DNA from: Polytrichum commune
Taxonomy: Eukaryota; Streptophyta; Polytrichopsida; Polytrichales; Polytrichaceae
DNA: 64,000 nt
Assembly (NCBI GenBank): GCA_950295325.1
Contig: OX485803.1
Span: 69,703,554 to 69,767,553 of the forward strand
Direction of reading: 5' to 3'
Shown here: one piece after another, positions 1 through 64,000 of the stretch
How the letters are laid out: each line of letters begins with the position of its first letter
How positions within the stretch are numbered: position 1 is the first letter of the stretch
Notes under the pieces: model-generated
What the model saw: the letters and a program-made list of their open reading frames with translations, nothing else
Told to the model about the DNA's origin: nothing
Database searches by the model: none
Position numbers and translations under genes: made by a program

Positions 1-215
1 AAGTACTCTGACTCAGCCTAACCCTCCAATTTCTTGAGGTAACTCATCACAATCATCATCGCAGGTATGTCTCTTTGCCTCAAAAATCCACGGAGTTCAG
101 AGAATGGACTCCGTTCAAATGAATCATTTGATGATGGGGGCTCGAAGAGTGACGATGAGCGAGCTCATTGATGTGGGCCGGGGGTGGGGGGATGGCCAAA
201 CCCTAAAGACTTGGG

Positions 216-854
216 CTATGAGCAAGAACCGAGATCTGCCGAGATGACATGCATGGGATACTCTGAGGAATTTGCATATTCGAATGCCACACTACCTCCA
301 GCTCGCAAAGGTGCCCCTCCCATCACCAGGCAGTCATTATACTTGATGCGTTGGAAGACACGGGAGTCCAGGGGCCTCGCAGACGCAAAGGCTTCGCATG
401 CGACATGGATGTTTTTGAGCTGACAGTTGTGGTTCACGCACAGGTTCACAATCTGGACACTGAAAGCAGGAATGCCATTGCTGTCACCGCTCTTCCCTTG
501 CGTAATGCTGATGTCTGCCTTGGAGCACAGCGGTGTGGAAGCTCTTAGCTTCCTGTTGATGTATGTCGTCTGTGGAGCTCTCCATGTGCTTGACATCACG
601 TAACTAGCACTGCTCCTTGTTGACGTTCTTGAATCAACCAATCTTGCTGCTGCTGCAAGCTCCTGATGATTCAGATGATTTTGTTCATCATGCTTAATGC
701 CTACGGCTGATGATGTTGATGGTGATGGTGATGATACCCCATGGTGACCATCATTGAGAATCTCCCTCGCAGATGTGTACACAAGGCCCAGGGAGAGGAG
801 GAAGAAACAATTACTGACCACCCAGACCACGTAGAACTTAGTGGTCACCGCCAT
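216..854 (-). CDS. TPD1-like secreted cysteine-rich peptide precursor
   Basis: The predicted protein has 212 residues and no intron. Residues 1-30 form a hydrophobic signal peptide (FYVVWVVSNCFFLL). A low-complexity Ser/Thr/His-rich linker follows to about residue 105, with a basic NRKLR stretch (100-104) that could be a processing site. Residues 110-212 are the TPD1 domain: it opens with CSKADISITQG, contains GIPAFSVQIVNLC, FQRIKYNDCLV and AFEYANSSEYP, and has six cysteines at 110, 139, 144, 153, 175 and 211. Known for the family: TPD1 and the rice TDL1A type are secreted ligands of the EMS1/MSP1 leucine-rich receptor kinases, which specify tapetum and limit sporocyte number. The start context (gct ATG GCG) is good for a plant. 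A TATA-like element lies about 70 bp upstream. I infer a small secreted signalling ligand; which paralogue it is cannot be told. Confidence 0.88.
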   Translation of the reverse strand: MAVTTKFYVVWVVSNCFFLLSLGLVYTSAREILNDGHHGVSSPSPSTSSAVGIKHDEQNHLNHQELAAAARLVDSRTSTRSSASYVMSSTWRAPQTTYINRKLRASTPLCSKADISITQGKSGDSNGIPAFSVQIVNLCVNHNCQLKNIHVACEAFASARPLDSRVFQRIKYNDCLVMGGAPLRAGGSVAFEYANSSEYPMHVISADLGSCS

Positions 855-920
855 AGCTCAATTTTTGAATTCTTTGATTTCCAGGGTTACAATGCTGGAC
901 CATCCGAGAACAACAGAGCT

Positions 921-930
921 ACATATATAG
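921..930 (-). promoter_or_regulatory. TATA-like element of the TPD1-like gene
   Basis: Read on the minus strand this is CTATATATGT, 67-76 bp upstream of the ATG. That spacing gives a 5' leader of about 40 nt if transcription begins some 30 bp downstream. Inferred from sequence and spacing only. Confidence 0.45.
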
Positions 931-1677
931 AACCTTCAACTCTCAGATCACTGCAGGAGCGTCCAAATGCTGCAGACAACAAAACTTGAAGGAGGCTGCT
1001 AAAATTATGGGAAAGATTGGGGGGTCAAGGTCAAAATAGCTGAAAGTTGGAGGTATGGAAGAGAAGGACGGCTGGATACTTGCAGAACATGATGTCACCG
1101 AGGTTGCAGACACTTGGAAAGTGTGAACAAAAGACACCAATTATGGGATAATACTACTACTACTCCTCCTCCTCCTTCGGAGACATTTAACAGGGAATGC
1201 GTCCGAGTTCAAGGAATGTAGGAAATTCGACCTTACAGTTCAGCATGAAACCCCAAGACGCTAAATTATGTGCACAGAAGAGAAGCTGAAAATGGACCTG
1301 CTTATGCACACGGTGGAAGGTGAAGAGCTAGCTAGAACACACGATCAAAGAGGACCAGTGTTAGTAATGCGAGGCTGCGAGTGTAAGTAATTATAACTAT
1401 CTGGCCATAATCATGGAGCAAAGTTGTCAGAGGGAAAGAAAGAGCTAGACAGCATGGACCACGGTGACGCCTACAGCTAGGCTAGGCGAGGCAGGCAGCA
1501 AGGAAGGAACTGGAAGCACACAGCACACTGCTAGACTTGTTGCAGAGACAGCTAGAATTGCAGGCAGCTCCCAACAGGGTTACGGCCCTCAGTAGTAGTA
1601 GTAGTAGTAGTACTGGGACTGAAACCTCATCATGAGCATCCTGACAAACCACAGGCCGGCCACAGACTACTAGGGAA

Positions 1678-1716
1678 GAGGAAGAAGAAGAAGAAGAAGA
1701 AGAAGAAGAAGAAGAA
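1678..1716. repeat. (GAA)n microsatellite
   Basis: About 13 uninterrupted GAA units. Confidence 0.95.
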
Positions 1717-2697
1717 ATTAGGGCACTACTACTAGCTACTTACGTGTTGAAAGGCCAAGCAGCTTCTGGGCTTGTAACAGTTCCCAAATATATCATCCTC
1801 GATATCTCAAAAAAGAAGCAGTAGGAGCAGCAACCTGATGAATACATATAAATTGAGCCGGAAGAAAGTTCGGTTGCTGAAGAAGCAAAAGCTGCAAATC
1901 TTGATGATGGTGATCTATCCGGGAAATTCATGCATTGTAATGAAGAGGCGACTAGGTGACTTCCTAATTCAAATCTCGCCTTCCAAAATTTAGTTACTTG
2001 TATTCGGAGCCAAGCTACTCATCAGACGACGCCAAAGGTGAGAATCACATTATGGAGGGGACAACATCATCAGCTGCCTCCACAACTGATGCCACCTACT
2101 TTCTTTTTTGTCTCAGCATCAAATCTTCATGCTTTCGTACAAGGCTGAAGCAAGCGACAAACAAGAAGCCTAAATGCTGAAAAAATCAAGACTTTGACCC
2201 TTGAGCGCGTGACCAACTCCTTAATGTCCCTAAGACTCTGAGACGACTTATACTGGGAAAATTGATGGTGTCGACCACTATAGTCCCACATTCAAGGAGA
2301 ATATGGATTTAAGTACAGGTGACACATACACTCGAAGACTATCTTGTTCACCACTCCTCCCACACTCGGAGGGACACAATATTGAGCTGCAGCAGCTTGG
2401 CTCAGCTCACAGCTCTCAGAAAACTAGTCCACAAGCAGCTACACTCCAGAACTAGAGGTGATGAGCGGCAAATCTTGCACCAGCTAAGCTTAGCTCCCTG
2501 TCTGTCTGGTTGGAGCTGGACACACGCACTAAACTTAACTGGTTATGATGATGACGATCATCCTCGACTTGTTCTACCGGCTTATCTGCGGATGGAAAGA
2601 AAGGCCAAACATAACAGACGCAAATGCAACCGCCCCCCTGCTGGTCTCCCTAGATATTGATGAGCATTCCCCTTCCTCATAATTATAAATCCTCTAA

Positions 2698-2731
<34 letters not shown>

Positions 2732-2753
2732 CACTCTCTGCCCACTGTCTGAA

Positions 2754-2786
<33 letters not shown>

Positions 2787-2787
2787 G
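2698..2787. repeat. (CT)n and (CTGT)n compound microsatellite
   Basis: A CT tract of about 15 units is followed by two CTCTGCCCA units and then about eight CTGT units. Confidence 0.95.
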
Positions 2788-3651
2788 CGCTCCGTGTAAG
2801 TACATACAAGCTCTACCCACCTCCCATCTCATTTTGTTCAAGCTCCACTTCTAGCAGCTGCTGCTAGGCTTATAATTTCTCTCTCTGACATATTGGTTTA
2901 TTGGTTCTTTTCTATTTTTTCTTTTCCATTTCAGTTGCCTTGAAACATTGCCATTTTGGAGAATCACAGACGCACAAGGTCCATTCTTTTGTCAAGGAGA
3001 CTGGGTATTCTGCGAGTGCAAGCTACAATAGACAAGCATAACTCTTTCCAATATTGACATGATTTTAGAGAAACATATTATGGGTGTTACCTCAAATTTA
3101 ACATGTGAAGTTAGTTGAATCACTTAGATTTGCATATTACAATTTGCATAGCAAAATAATTCAGGTTTGATGCAAGACTTGAAAGAGAGGAGTTTGAGTA
3201 CCCACTTAAAAGTATCACTTGAAAGAATTGAAGATCATGATGCTTCAATTCTTACTTTTAAGTCTCAGAATTATCATCACATTCACTAGGGATTGCTGAC
3301 TTCAATGGTTTAACTTATAATATTCATTATATTGGTGAATATCCTGCTTACTTATCCGGGAAAGAGGCAGGTTTCAAATCACGTTTATGATTAGAAGAGA
3401 TTAGTATGTAGTTGTATGTAGTATACACTATGCAGATGTATATAAACTTAATTTTAAACTTCAGAGCATTTGGTATCAAATGTAGTTCAAAACCTCAACA
3501 TCATGCAACACCAACCAAGGAATAGTTGGACCTTGGCCACACTCATTTGGCATAAACACGCAACAGTTGAATCTGATTCCAAAACATGGTGCTTGATATT
3601 ATTGGGGCAGTGATCATATATATAGCTAGGGTGCCATCACATAATTCCTAG

Positions 3652-3716
3652 TAGGAAAGGTGGGTCTACATGACATGCCAATGAGATTGGCATGTCATGT
3701 AGACCCACCTTTCCTA
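3652..3716. repeat. Perfect 31-bp inverted repeat (hairpin)
   Basis: The two arms (3652-3682 and 3686-3716) are exact reverse complements separated by a 3-nt loop (GAG). The arm begins TAGGAAAGGTGGGTCTACAT. Either a tiny Stowaway-like foldback (TA at both ends) or a very recent palindrome; a transcript would fold into perfect double-stranded RNA. Confidence 0.95.
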
Positions 3717-6700
3717 GTAGTGTTACCTGAGCAATGGAACTTTTGCCCAATTGGGACACGTACCCTAGTATTCAGGACTCTTGGTGTATTGACTCTCATA
3801 TTTGACACACATGAACCGTGCGTTGGTGTGCAGCTTTCTTGACAGTCATCCATTACCACCACCGATAGGCACAATTGAGCATATAAAAAACCATTTGCAA
3901 TGCATATGATGCTCGGTAGTGATCCGTATCCTGAGATTTGGACCATCTATAATAATTAATTGCCACTGAAATTTGATTTTGTGAATGATTCTAATTGTTC
4001 ACTTTGTATAGTATTGTAAGTCTGCATCCTATATGTAAACCTCAATATTTTTCAGCAGCAGAACCAATGGGTCTAAAAGTCCTGTCCAAACTGAGATACT
4101 AATATAATCATTGCAAACTTGGTTGGCAGTCTTTATTGCAGAATTGCAATATGTTGACACCTACATATAACCTAAGTGTTATTTGGCCTTCAAGCAGAGC
4201 TCAGAATTATGGGAATGAGTGTGGAAGTACAGGAATTAAGCTTACAAAGTGTATGGCCAGAGAATGCTTAGAATAACTTAAAAGTTTATCATATATAGTA
4301 GAGGCACCTATTCCCGATCATGATCCCATAGGCAATCTATAGGGTATCATAGTTTCAATCAGGTTGGGACTCATTTTCGATAAGGCTAGGACTCAACTTC
4401 AATCAAACATGAATCTTAGTATCATGACACATATCTTGGTTTTGAGTGTTAAAATGGGGGGGAATAAATGGTTATGGTAGACTCTAGACATTAATAATAT
4501 GTTCGGAGCAACTTTTGGCTTCAAAAATTCACAATAATTTCAATTTAGGGAATAAAATCATCAAAAAAAATTGCAATCCTCATGATTTCTATCTTTCAAC
4601 ATAGGGAAAATTTGCACCACCTATACTTCTCTAGATCTGACACAGAATCTCTTAAGTGATTGGTTATGAGCGCCTCTACTCTAGTATTGGTGCATTTTTT
4701 TGTAACAATAGTGAAATCATTGTGCTTTGGTTGCTGTCCATGAAGTCCAAATCAACTGAAGTGGGGGGTAAAAAAAATGAATGTAGACAGTTGACGTTTA
4801 CGGTGCCCAAGCAGGTAAAAATTCTTGTAAAACCCTAACTTAAAGATGAAGGAGTGTTGTGCAGAATGTCCATACCTCAAGTAACATCTGCACATGTGAA
4901 TCCAAGGACAGTAGATCATCGACAAGTGGCCAGATGTGACTGGAGTTGCACACAGAATAAAAAATGCATGCAACTTGATATGATTTTTTGGACCTTCAGC
5001 AAACGCATCAGCTTCGGCCTTGCACTACAGCGTTATGTCTAATTAGGGTGGGCCACAATAATATATCGACATTCCACTCTATTTTGAGTGATTATTACCA
5101 CAGCAATAAAATACATGAATTATGCTCTTACTGTGGTTTCTATATGCATGAATAAACAAAAGTTATAAGATTTTGTGATCTGGTTTTCACCCAAAAGTAA
5201 CTTGCATGGGTAAAGAGGCAATCTATTTGCGGAGGCAGCCTAATTGCACATACCAGCATAGATAACCTACAGCCAACCAAATTAAGTCTGTAATTGGTAG
5301 TTGTCCCCACTTGACATATTTTATCAGCTAATACTGGAGAGATTACAAAACTTACACCAACATTGGCTCTGCTTCCAGAAAGTAATTTGTTGCAAATATG
5401 CTCTTAATAACATCCATAATCGGGCTCTCTTTCTCAGCTAACTTGCATAAAGTTTTGGACAGAACCACCAGCTTGATGCAAGTGTGGTATGCTGAATATG
5501 AATGTTGGGTACACAATAAATCTCTGCCTGCAGTCTCCAGTCTTGTTCTTAAAATATGCTTATTCGTGGGGCTTGGAATTAGTAACAAATGTCACCAGAG
5601 AGTACAAAACTTAGTACCTCAAACTGGGAGTCAGAAACGAGAATATAGTTTACTCAGCTGCTACTTTCATAAGCAAACGGAAGAATGGCAGGCCACAGCA
5701 TGCAATCCAGCACAGTTATTGTTATAAATGGAGTTACGGTGAAGGTGTACATTCCTCCTACCTGCAACTCAAATGTCACTGGCATCTCAGTCAGGTGCCA
5801 CCCAGTCAGGAGTATAATTCTAAACTAATTTACAGTCTTGTTGCGATTACTTTTGCCTAATCATTGACGTAAGTAGCTCCAAATCAGGCTGCCTAGTTTA
5901 ATCGTTCATTTGCTTGGGCATGTGTGCAAATCACGTCGGTATATATAGCTTGTCACCTGGTGCACATTTATGTAACTGCAGAAGCAACTTTTTGAAGTAT
6001 CAATGCAGACTTGGAAATTGTTGAAAATGCAAACGGTTTATACTTTTCAAGATATGTGATTTCTACGTGATTGGATCCTGTCCTTGGTCAATGCATATGT
6101 CCATGCAAAGAGTCACTGTAACTAATATCTTTTAAGCTATCTTCATTCGACATCAACTGTAACTTATATATGAGCTCGTGAGCACAATCTGTCAGTTTTT
6201 TTGTAATGATATGTTTGCACATCATTGTCAAAAGGGCAAGAAAAAAACAATAATGTGGTTGGATCCCAAAGATTTCCACAGCCTATGGGTTTCTCAAGAA
6301 ACGAGGCAGGACCGGGCTGGTCGCTGCAGTTATTACAGTTGAATTATGATGATTCACTAGGGTCAGCCTCCTGAGCATAAGGAACGAGACATTTGAAAAT
6401 GCTTTTTATTAGTGCAGAATTATATATCCTTCGATCCTTGAGCTCCATCCGGCCCCTTCAGTCATTCCATGGGGAATTTTTGAGGAATGATGGTTTTCTC
6501 ATTCTCCTCCTGCCCGTGCTATGACCACTGTTTTGGCTCATCTTGGGTACTCACTCCGTCACCACGGACTGATTGCAACTAATATGCAATAGTCGAGACT
6601 ATTCTGGCTCCCAAAACTTGTCCTTTGCCCGTCAGCCTAGAAAGGCACGGATGTTGTACAATGTCTTCAATGGGAGCTAGTAAGTCTCCACTGTGTATGT

Positions 6701-7995
6701 TTGACAAATTTCATTGACATTCAACTTCGAATTCAAAGTGTCACTGATGTTTTCAAAAACAAAAATGTATGTCAATAGACATTTACATTTTCTTCTAAAA
6801 TGTCATTTCAATGTCACATGCCTAGTAGTACGTGTCATTTCAATTTCTAACGTGTCAATTGACGTGTGAAATCTTTCTTTACAAGTCACACTACATGTCA
6901 AATTCTAAATTATGCATGTCAATTGAAGTGCATTTTTTGTTTGAAGCAAGTTTTCGTGTGTCAAATGTCCGAAACTTGTAGTTTTTTTATCAAAAATACA
7001 CACTATAAATGATATACTTTGCTCCTCATAAAAGTGGATGGCATCTTTCCAATGTTGAAGGCATTGTGCATTTCAAACTCCTCCAAACATTTGATTGAAG
7101 TGTTGTTGCTCGTAATCACAAGGTTGCCTCTATATATATAATATACACATTAGCTCCACTAATTATGGTATATAGTATGGGTTAATGTTTAGTGCAACTT
7201 ATCTTCAGCAATTCTAAAGAATGGCCCATAATGTACACCATCATGCAAGAAAATAATGTGCAACCCTAGTTAAAGTTATCATGCCCAGTGATTTATATTC
7301 ACCTTCTTCATGTAAGTTAGAAGTCTGTCATATTTAATACAAATATGATAACCTACCACAAGTCGTGGAATTTTGATGTTAAATACTATAAGTTGCAAAT
7401 AGTGTGATGGTGTGCCCACAACATTATCTTTAACGTTTTTATTGTGGAAATAAGCTCAATAGTGTGGTTGTGACCTGGTTGTGACATTGTTTATCATCAT
7501 TTGTGTAGTGAAAGTAGGAGTTTGGAACATGGCTCTAGTGAGAGTTATGATTCAAATCATATCAGGGTGAACATGGAAAGCTATAAAGGATAAATGTTAT
7601 TTCATGCATGTGTGAAACAATGGACATTGATCATGCAAATATAAATGTAAAGAGCCCTTTAGGGTAGAAGCACTTTTTAAGGACACTTTGAGAGTCTTGA
7701 GATGGGGCTTAAAGGAATTCCATAAAGAGGCCAACGTGAATTAGTTCACAAAATTCAACATCATATGATTTATGAGTTCGGGTTGTTGTGTGATCTAAAG
7801 TAGTTACATAGACTTCCCCAAAGGGGATAGTCTGGAGCATTTCATTTTACATCCCTCAATCATTGAGTTACAATTACGGACCTTGCAATGATGGACCTTT
7901 ATTTCATTTTAAAAATTAACGATTGTTTTCAATTATGTACTCGCCTTCTCTTTTGGCCCAAAAACAAGTGTCCGTATTCAGCTCATTTTATCTTA
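3717..7995. other. No recognisable gene
   Basis: AT-rich sequence with only short open frames that match nothing I know. At 6700-6960 the word TGTCAATT and close variants recur many times, suggesting decayed short-period repeats. A 109-codon frame at 5398-5727 and an opposing 78-codon frame at 5352-5588 have no recognisable domain. Confidence 0.4.
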
Positions 7996-8382
7996 GGGTT
8001 GGTGCACATGGGGTCCCAAGTCCCATTCATGTTAGCAAGTCCCAACATGGAGACAAAGTCTCAACTTTTGAGCCTCAAGAAACCATTAAAATATGATTAT
8101 TTTCCTTAAAGTCAAATCTTGATTACTTTATGAAAATATATTCACGGGACTTGTGTTGAGAGTTGGGTCTGGCTTTTTGTTTGACCCAACTCTTAACACA
8201 AGTCCTGAGCCTCACCTCCAAATATTGTTGCCATGTGGGCATCCATGTCATACTTGGGACTTAGGACTTGAGACCATGTGTGAAGTGGTAAGTCCCAACT
8301 TTCATGATCTCAACGGCTAAGATTGCACATACTGACGTCAAGTGACTTGAACTTAGGACTTGGAACCTGTGTGAACTTGCCC
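7996..8382. mobile_element. PIF/Harbinger-like MITE with internal foldback
   Basis: The ends are diverged inverted repeats: GGGTTGGTGCACATGGGGTC on the left, and GGGCAAGTTCACACAGGTTC read inward from the right. Each is followed inward by a CCAAGTCC-like motif. The element is flanked by TTA (7993-7995 and 8383-8385), the usual PIF/Harbinger target duplication. At its centre is a strong hairpin (8146-8169 against 8183-8206, two mismatches, 13-nt loop). It has no coding capacity. Confidence 0.75.
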
Positions 8383-8817
8383 TTAATCCATCCATGAGTA
8401 CAAAACCAAACACTTAGTATAATATGCTCTAGAATGGTGGGCAAAGAATATGAAATAGGGGCTCGCTACCAAAAGCACAAACAGAATCACAACAGTCCAA
8501 ATTCATTATATAGTAAAAAAATTCAAATCTATCCGGAATCCAAGCGAAGTCACTATGGGAAAGCCCATGCATGCATGCAACTTACTTCCAGGATCCCAAG
8601 TGGACCCTCATCTTTTAGGAGTTTAATTAAGCACCACTTCTCACCTTGGAAGTTATTGCTTGTCTAAGTGTCTGACATGCATCGACGTCAAGAGAAAAAA
8701 TATACTCTAGCCCCACACATGCCCATAATTGTTGGGTGATTGCAACAGTAAACATCAAGGAACTCGACACAATGGACGTCACACGAAGCAGATGCACCAA
8801 GACTTCTTTCTGCACAT

Positions 8818-9049
8818 CAGTACGTGCCCGGGAAGTTTTTGGGCATAGTCAGTCAAGATCCTAGTGATTCTGAATCGAACTGGTTGCATGTTGACTCCTT
8901 CTGGTTTTGCTTTGTTCATTTGAGGTATATTCTTCTATAGATTCTTCTTAAATGATGGATAATTCTCCTGAAGTCTCGAATTCCGACCGGTTATTTCTCA
9001 AGCTCAACCAGTTCATCTGTACCTAGCTGTCAGTTCTCCCCAGACAGTG
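8818..9049 (+). mobile_element. hAT-like MITE family 'CAGTG', copy 1
   Basis: First of nine copies of a ~230-bp family. Consensus ends are CAGTGTTTGGGGAGA and, inward from the other side, CACTGTCTGGGGAGA. Internal landmarks are TTTTTGGGCATA, AACCGGTTACATGTTGACAT, ATTTGAGGTATATTC and GGTTCATCTGTAACTA. This copy ends in CCCCAGACAGTG. No target duplication is visible here, but copies 6, 7 and 8 have 8-bp ones. Confidence 0.7.
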
Positions 9050-9094
9050 ATTCTCTTCATAGCAGAGGTGCCCATTTCTGATTAGTGTCCAGGA

Positions 9095-9323
9095 CAGTGA
9101 TTGGGGAGATTTTTGGGCATAATCGGTTGAGATCCTAGTGTTTGCAAGTCCAACCGGTTACATGTCGACATCCTTTGGTTATTTAACATTAATTTGAGGT
9201 ATATTCCATAGATTCCTCTGAAGTGATCGGTAATTCTCCTGAGATCTTGAACTTCAACCAGTTATTTCTCAAACTCAACTGGTTCATCTGTAACTAATTG
9301 CCGCTTCTTCGCGATCTTAGATC
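9095..9323 (+). mobile_element. hAT-like MITE family 'CAGTG', copy 2
   Basis: Starts CAGTGATTGGGGAGATTTTT and runs through all internal landmarks; the right terminus is degraded where copy 3 begins. Confidence 0.65.
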
Positions 9324-9400
9324 CAGGAAGTTTTTTGGGCATAACCGGTCAAAGTCCTAGCGTTTCCAAGTCCAACCGGTCACATGTTCTAATCTTCCGG
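9324..9400 (+). mobile_element. hAT-like MITE family 'CAGTG', copy 3, truncated
   Basis: Only the first ~75 bp remain (GGAAGTTTTTTGGGCATAAC to the AACCGGTCACATG motif), placed head-to-tail after copy 2. Confidence 0.6.
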
Positions 9401-9437
9401 CTTTTCTTGAATAATTCGAAGAACTGGGCGAACTGGA

Positions 9438-9660
9438 AGAACCGGCGGTTACTTACAGATGAACTGGTTGAGTTTGAGAAATAACCAATTGAAGTTCAAG
9501 ACTTTAAGAAAACTACCAATCATTTTAGAGGAATCTATGGGATATATTTCAAATTATGAAAGAAAAATCAAAAGATCACCACAACATGTAACTGCTTGGA
9601 CTTGGGAACACCAAGTTCTTGACCAACTATGTGCAAAAATCATATTAACATTATCCAACT
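9438..9660 (-). mobile_element. hAT-like MITE family 'CAGTG', copy 4, inverted
   Basis: Begins AGAACCGGCGGTTACTTACA and contains ACAGATGAACTGGTTGAGTT and ACATGTAACTGCTTGGACTT, the reverse complements of the family landmarks. Confidence 0.65.
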
Positions 9661-9689
9661 GCACAGTTGTGTTCCATTCTATATCTAGA

Positions 9690-9830
9690 ATTTGACATGG
9701 GCCTCCACTCTCTTACCTTCATAGGAAGAAACTAATGCTATTATGAATAATGAATAATGTCAGTAGGAATAGTGAGAATATTGTGAATAATGTCGGTATT
9801 TTCAATGATAGTGTTGTTATGAACATTATT
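9690..9830. repeat. Interspersed repeat rich in ATGAATAATG words
   Basis: This segment (GACATGGGCCTCC..., then clustered ATGAATAATG and GTGAATAATG words) is the diverged inverted counterpart of about 53645-53800. No target duplication was found, so the element class is unknown. Confidence 0.5.
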
Positions 9831-9926
9831 TTTAGTGAACAATATTGAGATGAACAACGTCTCCTATGAATAGTGCCGGGAGTATATACCTCCACCCAAA
9901 TTTCCAAATGTCAACGTCAATCTAAA

Positions 9927-11095
9927 GAATACCCCTACTTATATGTCCGGGGGGACAACGGAATATAATTGACATACTCCAGGATCATCGAACCGCCTCA
10001 CATAGCTGAATAATGTTATGATCTCCATGGATGGTGTTCCAACTCACCTCTAAGGAGCTTTGAATCGGAGAGGTGGAAGTGGAAGGTAAGTTAGGCGGTG
10101 ATCGAGGTGGCAAGATTACGGTTGCCACATAATATCCCTACTTATATGTCTGAGGGGACCACATAATATAATTGACATATTCCAGGATCATGGAACCGCC
10201 TCGCATGGTTGAGTAACGTTATGATCTCCATTGACAGTGTTCCAACTCACATCCAAGATCATTGCGGCTGCCACAAAATACCCCTACTTATATGTCCAGG
10301 GGGACCACGGAACATAATTGACATATTCCAAGATCATGGAACCTCCTCACATGGCTAAGTAATGTTATGATCTCCATGGGCATTGTTCCAATTCACGTCT
10401 AAGGAGCTTCGCATGGGAGTGGTGGAAGTGGAAGGTAAGTTAGACGGCGATCGAGGCGGCAAGATTGCAGCTGCCACGGAATACCCCTACTTATATGTCC
10501 GGGAGGACCACGGAACATAATTGACATATTCCAGGATCATGGAACCGCCTCACATGGCTGAGTAATGTTATGATCTCCATGGACATTGTTCCAGTTCACA
10601 TCTAAGGAGCTTCGCATCGGAGAGGCGGAAGTGGAAGGTAAGTTAGGCGGCGACCGAGGCGGCAAGATTGCAGCTGCCACGGAATACCCCTACTTATATG
10701 TCCGGGAGGACCACGGAACATAATTGACATATTCCAGGATCATGGAACCGCCTCACACGACTGAGTAATATTATGATCTCCATGGACATTGTTCCAGTTC
10801 ACGTCTGAGGAGCAGCAGGAGCTTCGCATCGGAGAGGCGGAAGTGGAAGGTAAGTTAGGCGGCGACTGAGGCAGCAAGATTGCGGCTGCCACGGAATACC
10901 CCTACTTATATGTCTGGGAGGACCACGGAACATAATTGACATATTCCAGGATCATGGAACCGCCTCACATGGCTGAGTAATGTTATGATCTCCATGGACA
11001 TTGTTCCAGTTCACGTCTAAGGAGCTTCGCATCGGAGAGGCGGAAGTGGAAGGTAAGTTAGGCGGCGACCGAGGCGGCAAGATTGCGGCTGCCAT
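9927..11095. repeat. Tandem array of ~203-bp units
   Basis: The phrase ATACCCCTACTTATATGTC recurs at about 9930, 10132 (one change), 10276, 10481, 10683 and 10894. Spacings are about 202, 144, 205, 202 and 211 bp, the short unit having an internal deletion. Each unit continues through CATATTCCAGGATCATGGAA, ATGTTATGATCTCCATGG, GGAGCTTCGCATCGGAGAGG and GGTAAGTTAGGCGGCGA. Copies become more alike to the right. The array ends where CCATG is repeated three times. Minisatellite-like; no coding sense. Confidence 0.93.
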
Positions 11096-13249
11096 GCCAT
11101 GCCATGCTCACCCGTGGGGGTGTTCTTCGGGCCGAGCAAGCAGCGCGGTAAAATGAATGCAGCTCGGCAAGAAGGGTACCGGCCGGGTGGCCAAATCCCC
11201 AAGCTCCCCCTGCAGCATGCTTGCTTCCCATTAAGTGGAAGGTCGAGTCCCCTTGTACCCGCGAATATAATAGACCCATCCAAATATCACAGCAGCCGCG
11301 CGCAGTGAGCGAGCGAGCGAGCAAGGGAGGCTAGCTGCTTCTTCCTGAGGGAGCCTGGGCTTTATGAGTGAATGACACCAGGCTTGGATAGTCACCTGCC
11401 TTGCCTTGTCTTGCCTTGCCTGCTCCTGCAGACTAAGTTAGCCACTTCAAGCTCAGTCACTGGTTCAATTCAATCCAGCCACGGGTACAACCCCACTGCT
11501 TTCGCGTTGACCAGGCACGACCGTCATTTGACTCACAGGGAAAAAAATGGCCCACAATATATACTAACCACAATCCGGCCGGGCAACTCCCGGATTTATT
11601 AGCCAGCCAGCCAGCCAGCAGGGGACAGACATACAGTCCCCCCCCCCAAAGTAGCATGCAGTAGAGCAGGTGTGCTGCAGGCTGGTTGAGGTGGAGCTAG
11701 ACAGTAGACTTGACGAGACTTGGCTCAAGTGTGATGTGGTCGGGACGCCAACAGCGACCTAGGTTATTAAGTTATGTGGGTGGGATTTGGTTCTCACTGT
11801 TTGTGTTTTTTTCCTTCTCAGTATAAGTTTTTGTGTTCTTCAACTTCTACTGGTTACATGTGCACAGCAAATCTATAATGATGAACCACCAGCAAAAACC
11901 GAATCGAAAATCGGACCTACCGTGGTTTAGTTACGATTATCGGAAGTGCATGTTTGTTGGATTCTTTAGTGAAGTATTACAAAGGTTCTCCCATTCGTGT
12001 TCTGAGCTATTGAGTGTGGATGAATTGGTAAAATCCGAAGACGTAGTCCAATCTCTTTTGAACATGTGTTTTTATGGTGTTTGTTTTGGTTTTTGTTTTG
12101 GAAACAAATGAATATTGTGTTTGGTTGTTGATTTCACCTAGGCACACACCAATCAAATACAAATTCCTAATCAAGAAATGTAACCGAGTAACACCTGCAT
12201 ACGCTAGGCTTAGCACATCTTACTTGGTGTGGGCTTGGCTTGTCACTTGTGCGAGGTCTCATCAACGCCCCCAACTTGTCCTTGTGCCGGTCCTACGCAA
12301 CCAAAATGATCAACTGTACACCAGTCAAAATGCTTGTAGGGACTCTTCTCGATCAATATTGATGATCCTATAGCCCACCCCCAATCTCTTATCAATTTAG
12401 CATTATTGAGACATTCCCAAAATTACAATTGTGAATACTTTAATGATCCGTGCATGAATACGTACCAATGTTGGACTAGTATATCTGAATGCATGGTATC
12501 AATACACAAAATCTATAGTGATAGTAACCCTCAAAAATCGAGAAGGACTTCTATGTATGTCATTTGTCATCCACCTCTGCCCAAACACATCAGTGTACAT
12601 GTTTACATTCTAATCTTTTGAAATGGGACACATGGATGGGTGAGTTGTTCTAGGAACAATCTTAAATTGACAAACATGTCATTCATACAATCATATCCAC
12701 CATTAGAGATACATGTTTTCTTTATTAGGTTGTTACAATATTGGGATGAACATTTTTAGGCAAATTGGGAGGAATTGGACTTGGAACTTTAGGGGTTCAA
12801 CAACCTAACCAATTGGTATCAAAATTATAAAAATGGTCAGAAGGTTCTTGTGGCAACCAAAGGCAATGGAATTGAAACAATTTCATTTGTCGAGTCCCCA
12901 AAAGAACAATTTAAACAAAATTATAATAAGTTGTCATGTGTTGATACTTGCAGGAATCACAAGATGAGATGATCCCTGTATAACTAACAAAACCCATCAT
13001 GTGGCTCTGTACCATCCTTTTAATACTAAATTGATATTCAGGCAATTCCATCTAAGTATAAAAAAAATTTTAAAAATGGATGGTATATACAGACCCAAAC
13101 AGTGCAAATTCTCTTCTTCTTTTAAATCCTCATATACCCGTACCCTACCTGTATCAATTTTCATGTAAAGAAAAGTCCTCATCACATATACCCGAGTGAT
13201 ATCAAAAAAATGGGGATATCAGTCCCACACTGATATATACAATCTTCAA
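11096..13249. other. GC-richer patch then AT-rich DNA, no gene recognised
   Basis: 11096-11780 is noticeably GC-richer than its surroundings, with a GCGA repeat (about 11310) and a CCAG repeat (about 11605). An AATATAATAG sequence near 11266 could be part of a promoter. Several overlapping open frames exist on both strands, none with a recognisable domain. From 11780 on the sequence is AT-rich and unannotatable. Confidence 0.35.
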
Positions 13250-13830
13250 TGCAAGGAAACAAATAATCAAGTCATCTCAAGTCAGAATTGTTGTCGGGTG
13301 CGCACTGCTGATCGAGTGATAGTGATCTAATATCCTCGGGCGATCTCCTAACAAATTATCAAGAGATTTGCAAGACGATGTGAGTACGATTTGCTGCTGC
13401 ACATCTACGAACGATCGATCTCCGATGCAGTGATGAAGACAATGTCATCATTCCTCGGCTCTGATGTTTCCCTGGCTTGCTGAAATATTCACACAGTTCC
13501 AGAATGTTACTCAATGAAACAATGTACCTTGAATACTTAATGTTCCGAAAATGTTCGGTTAATGCGATCCTGCGCAAATTCGATCATCAAGTCTTCTCAA
13601 GTCAGAGTGGTTGTCGGGACGCAATAATCAATAGTGATCCAACTTTATCTGTCCGATCTCTTATCAATTTAAGAAGAGATTCTCAAGATGTAAATTTGAA
13701 TATAGGTATACCAATCTGCTGCATACGATCTCCAGCATATCAATAATGAAAACAACATTCAGCTGCTTCAGGCTCTGAAGTTTTTATCTGACTAACTGGA
13801 ACCACACAGTTCGAAGGTTTAATTTACTCG
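13250..13830. repeat. Two-copy tandem duplication, ~318-bp period
   Basis: ATCAAGTCATCTCAAGTCAG followed by TTGTCGGG at 13267 recurs with few changes at 13585. Later landmarks (GATCTCC, AATGAAGACAA, CTCTGA.GTTT, CACACAGTTC) keep the same order in both copies. The copies are clearly diverged. Confidence 0.7.
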
Positions 13831-14689
13831 ATGCTAACGTAAACAAAATCAGCTCTCTAGCTTGTCATACTAAGGTCAGTGGACCAAAGTATGTTCTTAC
13901 ATTAATTAAACTCATCTTTAAAACTGTTTTAGGAGGTTGATGCTTAAATTTGACAAGCTTTTTCATCTACAAGTCAAACTATTGAGAGGTTGACCAATAG
14001 TTTGAACAAGTGAAAAAGCAGCCTGGTAGTTGGGGTGGGGGATTCAACATCATTGCCCACATATATATCGTACCACATGCTTTGTACAAAAGGGTTTTAT
14101 ATGTACATATCTGATGGGTGTCTTTCCACGTAGTTTTAAAGAACTAAGTAAGGTAGTATGAATGACGAAGGAGAGGTAAGTGTACCCTAAGGTTCCTTAG
14201 ACTTCTTTCATGAGGAGATCATTTTATCAACATATATTTTATACAACCTGATGTCATTGTCATGTCATTAAAAAAAAATGTAACATGTACTTATAATTGA
14301 GGCAAATTACTCAAGGAGTTTTAAATTGTTGTACACATACATAAGACTATGTTTTGTGTATAGTAGTCTTTCTTGGTATGAAAATTTTGTATATAGAGTG
14401 TATCAATAAAGGGTAGACACATGCCAATTACCCCTCTCATAGAAGAGCATTCCCCCTCCCCCTCCTCCCCCTCTAAAAAGAAACCATTCTCAAATCACTG
14501 AGATATCAAGGGGACAATGTAGTTCACAAATATTTATTGATGGCAAGTTACCCAAAAAATGCTTGACTTCCCAATCGCTTGGAGCCCATAAAATAAGAGC
14601 TTGAACTCTCAATATACTTAAGCATTGGCCTCACATGCTTTATGACATGTAGTTTGGATTTGACCGAGAGCTAGTATCACGAGATGTCA
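13831..14689. other. No recognisable feature
   Basis: AT-rich sequence without a supported gene; includes a short CCCCCTCC tract near 14450. Confidence 0.4.
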
Positions 14690-15110
14690 ATATAGGTGTC
14701 CATTAAAGCACCATCTAAGAGTTGTAAACTTTTGTAGTAAGAAGTTCGAGCTTGGAATTTGAAAGGTCAAATGCCGGAGGAGGTCACCTAGATTAAAGGT
14801 TAGTGTGTACCCCACATGTACACAAAAGGGGGGGGGGGGGGAGGGGGGGGGGGAGTTCCACTAGAAATGTGGTGCATGAAAGATAAGGTCACTAGCTGCC
14901 CCAACTTCATAAATTTCAACTTTGAGGCTGTTGGAACTTGGATCTTCTCCAAAAATATGGAATGAAGAGATTGTTGTTCGTACACCTTCTTTATGGGGTT
15001 GACTTCTACATACAAGTGACTAATCAAACCAAATTTTGATTATAATAGTGGCCTATGGGCTCCATTGCCCTTCACATCAAGGGTGGTATGAGAATTCCAA
15101 GTTCATAGGG
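14690..15110. repeat. Diverged direct repeat, left copy
   Basis: Shares an ordered series of motifs with 17270-17745: GTTCGAGCTTGGAATTTGAA, CCCCAACTTCATAAATTTCA, TTCTACATACAAGTG and ATGAGAATTCCAA. A poly-G interruption sits at 14828-14854. The ~2.6 kb spacing allows an old LTR pair or two copies of another element; no LTR hallmarks are visible. Confidence 0.5.
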
Positions 15111-17269
15111 ATTGGACCCTCTACTTTAGGAAGTTATACAAGCTTTGTTTTGAGTCCTACGATGGTTCAATTTCAATCATCATATTTCTCTATGAGAGTT
15201 ATTTGTGAACATCTGCAAGCAAGATCTAATACATGGATTCTTGGCATGTTCAAGATGTTAATTTAGCTCACAACCATGCGAATGTTATTTTTAAATCATT
15301 TGAATTTGTAGCTATAACTTTTCTTGAATGTAAAGAAAATCTTTCATCTTATGAAAATTCCAATTTGCAAATACCACCCATTTAGAATGAGAGTGAGAGA
15401 GAGATGTAAAAAAAACCAAAAAAAAATCATAAGCCCAAAAAACAACACCTTGACCATGAGTCTTTTCTTAAGTGGATGTCTGGGAGATCACAAATATTTG
15501 TCATTTAGAGCATTTCTCGATCTATAAAATTACATAGTATATCATTTTTTACTATGAGAAAGTGATTTTCTCAAGTGCAATGCATATAGTTAGCAAACAC
15601 TAATTTGGTGGAAAAAGCTATATCCTTGTCAAAAATTTATAGCATACCAAATGGTTTGAATCCGCTTGAATGATTGAAATAAAAATTGTGTAGAAAACAC
15701 AAAGGCACACCTTAATGCAGTGGTTGTAGTGTTACGGATAAGGACCTAGTTGAAGAAAAAAAAATCTCACCAAACCCTTAAAACTTGGGATCTTTGAAAC
15801 GGAAAAAAAGCATAGAGCCTTTGCAGGTTATGTCCTTCCTAACATAATGAGCGGGAGAGGTTGCCAACGACAAAGTCGGGTCGTATGAGGAGATGATGCT
15901 CTTAAATGGACACATCCATAATTTCAACATGGATGGATGCGTTTAACGATGAAAAAAGTTTACATAAATGCACGTATCAAATGCAAACTAAAAAAAATGA
16001 GTGTTGACCTTGCACTATAAGCATATGAGTCATGGGTGATTAATTTGTGTCACTGGAAATTTGTTTTACGTCACTAGAAACCTTGCAAATCTACCATAAT
16101 TGCATATTTGCATTGCTTTTTTACCAACACAAGGCAGTTGTCTAGGACCTCCACATATTGGTAGACTTCTTCTTCTTCTTCTTCTTCTTGAAAGATATGC
16201 CCAAATCAATATCTTCATAATTTTGACGAGTCACTCATAGATTCCTTGCACATTGAATAGATTTTGATGGGTGCATGCATTGCAAACTTGCACTGCTTAA
16301 ATTGGTCATTGTCCACTTAAGACATGCTATTGTCTAGGGATGGACTCTTCATACGAACTAGTTTGAGTGTAAGAAGTGATATTGCTTGAGGCATTAGCGT
16401 AGATAGTATACAGAAGGGAGAAGTGTATTGTTTACTTTGGTGTGTACATTTAAAAGGCTATTAGGAATCTTGAAGTAAAGCTAGATGTACAAAAGGGGCC
16501 TATAAGATTTAGAATTTGTTGTGACAATAGTTGTGCTAGTTTCATTCACTTTACATTTTCATCCATTGTTATTATTGCCTAGCTTCAATGACATGTGTTT
16601 TAGGAGCATATTATTATGAGCTACATCCTATGAATGAAAAAGTGGTCAATGACTTTCTCATGGTAAAGTGAAAGAGGTTGTATATGTAATTAAGATCTAT
16701 TTATTTCTTAATTTATATTTTGTGTATGTAGTGGAGGCATTTATCATGGTAAATTGAAAACCTTAGTATAAATAATGAGTGCATTTTCTAGTCTACTATT
16801 AGTATGTTTACATTTTTATCTAAAAATAATCACATATATCGTGGAGTTTTATTTCATAGTCATCCATGCATGTTCTTTAGGTCTCCAATGAAGATTCCAC
16901 CCCCCGGATAAGTATATGTACATTGAGCTGCCAATTGGTGACATGAGAAAACAACCAAAAGACCAATTTGGCCTATCAAAGAGACATAAGACCTCCTTAA
17001 CTTTCACATGGACACCTTTTGGAATTCACCATATATAAAAATTTGATAACAAAATTAATCATATGACCATCTATTAGCAATTTCAGTCAAAAATCATCAG
17101 AGTTGAGCTTGCTATTTTATTCATTTATAATACTAGGAGCATGTTCTTTGAATCATTAAAAGGAAAGTCATTAATGATTTATATGGAATTTTTTTTTCAT
17201 AATCTATGGACATTTCATACTTGGATGCATGTATGTGTACAGTAGAATCCACCATAGATTGCAGTTGGT
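15111..17269. other. AT-rich DNA between the direct repeats
   Basis: No gene is supported. It contains a TTC repeat near 16165 and the short transposon peptide relic at 16609-16671 described separately. Confidence 0.4.
16609..16671 (+). pseudogene. Relic of an unidentified transposon protein C-terminus (copy 1)
   Basis: Translates to YYYELHPMNEKVVNDFLMVK then a stop. The same terminal peptide, ELHP.(D/N)E.V..DF(I/L)..., ends just before a stop at 47980-48085 and 51391-51537. I do not recognise the family. Confidence 0.4.
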
Positions 17270-17745
17270 GATAGGTGCACTCTTGAACCGTCTTCTAAGA
17301 GATCAAGTTCAAAGTTTGAGCTTGGTTTTGGAATTTGAAAAACTTTCATCTAAGGTCAAATTATCAAGAGTTGGACCAATCTTCAAGACTTTGACCATGT
17401 GCAGAAATGGTTGGCATGTGGACTCCATATCTAAAAATTCTAACTCTTGCACACATGTAATTTAAGCATATAGAAGCATTTCTATTTTTATTTAACGTCT
17501 TCATTCATCCCGTCATCCAAATTTTATGAAAACAAGAATATCATTACTTGTCCCAACTTGAGAACTTCAACTTTGCAATCGTTGGGTCTTCTCAAACTTT
17601 GTTGAACAAAAGCTATTTTCTTTTCATATCTTCATAATGGAGTTGGTTTCCACATACAAGTGGTCAATTATAAAATTTGTTGGTGATAGCGGGTCGAATT
17701 GCCCTCAACTTCAAAAATAATATGAAAATTCCAACTTCAATGGAA
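17270..17745. repeat. Diverged direct repeat, right copy
   Basis: Counterpart of 14690-15110, with AGTTTGAGCTTGG, CCCAACTTGAGAACTTCAAC, CCACATACAAGTGGTCAAT and ATGAAAATTCCAA in the same order. Confidence 0.5.
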
Positions 17746-17924
17746 TGCACTGATGGGCAATAAAATGTTGAGGTATTGAGATGTCAACGGGAGAATGGTT
17801 TCAAAGAAAAGAGAGTAGATTACAAGCTATTTGATGCTTAAAAGTCCATTTGATTCAAGATCCACAAAATATAAGTTCCATCAATATTCTTGAGCGTCGA
17901 GCAAACCTCCATGGAACATCTAGA

Positions 17925-20049
17925 ATTTTAATCTGATAGCTAAGAAGTTGAACTATTGGAGCACGATGAAACTCTCACTAGCCGGAAGAGCAGTCATTTG
18001 TAACCAGGTATTGCTATCAACCCTATGGTTCTTCATTACGGTATGGGGAGGCTCCAATAAAATCTTATGCAAGATTCGGGGAGCAATTCGTAATTACCTC
18101 TGGTCAGGGAAGGAGCAACTTACACGTACCAGAGTAAGCTAGAGAGAATGTTCTCTAAAGAAGAAATACAGTGGTCTTGGATTGGTGGACCCGGAGGCGG
18201 CCAAGACCAATCTCCTATGTAAGTGGATAGTAAAGGCAATGGAACCTGGTGAGTCCAATCTCCAAATAATGCTAAGGTATAGATTGGCTAGGTTCAACCC
18301 ACAAAAAGGGTGTAGTTGGGGAGTAAGCTTGGACTGATTCACAAGCAAATTACACCAAGGATTTTCAGGGTCAAAGGTATGGGGACACATTAGTAAAGCA
18401 TGGAAAGTGATGGTGAAAGGTGTATATCAAATCCCGCCACGCACACGGATGGAACTTCTTCACTCCAACATTTGGTGGTTGGACGGAGTGGAACTCCTCA
18501 CAAAGGGGTTCGCCTATGCTAAAGGACTCCACCTTTACCGAAAAGGCATCCGGTGCGTAGATGACATATGGGATAGCACTAACCAAAATTTCCTAACATG
18601 GGCAAGAGCGCAAGAGAAATTTAACCTTATGGATACCGAGATAGGAGATTGGGAGGAGGTGACGAATAAAATCTCCGAACAATGGCGCACCTTGCTGGAA
18701 GACGATGAAGACACCGCATACCCCGGACAATGGCTTGGCTTCTATGTTGAAGATGAAGAAGACCCAGCCTTTGTCTTCTCGTGCACTGAGGAATTTACAC
18801 CGGAATGTCTACAATGGCACAATGTGACGCTACCAATCCCAGTACAATGTTTCACTGTAGGCACCCACTCAAGATGCCTTAGGGTGTGGGAAGGCCCTCT
18901 TGGGGAGATGCAAGGTTTCTTCCATAAGGTTAAAGTAATTTACACTAATAGAGGCCCTAAGAAGGAAGGGGAAAAAGAAGAAATAATTTTCTTCTATGGC
19001 AAGTTAGCAACCTTGGGCTAGGATCTTGATCGTTGGAGGTGGATGGATGGAGGATACTTCCTGGACTACACCACCAAGGATGGCCGTGACACCATCATCA
19101 ATAGGAACCCAGGCACCACCAGCGCGGTTGACAAATGGCAAGGATACCTCCCGGGTAACTATAGGCTCTCATGGTCACAAGTTTGGGACCCACTCTGATC
19201 CGGTAAAGAAGCCGCGTTCATTTGGTCAATTTGGCACAAGGCGGTTGCCATCAATGAGTGGAGGGCACGTATTGCACCGGTGTCCATTTCTAAACAATGC
19301 ATCTTTTGTCTCCCGAACATGAGTGAGTCAGTCAACCATAAATTCTAGGATTGTATCCAAGCTCGGAGAGCGTGGTGATGGGCCACGTTCATCATGCATG
19401 AACTATGTGGGGTGAGATCTAGTAACTATGACTGCTTTAACTGGAAGCAAGCGGTGTTCGGGGAAAGAATTCCTAGGAAATATGGCAAAATGAACAAAAT
19501 TTGGCATCTCCTCAGAGGCATTACTCTTTGGACCATTTGGATTGAACACAACGACAAAGTGTTTAATCATGAACAATGGCATGAATCCAAAGTCAAGTAC
19601 CGTATCTGGGACGATCTTATCCTCTACGCCAAGTTGGCTTGGAAGCGGGTGATCAAGCACATCAAGATTAGTCCTTTCTCGGCGGTCAATTTGCTTCAAA
19701 CTTTCGACAAAACCTGGGGCGCTAGGAATGTGCTTTGCAAGTGACACAATTTGCACATCGAATGGAATTGGAAAAGACAATTAGGCAATAGTTAGGGCTC
19801 GTGGGTGGTCTTGGTGGTTTGGGGATTGTCCTTGGTTGGTGGGGTGGGGGTGGTCCTCGGGTGGGCAGACGTGGTGGGTGGTCCTTGGTGGTTGTCGTCT
19901 GTCGGTCTTTTTTTTTTTACATGGCGGTGTTGCGCGCCTGAGGGGTCTCGCCTCCCCTCTGTGAGGGCACGTTTTCTCTTTGTTTCAATTCATTTGGCAT
20001 TGGCTCGGTTGGCCTTCTGTCAAAAAAAAAAAAAAAAAAAAAAAAAAAA
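17925..20049 (+). mobile_element. 5'-truncated L1-like LINE, ORF2 C-terminal part with poly(A) tail
   Basis: A single reading frame runs from about 17924 to the stop at 19742-19744. It starts in the end of the reverse transcriptase (KLNYWSTMKLSLAGRAVICN), passes the RNYLWSG and GLGLVDPEAAK thumb and connection motifs, and ends with a zf-RVT-type module (CIFCLPNMSESVNHKF..C) and WTIWIEHNDKVFNHE. Six in-frame stops interrupt it (18140, 18335, 19019, 19196, 19346, 19376), with no frameshift. All six are explained by single transitions from TGG or CGA codons. A G-rich 3' UTR (19800-19915) leads to 28 adenines (20022-20049). The left boundary is approximate and no target duplication was found. Dead copy, probably young. 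Confidence 0.9.
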
Positions 20050-20246
20050 CTGAGACCCTGTAAAAATAGGAGTGAGAGTTTGTCATAGGAATTCCACATG
20101 GGATCTATCATTGCACCATTTAAGCTTTGTGATCCCAACAGAAAGCTCAAGCATAAAGTGGAACTGTGGTAGTGCTTGCTTAGTACTTAACTAAGAATTA
20201 AGTAAGTTTGCATTATGGCCACGTCCAAAAATATTGAAGGTACACC

Positions 20247-20711
20247 CTAAACTCCGTACTATCAAGCTCCATAATGTTGCACACTCTCTAATATTCCAAA
20301 ACCCTAGGGAACGGATGTTCATAGTTCAAATCTCTCTCCTTATTGTTACATCTCTCCCTTATATCACGAAATTTATCATTAATGGAAACCACCCAAGAAG
20401 TCAATCCACACTCTCACATTACGCCATGTGTCAACATGTGGAGTGTCTTCTTCTTCTTCTTCTTCTTATGCCACTTGTTGAATGTTGGTGCGTGCGTCCT
20501 CCACATCGCCCGGGAAGGTCAAGTGGAGTGGACCATACTAGCATAGGTTACGGGAGAATGAATTCAAATTTTCCTCACATCTCCTTTGTGTTATTCCATA
20601 ATGTCACATGCTACACTAATTCTATAGTATCATGCATCCATGTTAACTCTACAAAACTCCGTAATATCATATGCACTTTGGTTGCCACAAGTGTGATACT
20701 ACGGAGTTTAG
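20247..20711. mobile_element. Possible MITE with 17-bp terminal inverted repeats
   Basis: TAAACTCCGTACTATCA on the left matches the reverse complement of TGATACTACGGAGTTTA on the right with one mismatch. TA at both outer ends could be a Stowaway-like target duplication. A TCT microsatellite (about 20448-20467) lies inside. There is no coding content. Confidence 0.5.
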
Positions 20712-21802
20712 AATATAATTGACAATTTTTTACCCAAAATTCATTACAAAGCAACCACAACAAGAATGAACATTGTATCAATGAGCATGGACATAGTAAC
20801 AAGAATGAATACCACAATACAATGGGTTTTATCACAAACATTGTTGATATGAATGTAAGTTAAGAAGTGGTGGTATTTTGGTGACACTGTATATGTTTAA
20901 TGGAGTACATGTAGTGGGTTCTATCACAAACATCATCGACATGCATGAGTGTAAGTTAAGAAGTGATGCTATGTTGGTGACAATTTGTACGTGCTTTCCA
21001 TTGTCTCCAACCTCCTTGTGACATTCGATGCAGAAGATCTTCACCACCCCTAGACCATTAAGGCACCAAGATTTTAGTGAGTCCCACCAATTGTCTTCAT
21101 GTGATGACCATTTCACATCTATGTACATCTTCCTCTGCATGTTCAAGATATCGCTCCCACACGTCAATTGGAAGAAGAGTTGAGTTCATCTGGTGGTCCA
21201 ATGAATCCGTGATATATGTGGAACCTATAATCCTAGAGCTTCTGAGAAGCTCCATGGGTTGTTCTTTATTGTCCTCCTCAATATTTGGAAATGCCATTTG
21301 GGTTGGTTATTGTTGTCTTACTCCAACTTTGACTTCTCTTCCAAACAAAGTCTAAGCAAGGCAAATGTTTCCTCCTCAAACACCTTCATCTTCTTATAAT
21401 ATTGCAGCTCAGCAAAATTGCCCTCCATAGTGACGATCTTCACTTGAGTTGCCATCGCTCAACTTCATCACCCAGGGGGTGGACTCTTCATTGGAAACCT
21501 AAATGACATGCGTAGGTCATTATGAAATTAACCCCCCCTATATATGGGAACTTTATGGAGAAAAACAAATTTAATCGTACTAACGGCAAGCTAGAAAATG
21601 GACTCATATATTTATACTAAACTTGTCGATTTAATGTGATAAATGCTTCCACTACATATTAGAAAAATAAAAATCATGAATTAAATAGACCTTTATTACT
21701 TATAAAATCCCATTTGACTTTCCAATGAGAAAGTCAATGAATTTTTTTTCTTTCATCCATAGCATGTGACTCAATGATTGTATAAAAAAAAACAAGAACA
21801 CA

Positions 21803-21853
<51 letters not shown>

Positions 21854-22761
21854 AAAAAAACTCAAGGGAGCCCATGAGCGCTCAAGAGCCTCTAGTTTGT
21901 AAAACCTAAAACCCAAATGCAAACCCTAACAAGAATGGAGAAGGTAGTCCTTGAGGACTATTACCATATGACAATAGTGGATGAAAACAAAAATTGGATG
22001 AAACTAACACATCTACTCAACATTATTCCTATGGTCCTTATCTTGAACCCCTACTTTATTAATAAAGGAAATTAATGATCCACATTTGAAGTGTATCTAC
22101 CTTACATGTAATAAGATTATCTACCTTTAATGGGCCCATGATTATGTGGAAGTGTGTTATAAATTTATGTTAAATGAACTTAATCCTCCCTATATTAGGT
22201 TGCATGTCCTTTTCAAATTCATTAAGTGACGTACCCAAGCATGGTCCCCATTTTCTATCACCAGCACAATCGATAAATAAAGCCGATAGAAAATAGCATG
22301 ATTTAGGATTTTCAACCACACTGATAGAGGCCATCACTACACTAAACATCCACATTGCATTGCACATTGAACATGAATATTTATAATTTTTGTTTCAATA
22401 GGTCATGCATTAGGAAAGTACATTACAGGGAATAAGAGCATTGTGTTAGGCATAGCCGAGCTACAATACCCGCATTCCCCCCATAATGCACCCACCCGAA
22501 TGCATTACTAAATGTAAAGGCCCTAGGCCATATTTCAGCAGCTCCAATTACCTTGATCAACTATCAGTGCATACGAAAAACGTAATGCATTGGCAGATTC
22601 TCATAATGCACTCCATGATTGGAGGGGGCTTACTATTATGCAATATAAGGATACTTTGATTAACAAAGCAAAATATGGACATGGACTTTACGATCAATTT
22701 GTAGCACCTTTATTTAGAATTTTTTTCTTTCTTCTGGAACACAAGAGATGTGTGACCACCT
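20712..22761. other. Repeat-derived AT-rich DNA with (GA)n tract
   Basis: No gene is supported. A GA microsatellite occupies 21809-21851. The stretch 21476-21980 (GGGGGTGGACTCTTCATTGG through CCCTAACAAGAATGGAGAAG) is a diverged direct repeat of 46215-46470. Confidence 0.45.
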
Positions 22762-22885
22762 GACTAGTTTCCCGTCAAGTAGAGAGAAGATATCAGAGCT
22801 GAAAATCAAACCGCCAATTAATATGTTTGGTTTTGGGTACCTCTCCACTATCATCTCGTGGTTTAGGGTGATCTTGGACCCTCTT
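22762..22885 (-). mobile_element. 5' fragment of a tRNA-type SINE
   Basis: On the minus strand it matches the head of the complete SINE at 25678-25941: GATAGTGGAGAGGTACCC, then a degraded B box (GGTTTGATTTTC) and ATCTTCTCTCTACTTGACG. The 3' part is absent. Confidence 0.6.
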
Positions 22886-23052
22886 TCCATGGATATTAAC
22901 TTCCAAGTGGCAGTTCAAGACTAGGGTGTGATCCAAAGTGTATGTGGGCCACCTAACGGGTCATGGAGCCAATCAACGAAAGAGGTGGGCTTCCCAGTTT
23001 GTGTTGCATGAGCGTTGAAGGGTTATGGGCCACTTCACACACGAGACTGAGA

Positions 23053-23521
23053 GCCCATGACCATTACACTTCAAGCACTCTCATTGGTGGAAAAGGTGGA
23101 GCCGGTCCAAGTTCGCTTCACACTATGCTTTAGGGACCAATGGAGTATGGAATGCAAGATGGATGCAAAGTCTACATGGATTCCTACATGGCATCAAATG
23201 GATCATGTTTCATGGTCACTTGGATTATTTTCAAAAACCACCTCTTGGAGATAGGTCTAACACAAAAACCGGAGACCATGGCACTCCAAATGCTCACAAC
23301 CATTGATTTATTTTATTTTATCATGTGTGAGGACCCGCATGAATAGAAATTCATTGAAACAACATTTGGTTGAGGGCAAGGTCATGTAAGACTTCACACT
23401 ACACTTGAGGATCCACATCCATACTACATGCTTTTGGAGGTGTCTTGGGACGGCCTTTGGACACTTTTTTGGGCTCTCACAATCTCATGGTCACGGCTCT
23501 TGGCTCATGTGAGAAGTGACC
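23053..23521. repeat. Segment repeated at 54511-55230 (empty-site copy)
   Basis: About 85-90% identical by eye to the downstream copy, beginning GACCATTACACTTCAAGCAC. Here the sequence GGGACGGCCTTTGGACAC is uninterrupted, whereas at 54910 a MITE splits it, so this copy is the empty site. Function unknown; no convincing coding frame is shared. Confidence 0.85.
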
Positions 23522-23983
23522 CTAAGTTTCGGGGGGGGGGGGGGTGGCTCCCAGCCAATGCGAGGGTTTTTTTCATTGAGACTTAAGTTATGTCTTCAAG
23601 CTCGCAAGCTTCGTAAAGTGAAATAGGGCTAGTAAGTGTTGAGGGGGAGTTGGGTGGAAGCCCAATTGAAAGGACTTGGTTCATTTATGAAGTGGTCATC
23701 ATTCATTTGTCCCATGCTCTGCTGTACCTTGGTCTGGTCATCAATGGGTCTCTTGTCGGAACTTCCATAACTTCCTCAGTTCCGTTCCGTTGGAGTACGT
23801 ATTCTTATTAAGTCCCAGAAACCAATTCCTAGTATGTGATCTGGCACAAAAATATTTGACTTCTTGAGACCCCCTCTGCCAACACCAAATCCTCCTTGGT
23901 TGCCATTGTAAAATTTTACCGTGCACTGCACTAGAGTCTCCACCTCATTAGTGTGGATCGTATTATTTTGAGGAACTTGCAAA

Positions 23984-25179
23984 CAATGTTTGGGGAGATG
24001 TTTTGGGCATAATCAGTGGAGATCTTAGTGTTCCCAAGACCAACCGGTTACCAGGGGTGGAGCCGGGGGGGGGGGGGGGGCTGGAGGGCTCAGTCCCCCT
24101 GACATCAACAGTAGAAAACTATGTCAAAACGACTACAAATTTTTCTTTTTCGTCTTGCAACTCCAATGTTAAAAATTTCGGGACGTGTAATACACCGTTG
24201 GAAAGGTGTTTTCAAGACCTTTCCAAGAGTATATTACAAGCCCCATAATTCCTAAAATTACAGTTGGTAAAAGCCAAAAACAATTTGCAATCATTTAGCG
24301 ATGCAGAGGAGGCTCGTCAAAAGAACCGCAATGCGAAAACGCTCAGGGGGGGGGGTAGTCATTGGTTGGAGTAGCAATATACGTGCGAACAAATGATAGG
24401 GTATTTTAAAAACATGGGGGCTAAAAATTATAAATGGACTTAAGAGTAATGTAGGGTATCAAAAATGTCACTGGACATCTTTAAAGTACTATAGGGTATG
24501 GAATAATAGGTAATTTGGAATTATAAGTAATGCAAGCCATTTTTCTATTAACCCAAAGTAGAAATTTACATAATGATAGCATGTGAAAAAAAGAATAGAA
24601 TTGAAAGTAATACGCCCCTATAAAATAGTGGTTGTTCACACCTATATCCTTAACTTTTTACCACACTGCCCCCCCCCCCGAGCGAAAACGACATCGATTC
24701 TCTTTTGCAATGTTTTCTACGAGTGCATTGAAGGAAAGCCAAGCATTTTCTTATTATTGGCAATGTTTATTGGTGATGATTGGATGGTTGATCTTATGAT
24801 CATCTATATCGAAAAGACCATTGCCAAAGCTTTGGATATTAACGACATTATCAAATTTTTATGGGGATGTCAGCTCGATGAGTCCAAATCTCTCAATAAA
24901 TAATCAATTTCAACCATATATTGAAATTTGAAAATGAAATATACATTTGCTTTCCATATTATGAGGCCAGCCCCCCCTGGGTCAAAATCCTGGCTCCACC
25001 CCTGCCGATTACATGTTGGCGTCTTTGGATTTTTTTTAAATAAAAAATGAAATTGAGGAACATTCTGTAAACTACTCTAAATGGAACAGTACTTTCCCTG
25101 AACTCTTGGATTTGAACCCGTTATTTCTCCATCTCAACCAGTTCATCTGTAACTAGCGGTCGGTCCTCCCCGTGCATTG
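23984..25179 (+). mobile_element. hAT-like MITE family 'CAGTG', copy 5, interrupted
   Basis: Ends are CAATGTTTGGGGAGA and, from the right, CAATGCACGGGGAGG. The family sequence stops at AACCGGTTAC (24051) and resumes at CCGATTACATGTTGG (25005), the gap being a 953-bp hAT-Tip100-type insertion. Confidence 0.8.
24052..25004. mobile_element. Non-autonomous hAT-Tip100-type element
   Basis: Terminal repeats are CAGGGGTGGAGCC and GGCTCCACCCCTG, the end type seen in plant hAT-Tip100 elements. The flanking 8-bp target duplication is CCGGTTAC / CCGATTAC (one later change). An open frame at 24583-24903 ends IEKTIAKALDINDIIKFL, which resembles the extreme C-terminus of ZMYM1-like hAT transposases; the rest of the transposase is missing. 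Long G tracts sit just inside the left end. Confidence 0.8.
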
Positions 25180-25677
25180 CTCACAACCATGAATTTATAG
25201 TTCGGGTAGGATCACAAAGAACATGCACCTTCCACACATATGATTTGAAGAAAATGAGTGTTTTATGTTGTCGCCTACATTAATGTTGCATCCACACTAT
25301 TTGAATTTTGGATGTAATTACCATATAAGACGATAGCATCGGTGTTAGTATTCTTTGGGATTTAAAGGATACTCAAATATACGTCTAAGTAGATTTTAGG
25401 ACATTTCAAGTGTCAAGAAGTAAGTATTGTTATCTCCATGTGGAGATACACACACTAATTATGGTACCTTTGTTGTGAGTAGAAAAGTATTGTCGACTGA
25501 TCGAAAAGAAAGAAAGAAATAAAATAAATGCCACCCTAGGATAGGCTGAAGGAACGAAACATTTTAAAAGTGTGTATCGTCCAAAACAAATCCAACTTCA
25601 AAACATATATGACTACCATCACATACCTAGATAGGTTGATATAAACATCAGCTCATGTTGGAGCAAACATGAATAAA

Positions 25678-25941
25678 TAAATAAATAAATAACCAACGTC
25701 AAGCAATCCAACTTGAATTTGAGCCCGTTGGCCCTACCTTGCTCAAGCATCCTCTTGGTGCCGGGTGGGGTTTACTGCCTACCTTGCGGTGGGTAGGCTC
25801 TGGCTTCCTACCTACTTAGTTAGTTTTTGTTCTTCGTCAAGTAGAGAGAAGATTCCACAACGGGAATCGAACCGCTAACCACTCCATTTGGAAATGGGTA
25901 CCTCTCCACTATCACCCGGTAGTTTAGGGTCATCTCAGACC
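25678..25941 (-). mobile_element. Complete tRNA-derived SINE with target-site duplication
   Basis: On the minus strand the element starts near 25941. It has an A box (TAGTGGAGAGG) and an exact B box (GGTTCGATTCC) about 27 nt apart, then a unique body, then GGCCAACGGGCTCAAATTC and a TTAT-repeat tail. Both flanks carry the 16-bp duplication AGCAAACATGAATAAA (25662-25677 and 25942-25957). The internal Pol III promoter looks intact. Its 3' end resembles the 3' end of the RNase H LINE at 33865-34815. Confidence 0.9.
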
Positions 25942-26197
25942 AGCAAACATGAATAAAGAGGCTCTTCGCTCTCGACATGCTACTGAAGTCTTTCAAGGGT
26001 GGACTTTACATTTGGTTCCAACGACATTGCGCAATCACATGTAACTAATGGTGTGGGGTGGTTGGTTGGGGGATTGTTTTAAGAACATCAGAGTACATGG
26101 ATTGGGCACCTTGGGGGTGTGTGGGTCAGTGAGACATACATTTGAATTCTGGGTTGATAACAATCATAATCCAAAATCCCTAGAGACCCAAGAGCTA

Positions 26198-26556
26198 CAC
26201 TAAATATCATCTTTAGTGTCACCGATTCTAATTGTCTTGCTCGATACTAATTGTAAACCGCGGTATAGTGTCACCCACACCAAATGTTAACCCAAAATTA
26301 TTTGTCACTCCTTGTAAATTTTTTTGCAAGATTATAGATTTACAAACGTTGCAATTACTGTCACATACCAAGTGGTTTTTCACCCAGATTTCAGTCATCC
26401 ATGACAATAGTTCATCACAAGTTGGTGACAAGAGAAGGTAGGGTTTTGGCCAATCGATGAACTCATCCATCATCCACGACAGTATTTGTTCACTTATTCA
26501 TGAGAAGCGTCATCCGAAAAGTTTCCATAGTGACATTAAATACCATATGACACTAA
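26198..26556. mobile_element. TA-flanked MITE family 'CACTAAATAT', copy 1
   Basis: The left end, TA then CACTAAATATCATCTTTAGTGTCAC, matches the copies at 32288 and 58556. The interior (CAGTCATCCATGACAAT, TGACAAGAGAAGGTAGGGTT, GATGAACTCATCCATC) is shared with the 32288 copy. The right end is rearranged, so the boundary is approximate. TA target use suggests a Tc1/mariner (Stowaway-like) origin. Confidence 0.65.
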
Positions 26557-27216
26557 ATATAACATTTATGCCCCCTCCCCACTTGACATTAGCTAAGCCT
26601 AAAAGTGGGTTCTTAAAAATGAGTGTTCACACCATCGGCAATATCTAGTGCCGAGCCTAGTTGGCAAATGATGTGGCATGGCTTAAAAGTGGAGGTTTTA
26701 AGCTAAAACTACCGACCCTCCCATCGGTATCTAGACATAAGGCAAGAATGTAGGACCTCTAAAAGTGTTGCCTCCCGCTCTTGTGATTGGTTGCTTTTAG
26801 TCTTAGCTATGAGGGCACGAGGAGCTCCATTAATAAAAAACCGATGGTAAGTATTAAGGCATTTGGGGATGGGACAAAAACTAACCCACATTCATTCGTT
26901 GGTAGATAAAACAATGAACATGTGTGAATGCTACTTAACTAAAACCTACTTGGAAATCTCCGGAGCAAATTCTTGTAGGTGCATTGGGATAGCTGGACGT
27001 GTCCGCTATAAGCGAGGAAGCTTTACCCGGGTTTTAGGGAAGTCTTTAGTTATTTGCTAATGTCAAGTGGGGAGGGGGCATTAGTGTAGTAACATATGTA
27101 TGATAGCACTTTAACAATACCACTTCCCCCCTGCTTCCCCGTAAGGTACGGCTGTCAAGGGTTGTCCACTTGTGTAGGCATATGTCTAGATTTTGTTGGG
27201 TGGTCTATACGGGGCA
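26557..27216. other. Spacer before the foldback element
   Basis: No recognisable gene or repeat. Confidence 0.4.
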
Positions 27217-27770
27217 CTTAGGAGAGGGGAAGGCTAAATCCCCTGTAGTAATGCACAGCTGGCTCGCGCGTGGCCACCATGGCACGTGGGCCCCACGGCG
27301 GTGCCTAGCCCATTTTACCCCCTAGGATAACAAATACGGCGGTACCTCACTAACGCCCGGGACACTGCGTAGTGTCCCGAACCCCAGTTGCCAGAACACT
27401 GCAACATCGAAACACTAATGTGTGTGGGCATGGCTGGGCATGGCCGCTTGACTACAAATCCCATATTGAGTGCACTTCACCTTCAAGGTCTAAAATCCAA
27501 TATATATCTACACTTCCAATTCGTAAATAAGCAATTGATTGGGATTTCATTCCGGAAGTGAAACCATCAATGGAGCACATAATTAACTTGGAGGTCAAAA
27601 ACATTACAAAATCCTTGTTAGCATTGAGGTTATAATTTTTGGGAGAAGGCTAAATCCCATGTAGTAACACACAACTAGCTCGCGTGTGGCCTAGCCCATT
27701 TGACCCCCCAAGGGTAACAAATACGGTGGTAACTCGCTGACGCCCGGAACATTATGCAGTGCCTCGAACC

Positions 27771-27899
27771 CTAGACGCCGGAACACTGCAACGCCGGAAC
27801 ACTACAACGCCAGAACACTACAACGCCAGAACACTACAACGCCAGAACACTACAACGCCGGAACACTGCAACATCGAAACACTGCAACGCCGGAACACT
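27771..27899. repeat. 16-bp tandem repeats inside the left foldback arm
   Basis: About eight copies of AACGCCGGAACACTAC with small changes. The matching stretch of the right arm (about 28764-28856) has about six copies, so copy number has changed since the arms formed. The open frame through this tract is a repeat artefact. Confidence 0.9.
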
Positions 27900-28886
27900 A
27901 ATGTGTGTGGGCATGGTTGGACATGGTTGCTTGACTACAAATCCCATATTGAGTGCCCTTCACCTTCAAGGTCTAAATCCAATATATATGTGCACTTCCA
28001 ATTAGTAAATAAGCAATTGATTGGGGTTTCATTCCCGAAGTGAAACCATCAACGAAGCACGTAAATAATTTGGAGGTCAAAAATGTTACAAAATCCTCAT
28101 TAACATTGAGGTTATAATTTTTGTGACTTATGATTTGAAATTGTCTTTGTCTTTCTAAAATGACACTTAAATTAGTATGTTGATTTTATATGTATATTTT
28201 ATGATATTTTATGTAAAGTTGTCTACTTTATTCATTGTAAAATGTCCAAACTGGAGTTAATTAATCATTGGAATTAATTCCAGTAAGTACATTCTATATT
28301 TTATTAGGCTCACTTAAGTTGGTAAGCATATTTTATTTATTTATTTAGGCTTAACTAGGATTAATCAAGATTCAATAGGCTTAATGACATTCAATCACAA
28401 TTAAATAGTTTGAATACGTATGAATACTTGTAAAAGTAGACAGCTTTACCTAAAATATCATAAAATCTACATATTAAATCAACACACTAATTTAAGTATC
28501 ATTTTAGAATGACAAAGATAATTTCAAATGATAAGTCACAAAAATTATATCCTCAATATTACTGAGGATTTTGTAACATTTTTGACCTCCAAATTATTTA
28601 CGTGCTTCGTTGATGGTTTCACTTCGGGAATGAAACCCCAATCAATTGCTTATTTATTAATTGGAAGTGCACATATATATTGGATTTAGACCTTGAAGGT
28701 GAAGGGCACTCAATATGGGATTTGTAGTCAAGCAACCATGTCCAACCATGCCCACACACATTAGTGTTCCGGCGTTGCAGTGTTTCGATGTTGCAGTGTT
28801 CCGGCGTTGTAGTGTTCTGGCGTTGTAGTGTTCCGGCGTTGCAGTGTTCCGGCGTCTAGGGTTCGAGGCACTGCATAATGTTCCGG

Positions 28887-29382
28887 CACGGGTAGATCAC
28901 TTAGCGCATTTTAAAAACGACGTGCGGCATAATATAGAGAGGATTAAAATCATTTGAAATAAGAATTATAAAGGAATTCCAAATAATGAAGGGGCCATTA
29001 AATGTAGACAATCCCATTATAAGTAAGTTAGATGGACATAAAATGTGGGCCATTATTTTTTGTAAAATTAATATAGGGGCTGAAGATAAGAATCCTAGAA
29101 GGTATGTTTAGTATGGTATGTAAATGGGTTTAGGACTCACGGGGATGGATGATGATTGGGATTTCCGTCTGTCCAAAATTACTTAAAAGGAATATAGAGT
29201 ACAAAAAATTGCAATGACTTGGACAATATAAGTAATGGAAGGGTGCAAACAAATGGGCCATTTTTGAAATTTAAGTAATTATAGGGAGGCTTTAATTCAA
29301 CCCTTGAAGGTAAATAGCCCCAAAACAAAAAAACCCCAGCCGCACGTAGTGCACAAAAATGCGTTAGAGTGATCTACCCGTG
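28887..29382. mobile_element. hAT-like non-autonomous element nested in the foldback arm
   Basis: Terminal inverted repeats of about 44 bp start CACGGGTAGATCACT and include GCATTTT and ACGTGCGGC. The 8-bp target duplication TGTTCCGG lies at 28879-28886 and 29383-29390. The opposite arm keeps the empty site once (27744-27751, reverse complement), proving the insertion came after the palindrome formed. No coding content. Confidence 0.9.
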
Positions 29383-29922
29383 TGTTCCGGGCGCCAACGA
29401 GTTACCACCGTATTTGTTACCCTTGGGGGGGTCAAATGGGCTAGGCCACACGCGAGCCAGTTGTGTGTTACTACATGGGATTTAGCCTTCTCCCAAAAAT
29501 TATAACCTCAATGCTAACAAGGATTTTGTAATGTTTTTGACCTCCAAGTTAATTATGTGCTCCATTGATGGTTTCACTTCCGGAATGAAATCCCAATCAA
29601 TTGCTTATTTATGAATTGGAAGTGTAGATATATATTGGATTTTAGACCTTGAAGGTGAAGTGCACTCAATATGGGGTTTGTAGTCAAGCGGCCATGCCCA
29701 GCCATGCCCACACACATTAGTGTTTCGACGTTGCAGTGTTTTGGCAACTGGGGTTCGGGACACTACGCAGTGTCCCGGGCGTTAGCGAGGTACCGCCGTA
29801 TTTGTTATCCTAGGGGGGTAAATGGGCTAGGCACCGCCGCGGGGCCCACGTGCCATGGTGGCCACGCGCGAGCCAGCTGTGCATTACTACAGGGGATTTA
29901 GCCTTCCCCCTTAGGAGAGGTG

Positions 29923-30146
29923 CAGTTCCCGGGAAGTTTTTGGGCATAGTCAGTCAAGATCCTAGTGATCTAAATCCAGCCGGTTACATGTTGACATCTT
30001 CTGGTTTTGCTTTATTTTTAGGTATATTCTTGTATAGATTCCTCTAACATGATCGCTAATTCTCCTGAAGTCTCCAACTTCAACCGGTTAATTCGCAAAC
30101 TCAACCGGTCCATCTGTAACCAACCGCCGGTTCTCCCCGAGCCCTG
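29923..30146 (+). mobile_element. hAT-like MITE family 'CAGTG', copy 6, with 8-bp duplication
   Basis: Ends are CAGTTCCCGGGAAG and, from the right, CAGGGCTCGGGGAGA. The exact 8-bp duplication GAGAGGTG lies at 29915-29922 and 30147-30154. The left duplication overlaps the right target duplication of the foldback element by 4 bp, so two transposons inserted side by side at one site. This copy fixes the family's ends and its assignment to hAT. Confidence 0.92.
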
Positions 30147-30154
30147 GAGAGGTG

Positions 30155-31534
30155 ATTACTAGATTAAGCTTTTTGTTTATTTGGGATTAATGCAAAGAAC
30201 GTATGGTAGCAACGTTTTCTTACTGGAGTCACATGTATATTTTGGTTGTAAGAGATTTGTGTTAGTCGGAGAGAAAATGTGCCGATTGACAAAGCGGACC
30301 ACTCCTTGTTGCCCGACAGTCAAGAGTGGTGAAGGGGGAGGGCATTCCAACAAGTAATCACAGTTGTTTGCTAGAGAGGAAATTCCTCTTTGTAGGCCTT
30401 TTTGTGTTGGAGGGTGGTCTCTTGGAATTTGTCTTGGCAATAGGTGAATTTGAGGCTTTCGGCCCGACGAGAAGGGATTTTTTTTTGAGCTCTCGATATG
30501 CGACCTCTCATCAAGCACCACAACATTACTAAGGAGCTAGATGGTGGTCTCTTTGCCAAGAAAGAGGATGCAATCAAAAAACTCCAAATCCTCAGTTATT
30601 TGTCGGAAAATTCACAGTTTAGAGCATGAGTGCTCCCCATAAATGGGGGATCCCTAAATGAAAGGAGAAATTACCCTCCCCCAACACCTAGTTCCACATA
30701 ACGCAGCCAAGGAGCCAAGTAAGGTAGGTGGCTCTTAAGTGGCTCGTTTTCTAAATCAGACCCCCTAGATTTCTCATTAGTATGTGGTTTGGTGAGGACC
30801 AAAGAGCAAACAAATCATAAAGACACATGTTGAAATGAGATAAGCCTACATCTTCAAACATTCATAACTACTTTACACTCAATGATGAACACAATTGACA
30901 GGACCTATGTATATATCAAGTTAAGAAGACACCAACAAACATGCACTTCCGATAACCATAACTAAAGCAGAGAAGGTCCGAGTTTTACACACGTTCCATC
31001 GCAGATCCGCTAATGATGCAACACAGATTTGTTTGTGTAAATCGAATCAGTCGAAGCTGGGGAACTTGGAAAACGAACAAAATAACACCCACACACCTCA
31101 CCGTTACGACCCTCTCGGAAACGCTTGTAACATTCTCGAGCGCTATTATTTCATCCACCCACAAACATTCATCTAGTGGGCGCCACTCCATCCATCTCTC
31201 CATCCCCCATAAAAGCCCGGTGCGCAATAAGTGGAATGCCGACCCTCCCTTGTGTCAGGAGGGTAGGTAGTTGAAATCTGGGTGGATATTCGCACCCCAT
31301 CCCTTTTGGACATATCTCGGCTTCAACCCTTTGTCTGTATAGCCTTTTCCCTCAGGCTTCTTCCTCTTCATCTTCTTCCTCTTCCTCCTCCCCTTCTTTC
31401 TCTCAGATGTTTGGACGTACACTACAACACACACCACCCATGTGACTCCTCAGCAGCTGCATCGGCTCGTCAACGCTGGCCCCTCAGACTCCGCCGGAGT
31501 GGGATTTCATGTCAGGGAAAGCGTCGGGAGGGGG
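30155..31534. other. No recognisable gene
   Basis: Open frames at 30177-30521 (minus) and 31282-31584 (plus) have no recognisable domain. A pyrimidine-rich tract (about 31355-31410, CTTCCTCTTC repeats) accounts for part of the latter. CCATAAAAGCCC near 31207 is a possible TATA-like element. Confidence 0.35.
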
Positions 31535-32300
31535 CCCGGTGGTGCACCCCCCACGTGTTGTGTTGTGTTGTGTTGTTTGGCTAACAAAACAATGCGATGG
31601 CACAAAGGTATGGGGGTGGGGTGAGGGTGAGTTTCCACGTGGGCCGCTTGCCCACTAGATTCTAGATTAGAGTGGGTGGGAGCAATGATCGGGAGAACAA
31701 CGACAAGTACGCTGAATATGATGTTGAGCCTGCTGGTTCACCCCCGCGTGTCGTGTTGTGTTGCGTTGCTCAGCTAACAAAAGGATGCGATGGCACCAAG
31801 ATATGGGGGTGGGGTGAGGGTGAGTTTCCACGTGGGTCGCTTGCCCACTAGATTCTAGATTACAATGGGTAGGAGCGATGATCGGGAGAACAACGGCAAC
31901 TACGCTGAATATGATGTTGAGCCCGCTGGTTCACCCCCGCGTGTTGTGTCGTGTCGTGCTGCGTTGCTCAGCTAACAAAACGATGCGATGGCACCAAGGT
32001 ATGGGGGTGGGGTGAGGGTGAGTTTCCACATGGGCCGCTTGCCCACTAGATTCTAGATAACACTGGGTGGGACGATGATCGGGAGAGAAGCAACTGCTAC
32101 ACTAAATTTGTTGTTGAGCACGTTGGTTTACCCCCATGTGTTGCTTTGCTTTGCTCAGCTAACAAAACAATGCGATGGCACCAAGATATGGGGGTGTGGT
32201 GAGGGTGAGTTTCCACGTGGACCACTTGCCCACTAGATTCTAGACAATAGTGGGTGGGAGCAATGTTCAAGGGAGAAGCAGCCACTACGCTAAATATGCT
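31535..32300. repeat. Four-copy tandem array (~187-198 bp) built on a nested MITE pair
   Basis: CTAACAAAAC followed by ATGCGATGGCACC recurs at about 31581, 31774, 31972 and 32159. Each unit runs through GTGAGGGTGAGTTTCCAC and TTGCCCACTAGATTCTAGA. It then ends with a CAATG-type hAT MITE terminus joined at TA to the terminus of the CACTAAATAT MITE. Only the last unit continues into full-length MITEs. The array therefore arose after the two insertions, by repeated duplication of flank plus MITE ends. Confidence 0.88.
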
Positions 32301-32851
32301 ATTGAGTGTGTCACCGATTGTAATCGTCTTGCTCAATGCTAATTGTGAACCACAGGTAAGTGTCGCCAGCACTATGTGTTGACCCATTAGTATTTGTTGT
32401 TCTTTGTAAAAATAAAAATAAAAATAAAAAATTGGGGGGGGATTATAGATTTACGGTGTTTCTTATACCGTCACTTACCAAGTGATTTTTCATCCACATT
32501 TCAGTCATCCATGACAATTTTTCATGACAAGAGAAGGTAGGGTTTTGGGCCAGTGGATGAACTCATCCATCGTCCATGACAGTATTTGTTCACTTATTCA
32601 TGAGTAGTATTTATCCCAAAGGGTACTGTAGTGGCATTAAATACCATATTCAGTGTAGTTACAGATGAACTGGTTGAGTTTGAGACAATTGAAGTTCAGG
32701 ACTTCGGGAAAATTACCAATCATTCTAGAAGACTCTATAGAATATATCTCAAATTAATAAAGACAAACCAAAGGATCAATGCGTGTAACCGGTTGGACTT
32801 GGAAACACTAGGATCTTCATCAATTATGCCCAAAAATTTCTCCTAACAATG
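32261..32851 (-). mobile_element. hAT-like MITE family 'CAGTG', copy 7, interrupted
   Basis: The left end CAATGTTCAAGGGAGAAGCAGCC and the remainder (GTTACAGATGAACTGGTTGA onward) are separated by the TA-MITE at 32288-32655. The right end reads inward as CATTGTTAGGAGAAATTTTT. The 8-bp flanks are GGTGGGAG (32253-32260) and GGTTGGAG (32852-32859), a target duplication with one change. Confidence 0.82.
32288..32655. mobile_element. TA-flanked MITE family 'CACTAAATAT', copy 2, nested
   Basis: Ends are CGCTAAATATGCTATTGAG and, from the right, CACTGAATATGGTATTTAAT, flanked by TA on both sides. It sits inside hAT MITE copy 7 at the TA of its GTAACTA motif. The interior is homologous to 26198-26556. 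Confidence 0.85.
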
Positions 32852-33864
32852 GGTTGGAGGTGTTCTCATGTAGATAAATAAAAGCATTCAACCAAATAAC
32901 CACATTTTGGTGGCCTACTAGAATGTGGAGGGCCGTGGTCTTGGACCGCTAGACTTCCATGCGCCCACTAAACACTTGAAATAACAATAGTTGGGTTGGC
33001 ACATACGAACACCACCCCATCATATTCCATCTACATTTGGCCGTATTCCCACTAGACTTTAGTGGGCGAGCGGCCTACATAGAAACTCACCCTTATTCGG
33101 TTACTTTTCTTGATTGGACACCTATAGTTGATTGGTGGTGTGTGGTAATAAGTGATAATCAACAAACAAACATTGTAAACACACATGCTCAACCCTTATT
33201 ATCCCCAAGGTTTTGTGTGTTTAGGATTAGGTATAACGTGAGATTTGCAAGGTTGCTTTATGAAATATCAATGAAGCAAAATTGTTGACACAAACTCAAA
33301 GAACACATCCATACAGTTGGACCTTCTCTATAAGGTCATGAGCTCTGTGTACAAGCACCATTTCGACAGCAAAAGACTTGAGGAAAACTTCATAAAATGA
33401 AGATGATGGACCATTGCTTTGCTTGAACATTTTGTAGATGTCTTCATGTTATGAAGACTTATGACATATTTTAGAATGCATAACTGAAAATGGTCATACG
33501 TGTGGAGTGTGAACAACATTCATTAATGAAATTGAAACCTTGTCATTTTTGTTTTTAAAATATGATAATTTACTTCTAACTCAATTATCATGCATACAAA
33601 ATCATCTTGGTGATGCACCTAGAAAATTTGAAACAAAAATGATGCAAATTGCATTTCTTGTGGTTTATTTAAGTTTGGTGCTTTGAAAATTAATATTTAG
33701 AAATTCCAACTTTCAAATTTCAAATTTCATTTGAAGATTGGAAGTCAGTAGTTTTCATAATATAGCAATTCCGTTGGGAAAACCGTTCATTGGTTGGGAG
33801 GTTGGCCTTAAGCTCACTGGATAACCAAAAATAATATGGTAAACCCAAATCCACCTTTCAAAAC
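32852..33864. other. AT-rich DNA with an inverted fragment of the 31.5-kb array unit
   Basis: 33045-33090 (CCCACTAGACTTTAGTGGGCG, then AAACTCACCCT) is an inverted, diverged piece of the tandem unit at 31535-32300. Nothing else is recognisable. Confidence 0.4.
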
Positions 33865-34815
33865 ATAAGAAAGAAAGAAAAGAAAAATAACACTTGTATC
33901 TAGGTACTGGCGGGAATGTGAGCCCGTTGGCCTAATGCTAATCACAGTTGTCCGTGATGCAATTTAAGTTGTTATGCCTCCTTTGGGAGGTGGGCTATGG
34001 TGGTGTAACAGTTATCCTAGGTTCATTGAGGAGGGGGGACGGGTGCTTGTTTGTTGTCGAGTTTTCCTTTGTTTAGGATGAGGTATGTGAGGTATTTGAT
34101 GGCATTCATGTGTATACTTTTTTAAAAGTTTTTGATGCTTGATTTTGGGATGTTTAGAATGGCAAGATTTTTAATGGAATGTTCATGTAAAGCGCCTCTC
34201 ACCCCAACTGTGATGGTAATGAGGGGTTTTCCATCCATTTTTTTGTATGATGTTTATTAGTGGGTTGTATTTGGTATGATTGTGTGTAAGGGCTTGATCG
34301 GGGAATCTGTCATGGCAGTATGTGAATTCTATGAATTGGACTATGAGTGCAGGAGAGGGGGATAGTGGTGGTCAAGTCTAGTTCGGGGATCATATTATGC
34401 ATAGGATGTCCAGTCTTATTTTGGCTTGACATTGGCATGTTGTTTGTGTACATGTGCATTTGAGGAGCCAATGCGGAAATGTTTGGTCAGGTGGTTTGTT
34501 GTTAAGATTGCTTGCATTGGTTAGTGTGAACAACCAAGTGTTTGTGTTGGCTTGTAGTGTTTGGGTGATGAGATGTACCGCTTTGTTGTGTCATGCAATT
34601 CTTAGGTCCTTCATATATGGGTTTTCGCATGTTGATAGGAGGTGAGGCCATGTGTCTATGTCATTGTTATGGCACAGTGTGCAATTGGGATTTTGGTGTG
34701 TGAGGGGTCAGAAGATGTTTTTCCTGTGGTTACCCATCTATTGGGCATATATGAATTTTAAAGTTTGAGTGATTTGGGCATCTGGCACACTTTCAATTTT
34801 GGAAAATTTTCAAAT
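33865..34815 (-). mobile_element. Relic of an RNase H-type LINE, C-terminal third
   Basis: On the minus strand the translation, with several stops and at least one frameshift, gives ITQTLKFIYAQ, NCTLCHNNDIDTWPHLLSTC (a CCHC-type zinc module), HNKAVHLITQTLQA, FPHWLLKCTC, FIEFTYCHDRFPDQALT, ITVGVRGALHEHSI and a terminal KYLTYLILNKGKLDNKQAPV before a stop at 34023-34025. The 3' UTR contains GGCCAACGGGCTCACATTC and a pyrimidine-rich end. The homologous relic at 56520-57840 supplies the preceding RNase H domain. Inactive. Confidence 0.75.
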
Positions 34816-36235
34816 TAACCATTGTATGTGAATTTTATGTGGGGCCTTTCAAAACATCATTATAAAAGCAAACTTTGCACACATTTCCCCCAAAATGTAT
34901 TCCCTCTTCAAACATGACCTCCAACCATGTGCTTCGGGGGTAGTACCCCAAGCTCGAGACCGCAATGTTGTGGGGGTCAAATTAAAGAGGCCATGTTATG
35001 TGGATGGAGGCAAGAGGTTGCTTAATGGATGCCTTGAATGTTTGTCACCCTTGGAGTGGAGCGTGGGTTTTAGGGTTTAGGGTTGTAAGAGCTTCGTACC
35101 CATCATGTAAAATCATCCATCCGGAAGGTGAATATAACTGATTTAATCTCAAAATCGACATCAAAGGCCTTCATTGCATATGGTGGGAGTGAATCAATCA
35201 TAAATCTATTTTAGATTACAATATCCAAAACAAAAAAGTGCATTATACTATATTGTAGTTCCCAAATACACAATGAACTACATAGTTTGTAGTTGCCTCA
35301 AATTTACTCTTTGGAGTAGATTTTACCCCCCAGATAATATGAAAGACTTTGAAGTACTCTAGCATAATCCAGATTGAGTAAATTGCAAACGAGCTACTAC
35401 AAGCAAACCTCTCTTTCAATCAACAAAAATGCCTCCAAATAGTATATAGGCCGGAGACTACATAATATCTTAAATAAATTCACATGAAAATTTGCTTCAA
35501 AGATCTGCAAGGTTTAATAAGCCACGTAAGAAATGCCAAACACAAATACATAGGGGAGCATGTTTTGAACAATGGAGGGCTGAGAGGTACTCTCATTGCA
35601 ATAAAACCCTCTTAAGTCTTGCTCTCATGAACTTGGAGTCCCTTCATTCCCAATGGATGATGACTCAAGCCCATGCGGGAGAGTGCATGCATGTAACATA
35701 GAGATTCAGAAACTTTTTAAAAAATAATTAAAATTTAAAAAGAAGAAAAAGAAGAAGAAGAAGAAGAGAGGCAACTAAATCTAGCAGAGCAGAGATCCCG
35801 CTAGCAGTAAGTTGATGGATCATGGAGAAGGAAAACAATCGTAAGTTCAGCTTTCTTTTAGCAATTTGTCCAGTATGATTCTTTCAATCGGCCGCAGTCA
35901 AGATGTTTTTGGGATTCTAGTGCTACAGATGTCGGAAGAATACATGAATATAGTTATATATGTGACGCCTGCGTGCAGTGATACAAAGTCCCAGGTATTG
36001 GGTATCTCACCGTACATGCAACGCACATTCCGTATTGAGTTTTGAGTTTCGTGCCATGGGACGGACGTTGACTCGAATCCACAAAACCTATCTGGCCAGT
36101 TAATTCAGAACCTCCACCAGTTGGGTTTGGCGATTTAATATTACTCCTGATGAAACTGTGGGCAACATTTTGCATCTTCGAGGGAATCCTAAAAGCTGCT
36201 AAGGTAGATGGGCCTTGAATGCATACCTTTTTTTA
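34816..36235. other. No recognisable gene
   Basis: AT-rich, with a GAA-rich microsatellite near 35741-35770. Confidence 0.4.
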
Positions 36236-36575
36236 AAAAAAACTAGCTCAAGTCTCCTCCTAGAATATGAAACATGCGATTTGTACAAGACGCTTAGCAA
36301 ATCCAGATCGAGGCTGTAACTTAGATGCTTTTCTACTTGGTTGTTGGAGCTCATGAGTATCTTATTCATTAGCAAAGTGAAGATTCTCGTGCTTGATAAA
36401 TGGTCGTATAGGTCCCCTCAATTATGTTGACTATTGAGTTTCAAATGATTATCATATTTTGAGCACAAGATCCAATCTCTTTTAAACATATGTCTTTTTG
36501 CTATCCGTTCTTGGAGCCACACTTAACCATGTACCACTCAAATGTAGGTGCCCTATTAAATAAAAAGTAATCAAT
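36236..36575 (+). repeat. Interspersed ~340-bp repeat 'TTTGGACACTT', copy a
   Basis: Landmarks in order: GAAACATGC, AGCAAATCCAGATC, GGAGCTCATGAGTATCTTAT, AAAGTGAAGATTCTCGTG, TATAGGTCC, TTGACTATTGAGT, CCAATCTCTTTT, CACACTTAACC.T and ACCACTCAAAT. Seven copies (a-g) lie between 36 and 63.4 kb. Complete copies appear to end in TTATTTGGACACTT-like inverted termini, so this is probably a MITE. Confidence 0.7.
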
Positions 36576-36721
36576 TAAGGGTTCAATGTCTACCTTACCC
36601 TACTTGTTGACATGTGACACAATACCCACTTTGTTGCCCTAGTGATTAACTATGCCTGAAAGTAATTACATAAGTATGGAGAAAACAAGTTGAATGTCTT
36701 GTATTATAAACAAGCACAAAT

Positions 36722-36905
36722 TTAATACTTATCTTAATCAAACACCTATATTTGAGTGGTGGGTGCTTAGGTGGAGATTTGTATTTTTAAAATATTGGAC
36801 TTACGTGCTCAAATTTTGTTAACTATTCTAAACTCGGTAGTCAACATAGTTGTGGGGGACCTATGTGACCTTATGGCTAACTGTTAGTGGACCTTGGTAA
36901 TTCAT
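36722..36905 (-). repeat. Interspersed repeat 'TTTGGACACTT', copy b (partial)
   Basis: Inverted partial copy from ATATTTGAGTGGTGGGTGCT to GGGGGACCTATGTGACC. Confidence 0.65.
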
Positions 36906-37534
36906 AACAACAAGAAATCAGTTCCAAAACTTTCTGGGAATGATGCTTCAGATACACTTGCAAACACTGAGAAATTTTTAACCTCGCAAATTCAAGTAGT
37001 TAAAGGTAGCGAACAAAAAAATTGTAACCAAATAAGGTCCAACCACCTAACCAAATAACCACTTCTGCAGACAATCTCTACACATTTACTGGTGTTGCTG
37101 AACATACATACCTGGCCATCGTATCGCCTCTAAACCACAAGTAGCAATTCAATCTGACTGGCACACAAGTCATAAGTTAAAGGTTTTTTGCCACCAGGCT
37201 GCACTTTCTTAACTTGATGACCTCTATGCAATAGATGTATCCTGGAGCTCGGACAGCATGACTTGGCCAAGTGTTTGAGAGTAGGGGTGCAGTTTCAGAG
37301 GAAAAAAGTAGGAGGAAAAAAAATTACAAAAGCTCATCACCAAATATTCCCAAATCATGTGTGTGAAAGGCTATATTCTTCATGACCCCACCTAGTTGGA
37401 AGTTAGTTTGGGTTTTTCCAAAATTACTATTGTTCTTCCAAATTTTGCATTCCAATGTAGTGAATAACCTCCGACTATCAACAATGTGGTCCATTTATTC
37501 TTCTGTGTCAGAGTGGATAGATAAGTATCATATT

Positions 37535-38150
37535 TCAGACAACACTCACAGATATCGGTGATAATTCTGCAACAAGATGCTAATAATCAAGAGAGATATC
37601 AACAAACTTGGCAAATTGCTGTTTACCACGTATACCAAGTCGTCAATTTTCAACCAACAAAATCAAGACAGCTCTGGTGGTCGACTGCGGAAGTTAAAAA
37701 TATGAGAAAGGTTAATTAAGAAAACCACCCTATTTTGGCTAAGGGGGCAGAATTGATAAGCTCCCCTTCAAAACAGTAGATAGATCACTGATAGAGATAT
37801 GCCAAGAGGATCCCTCCATTTATTCAAGTTAGTTATCCTTTTGAAGGGGTGTTATACTTCTGTGTTCAGAAGAGTAGATTTATATTATCTTTGTAAGAAA
37901 AAAATTATAGATATCAATGTTTCAGTGAACAAATAAATTATTAATAATCAAGAGAGACAGCAACATAGCAAATTGTTGTGTACCATGTGTACCAAGTCTT
38001 CAATTTCAACCAAGAAAATCAAGGACAGCTACATCAATCTGCAGAAGTAAAAAAAAAAATACAGAAGTGTGTAAGGTTGATTAATAAGCCAAGAGGATCC
38101 CTCCATTTATTCAAGTTAGCGTACATACTACACATCCTTTTGAAGGGGTT
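37535..38150. repeat. Two-copy tandem duplication 3' of the DP gene
   Basis: TAATAATCAAGAGAGA, AGCAAATTG.TGT, ACC.AGTC.TCAATTT and GCCAAGAGGATCCCTCCATT occur in the same order twice, about 340 bp apart (37581 and 37930 for the first landmark). Confidence 0.75.
38106..38111 (-). terminator. Possible polyadenylation signal of the DP gene
   Basis: AATAAA on the minus strand about 220 nt beyond the DP stop codon. Position and sequence fit a plant poly(A) signal, but the same motif recurs in the tandem duplication at 37818. Confidence 0.3.
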
Positions 38151-38329
38151 TTGCTCAGGCCCCAAATAAATAGCAATGGCCACTGATGAAATATGATTCA
38201 TCAGAAGCTGTCTAAAAGTCCTTTATATCCCCCTCAATTATTGACAGAACCCACCTTTTTTTGTTGCACAGTGGTTTTGAGGGAGAGAAAAAAGGATAAG
38301 AAGACAATGTGAACTCCCCCACTCCCCCA

Positions 38330-41300
38330 CTATGAGAGGTTTTCATGTTTCACCCTAGCCTTCAAAATACCAGGGACAGGAGGCCACTGTCCGCTTTTAC
38401 CTGCACCTGGTGCAAAACCATAATATGGGGAACTAGAATGTGGAGCATGTTGAAAGAGCCCAGAAATCAAAGAAGGACGTTCGTCGTCCATATTGCCACC
38501 AACACCATTATCATCAAAATCAGTGTCACCCAAAATCTCTACACTATCACCACCTTGTTGCTCCTGCAAGCTCATTGCCTTAAGCACATACGCATCATCA
38601 TGGAGTTCAAATGGAGTACTGCAGACAACATGAAACTTTTGTGTGAGTTTAGTATGAAAATTTTGAGAACATAGTCAAAGAACATCACCATTGTTTTGTG
38701 GAAAAGTTTGTCCTCACTCTACCTCAAATTGTACTTGGTTCTTTTATTTTCATAAAAGAGAAAACGAGGTCTGAGTAAGGTCTATGCTAATCAACTATAT
38801 ACTATCCAAAGGCATATAAACCTTGAAATCAAGAAATTGAGCACAAGGATACAATAGCAAGCCCAGAACCTACTAGAGTAACGAGACTAATTAAGGTTAG
38901 ACCCATGATCAGGTTTTAGAACAGGGGTTATGCACTTTCTTCAACCTTAATTGCATATAAAAGTACATGCGCCTAAGTAGAAACATATTTCATATGAATG
39001 GATGTGGGATTGCCACAAACATGGAATGTTTCATTCATTTCACTTTACCAGTACTTTGTAAGCTACTTTTAATACTTGCATAGGCTATAAGGAGCACAAT
39101 AAACATGGCAAGACAATGAAAACCTTGCAAATCCTTCTGTGCTGACAAGAAACACTTGTCCAGGGTTGCAAAACTGAGACAGATGTGTTTGTCTAGTTAC
39201 ATATAAATCTGGAACAGCTCAAAGTTAGTGGTGGCTAAAGCAATGTTGGTTCTTATAAGAGCTGGTAGTGAGGATAAAAGAATGAAATAAATTACGTGGA
39301 AAAGACGACTCCAACGTTGCCCCCGGCGCAAATTATGGCATTGCTTCATCTTTAAATTAGTCTAATTCTTTACGTAGTCTCGAGACGGGCATCACGAGGG
39401 GCCCTGAAGAATAATGCCTTTTTCAAATGTGAACAGCTTCAATGGGCGTGGATAGTAATATTTTATGCCACCCTTAAATTGCGTGGACATTAGAACCATC
39501 CTTGAGAATGCCACTTAGATTGAGGTTGAGTTTTTTCTTAAAGAGCTCATATTCTTTTCAATACATCTGCACTACATACTGAGATTTGGACAAGTTCCTC
39601 ATGTGAAAAGCCAAACAAACAAGGGCCAGACAGAATCAAAAGCTAGTGGACAATCTGAAATCTCTACTTCCATGGTTGCCTGAGGTTGAGTCTACATGTT
39701 AAACAACAACAACAACATGCGTGGGTCAGAAACCTACAATGAAATATTTGTAGTCTATTCCACAGTAGAGAGTTTCACGAACTTTATTTTACATGTGTTG
39801 AGTGTAATCACATACCTATTGAAGTCAAAGTGGACAACTTGCATGTCATCTGCAAACTCTACTTCCACAGTCGCCTGAGGTCGAGTCTACGAGTCACACA
39901 TAAACAATGGAGTCAGAAGCCTGGAAAATAAATCTCCATTAGTCCTTTTCATGTGTAATGCAGTCACAAAAGCATTTTCAAGTTCTATATCCATAGTTGG
40001 ATATTATAGCTCATGACTTTAATTTCCTCTATGATATTCTGTATGAGGGTGGCTTTAAACCCAAGGCTTTAACCCAGATCCCATGAAAACTCTAAGGTTA
40101 AGTTACTTAAGGCCCGAAGAGTACTTGGATGGGTGACCTTCCTAGCACTTGATTTCTGGTGCACATAGTCATAGTGGAGGTATCCAGGTGAACCATATAT
40201 TTTCAACCAACCATGAGGGAATCTAGGGGCTTGCCCTTGCAGAGATAGGTGTTGAACGGCTTTGTCTGTGCCTCATCAAGGTGTTCATGTGTTCACCTTC
40301 AAAAGAAGGCAGTAGTCTTTGGGGCCCTCCAATTCTCATAATACCCGTTTTGGGATTACATATAGACTCAGACCATCTCAAAAATGGAGCAAGACCATAA
40401 TTCACATAAGTGGCAACATCAGGAGACATCTTTCGTTCTTTCTTTCTTTCATGAGACATGCTACGGATCAAATAATTCTCCAGAAGTGGTAAAATGCATT
40501 TGACCAAGGCTGCAAACATCTGGCTGTGATACCTTGCCACTTATTTGTTGCCAGCAAGTGTAAACCAGCGATAGGTCTATTTCACAGAGATTCAAAGTAA
40601 ATGATTCAAATCATAATGAGGTGCAAGACCCCAAAAGTTTCCCTCCTATATTGAATAATCGTTGAACCTTACCACTGTGGAAATCACATAAGACTTTCAT
40701 TTCTGACTTGTAATTGGTACCACTCAAAGAAGAAATTCCTGAACACAAATAAATTGTAATATCAAGATATCAAGAACCTGCACGAGGATGAAAGGAAGAG
40801 CAACACCCCCAGCGGGAATAGAATCAGTTCCATGATAAAGTCGTTCATTGCGTGCAACCAGATTGCGTAGACCTCTTGTCTGCAAACCACTACAAAAACA
40901 TTCAAGCAAGCTGCTGCATTTTCTCATGAAGCTATCTATGTTTGAAAAAGAAATGGTTTTCATAGGTCTTTCAGAAACTTAAGGTAGACATGCCTTATTC
41001 GGTTACTCATCTTGATTGGATACCTATTTTGAATGTTATGTGTTTTGGTGTAACTCCAATAGCAGATACCAAAAAGACATGTGTTTAAAAGATATTGGAC
41101 TGAGTGCTCAAAATAGGATGGTCATTCTAGACTCAATAGCCAACATGAGTAGGGGGGCCTATATGGCCATTTAATGAGGACGAGAATCTTCAATTTGATG
41201 ATAAATAAGATACTCATATGAGCTCCAAATATTATGGGGAAAGTGGCTATGGCCTCGATTTGGATTTGCTAACCACCTCATACTAATCATGTGTTTCATA

Positions 41301-44300
41301 TCCTAGGAGATGTGGGATAGTCAGAAGAGTAATCATTTAAGACCCATTTACATTAGACACGAAACCCAGTTGAGGGACGGATCAAGGGACAAGACTCATA
41401 ACTAAACTACCATAAAAGCAGCCACACCCTTATTACTTTGCAACAGTTTTCATCTTGAATTTGATCTCTTGCATTTCAGAAATATTTTGGAGGCTACCTG
41501 GGCTTGTAACTCATGAAGATAAGCGGCTTTTCTTTCTATCCTTTGTCGGGCACGCATACCTTTAGCCTGCACCCACTCAGTAAGCTTCAATTGAATTTGT
41601 ACATGCTGGATGAAAAGTAACTCCCCTGACTTTGATTGACCCTTGTCAAAAACATTTCTTAGTTGTTCACCTCTACCCATCAACTTCATGGATCAAAACT
41701 TGACAATGGCTCAAGCAACAAATGCAAAGAGAAGAATGGAGATCAGGTTTCACCTTGAGATCTTTTACATCATCAAGACTGGTACATGGAAGGCCCTTCC
41801 ATTGAATGTCTTTTTTGTCCTTCAAAATGATGCCCATAGCCATAAGAACATTCAAAGCATCGTACACTCGCCTCCGAATGTTCTTCTCTTCATACTGTTG
41901 CTGGCCAGCACGATTTCCTAAACACACCTGAAGACAAAAACAAAATTGGGTTGAAAAGGAGCAAAAAAATTCATCATTCAGCAGGGAAAGGAATTTTATT
42001 CTCATGTCATGATATAAACCTGTAAAGTTTTGATAAGTATTACGAACATTGTACCACACAAACTACTCCACCTTCCAAACTTCCCTCCTCGAGTTTCAAG
42101 TTTCTCACCAAAACATCTACAGCCTATGCAGTGTTATTTTGACAAACTTGTTCTATAAAGAATCGACCCTTCTCTTCTTCCAGATGAAACTACTTTCCAC
42201 AGCTTTTACAACAAAGCTTTGATGTTGTTTCTTAAAGAAGCATCCAATTCTTTGATAGCTTGTCTTAAATGTGATGCAAAAACACACCTGATCAGGATGA
42301 GGGCTTTCTGGATTGATAAATTCCGCCACTAATTCATCTGCCACCTGTTTAAACAGATGAGAACTTTCCGTCAAAAACATTCGTCACACCGCCTGTCATG
42401 ACGGTCAGTTGCATGTCACCACATAAATATACTTCTTGAAACTACACTACCATTAATGATAAGCAGGTTCTACACAAAAAAATTCCATTTTTTAGCTACA
42501 TGTCATTTTTCTATTAGTCGCATCGTCCACAAAAACCTATGTCTCAGATCAAAAAAATAGCATTTCGGCTCCATAGTGCTGAACCTGCTAGTGAACTATG
42601 GGTATACTTGGATAAACAAGTGCAAAATTCAGGATAGAATATAAGTAGTGCATCACACAGTTTTTAACATGCCTCATTATGGGTGGTGCGTCCTTTGCTT
42701 TCCACTTTCTCACATACTGTTGCAATACCAAGAACCAAACCATTTGGTCAATCAAAATAGCAAAAAAGGCTCAATGAAATTGAGATTACTACAATCGAAC
42801 AGAAAAGTCATCTTGGATATGTTTATTGAATCCATGGACAGAATTGGTAACACCAATCTACATTGACTGTTCTGTAATACTCAGAAACAGAACAGTGATT
42901 AACGACATCTTAGCTCCACAAAAAATTTCAACACAAGTATCTACAGCCATCTAATCCAAGCCTCTTACATTACCATTCTTCACAAAAAAATTGTCAAATA
43001 ATCAAGATATATAGATGTTCACACCTTTCAGGCTGAAGTGTCGTAAACCTTTTCCGCCCTTCTCTACTCCTGGGGCTCTTTGACCTCGCTTCTTCTTTCC
43101 TCTGTCAAAATAAATAGATCTCATATATTTCAGAATTGATCACAATCTCATATGTATGTATCCCTAATCCTCCAGTCGAGTCAGAAAAATTAATTTTCAA
43201 CCATCCCACGAAAAAAATTTGATGTCTTGATGCATAACAGTAATTAGCCTCCAACTGCTTCACAAAGAACTTGGTCACTCTGTTCGAGAATTTTGTGAAG
43301 ATTTAATCATGCTTTTAGCTTAGAAGTCCATTGTGAGAGTACCTCTTGACATACAATATCACGTTATCAGTAGGCATAAATGTGTACAGCACTCATTTCA
43401 TGTGATGGAAGACATGAAGTTTGATGCAATTCTCAGAGGTGAATTGGGCTCCTGCCTGCACTGAACCGCTTACGACCTAAAAATCTGAGTCCTCCTCTGA
43501 GTCACATGTCAAAAGCTCTGAATATCATAATTTCTCAGTTTTCTGCACCCTATCATTTTTCCTCGAGATATGCACTCTCAAACTCATTATAGAATGGTAT
43601 AGTGCTTGAAAGATCGAGGAAACTGAGGAAACAGGAAAGCAAGATTCCATGCTGCAAGTAGTGGCATTATGGAAGATTCACTGCCAGCTGAATTTTCATG
43701 TCTTTCAAGCTCTCATTCCGGGCATAAACAGCATTCTATAGACACAAATGTTCAAGCAACGCTCTTGAACGCAGCATCTTATAAATACAAAAGTATGACA
43801 TACGCCAAACAAATCATGTTTCCAATGTTTGACGGAAACTTCAAAATAGACAACCCCATACATATAGTTACATAAGGTTATAACCAATGTTGGTCTGGTA
43901 TATAAGTGAATGCATGGTATTATTGATCAACATGAATTATGGCATCAAAGAACCTTCCCATGGGCATCAAAACTTCAATACCAATCAAATGTTCACATGT
44001 GGTGGGTATGTCAAGATCAGAGAATCTTTGTAGATCCAAGTTATAATTAGGGACAATGCCATTCTTAACCATATTGGTACTTTTGCCTAGGTATGAAGGT
44101 TCTTGCATGGTACATAGACCCAAATGGTATCGCAAACAAAAATACCGTCAAACCCCTATACCCTACTGGTACCAAAAATGTGAAATTCTTATTATAGATA
44201 CCCAAATGGTATCAAAAACAGACAATACCAGACCAACACTTGTTATAACATAATAGGATAAGCAGGCTTTAAATGGACACTTTTAGCTCTGCACCCACTT

Positions 44301-44868
44301 CTCCTATGATGCGAAACAAGCAATTGGTGCAAGATGATTGCCAATTTCACATCTTGTCCATAGCCATCTGCTTTATAATTTTCAGAGCTCGTATGAATAT
44401 CTCATTCACTATCAGAAGTGAAGATTATCGAGCTCATTAAATGGTTGACACATATACAGGTCCACCCAACTATGCTGACTATTGAGCCTAGAATAGTTAA
44501 CAAATGGTAAGCACTTAGTCCAATCTCTTTTCTAAACACATGATGCCTTTTTGGTGGTGTCCGTTAGATCCACACCTAACCCACGCACCACTCAAATATA
44601 GCGGTTAACAAAATGATTAGAAAAATGACCATAAATGGCCCGCACACCTTACCCATGTTTGCCCTAAAAAACCCATCGGAGGTTCCAAGTGCACATTTGG
44701 CACTTCGACTTCCAATCAATGAAAGCACAAAAAGTTACCCAGAAGTATTTATTTTGAAGGCCCAAAAAAGGAAACTCACCCGACAACTTCGGGTTCTGGA
44801 GAGTCAGGTTCATCGTTGAGCCCTTCCAAATGCTGAAGAAGCTGTGCATCCACGCCATTACTCACCAT
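38330..44868 (-). CDS. DP transcription factor (E2F dimerisation partner), nine exons
   Basis: I read nine coding exons: 44780-44868, 43025-43101, 42673-42716, 42288-42344, 41754-41900, 41498-41566, 40778-40879, 39816-39886 and 38330-38618. Together they give 945 nt and 314 residues, with phases that fit at every junction. All introns are GT-AG except the third, which starts GC after exon 42673-42716. The DNA-binding winged helix spans roughly residues 49-128, with GLRHFSLKVCEKVE, the DEF-box RRRVYDALNV (98-107) and DKKDIQWKGLP (117-127). A dimerisation coiled coil follows (139-175), then the conserved GGVALPFILVQT, VVHFDFNSTPFELHDD region, ending PPVPGILKARVKHENLS. Known role: DP pairs with E2F to bind E2F sites in S-phase and other cell-cycle promoters in the nucleus. 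Exon 5 could alternatively start 24 nt upstream at a stronger acceptor, adding VCLGNRAG. EFAD replaces the usual EISE near residue 205. Confident assignment; DPA versus DPB type not resolved. Confidence 0.93.
39646..39691 (-). pseudogene. Decayed duplicate of DP exon 8
   Basis: 195 bp downstream (in transcript sense) of the functional exon 8, the sequence after a TAG acceptor-like triplet translates to TQPQATMEVEISD. It then loses about 10 nt before TTGTCCAC and has no donor. It matches exon 8 (TRPQATVEVEFADDM...) and keeps the family-typical EIS that the functional exon has lost. Similar intronic flanks (GTCAGAAACCT / GTCAGAAGCCT) show that a ~195-bp block was duplicated. Confidence 0.75.
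40046..40166 (+). pseudogene. Degenerate 5S-rRNA-like sequence in a DP intron
   Basis: Contains CAGATCCCATGAAAACTCTA, GGTTAAGTTACTTAAGGCCC and the C-box-like CTTGGATGGGTGACCTTCC in 5S order. The central sequence is altered and the 3' end diverged. It lies antisense to DP in the intron between exons 7 and 8. It could be a 5S pseudogene, a 5S-derived SINE or a Cassandra-type LTR remnant. Confidence 0.75.
41000..41330 (-). repeat. Interspersed repeat 'TTTGGACACTT', copy c, in a DP intron
   Basis: Inverted copy from TTGATTGGATACCTATTTTG to CATATCCTAGGAGATGTGGG, in the intron between exons 6 and 7. Confidence 0.7.
43876..44250. mobile_element. TAA-flanked MITE in DP intron 1
   Basis: Termini GTTATAACCAATGTTGGTCT and, inward from the right, GTTATAACAAGTGTTGGTCT match over about 25 bp. 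TAA flanks both ends (43873-43875 and 44251-44253), consistent with a PIF/Harbinger-like MITE. No coding content. Confidence 0.8.
44268..44610 (+). repeat. Interspersed repeat 'TTTGGACACTT', copy d, in DP intron 1
   Basis: Runs from AATGGACACTTTTAGCTCTG to ACCACTCAAATATAGCGG, with all family landmarks in order, directly beside the MITE at 43876-44250. Confidence 0.75.
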
Positions 44869-46214
44869 CTTTTTTCAAGTGTAGAGAGCAATTAGAATTG
44901 TTGTGTTGTCTGGCCCTTCCAAGCTCACAGAAGGCTGGGGATAAGCCAGATATTTATTTCCTGGTAGAATATTCCAACCCTAAATGGTAGAAACAAAGAC
45001 AAGGAGAGGAATTTGTTGTTTTTGTATGTATCTGAGGGACGACCTTGCTTTGAATCATTTACCAACCTAGGAATGCGACTCACTTCATTCTGCCTTACTG
45101 GGTATCTGAAAATGCATGTGAAATTTCTTCATTCAGACTTCCAATTGTTGAAGGATGTGAATTGGATGTAGTGAACACACATATGAAACTCAGGTAATGT
45201 CACCAACAAGTAACAGATTCCACTTTACTCACTGCAGTGAATGCTACCAACACAAATAAAATAAAACCCCAATCAAAGACCCTGATCAAACTTTAACTTG
45301 GAAGAGAGATGGATCACACAAGAATGTAAAGATGTTGGATTATAAGATGACCACCATTTTGGGGCCAAGCCAAAAGACATAGCCTCAAAAGAAGGTGAAG
45401 CTCAAGAATTAGGGTTGGAGTGAGGAATGACAAGAATCTACACAACTTGATGTAAGTTTCACTCAAAACTTAGAGCAGAAAAGTGAGAACCTAGCTTAGA
45501 ACAGCTGCAGGGTTAGCTACATCAAGTGTCTGCAATTGAAAGCAAAGAACTTTTAAACATTCCCAAACACCAACAAAACAGACTGAAGTCAAGATAACAC
45601 AAAAGAAACATTAGCATACAACACAACACAAAACACAGCAACAAAAGCTGCTCAACCAACAGTCTGTGTGGCACATGAACCATGAAACTTTTTTGGCAGG
45701 TGGAAAAAGTTATAGAAGTCCGCATCAGTAGCAGTGACCCGAATGTGCTCGAGTGAATGTGGATTGACATGTCAGTACAATATGTCTACTTAAAGATGAT
45801 GGATTACCAAAGCAGTGAATTGAATTGAGATTGAAAATTAAAGCACGACCAGCTGAAGTGGATGCGTGTAAGTAATGGTGAGAGTGTGATGGCAGTTCCC
45901 TTACCTACGTGTCCTTGAGTGAGTCATCACGTTATAAATTGTGACCTCTGTTAGCAATGATCACATGAGAAACTTAAGGCAAGCAAAGGCACGGCAAAGA
46001 CGAGTCTCCAAACACTTAAGTGACTTTCATTCTTGGGCCAATGGAAAATGCTCCGTTGAGTGAATCTCTCATCCATGTAAACTACATACCTATCCCCTCT
46101 AGGTTTGTGGTGAATTCATCTCGGCTATGTCTAATTAGAATGATGTAGGGACTTTGAAGCTAATTTTGGTTGATTGACCAAAGGAAATTATCCAGGTTAT
46201 AAATGGTTCTCAAT
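44869..46214. other. Upstream region of the DP gene
   Basis: No upstream coding exon is recognisable. It should hold the DP promoter and 5' leader; I see no clear TATA box at a plausible distance, nor an obvious E2F site. Confidence 0.4.
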
Positions 46215-46470
46215 CCAGGGGGTGGGTTCTTCATTGGAAGTCTCAATGATGCGCATGGGTGACTATGAATTAAAACTTCCTATATACAAGAAAGTTATAG
46301 AGAAAATAGGTTCATGTATTTATATTATTTTTTCAATTTAACGTGATAGATGTCTCCACTACATACACAAGCTAGAAAACATGAAATACATAAACCTCGT
46401 GACATATGCAAAACCCTACAAGAATGGATATGGTAGTCATGAGGGACCATTATCATATGCTACGCTAATG
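46215..46470. repeat. Diverged direct repeat of 21476-21980
   Basis: GGGGGTGGGTTCTTCATTGG, TTTAACGTGATAGATG.CTCCACTACATA and CCCTACAAGAATGGATATGG match the earlier copy in order. Confidence 0.6.
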
Positions 46471-47979
46471 CCTCAAATAATACCTCTTCCTACACTTATG
46501 TTAGTTCGTACGTGGTATGAAGAGTCCAACCCTTGGGTTCTCAATCTCTTTTCAATATTTTCACTAGATGAATGAGAGCTATGCTCATGTATAATAATCA
46601 TCGACAAACTGGAAGTCTTTAACTTGGGGGGGGGGGGGGCAATCGGTATAGTTTGTATGGTACCACATGGGTGCCCGGGTTGTGCACCTTTCATAACACG
46701 TATGAGTATACGTGGGTGCACAAAAGGGGCTAATATTTGAATATTTCCATACTCCATATACATATGCTACACAAATTATACCTCATAGTTATGTACATGT
46801 ATGGAGGACCTTCAAAAAATATACAACATTTGTACATGTATGATAGGGTCACTTATTGAGGCTCATTTATTTGGAAGTATGAAGGAGGATGAAGAGTATG
46901 ATAATGATCACACATTGATTGATGATTCTAGTGCACAAGGTGGTGACAAGGAACATTATAGTGTTGGAGAAGACAATTTAAAATTGTGCAAGGATGTTGT
47001 CCTAGAGACAAAAGTGATGTAGCGCAGGTTGAAAATGATTTACATGAAGATGTGAAGTTCCAAAGTGAGCTTGGACATGCCTTGGATGTTCTCATTGATG
47101 AACATGAAAATGTTAAAATGTCTTCTCAATCCACGGGGGATCACTCCATTGTCAAGTTGAACACCACGTGCGACCAAAAAAAATCTTCTTTTGGTAAGTT
47201 GTACCACCAAAATGGGTCAAAATTTTATCAAATTTTTTTCATGAGTAGATATACATAGTACCTATGACATAAATAAAGGTGGTAACTAAATTTGATGATT
47301 TGTTTTTTTCATAAAACATACCGTTTCTAACTAGAATGACACAGAATTGAACTAAAACAATTACTAAAAAAATAAAGATGACTAAAAATTTCAAAAAATA
47401 ATACAAAAGATACTATCAATGGTTATGTATATGTAGAAAAAATATCATAAATTTTAAAATTATATATGGCATGTAATATAGGGGTAGCAAACTTTGTCCA
47501 CACGTGGTGTCAACTTGACAATGAAGTGACCTCCCCGTGTCTCAATCTAATGTAAAGTCCATTGTGGCTTGTGTAGAGGTAGGGGAATCTAGATTTCAGG
47601 GGTACACTTGTTAGTGAATTAAATGGCAATCCAACTCTATGTAAAGATTAATTGACACATATTAAGGCTAACATGTTATATATGAAGCCTAAACTCCTTG
47701 TCGTCACAAATCTTGATACTATGTTAAATTTTGGTTTTGATTGTGGAGTGTGTTTTTTGAACACACATGAAGCTAGAATTGTCACACACAAAAAAAAAAA
47801 CGCGGTAGACCAAAAACATTAGCTGCAATTAAGGTTGGTTTGTTGAGAGGGTTAATAAGATTCGTAGAAATTTTGGTAATCGTTGGGTGGAGTTTAGAAA
47901 TCCAATTGACTTGATAGACTGTCCATCAAACATGGAGATTGGTTTATGTTGGTATCAATAAGGAAACAACAATAACTAG
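46471..47979. other. AT-rich DNA with weak open frames
   Basis: Overlapping plus-strand frames at 46801-47022 and 46986-47258 encode acidic peptides without a recognisable domain. They precede the relic at 47980-48085 and may be decayed parts of the same transposon protein. G tract at about 46627-46639. Confidence 0.3.
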
Positions 47980-48085
47980 ACTTACAATCTTACGGATCAT
48001 TTCATGGTATGTTGTAGACTTAGATGCTTATGAGTTATATCCGAGGGATGAAAAGGTATTCAACAACTTTATTAATGAATGCTAG
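47980..48085 (+). pseudogene. Relic of an unidentified transposon protein C-terminus (copy 2)
   Basis: TYNLTDHFMV is followed by a short altered stretch, then DAYELYPRDEKVFNNFINEC and a stop. Homologous to 51391-51537. Confidence 0.4.
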
Positions 48086-51000
48086 GCTTTAAATTATACA
48101 TATGAAAGGGACTCATTATTATCCAAAAGTATATTCATATACTTATGTTAATGACTATATATGAATGTAAATTTTCTTACATATACATATTGTCACTCAT
48201 ATTTTGTGATGGAAAGTGTAGGTGTATTGCTTGATTTTTTTTTTAAAAAACTTGTATATAGGGGTTTTTTAGAGTATGTTGCAAATGTACATGGTTCTTG
48301 GTTTTTAATGAAAGTGCACCCCCCAGCCATGGGTGTACAAAAGGGTTGTTGATTAAAATTTGGCTTACAAAGTATACATACGGGAGGGATGTTCCACATG
48401 TATGCTACATTGTTTTGTCTAATTAGTGTGGGTGAGAAGTTGATGTGGGTTGGAAATTAGTGTGGCCCACATTAATTTTATAGTACTTGCCTTGCCTTGA
48501 ATTTTCATCCAAATATGTAGGTGAAAAAATCCACACTAATTTTTTACTCTAAAAAATACTAGTGAATTTTTTACAATGGGCCACTTCAAATTATAATAAA
48601 ATTTTAGTGTGGAAAATTGGGAATTAGTGTGGCCCACATAAGTAAGGTTAAAAAATGCACTTTTGTCCAAATAAATATGGTGTAATGATTTTTTTGGGGA
48701 GAGGTAAGTATACCCCAAGGTTTTCCAAAAGAGGAGTACATTTCATCCATATTTACCTTGTACCCCCAAAAGTTTATGTGTGAAAATCCATAAGGCAAAT
48801 ACTCGTCATCCCCCCCCCCCCCCAATGCCATACTTTAATAACTTTGTTAATGTAAAGCAAACTATGAGCATGTACCCATGAAATGTCATCTTTTCTTCCA
48901 ATTGCTTAATGCGTTGTATACATAATCAAGGTAGCTTACTCTAGGAGTTCATAATTTTGTATACATACATGAGATTATTATGTAGTCTATGATTTGTATG
49001 TATAGTCTCCTTTTTTGGTCTTCGGAATCTTGCATATAAGGGGATTTTAATAAGATGTCCCCCATGTAAAGAAGAGTGTCAAGTCCACCCCATGATTTGG
49101 AATCAAGAAAAAATCGTGAGGAAAAGTTGGTATAAGATAAGGCCCAAGGCCTAGGGTATTATGTGAACAAGGGCCAAGGGTTGCGGCCCAATTTGCGTGT
49201 TGCCATGTTGGCCGAGGACCTTATCAAGCATGAGGAAATGAAGGCAAAATCTACTATCTTTGCAAGGATGTGGATGTTGACGGCCAAGGTTTTTTCCATA
49301 CAATCCCACACCACAATTCCCAACATCCATCATTTGTGCCCCCACCAAGAGGGCCATAGTCACTCATGGATGCTAAAAATTTGGGCATGGGGAGTAGGGA
49401 AAGTGGGTGCTAAAGCCAACAATTTCACCACCCTGCCATATGGGGCTTAATCCAAGTAAAAGGGGGGGGGGGTGGGAGGGCAAAAACTTTTTTGGCATGG
49501 AGGTGGGGGTGGAGGCTATGGGAGGGAGGGGTTGGAATAATAGGGAGGTTGTGATTTGAATATTGGATAGTCTCTACATTAAATAAGTTATTTTTCCATT
49601 TAGATTATTTCCTTGACATTTTGTATATATCCAAATATTTATTTCTATTGAAAAATCGGACCACAATTACTATGGGAATTTCATATTGTGGTATAAAACT
49701 AAGAAGAAAAACACACAAACACATAATTTCATGTGCCTCCAAATTAAATTAGGGTTTGTTTGGGAAGGGGGGGGGGGGGGAGGAGAGTGCAAAAGGGGGA
49801 AAACAACCAAAAGGCTATACATTGTTCATAAAGAGCAATTCATATGCAAGGGTGTCACATGCCAAAATGGCACGGTGGAACACAAGTCCAAGCTAACTCC
49901 TTACGAGGGCCAAGGGGTATACTCAAGGCTTACTCAATATCCACGTGGGTGTATAAAAGGGTATTAAGTGAGAGTTTGGTATACAAAATAATACACATGA
50001 AATGGGTATTGGTCCATTTAATTTTGTAGAATCATATAGGGTTACATGAATTTTAAGGGAGAAGTGAATGTTCTACAAGGTAACTCTAAAGTTTATCATG
50101 CGAGGAGTTTCTTTCATCCAATAATTTACCCCCCCCCCCCCTCCCCCTTGCACCCCCTAAAATTTATTCCCATGAAGCAATACTTGTCAAATCCTATGTC
50201 ATCCAAAACATTGTTTTCACCATTATGGTATGTTTTGCTCAGTTGACTATGAAATTATTGTTTGAAGCTTTAAGATTTAGGGTTCCATATTATTTTAAAG
50301 CGTGCTCATAGCATTTGACACAAATCCTTGGAAAAGAACATGTGTTCATAGCATTTGTTTGTTTTGTTTGCCTATGTGGTTGTTAGGACTTGTGTGGGTG
50401 TGTAATTACTTCTCAATATTTAAAGTTTTCTTTTGGGTTTTCAATGTTTGAGGTTTTGGGAGTTGGCGATAATTTCCTTGCAAGACAATTGTTGGCATGT
50501 AAGTTTTAGGGTTGCATTTGCTTACATTTTGTATAACATATGGCTCCCTCGCTGTCACCTTTGGAAATTCATATAATCTCCAGGTAGGCTCCAAATTTCT
50601 CCACGATTGAACCCAACTTCAACATCCACATTTGCATATTGACTTGAATTAAAGAGTTTGCAAATGAAATATGTATTTCATACGGAACTTGAAAATCAAC
50701 CATTCAAATCCGGCTACCTTACATGATTGGGGCACGGTGAGGGAATTTACTTTAAGAAATCTTCAAGGGACGCGGGGGGGGGGGGGGGGGGAGGGGTGGT
50801 GACAGGACACATAACATAGCATGTATGATAGCACATATAGGGTGAACAAAGGGTATATAATGTCAAGAGTTTAGCTTACAAAATTTATGTATGGATGGGT
50901 GTTATTCAACCAAGTTTGATAAAAAATATGTAGGGTGGTATAAAATTTGGGGGAGAGGTAAGTGTATCAAGGCCCCTAGGAGATGCACTGGATTCCCGTA

Positions 51001-51390
51001 CTTGTAGCACCTAGGTGCACAAAAATGATATTTCAAATATGAATATGGTGTACAAAATAAATACATAGGGCTTCAAAGGTACTCTTCTTCTTGGCAATGT
51101 AGATATGTAGATATATATAGATATAGATAGATAGATTTTTATTTTTTATTTTTTTTTAATTTAAAATTTTTGGGTACATTATGCCCTACTATGTGACAAT
51201 GGACCCATACATATATAGGAGATTATAAAAAGTTAGGTTAGGCTTAAGCTAGACGTAATCCACCCAACATCTTCATATTCCATCCAATTTATGATGGCTC
51301 TTCCATTGTCATAACACCCTAGGGAATGGGGTATGCGTTTTGAGGTGTTGGGGGGTCTAGAGTAAGTATCAAAAGTCAAGTGGCTCAATG
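48086..51390. other. AT-rich DNA with clustered homopolymer G/C tracts
   Basis: No gene is supported. Long C or G runs occur at about 48811-48824, 49462-49470, 49769-49780, 50131-50140 and 50776-50791. AATTAGTGTGGCCCACAT occurs twice (about 48458 and 48625), with CCACACTAATTTTT inverted between them, a possible decayed inverted-repeat element. GATA-type repeats lie at about 51105-51135. Confidence 0.4.
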
Positions 51391-51537
51391 TGGACTTATG
51401 ATTTCACCGACCACATTATGGTAGACCTAACTATGGTAATTGCATCGCCTACAATGACATTCATAGTTAGGAACCAATTGTACGAGTTACATCCAATGGA
51501 TGTAAGAGTCTTCTATGACTTCATTAAGAAATATTGA
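51391..51537 (+). pseudogene. Relic of an unidentified transposon protein C-terminus (copy 3)
   Basis: Longest of the three relics: WTYDFTDHIMVDLTMVIASP, then TMTFIVRNQLYELHPMDVRV and FYDFIKKY before a TGA. Shared order with the 48-kb copy supports descent from one coding sequence. Family not recognised. Confidence 0.45.
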
Positions 51538-52659
51538 AGTGCATTTGCCTAGAATACTAGAGGTTTCTTATTACAAGTTTTTCTTCTTCCCGTATACATA
51601 TGGTTTGAAATTACATTTTTATTTTACTATGGAATTTTTGATCCACTGTTTCCCCATAAGTAGTTCCCAAGTATTTCAAATTGCCATCTATTGCCACTAG
51701 AAAATAAGAACAAACAAAATTCATTTGCATCTCCATCCGCCATTCCAAAATTGATCATCTAGACAAAAATCAAAGTCTTAAGTTTGGAGTATAACATATG
51801 GTACTTAATAAACATGAACCTACTAGACGATTTCAAGCGGACACGCAAGCGGATAGATTTTGGAAAACCTCGGCTTTATTGGTTGTAGAAAGACATGATT
51901 AATGATATCATGAACAACAAGGAAAACTACCATAGAGTAACATTTGCTTAACATTTAAAGTGTCAAGAGCTAATTTTCACGTTGGATTGAACATGGTGTG
52001 ATCAACGTGGATATGATACGTGGCAAAAATTATTCAAACAAATAATAATTTTGTGTTCAATCAAATATCACCCTAAACATAGTCTTACCAATGAGTAACT
52101 TAGTGTCCAAGATTAAGATTTGCCTTTGAAGCGGTTAATCAAAGTGAATAATGTCAATTTGTTGCTTGCATGGGAATCCCCCAATCACTCAACGTGGCAT
52201 CAACCGACATACAATCCAAACTAGAGGATGGACAAGAACCAACGAAGTTCTTGGGCTAATTTAATGATATGTGTATGAGTGAAGCTTAGGACAAATTTTG
52301 GCCAAGTATGGAGATATTTTGAGGAGAAATGGAACGGTTTCAAGTAGTTCAAAAGGAAGAATCAATGACTGACTCAAGGAGATATTAGCTAAGCCTAGAT
52401 CATCTTTTTAAAAGTGTCAAACAAGGGTATGGACACTTGTGGGAGTGTTTGCCGAGAACGACCGAGCAAGTAGCGTATCACTACAATCAAGGAGGGTTTC
52501 TTCACAAACTTGTACTTCACACAAGTGATGGTACCATAGAGATACCATGACCACAAGCATCGTAAACCATTTATTAATTTACTTTTAGAGCGCTTGGTTG
52601 CGTGTGAAAAAATGGTCCTAAGATGCACGATATAAGGTAGACTCACCTAAATTCAACAC
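51538..52659. other. No recognisable feature
   Basis: AT-rich DNA with no supported gene or repeat. Confidence 0.4.
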
Positions 52660-52992
52660 ATCAATAATTTGGACATGTATATTTGAGTGGTATGTGGTTA
52701 GGTGTGGGTTTAAGAATGGATACCAAAATAACATGTGTTCAAAAAAGATTAGAGCATATGCTCAAAATGTGTTAACGATTCTAAGTTCGATGATCAACAT
52801 GACTAGGAGGGGGACTTGTATGACCACCTAACGAGTACGAGAGTCTTCACTCTAATCACATATGAGCTCTGAATTTTTTGAGACAAATGAGTACATCTAC
52901 GATTTGGATTTGCTAATCATTTCGCACTAGTTGGGTGTTTGCTTTCCTATGAGAAGTGGGTGCAGAGAGAGAAGTATCCAAATAACACACAT
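52660..52992 (-). repeat. Interspersed repeat 'TTTGGACACTT', copy e
   Basis: Full-length inverted copy; the outer ends ATTTGGACATG and GTATCCAAAT form a short terminal inverted repeat. Confidence 0.75.
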
Positions 52993-53078
52993 CTACCTTA
53001 TGTGGAAGATGGTCACACTTCAACCAAGTGCAAGGAGATAGCAAGTTGTTGTTGGATATTTGTTATGTTTTCGTAGAG

Positions 53079-53198
53079 TGATGCGGTCATACCAAGGCTA
53101 CTACACTAGATCCCATGAGAACTCTGAAGTTAAGCGCCTTTGGACCGGAATAGTACTGGGATGGGTGACCTCCTAGGAAGTCCCGGTGCTGCATCCAT
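53079..53198 (+). rRNA. 5S rRNA-like sequence, nearly full length
   Basis: About 119 bp with the 5S layout: ATGCGGTCATACCAAGGCTA at the start, TAGATCCCATGAGAACTCTG, GAAGTTAAGCGCCTTTGGAC (A box), TAGTACTGGGATGGGTGACC (C box) and TCCCGGTGCTGCATCCATCT, with TTTT shortly after. A few positions differ from a typical plant 5S, so it may be a pseudogene or 5S-derived element. It is a single copy here, with no 5S tandem neighbours. The GGTCATACC start and GCGCCTTTGG stretch resemble 5S of non-flowering plants more than angiosperms (recalled, not aligned). Confidence 0.8.
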
Positions 53199-54267
53199 CT
53201 TTTCCTCTACGAACGGACACTTTATTCACGCCGGCCCCTTGAAAAGGGATTGGAGTTTCAATTTATTTGTTTTCGTAGATTTAGAGGTAGTTGTAATACT
53301 CTTGTACTTCGCAGACAAGTGTTTGAATATACTCTGCATATATTGAATACATGTAATAAGACATGATTACCGAATGCATATGTTCATATTTGGTGACCTA
53401 GCCTATCAATGCCCTACAATGATTTGGTTTCAAACAATTTCGTTGTTTTGCATAATATGTTTTAAAACATGTTGAAACCCACAAGATGTTTTGCAATGGT
53501 GAGATATTTTATCAGCCCACTTGAATCCATACATGCAAACCCAAGTGGTTGGTCTTTGAGAAGATATCGAGGTGCCCATGGAGAGTGATGTCCCATTAAT
53601 GAGTATGCCACTTTTGCTTTTTATAATGTAGTTGATAATGAGGTACACTATTCATAGCAACACTATCACCTAAAATACCAACGCTATTCACAGTATTCAT
53701 ACTTTTCATATTGGCATTATTCATTATTTGTACTAGTGTCAGTTTCTTTCATGAAGATAAAATAGCGGAGACCCATGTCAGATGCTAAATATAAAATAAC
53801 ACAACCATGAATTGAATAATGGTGTGTTGGAGTGTGCCCTATATAGTCCCACTAAAGATAAGTTTCAATCATTATTTGAGTATGTAATATTGGGGAGTCT
53901 CAAGTCTTTCTTTCAATTAGACCATCAAGTCGACATTAGCCTCTATCTCACAGAGGCGCCACACTCCGCCACTCTAGGAAATTAACCGGTTTGACACCAT
54001 CCTTGGTGTACTTTTAACTTCATTAGCCTTTTGGCTTCCCGGACTTTAAAACCAGTTGCATCTTATTTCATTAGGAATTTTCTTGAAATGCCCAAGTGCC
54101 ATGCTAAAAATACATAAAAATGAAGACACTTTGCACTAAGTTGCTTGGAAAATGAGACAAATTATGAGTAGGTTGTAATTTGAAGGTGGGTGTAGGCCTA
54201 AGGTGGAGGGTGTTCATCCAAGCCCCATCCCAAAACCACACCATATGCACAGAGGCTATGGTAGATG
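53199..54267. other. No gene; repeat counterpart of 9690-9830
   Basis: 53645-53800 is the diverged inverted counterpart of 9690-9830 (GCTATTCACAGTATTC, ATTATTCATTATTTGTAC, CATGAAGATAAAATAGCGGA). The rest shows nothing recognisable. Confidence 0.45.
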
Positions 54268-54470
54268 TGTGTTATTTGGACACTTTTTTCTTTGTATCCA
54301 CTTCTTGTAGGATATGAAACATGCAATTAGTGTGAGATAATTAGAAAATCTAATTTGTGCTTGTAGATATTGGCATCATGCTTTTTGAATCTTGTTTGAA
54401 TATCTTATCGTTACCAAAGTGAGGACTCACGTTTTCATTCACTGTTCATATAGGTCTCCCCAATCGTGTA
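54268..54470 (+). repeat. Interspersed repeat 'TTTGGACACTT', copy f (truncated)
   Basis: Starts GTTATTTGGACACTTTTTTC and keeps the first half of the family sequence to TATAGGTCTCCCCAATCGTG. Confidence 0.65.
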
Positions 54471-54510
54471 GATCATTAAACCCATAAGGGTTAATGTGGC
54501 TAAAATTAGT

Positions 54511-55230
54511 GTGACCATTACACTTCAAGCACTCTCATTGGTGGAAAAGGTGTAGCCGGTCCAAGTTCGCTTCACACTATGCTTGAGGGACCAATGGAGT
54601 ATGTGACTGCAAGATGGATGTAAAGTCTACATGAATTCCTACATGGCATCAAATGGATCATGTTTCATGGTCACCTAGACTATTTTCAAAAAGCATCTCT
54701 TGAGGTAGGCCTAACACAAAACCGGGAGACCATGGCACTCAGAATGCTCACAAGCATTGATTTATTCTATTTATCATGTGTGAGGACCCGCATGAATAAA
54801 AATTCATTGAAGTAGCATTTGGTTGAGGGCTTGGTTACATATGACTTCACACAACACTTGAGGATCCGTGACCACACTACTTGGTTTTGGAGGTGTCTTG
54901 GGACGGCCTCAGTGTTTGGGGAGGATTTTTAGCAACACCAATCGATATCCTAGTGTTTTCAAGTCCAACCGGTTACATGTTGACATCTTTCGGTTTTTCT
55001 ACATTAATTTGAGGTATATTCCATAAATTCCATAAATTCCATAAATTCCTCTAAAGTGATCGGTAATCCTCCTGAAGTCTTGAAATTCAACCGGTTATTT
55101 CTCAAACTCAACCGGTTTATCTGTAAGTAGCGGCCGGTTCTACCCATTCATTAAACGGCCTTTGGACATTTTCTTTTGGGCTCTTAAAATTTCATCGTAA
55201 CGGCTCTTGGCTCGTGTGTGAAGTGGCGCT
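54511..55230. repeat. Second copy of the 23053-23521 segment, filled by a MITE
   Basis: Collinear with the earlier copy except for the 245-bp hAT-like MITE at 54910-55154. Confidence 0.85.
54910..55154 (+). mobile_element. hAT-like MITE family 'CAGTG', copy 8, with empty-site comparison
   Basis: Starts CAGTGTTTGGGGAGGATTTT and ends near CTACCCATTCATT. It is flanked by GACGGCCT (54902-54909) and AACGGCCT (55154-55161). The paralogous segment at 23437 has the single uninterrupted site, so both boundaries are confirmed within a base or two. Confidence 0.9.
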
Positions 55231-55268
55231 TATTATAGACATCTAATTTTGTGAGCACGACAGTCACT

Positions 55269-55945
55269 TCACTGTCCCTTTAATGGATATAATGAGCACT
55301 TATGATGCATTTTAAGAAGCAAATCAAGATCCATTTCGTCAAATGAAGCAGATTCAGAGCGTGTTATTGGTGCCCAGTCTACACTTTCAGTATAGAAACT
55401 ATTTATGGCCTTGGTGCTCCAAAAAATTCTTGGATTCTCATATGGACTCCGGCAAATGCAAATCAGAGTGTTGCTTAGAGCATCCTCAGTCGGACATGGT
55501 GTTCTCCCGGCAACGGTAACTGCCGGGATTAGGGTGCCCGGGGTTCGGGCCAACGGCCTCGCTACCAGTCCCGTTATGGAGCGGGTCCCGTCAAAAGTAC
55601 TCCCGCTCTCGGCACTTTTTTCGAGTTTGCAGTGAGAATTTGTCCTCCCGCTACTGTACTGGCATAGGCCACCATGGCATGAGGAGGAGCGAAGCTTGTG
55701 TAGAAGCTTGTGTGCCGGGGGCGCTTGCCGGGCGCAGGGCTGGACCCCCCTCCCGCCTCTTCCTCCCTCCCATTCGCCAGGCTCCCTGCAAACTTTGATG
55801 CCGGGAGCGAGTACCTTGTGTGGGCTGAGGATGCTCTTACTCCAAACGTCTGTTTCTGTATATCCATAATTATCCAATGAATTTCCATGTACAGAAAGCC
55901 ATGGTATTGGTACAGAACAACAACAAGTGTCCATGTTGGGTGCAC
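55269..55945 (-). pseudogene. Unidentified coding fragment split by a Tourist-like MITE
   Basis: Upstream of the MITE the minus strand encodes GFLYMEIHWIIMDIQKQTFG; downstream it encodes NTLICICRSPYENPRIFW and later SFDEMDLDLLLKMHH before a stop at 55269. In the intact sequence these run in different frames. They fall into one frame once the insert plus its 3-bp duplication is discounted, which suggests one exon before the insertion. I do not recognise the product. The 239-codon frame through the whole region is partly MITE sequence and not a real gene. Confidence 0.4.
55478..55836. mobile_element. Tourist-like (PIF/Harbinger) MITE, GC-rich
   Basis: Ends are GAGCATCCTCAG and CTGAGGATGCTC with TTA duplicated on both sides (55475-55477 and 55837-55839). 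It is markedly GC-rich, unlike its surroundings. No transposase. Confidence 0.9.
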
Positions 55946-56519
55946 CTACATATAGAGAACGAAAAACAACAAGCCCTCCACTAGGCACATCTCATACCCA
56001 AAAATGACCTAGACATTGTTACAATATTAGTTACTCCAATCCATAATCAGTATCACAACCGCAATCCCCATGATGATCTCCTTCTAGACTCACATGTCAT
56101 AACGAATTTCAAAGCAGACACTAGCACATACGAAAAACCAACGATCCCACCAAAACTAAGAATTGAACCTAGAACGAAAAGTAATGCCATCCATATACAC
56201 TGCATACACCATAAAAACACACCCATCAAATACGATGAATTAAGCAAATGATTGCTATGGGCGACACCTTACAAATCCCTACAATATTCACACAAGTCAC
56301 ACCACCTACACATGCACATGTCCCAATAAACCCCAGTACAAAATGGTATGAACTCACATACCCCCCTAAGTTAATCATTCAAATCTTAAATATCCCTTAA
56401 TTATTAATCTAGAACAATGCCTAGCACACCCCCAAAATACTTGCCAAAATTCTACTACTACATAGACAGATCATTGAGACTACTCTATGAAATAACCATC
56501 AGACATTGGAATTATGAAA

Positions 56520-57840
56520 AAAACAAAGTATGGCATCTATAGCCCCACCAAAGGATCAAAAATTGCCAAAAGATTATTAGGACTACAAAACATTCTACGA
56601 GCATAATTGATGGATGTACACCATACCCACCGATTCCTCACCATCACGTACTGTGATGAACCAACCCATATCTTCACATACTACCTCAATGTCCTATATC
56701 TACTAAACACCCAAATGAAGCACCCCACGTGTTCCTTAACAACCACCCAAATAAAGCTATCCTTGAATCTATGGTCCAAATGTTACAATCCAACACACAA
56801 ACCACCACACTCCACAAAGTTATAGCTCCCACTAATATTGATGATAATGAACAAGCAAACGCACTAGCCAAAAGGGGAAACAAAATAAACCACAAATCCG
56901 CCATAGCACCATATGAGCACACACCTCCCACACCATACTATGTCCAAAAAGATTGGTGGCATTCATACGAAGGAAACACATGACAAAGGCACCGTCAAAC
57001 ACATCCTTAAATATGACAAAAGACATAACTTCGTAGCTATAGTAGGCCAAACACACCAATTATATAAATGGCTTGACAACGAGGACACAAATAAAATACT
57101 ATCAAATGACTTTTGGAAAAATCTAATTATTATAGATAAACTAATAACAAGCCTAATCAAATTTTGAACATGACAATATATGGGCTAAGCCCTAAAACAA
57201 CTCTTCTTTGGAAGAGAAGCCTAGTCATCAATAACATGCCTATATGCAACTCGCCACACGTAGATACATGAGTGCATGTACTACTTAAATGTAAACAATT
57301 GACAACACATTCATGCACCAATAACAAAAAAAAAAAAAAAAAACACAACAAAATTGTAAGGGAACTAAGTAAACTTCTTATATGAAACAACATATCAAGA
57401 CACTACCTACTCATGAACGCATGAACCTACAATGGACTACTCAAGACAACACTATACCAACATGGCTATTGTTGTGCACTTGCAATGCCCACAAATGCCA
57501 TTGCAATGCTACGTTTAAACTGAACATACTATGCGTCATAGATCATCCATATAACCACCCCCACCAAAAAGGCCTACACCATAAATCACAATACTTTTCA
57601 TAAAATGTACATACCCACATAAATTCCCACATAAACTCTCGATAGGATAACATCAAAATATCAACTGCTAACCAACAACATCATAACAAGAGGATGGAAC
57701 TTAGCCCCACTCATGGTCTTAGTTACAACCACAAGAGCCACCACACATATCCCATCAATGAAAAATTTAGAAACAAAACTTAATATCCCAGTTCCAAAAA
57801 TTGGGAGTACACTCAAACAAATCAACACTGTGACATAATC
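56520..57840 (+). mobile_element. Relic of an RNase H-type LINE, RNase H domain and C-terminus
   Basis: Frameshifted translation gives IYSPTKGSKIAKRLLGLQNI, EPTHIFTYYLNVLYLLNTQM, NIDDNEQANALAKRGNK (RNase H C-terminal motif), LSNDFWKNLIIID, ICNSPHVDT and VHVLLKCKQ (zinc module), TIPTWLLLCTC and ITRGWNLAPLMVLVTTTRAT. The expected acidic RNase H residues are lost: AELM reads A-stop-LM, FTD reads FTY, and the final NE..AD reads NE..AN. A poly-A tract interrupts it at about 57328. Homologous to 33865-34815 on the opposite strand. Inactive. Confidence 0.75.
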
Positions 57841-58555
57841 ATGCAACGTTATGTGTCTAAGTTTAGAATAATAGCATATATAGGTTTCTTCCTTGTTCTA
57901 TATTACAATGAATAGGGAGAATTGACCGCTATATTACCTCAGGGAGTGCACTATTCATTAAAACCAAGCATCACGTGCGTGCATGCCCCTTATTAAAATA
58001 CCCTTGTATACATTTTATTTTTGCTAAAATCAAGCAATATACTTACAAATCTCATTGCTTCAAAATACATTTCCATACATACACAAGGGTCCAAAAACAA
58101 ATATAGAAATTGTATATAACATGTGTACAAATGTTTGGAAATGCAAAAATATGGCCCTATTATATGTATAATATCAAATCATGGATTTTTAGTTATAAAG
58201 TCGTTACTTAGTGGATGAAAAAGCACATGATTCTTGGTCCAGGTCTGACTTGAACGCGTAAACGCGTAAATGCGTACTTTACATATATTTTTCTATAGCC
58301 TCATGTATATCTACTTCTTGCTTAATAGCAATATGTCTCTTGTACGTACATTTTGTACATGCTTGTTTTAAATAATACCCCTTTTGTGCACCCACGTGTA
58401 TAAATACAGTGCTTGAACAGTGCACTCCCTGGGTATATTACATTGTCCTACTAGTGTGGGGCTACCATTCGGGGTTACATGTTGCTATAACTTTTTTACC
58501 AACCATTTTTTTACAAACTAAATTATATCATATTCTTCGGTGTGCTTACTAACTA
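57841..58555. other. AT-rich DNA
   Basis: No gene. 58445-58550 (GGGGTTACATGTTGCTATAA, TTTTACCAACCATTT) is a decayed fragment related to the TA-flanked MITE at 58556. Confidence 0.4.
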
Positions 58556-58772
58556 CACTAAATATGCTATTTAGTGTCACTTAATATTTGGAATTACACA
58601 ATGCTATATGTTTTTACTATTGATGTGATTTTTAACCAAGTAAAGTTGTAAATGTTATATAATGTCCAAAGAACCTATGTAACATTTTTTGGTAAAATGT
58701 AAGATTTAAAGTAAATAGATACAACCTTGCGTAATTCCAAATAAAAAGTGACAATAAATATCATATTTAGCG
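58556..58772. mobile_element. TA-flanked MITE family 'CACTAAATAT', copy 3
   Basis: About 50 bp of terminal inverted repeat, starting CACTAAATATGCTATTTAGT (left) and CGCTAAATATGATATTTATT (right, read inward) and reaching TTTGGAATTAC in both arms. TA flanks at 58554-58555 and 58773-58774. Confidence 0.88.
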
Positions 58773-58871
58773 TACTTATGTTATTTGGGTAAATAATGAC
58801 ACTCTTAGTACAATGTTATAGTAATTGATTACTCTCAATGGTAACCCACACTAATAAGACACTTTTAGTGT

Positions 58872-59072
58872 AGTTCCAGGTGATATGGTGGAGTTTGGAA
58901 AATTGATGGTTGGAAATCAAGACTCCATGAAATTTACCGATCATTTTAGAGGAATCTATAGAATATGCCTCAAAGTAGTAAAGAAAAACTGAAAGATCAC
59001 AACATGTAACTGGTTGGACTTGAAAACACAAGGATGCCGACTGATTATGCCCAAACATCTCCCAGGACACTG
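58872..59072 (-). mobile_element. hAT-like MITE family 'CAGTG', copy 9, inverted
   Basis: Inverted copy ending CATCTCCCAGGACACTG. Its other end begins at GTTCCAGGTGATATGGTGGA, preceded by AGTGTA, the same junction seen in copy 7 where a TA-MITE interrupts the element. Confidence 0.7.
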
Positions 59073-60719
59073 CTATTTTATTCTACTGGGGGAATCTCAG
59101 AATTTGATGGTTTGTTTGTCATACCAAAGTATCAAATGCCAAAGTCACACTAACACCTTGAATATGGCACTGAAGACTTTGAAGTCGTATATAATGGCCT
59201 CTACTGTGCAGTTCAATCATGTACAAAAATTAAAATGACAAATGATAAAACTCCCGAAAGTGCACATCAAATTTTTTAACAATATTTATGGGTAGCCAAT
59301 GGCCATAGCCAATGCCCTAAGTACCTTTACTCTGGATGAGACCACCTGTTTTTGAGCCTCGGGGTGAGCAGACTTGCCACAATTCCCGGCTAGAGCTTCG
59401 TGTTGTCTACGTAAACTCATCCATTGGGAAGGTGAAACCACAATGAACCAATCTATAGTCTACACCTTTCTATTTCTAGACTATTTGACTCCTGCAATGG
59501 ACATGAGAGACTCCATGTTAATCTAGTGAAGACAAATCAACCCTCAACCTATGGGGAGCTTGTCTTGTAGGGGGAGAGGAAATTTTCACATACGGACATA
59601 CCTTTCATTCATCCAACATAAAAACCATGATATATCTAAGTACGCAACTAGGAGGTTAATATTTTTAGTTGATTCGACGACAAATATAGCTTTAGAGAAG
59701 ACCATGAATTAGTCTAGTTCAAGATATACAAGGTGAATCAACAATCATTTACCTTTATTAACTTTTGGTGTTAAATGGATGAGAGGTAGGCTCGTGCACG
59801 ATAATTCCCTCTCGTCGTTCTGTACTTAAGCACATTCATCCATGAAGGATTTGTTTACACAACCAGTACGAAGCTTTAGCTCAATTGCCTACCATATACT
59901 TCGTGACATCCCTAGCTATACATACCAAATACCTACACTAATTATGCCAACGGGTGCGTGTTACAATTCAGAGTTACATAGTGCTATACCTATTTAATGA
60001 GAATGAGAACATTTTACCAAGCAAAGTCATTTATGTTTTATAATGTCCTAACAACCTGGTGAACTTTTGTTAGTTAAAAGTTGAAACTCCTGAGTAAGAC
60101 AATATTGCACTGTGTAACTTTGAATAGTAGCCAGCACTAGTTGAGAAAATCCATGTAGTTACTTTGCTAAGTTATTGCCTAGATAGGTACTGTATTATAT
60201 CTAGATACCGTTATTCCTAGAAAGGTACTGTATAGTAGAACGGCCCATTCTATTGCTTAAAAGCCGGAGGATCCTCTACACAATGAAGCCTATTACGATT
60301 GCTGAAAGCGAATGTCTTAACTCCTGCATTTCGCCGCAAGATTGAATCCTTCTTCTCTCCCTGCAACACAGTTGGCGTGAAGTTGAATCATTCTGCTTCA
60401 ACTTGATGTCTTCTACCTGCAGGCTTGTGGTCTTTGCTTCTCTAAGTAGCTAGCGTCCGGCCAATCCGCTGTGCAAATGAATTGGAAGGGTTAGGGCTCA
60501 GGACAGTCGAGTGATTGCACCTGAAAGCTTGGGGAGGAGTCACAGTTGACGATATTCTGGTGAGACACCCTTGATTAGAATTTGCAGATCAGCAACAAGT
60601 GTTTGCTGTTGAAACATGGACTGACAATGATATTAAATTCACACCAGACTGTTCTGCAGGGTGATTAATACTACCGTTCGCTTGAGGCTGCACCGCCGGT
60701 TCGCGCTGATTGGGCCGAA
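59073..60719. other. Upstream region of the IRG-like gene, with a decayed MITE
   Basis: 59938-60140 (TACACTAATTATGCC, AATTCAGAGTTACATAGTG, CAAAGTCATTTATG.TTTATAATGTCC) is a diverged relative of the MITE at 58556. The rest should contain the IRG promoter and leader. Codon-like composition is absent until 60720, and no certain TATA box or 5' intron could be placed. Confidence 0.4.
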
Positions 60720-62072
60720 ATGGGGAATTCACAATCAAGCAGGGGCTTGAATGAGGATGGTGAGGCCATCAAAGGGGTACTAATGACTTACCTTCCCTAT
60801 GGTGTGGGCGCCATCGTTGCCCCAATCTTTGAGAAAATTACATCCTGGCTTGGAATTTTTCAGAAGAAACCGAGGCCATTGAATGATACCATGGAGGGGA
60901 TTCGGCAGGCAAATGATGCGGCTGCAAAAGAGAGAGAATTAGCCGCAAAGGAGCAAGAATTAGCGGCTGCGAAAGAACGAGAATCAGCTGCTGCGAAAGA
61001 ACAGGAATTGGCTGCTGCGAAAGAGCGTGAAGAGGCCGCTGCCTCTGCAACGCAACAAGCCCAGGCGGTCGTTGCCGAGGCACGCAAGCAAGAGGCGGCT
61101 GCCAAGAGCCGCGCGGATGTAGCTATGGCAGAGGCGCAGAAGGCGAACGACGCGCTCCAGCAAGGCATCCGTCCCGTTGTGATGCCTACTGACGAGCAGT
61201 ACAAGGCGACGATGAAGCGGATCCAGTACAACGCGGAGAAGTTCCACTTCGCTGTTTGCGGGACTTCCGGTAGTGGCAAATCCACGCTCATCAACGCATT
61301 CCGTGGCCTGACAAAACGTGACAGGAACGCGGCCGCCGTAGGCGTCACGGAGACGACCTCCCAAATCACACGATACCCTGACCCCCGCCCCGAGCTCCCC
61401 TACTCACGGTTCGTCTGGTACGACATCCCCGGCGCAGGAACGACAACTATCTCGGACTGGCAGTACTTCAACGACCAAGGGCTGTTCGCATTCGACTTCA
61501 TAATCATGGTGTACGACGTGCGCTTCACCAAGATCGACGTGAGCATCATTGAGAATTGCTACCGCTTCAACATCCCGGTGTTCATCGTGCGCAGCAAGGC
61601 CGACCAACACATTGACAACATGCTGAAGGAGCTTGAGCTTGACTGCTTGCCGGGCAGCGAGGACTACCAGACGGCATACCAGGAGGTCAAGACGAAGTAT
61701 GTCAAAGAGACGAAAGCGGATTTCGAAAGGCACATCAAGAACATGGCGGGAAACCCGGAGTTCGATGCACGGGATCGGCAAATGCTTCTGGGCCAACGCG
61801 TTTACATGGTGTCAGCCATCAATGTTCGGTCTCTGGTGCTGAAGGGCCGTCAGGTCGACAGCAGCAGGCTCATTGATGAGGCTCTGCTGGTGGAGGACTT
61901 GCTCAGCACGGCCGCGAGAAGGCGCTACTTTGAGGAGGAGTGGAAGGGCATTTTCAAGAGAGGGAGGGAGGCGCTCACTGGGGCATTCTCTACAGTCTTG
62001 AAATCTTCAGGACCATCATCATCATCATCATCATCTTCAGGTCGCATAACAGGGCGATCAATGCCAGTGTAG
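60720..62072 (+). CDS. IRG (p47, IIGP-type) GTPase with myristoylation signal and coiled coil
   Basis: Intronless 450-residue protein. MGNSQS at the start fits an N-myristoylation site; residues 20-46 are hydrophobic enough to contact membrane. Residues 61-150 are an alanine/glutamate-rich coiled coil built from AAKE(R/Q)EL repeats. The GTPase domain follows: P loop GTSGSGKS (181-188), switch region GVTETT (208-213), DIPGAG (235-240), RSKAD as the G4 motif (291-295) and VSAIN as G5 (364-368). A helical C-terminal part ends in a poly-Ser tract encoded by TCA repeats. The order, DIPG motif and length fit the IRG family, known in vertebrates for membrane remodelling at pathogen vacuoles; a plant function is not established. 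The ATG context (gaaATGGG) is good. Third positions are visibly GC-rich, unlike the AT-rich neighbourhood, which could reflect horizontal origin, retro-origin or codon selection. Confidence 0.9.
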   Translation: MGNSQSSRGLNEDGEAIKGVLMTYLPYGVGAIVAPIFEKITSWLGIFQKKPRPLNDTMEGIRQANDAAAKERELAAKEQELAAAKERESAAAKEQELAAAKEREEAAASATQQAQAVVAEARKQEAAAKSRADVAMAEAQKANDALQQGIRPVVMPTDEQYKATMKRIQYNAEKFHFAVCGTSGSGKSTLINAFRGLTKRDRNAAAVGVTETTSQITRYPDPRPELPYSRFVWYDIPGAGTTTISDWQYFNDQGLFAFDFIIMVYDVRFTKIDVSIIENCYRFNIPVFIVRSKADQHIDNMLKELELDCLPGSEDYQTAYQEVKTKYVKETKADFERHIKNMAGNPEFDARDRQMLLGQRVYMVSAINVRSLVLKGRQVDSSRLIDEALLVEDLLSTAARRRYFEEEWKGIFKRGREALTGAFSTVLKSSGPSSSSSSSSGRITGRSMPV

Positions 62073-62114
62073 ATGACAATCGAGTTGCACAATATGGTGC
62101 ACCTACTCAAGCCA

Positions 62115-62790
62115 TGTATAGGGCATAACCAATCAACTCATGAAGAGAAACCATAGGTTAAAACGACTGAAATGTTCTTGATAGAGAATACATGAAAGCA
62201 ATTGCAACTAGTGGGAAGTGCTCCACACTTGATGAATGACTGGATATGTTTTCATAACAAAGTCTTGTTCATTGTTTATCATGGTATAATACAATCTAAT
62301 ACCATGCCCATAACATGGGCAACAACAATGCATAGATTTTAGTCACCTACTTGACAAGCCGTTTCTGGGGCCTAACCAATCTACTCATAGACAGAAATGC
62401 TCTCCACTCGATGAATGACCAATTATGTTTTCATAACAAAGTGTTGTCTGGAGCTCACTATGATATAATACAATCTAGTATATATGTTTGTCTACGTTGT
62501 TTAGTATCATGGAGAACAACAATGCTTGGATTATATGTTACCTACTCAAACTGCAAATATGGGGCGTAACAACTGCTCATGGACAATATAAAATGGAGAT
62601 AATGCATACAGTCCTTTCTGGATGGATAAAGAAGGATATGGGAGTTGCAACTTTCAGCAGACTCGCTCTCCACTTGATGACTAACCGATTATGTTTTCAA
62701 CATAATGGTCTTGTCCACCGCAATATGTCCAACACGTTCTTGTCCATCGGTTATTATGGTGCAATACAGTGTGTATTTTTTTTGATGAGT
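62115..62790. repeat. Three imperfect tandem repeats 3' of the IRG-like gene
   Basis: GGGCATAACCAATCAACTCA (about 62128), GGGCCTAACCAATCTACTCA (about 62367) and GGGGCGTAACAACTGCTCAT (about 62562) each precede a GATGAATGACC..TTATGTTTTCATAAC-type block. Spacing is about 239 and 195 bp. An AATAAA at 63126 is a possible distal poly(A) signal. Confidence 0.75.
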
Positions 62791-63239
62791 TTACATTATT
62801 TACCACCCGGCCAAGCCACAACAACACTATTGCCAGGATTACAATCATAATACACTACTCCCAATGGTCGTCTATGCGGTTCCAGACGTTCCTGCCTGTG
62901 CATGGCCAAGCCTCTAGAATGCAGCTGTGGAAGTTTGTAACTGATCAAAGCCCGATTGTGGTCTCTTTGCAGGCAAACTTTCATTAATTACGACCTAATG
63001 TTCTCTGGGTGCATGAAGCTCTTTATCTCATCTGTGCCATTGCTCTTTATCTCATTTATTTACCAGGTTTGTAATGAAGTAGTCGGTTTCCAGAATCTGG
63101 ATGCAAAGTTTGTTTGAACCTGTGCAATAAATTAATGCATATCTTCAGGATCAGAGGAGTATTATCTGTCAGGCTACAAGGAACCCATTCACAATACATG
63201 GGGAAACAATGCTTGATTCATTGCAGTAGTTAGGTCTTA
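62791..63239. other. No recognisable feature
   Basis: Spacer beyond the IRG 3' repeats; only the AATAAA at 63126-63131 is notable. Confidence 0.35.
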
Positions 63240-63410
63240 AATGCTTACTTTCTCCAAGTAGCCCACTTCTGTTACGACATGAACATGTGTTTAGTGCAAG
63301 ATGGGTAGCAAATCCAAATCAAGGCCATAGCCACTTTCATCATACTTTTCAGAGCTCATATGAATATCATATGTTTATTTCATTATCAAAGTGAAGATTA
63401 TCCAAGAATG
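63240..63410 (+). repeat. Interspersed repeat 'TTTGGACACTT', copy g (truncated)
   Basis: Keeps CCCACTTCTGTTACGACATG, AGCAAATCCAAATCAAGGCC, CAGAGCTCATATGAATATC and AAAGTGAAGATTATC. Confidence 0.65.
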
Positions 63411-63419
63411 GAGAAGGGG

Positions 63420-64000
63420 TGGTGTGTTTGCTGTGTGTTCTGACCCTATCGGTAGTTGAATAATTAGAGAGATGAATTGCGTTCCCGAGAGCTTAATGGT
63501 AAGCGCATTCACATGGCTAACACCCAGAGGTTACATGATATCTAGTCACCAATTCACCTTATCCAAATACCACACTCATTTTCTTCCAAATTTCAAGGAA
63601 ACAGAAGGGTCAGTGCCCATCATGTTCGTTCTTACCCTATCGGGAGTTGAAGAATTAGACACACGAATTGTAGTAGGAGTAATCACTTTGGTTGTAGAAT
63701 TAATCATGTGGAATTCTGAATGCTGAAATTGCCCCGTGTAGCTTTTGAAATTTATCGACAGTGGATATTATTCGAATGAAATTAATGCCTTTGCTTGAAG
63801 GCATTAATTTCATACCTGAAGTGATTAATCCTGCTGCAATTTCCGTGTCTAAATATTGAACTCCTGACAGCGTAAAAACAAACAGTCCAGACAGTAACCT
63901 TTCTGTTTCCTTGAAATTTTGAAGCAATGGGTGTGGAAGTTGGATAAAGGGAATTGGTGAGTAGGTACCATGTCATGTCTAGGTGATAGCTAATGTGGTT
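63420..64000. repeat. Tandem plus inverted ~190-bp repeat, running off the window
   Basis: CTGACCCTATCGGTAGTTGA at 63440 recurs as CTTACCCTATCGGGAGTTGA at 63631. A diverged inverted third copy occupies about 63790-64000: reversed, it gives TTTCAAGGAAACAGAAAGG, GTCAGGAGTTCAATATTTAG and AGGATTAATCAC. A perfect short palindrome, AATTAATGCCTT against AAGGCATTAATT, marks the inversion point near 63790. Element class unknown. Confidence 0.75.

Follow-up and report, generated by a model that had tools for sequence, protein, structure and literature searches.

In a 64-kb stretch of the genome of the moss Polytrichum commune (64,000 nucleotides, hereafter the window) lies an open reading frame, copy A, that encodes a protein with an IRG-type G domain. 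We posit, with a probability of about 0.5, that copy A is native to the moss nuclear genome, where it belongs to a set of four paralogues (copies A to D), and that it encodes an N-myristoylated GTPase that would assemble on and remodel a membrane. The plant nuclear location proposed in the first-pass annotation of this DNA is supported, and the motifs listed there as those of the IRG/IIGP family (GTSGSGKS, DIPGAG, SKAD, and SAIN) are all found in the frame, the last of them at residues 365 to 368. The reading of SAIN as G5 is that annotation's own assignment, and no profile match extends that far.

Table 1. Coordinates of copy A, its predicted leader intron, and its paralogues (positions are those of the window unless contig C1 of the assembly is named)
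Feature	Position	Strand	Basis or remark
Predicted 100-bp GT-AG intron in the 5' leader (CTG/GTGAGA ... TTCTGCAG/GG)	60560..60659	+	Splice-site pattern
Copy A, complete CDS, IRG-type G-domain protein	60720..62072	+	ATG to stop, 450 aa
N-myristoylation motif MGxxxS (MGNSQS)	60720..60737	+	Sequence; 4/4 copies; motif definition from the available part of PMC1297648
Variable segment, residues 17-50, hydrophobic in copy A; candidate membrane-contacting helix	60768..60869	+	Hydropathy
Pro/Gly-free Ala/Glu/Lys/Arg-rich helix, residues 61-148	60900..61163	+	Length varies among copies
24-nt (8-residue) tandem repeat inside the Pro/Gly-free helix	60921..61031	+	4.8 copies, 76% matches
IRG-type G domain, residues 171-301	61230..61622	+	PF05049 positions 32-158 of 375
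G1 (P-loop) GTSGSGKS, residues 181-188	61260..61283	+	Sequence and alignment of copies
G3 DIPGAG, residues 235-240; Ala239 at the Ras Gln61 position	61422..61439	+	Position assigned from the motif
G4 SKAD, residues 292-295 (SKAN in copy D)	61593..61604	+	Alignment of copies
Post-G4 region, residues 302-405, common to the four moss copies	61623..61934	+	Without detectable similarity to the IRG helical domain
Trinucleotide (CAT) repeat coding for a serine-rich C-terminal tail	62014..62039	+	Tail differs in copies C and D
Copy B start codon	C1:69796515		Frame of 434 aa
Copy C start codon	C1:69831626		Frame of 439 aa
Copy D start codon	C1:74490576 (locus L004, 1330-2439)		Frame of 369 aa

The family assignment is carried by profile and structure-database searches. 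In the comparison with the IIGP family that the first-pass annotation suggested, PF05049 leads, with 87.2 bits over residues 171 to 301 of copy A (E 1.6e-24; cut-off, 24), 58 bits ahead of the next Pfam family; the runners-up, RsgA and MMR_HSR1, score below 29 bits each. Nor does a dynamin-like or AIG1 family match better: Dynamin_N scores 14.9 bits, under its cut-off of 27, and AIG1 is absent among the 22 Pfam families matched by copy A. All four moss copies pass the PF05049 cut-off, and the family has matches in 0 of 14 control genomes. When the PDB was searched with copy A, the top 13 of 26 matched sequences were IRGs, each at E 2.9e-13 or better, led by Tgtp2 (7ves; E 1.6e-19), and the best non-IRG chain, EngB, was at E 0.064; a profile of the four copies returned 14 matches, 13 of them IRGs. 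We take 1tq4 and 5fph to be Irga6/IIGP1, 7ves to be Tgtp2/Irgb6, and 7c3k to be Irgb10, all from mouse. Copy A and Tgtp2 also have residues in common outside the generic motifs (e.g., Y249, D259-F260, R268-F269, D273, and V290-R291). Could copy A nevertheless be a generic Era/EngB-like or an AIG1/dynamin-type GTPase that merely resembles the IRGs? The MMR_HSR1 match, at 28.8 bits, does exceed that family's own cut-off of 21.9, and the alanine and the undetected helical domain described below would fit such a protein, but the 58-bit lead of PF05049, the missing AIG1, and the gap between EngB and all 13 IRG sequences in the PDB make this reading improbable. Searches of two further collections returned matches of other kinds: the 25 best of 51 NCBIfam families matched by copy A all stay below their cut-offs and are models of GTPases in general, of ABC proteins, and the like, and PADLOC gives a partial match to LeoBC that includes the P-loop (27.2 bits, residues 102 to 238).

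Within the G domain, G1 (GxxGxGKS; GTSGSGKS) and G3 (DxPG; DIPGAG) are present in 4/4 copies, and G4 ([ST]KxD) reads SKAD in copies A, B, and C and SKAN in copy D. At the position of Ras Gln61, all four moss copies have alanine, Tgtp2 has isoleucine, and a Flavobacterium relative has cysteine. A large hydrophobic residue at this position is common to IRGs but “far from diagnostic,” according to the available part of PMC1297648, and the moss alanine is not such a residue. The C-terminal helical domain of IRGs went undetected by sequence in each comparison: the PF05049 match of copy A ends at position 158 of 375, the four-copy profile aligns with IRG chains of the PDB to profile position 315 to 316 at the latest, the moss copies align with a three-sequence bacterial profile over 119 columns that are all G domain, and a Pfam scan of residues 281 to 450 of copy A finds 0 families at E 0.01. 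A divergent helical domain in the moss proteins is possible, as its absence here is one of sequence similarity only. Because the helical domain is undetectable in this way and alanine occupies the Gln61 position, we class the moss protein, by its sequence, as a variant whose G domain is of the IRG type and leave it outside the canonical p47 IRGs; the earlier identification thus stands for the G domain and not for an IRG outright.

Copies A, B, and C begin with MGNSQS (MGNSQSS in copy A) and copy D begins with MGQSES, that is, with the predicted myristoylation motif MGxxxS in all four, in agreement with the N-myristoylation signal noted before. The same motif is myristoylated in Irga6, which is membrane bound (PMC1297648, available part). 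The highest 19-residue hydropathy of copy A (1.57) starts at residue 19; because the maxima of copies B, C, and D lie elsewhere and their versions of the segment at residues 17 to 50 are shorter, the hydrophobic segment is a trait of copy A and no common feature of the family. What had been called a long coiled coil corresponds to the Pro/Gly-free stretch at residues 61 to 148. The stretch itself is there, but its length differs from copy to copy, with copy D lacking much of it, and it may be read as a coiled coil or as a single helix. The single-helix reading is poorly supported, because residues 61 to 150 of copy A have only 3 + 3 opposite-charge pairs at i,i+4.

The gene had also been described as intronless, which is true of its uninterrupted coding sequence but not of its leader, where a GT-AG intron is predicted in 4/4 copies with a similarly placed donor/acceptor pair. 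Over the 330 nt that precede its start codon, copy A has no GTRAG site other than this donor. Per 330-nt upstream stretch, there is one GTGAG donor in copies A and B and two in copies C and D, followed by a TGCAG acceptor, for which we picked by hand the TGCAG nearest the start codon (YAG sites number 12, 12, 8, and 9 in copies A to D). All 14 upstream ATGs within 150 nt of the start codons (2, 2, 6, and 4 in copies A to D) fall inside the predicted introns, a count that uses the downstream donor in copies C and D, comes from related copies, and concerns introns that take up about 60% of the 150-nt stretch; more ATGs are present farther upstream. These ATGs lend the predicted leader intron modest support. 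A single coding exon and a leader intron in all four copies, if the prediction holds, would be the layout of the mouse Irg genes, in which a single long coding exon lies behind 5'-untranslated exons (PMC1297648, available part).

The GC content of the kilobase at 61001 to 62000 is 57.7% and that of 62001 to 63000 is 39.8%, so the difference from the flanks that had been claimed is real, but ordinary coding sequence of this genome, as sampled by P450 stretches, shows the same contrast. Copy A has a GC content of 0.551 and a GC3 of 0.656 (0.641 to 0.705 in its three paralogues); the P450 control, which comprises the best 20 of 98 stretches of one gene family, including 3 that have one stop codon and were kept, has a mean GC of 0.551, a GC3 of 0.670 (standard deviation, 0.101; range, 0.505 to 0.866), and outer flanks of 0.423. 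Set against the genome in this way, the GC3 of copy A shows no unusual composition. Two other frames of the window have a lower GC3, of 0.535 (the TPD1-like gene) and 0.495 (a 204-aa open reading frame). In this moss genome, a GC-rich and intron-free frame is by itself no sign of foreign DNA.

The assembly comprises 408 Mb in 64 contigs, and it is the 77.9-Mb contig C1, which also has P450 genes, that contains the window. All 98 P450 matches (from 92 scored candidates of 376) are on contigs C1 to C7 only, a distribution that suggests seven chromosomes, the number also seen in Polytrichaceae. Contig C8, which we read as the plastid genome, has psaA and psaB in intact form, and these genes point to a moss: their best PDB matches are 8htu, 6l35, 7ksq, and 7xqp, photosystem I entries of Physcomitrium patens, with psaA at 1724 bits, against 1698 for 9lut in third place and 1651 or less for seed-plant entries among the best 60 of 84 matches. 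IFT57, tried as a marker of the plant group, was uninformative, with six overlapping matches at a single place that cover just the later part of the model and with matches in 3 of 14 control genomes as well. A recent transfer into the moss, or contamination of the assembly, would be in keeping with the GC contrast and the intron-free frame, but the ordinary GC3, the position in so large a contig alongside P450 genes, the roughly 1.5 kb of upstream flank common with copy B (95.6% match), and the divergence of the paralogues (dS 0.16 to 0.78) all speak against it, and we grant it next to no probability. The recent acquisition envisaged earlier is likewise at odds with the dS of 0.76 to 0.78 to copy D, the duplication of flanks with the gene, and the predicted leader intron. 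Also rejected were a phage or plasmid origin, since the copy A protein matches none of 50,697 phage and 72,556 plasmid records at E 0.01, and a viral origin, since 0 of 39 pattern-matching stretches among viral contigs encode a relative.

Elsewhere in the window, a TPD1 (tapetum determinant 1) C-terminal domain protein is encoded at 216 to 854 on the minus strand (PF24068, 110 bits), and the 204-aa open reading frame at 18407 to 19021 (plus strand) has 0 Pfam matches at E 0.01. The sole Rfam match in the window at the gathering threshold is a complete 5S rRNA at 53079 to 53197 on the plus strand (99.2 bits, positions 1 to 120 of 120), which may be either a 5S gene of the dispersed kind or a segment of a 5S-carrying transposon. 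Nested inverted repeats at 27226 to 29909 look like a large foldback or palindromic element; one pair of arms is 489 nt long and 98% complementary, the other 423 nt long and 96% complementary. At 9928 to 11194, in a GC-richer stretch, a 300-nt unit occurs in five overlapping copies, which are 63 to 88% identical to the reference copy and have 3 of 4 spacings at 203 to 212 nt. The GC skew of 56001 to 58000 is strong, at −0.42 and −0.28 per kb, and the AT skew there is positive.

Protein and Pfam searches of the genome located four copies, and a DNA search recovered them again, together with five short matches (37 to 62 bp). Copies A, B, and C lie within about 69 kb, and copy D is 4.7 Mb from copy A. 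Identity to copy A is 91% (B), 85% (C), and 67% (D) in the multiple alignment and 83%, 82%, and 63% by BLAST. With a Nei-Gojobori script applied to six pairs over residues 1 to 405 (gapped codons and residues beyond 405 excluded), dN/dS is 0.25 (A-B), 0.37 (A-C), 0.26 (A-D), 0.24 (B-C), 0.24 (B-D), and 0.26 (C-D), and dS is 0.16 to 0.18 among copies A, B, and C and 0.76 to 0.78 to copy D; the family is therefore under purifying selection, maintained, and not young. By region, dN/dS is 0.14 to 0.32 for residues 148 to 301, 0.15 to 0.40 for residues 302 to 405, and 0.16 to 0.64 for residues 1 to 147, where the A-C pair, at 0.64, is under weaker constraint.

The cluster also bears marks of rearrangement. 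Copies A and B match over 1,567 bp (95.6%), a match that takes in the first 59 bp of the frame and, ahead of it, roughly 1.5 kb of flank, as far as the fetched locus reaches; another match extends about 0.8 kb beyond the stop codon. The 5' region of copy C is a mosaic (locus L003, 646 to 1212) that includes a relic of a D-type gene start: an A-type leader gives way to 143 bp that resemble the beginning of D (85%), then to 423 aligned positions that resemble the DNA upstream of D (90%), and finally to an A-type acceptor and coding sequence. Of the three breaks, two coincide with the acceptor end of the predicted leader intron. The mosaic points to an unequal exchange between A-type and D-type genes, which would have given copy C a D-type upstream region. 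Gene conversion would fit the uneven dS between copies A and B (0.247 for residues 148 to 301 versus 0.076 for residues 302 to 405). The tails of copies C and D differ from the others, and some copies could be decaying. In Ras mutants, G4 changes of the SKAN kind can alter guanine recognition; copy D, with SKAN but with G1 and G3 intact, may have an altered guanine recognition or nucleotide specificity.

How did a moss come to have such a gene? The comparison that bears on this question consists of pairwise scores of moss, mouse, and three bacterial sequences, with similarity over about 130 residues. Against the G domain of copy A, mouse Tgtp2 scores 85.9 bits, Irga6 83.6, the Flavobacterium protein 77.0, and the Deinococcus and Azospirillum proteins 45.8 and 38.9; the mouse and Flavobacterium scores are too close to decide the origin. 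IRGs are rare in the bacterial set covered here. A pattern scan of genome contigs found at least one relative among 592 pattern matches. In the phylum of Flavobacterium, PF05049 has any match in 8 of 395 genomes and a match over the cut-off in 2, one of them the seed (scoring covered four candidates per genome in the 28 listed). Searched against plasmids, the Flavobacterium protein matches 19 records, with at least 80% coverage in 2 of the 19 (15 of them listed). Cyanobacterial IRG-like GTPases are also named in the available part of PMC1297648.

Descent from an old eukaryotic IRG-type gene that most plants have lost and some mosses retain is a reading that we hold at somewhat under even odds. 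The native GC3, the old divergence of copy D, a similarity to animal IRGs at least equal to that to bacterial ones, and a predicted leader intron ahead of a single coding exon, as in mouse, would all agree with it, but it requires many losses, the available part of PMC1297648 records no unambiguous IRG outside vertebrates as of 2005, and similarity over about 130 residues cannot decide descent. An ancient horizontal transfer from a bacterium or other donor into the moss lineage, with later gain of the N-terminal helix and loss of the helical domain, is slightly the less probable of the two. The Flavobacterium protein, which matches most of the IRG profile, is 36% identical to copy A over residues 169 to 300, and the coding frame has no introns, whereas dynamin-type genes of this genome match mostly in exon-sized pieces (2 of 24 span at least 140 of 168 positions). 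Yet an intronless frame is normal in mouse Irg genes too (PMC1297648, available part), the moss G domain is slightly closer to Tgtp2 and Irga6 than to the Flavobacterium protein and far above the Azospirillum and Deinococcus ones, bacterial IRGs are as rare as the survey above indicates, and no donor can be named.

On the reading that we favor, by analogy with the mouse proteins, the product of copy A would be an IRG-type GTPase with a membrane anchor, plausibly an effector that acts on membranes in a dynamin-like way or in defense. The myristoyl group would tether the protein to a cell membrane, the helix of variable length might serve as a stalk or spacer, and GTP binding would drive G-domain dimerization and assembly on the membrane, as in mouse IRGs, so that the membrane would be remodeled. 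Without a detected helical domain, assembly may work differently or not at all. Is the role one in stress or defense rather than housekeeping? The small shuffled cluster and the copy with an altered G4 hint at the former, but this is a guess, drawn from the family name, the shuffling of the cluster, and the variable ends. It is nearly an even prospect that the protein is instead a constitutive endomembrane GTPase with no defense role, active in traffic or in shaping plastids or lipid droplets: the G domain is under purifying selection, the myristoylation motif is kept, and no data tie the gene to pathogens, against which the shuffled cluster and the variable stalk length and tails, unusual for a housekeeping gene, weigh weakly.

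Beyond the membrane-remodeling GTPase that we favor, a bolder and quite unlikely possibility is that mosses have their own immunity-type GTPase system, in which a myristate-anchored IRG G domain would sit on a length-variable repeat-helix stalk that replaces the animal helical domain, and effector-like (SKAD) and regulator-like (SKAN) copies would evolve as their upstream regions and 5' ends are shuffled in tandem. If this were true, plants would have a cell-autonomous GTPase defense built independently of, or long before, the vertebrate one, the setting in which IRG defense is described in the available part of PMC1297648. More generally, a moss family that is maintained and combines the same type of G domain as IRGs with a myristoylation motif and a similar gene layout would open both its origin and its minimal membrane-acting machinery to tests in plants amenable to knockouts. 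Automatic annotation has probably picked up the family already, since databases presumably label some bryophyte proteins “IRG-type G domain-containing.” Among the listed titles and abstract openings from the open-license PMC literature, we found none on plant IRGs, and no open-license PMC paper was found that brings an inducible GTPase together with Physcomitrium; in the available main texts of PMC12448838, PMC12890914, and PMC12454661, the word GTPase has 0 occurrences.

Compared with mouse IRGs, the moss proteins are without a detectable C-terminal helical domain, carry a long N-terminal repeat helix, have alanine and not isoleucine at the Gln61 position, presumably have a longer spacing from G4 to SAIN, and belong to a host with no interferon. 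The likenesses are an IRG-type G domain with G1, G3, G4, and surrounding residues in common, the MGxxxS start (found in eleven mouse proteins), a frame on one long exon behind leader exons (with the moss leader intron predicted), and clustered, duplicating genes, the mouse side of the last three being taken from the available part of PMC1297648. The IRG-like GTPases of Flavobacterium saccharophilum (L012), Azospirillum thermophilum (L021), and Deinococcus sp. QL22 (L022) have the G domain in common with the moss copies. Unlike the moss copies, the Flavobacterium protein (L012, 2944 to 4059; 371 aa) matches PF05049 positions 14 to 313 with 154 bits, helical part included, matches Irga6 (5fph) over 265 residues, and is without an N-terminal helix or myristoylation motif; it also has a weak partial PADLOC match to LeoA that includes the P-loop (38.3 bits, residues 6 to 86). 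Copy D, with SKAN for SKAD, resembles the IRG regulators and quasi-GTPases (the GMS group and IRGQ) in that its guanine recognition may differ, but the P-loop lysine that is changed in GMS proteins (PMC1297648, available part) is retained in copy D. Finally, the dynamin-type GTPases of the same genome (PF00350) are presumed to be of the same membrane-remodeling class but belong to another Pfam family, and they match mostly as exon-sized pieces.
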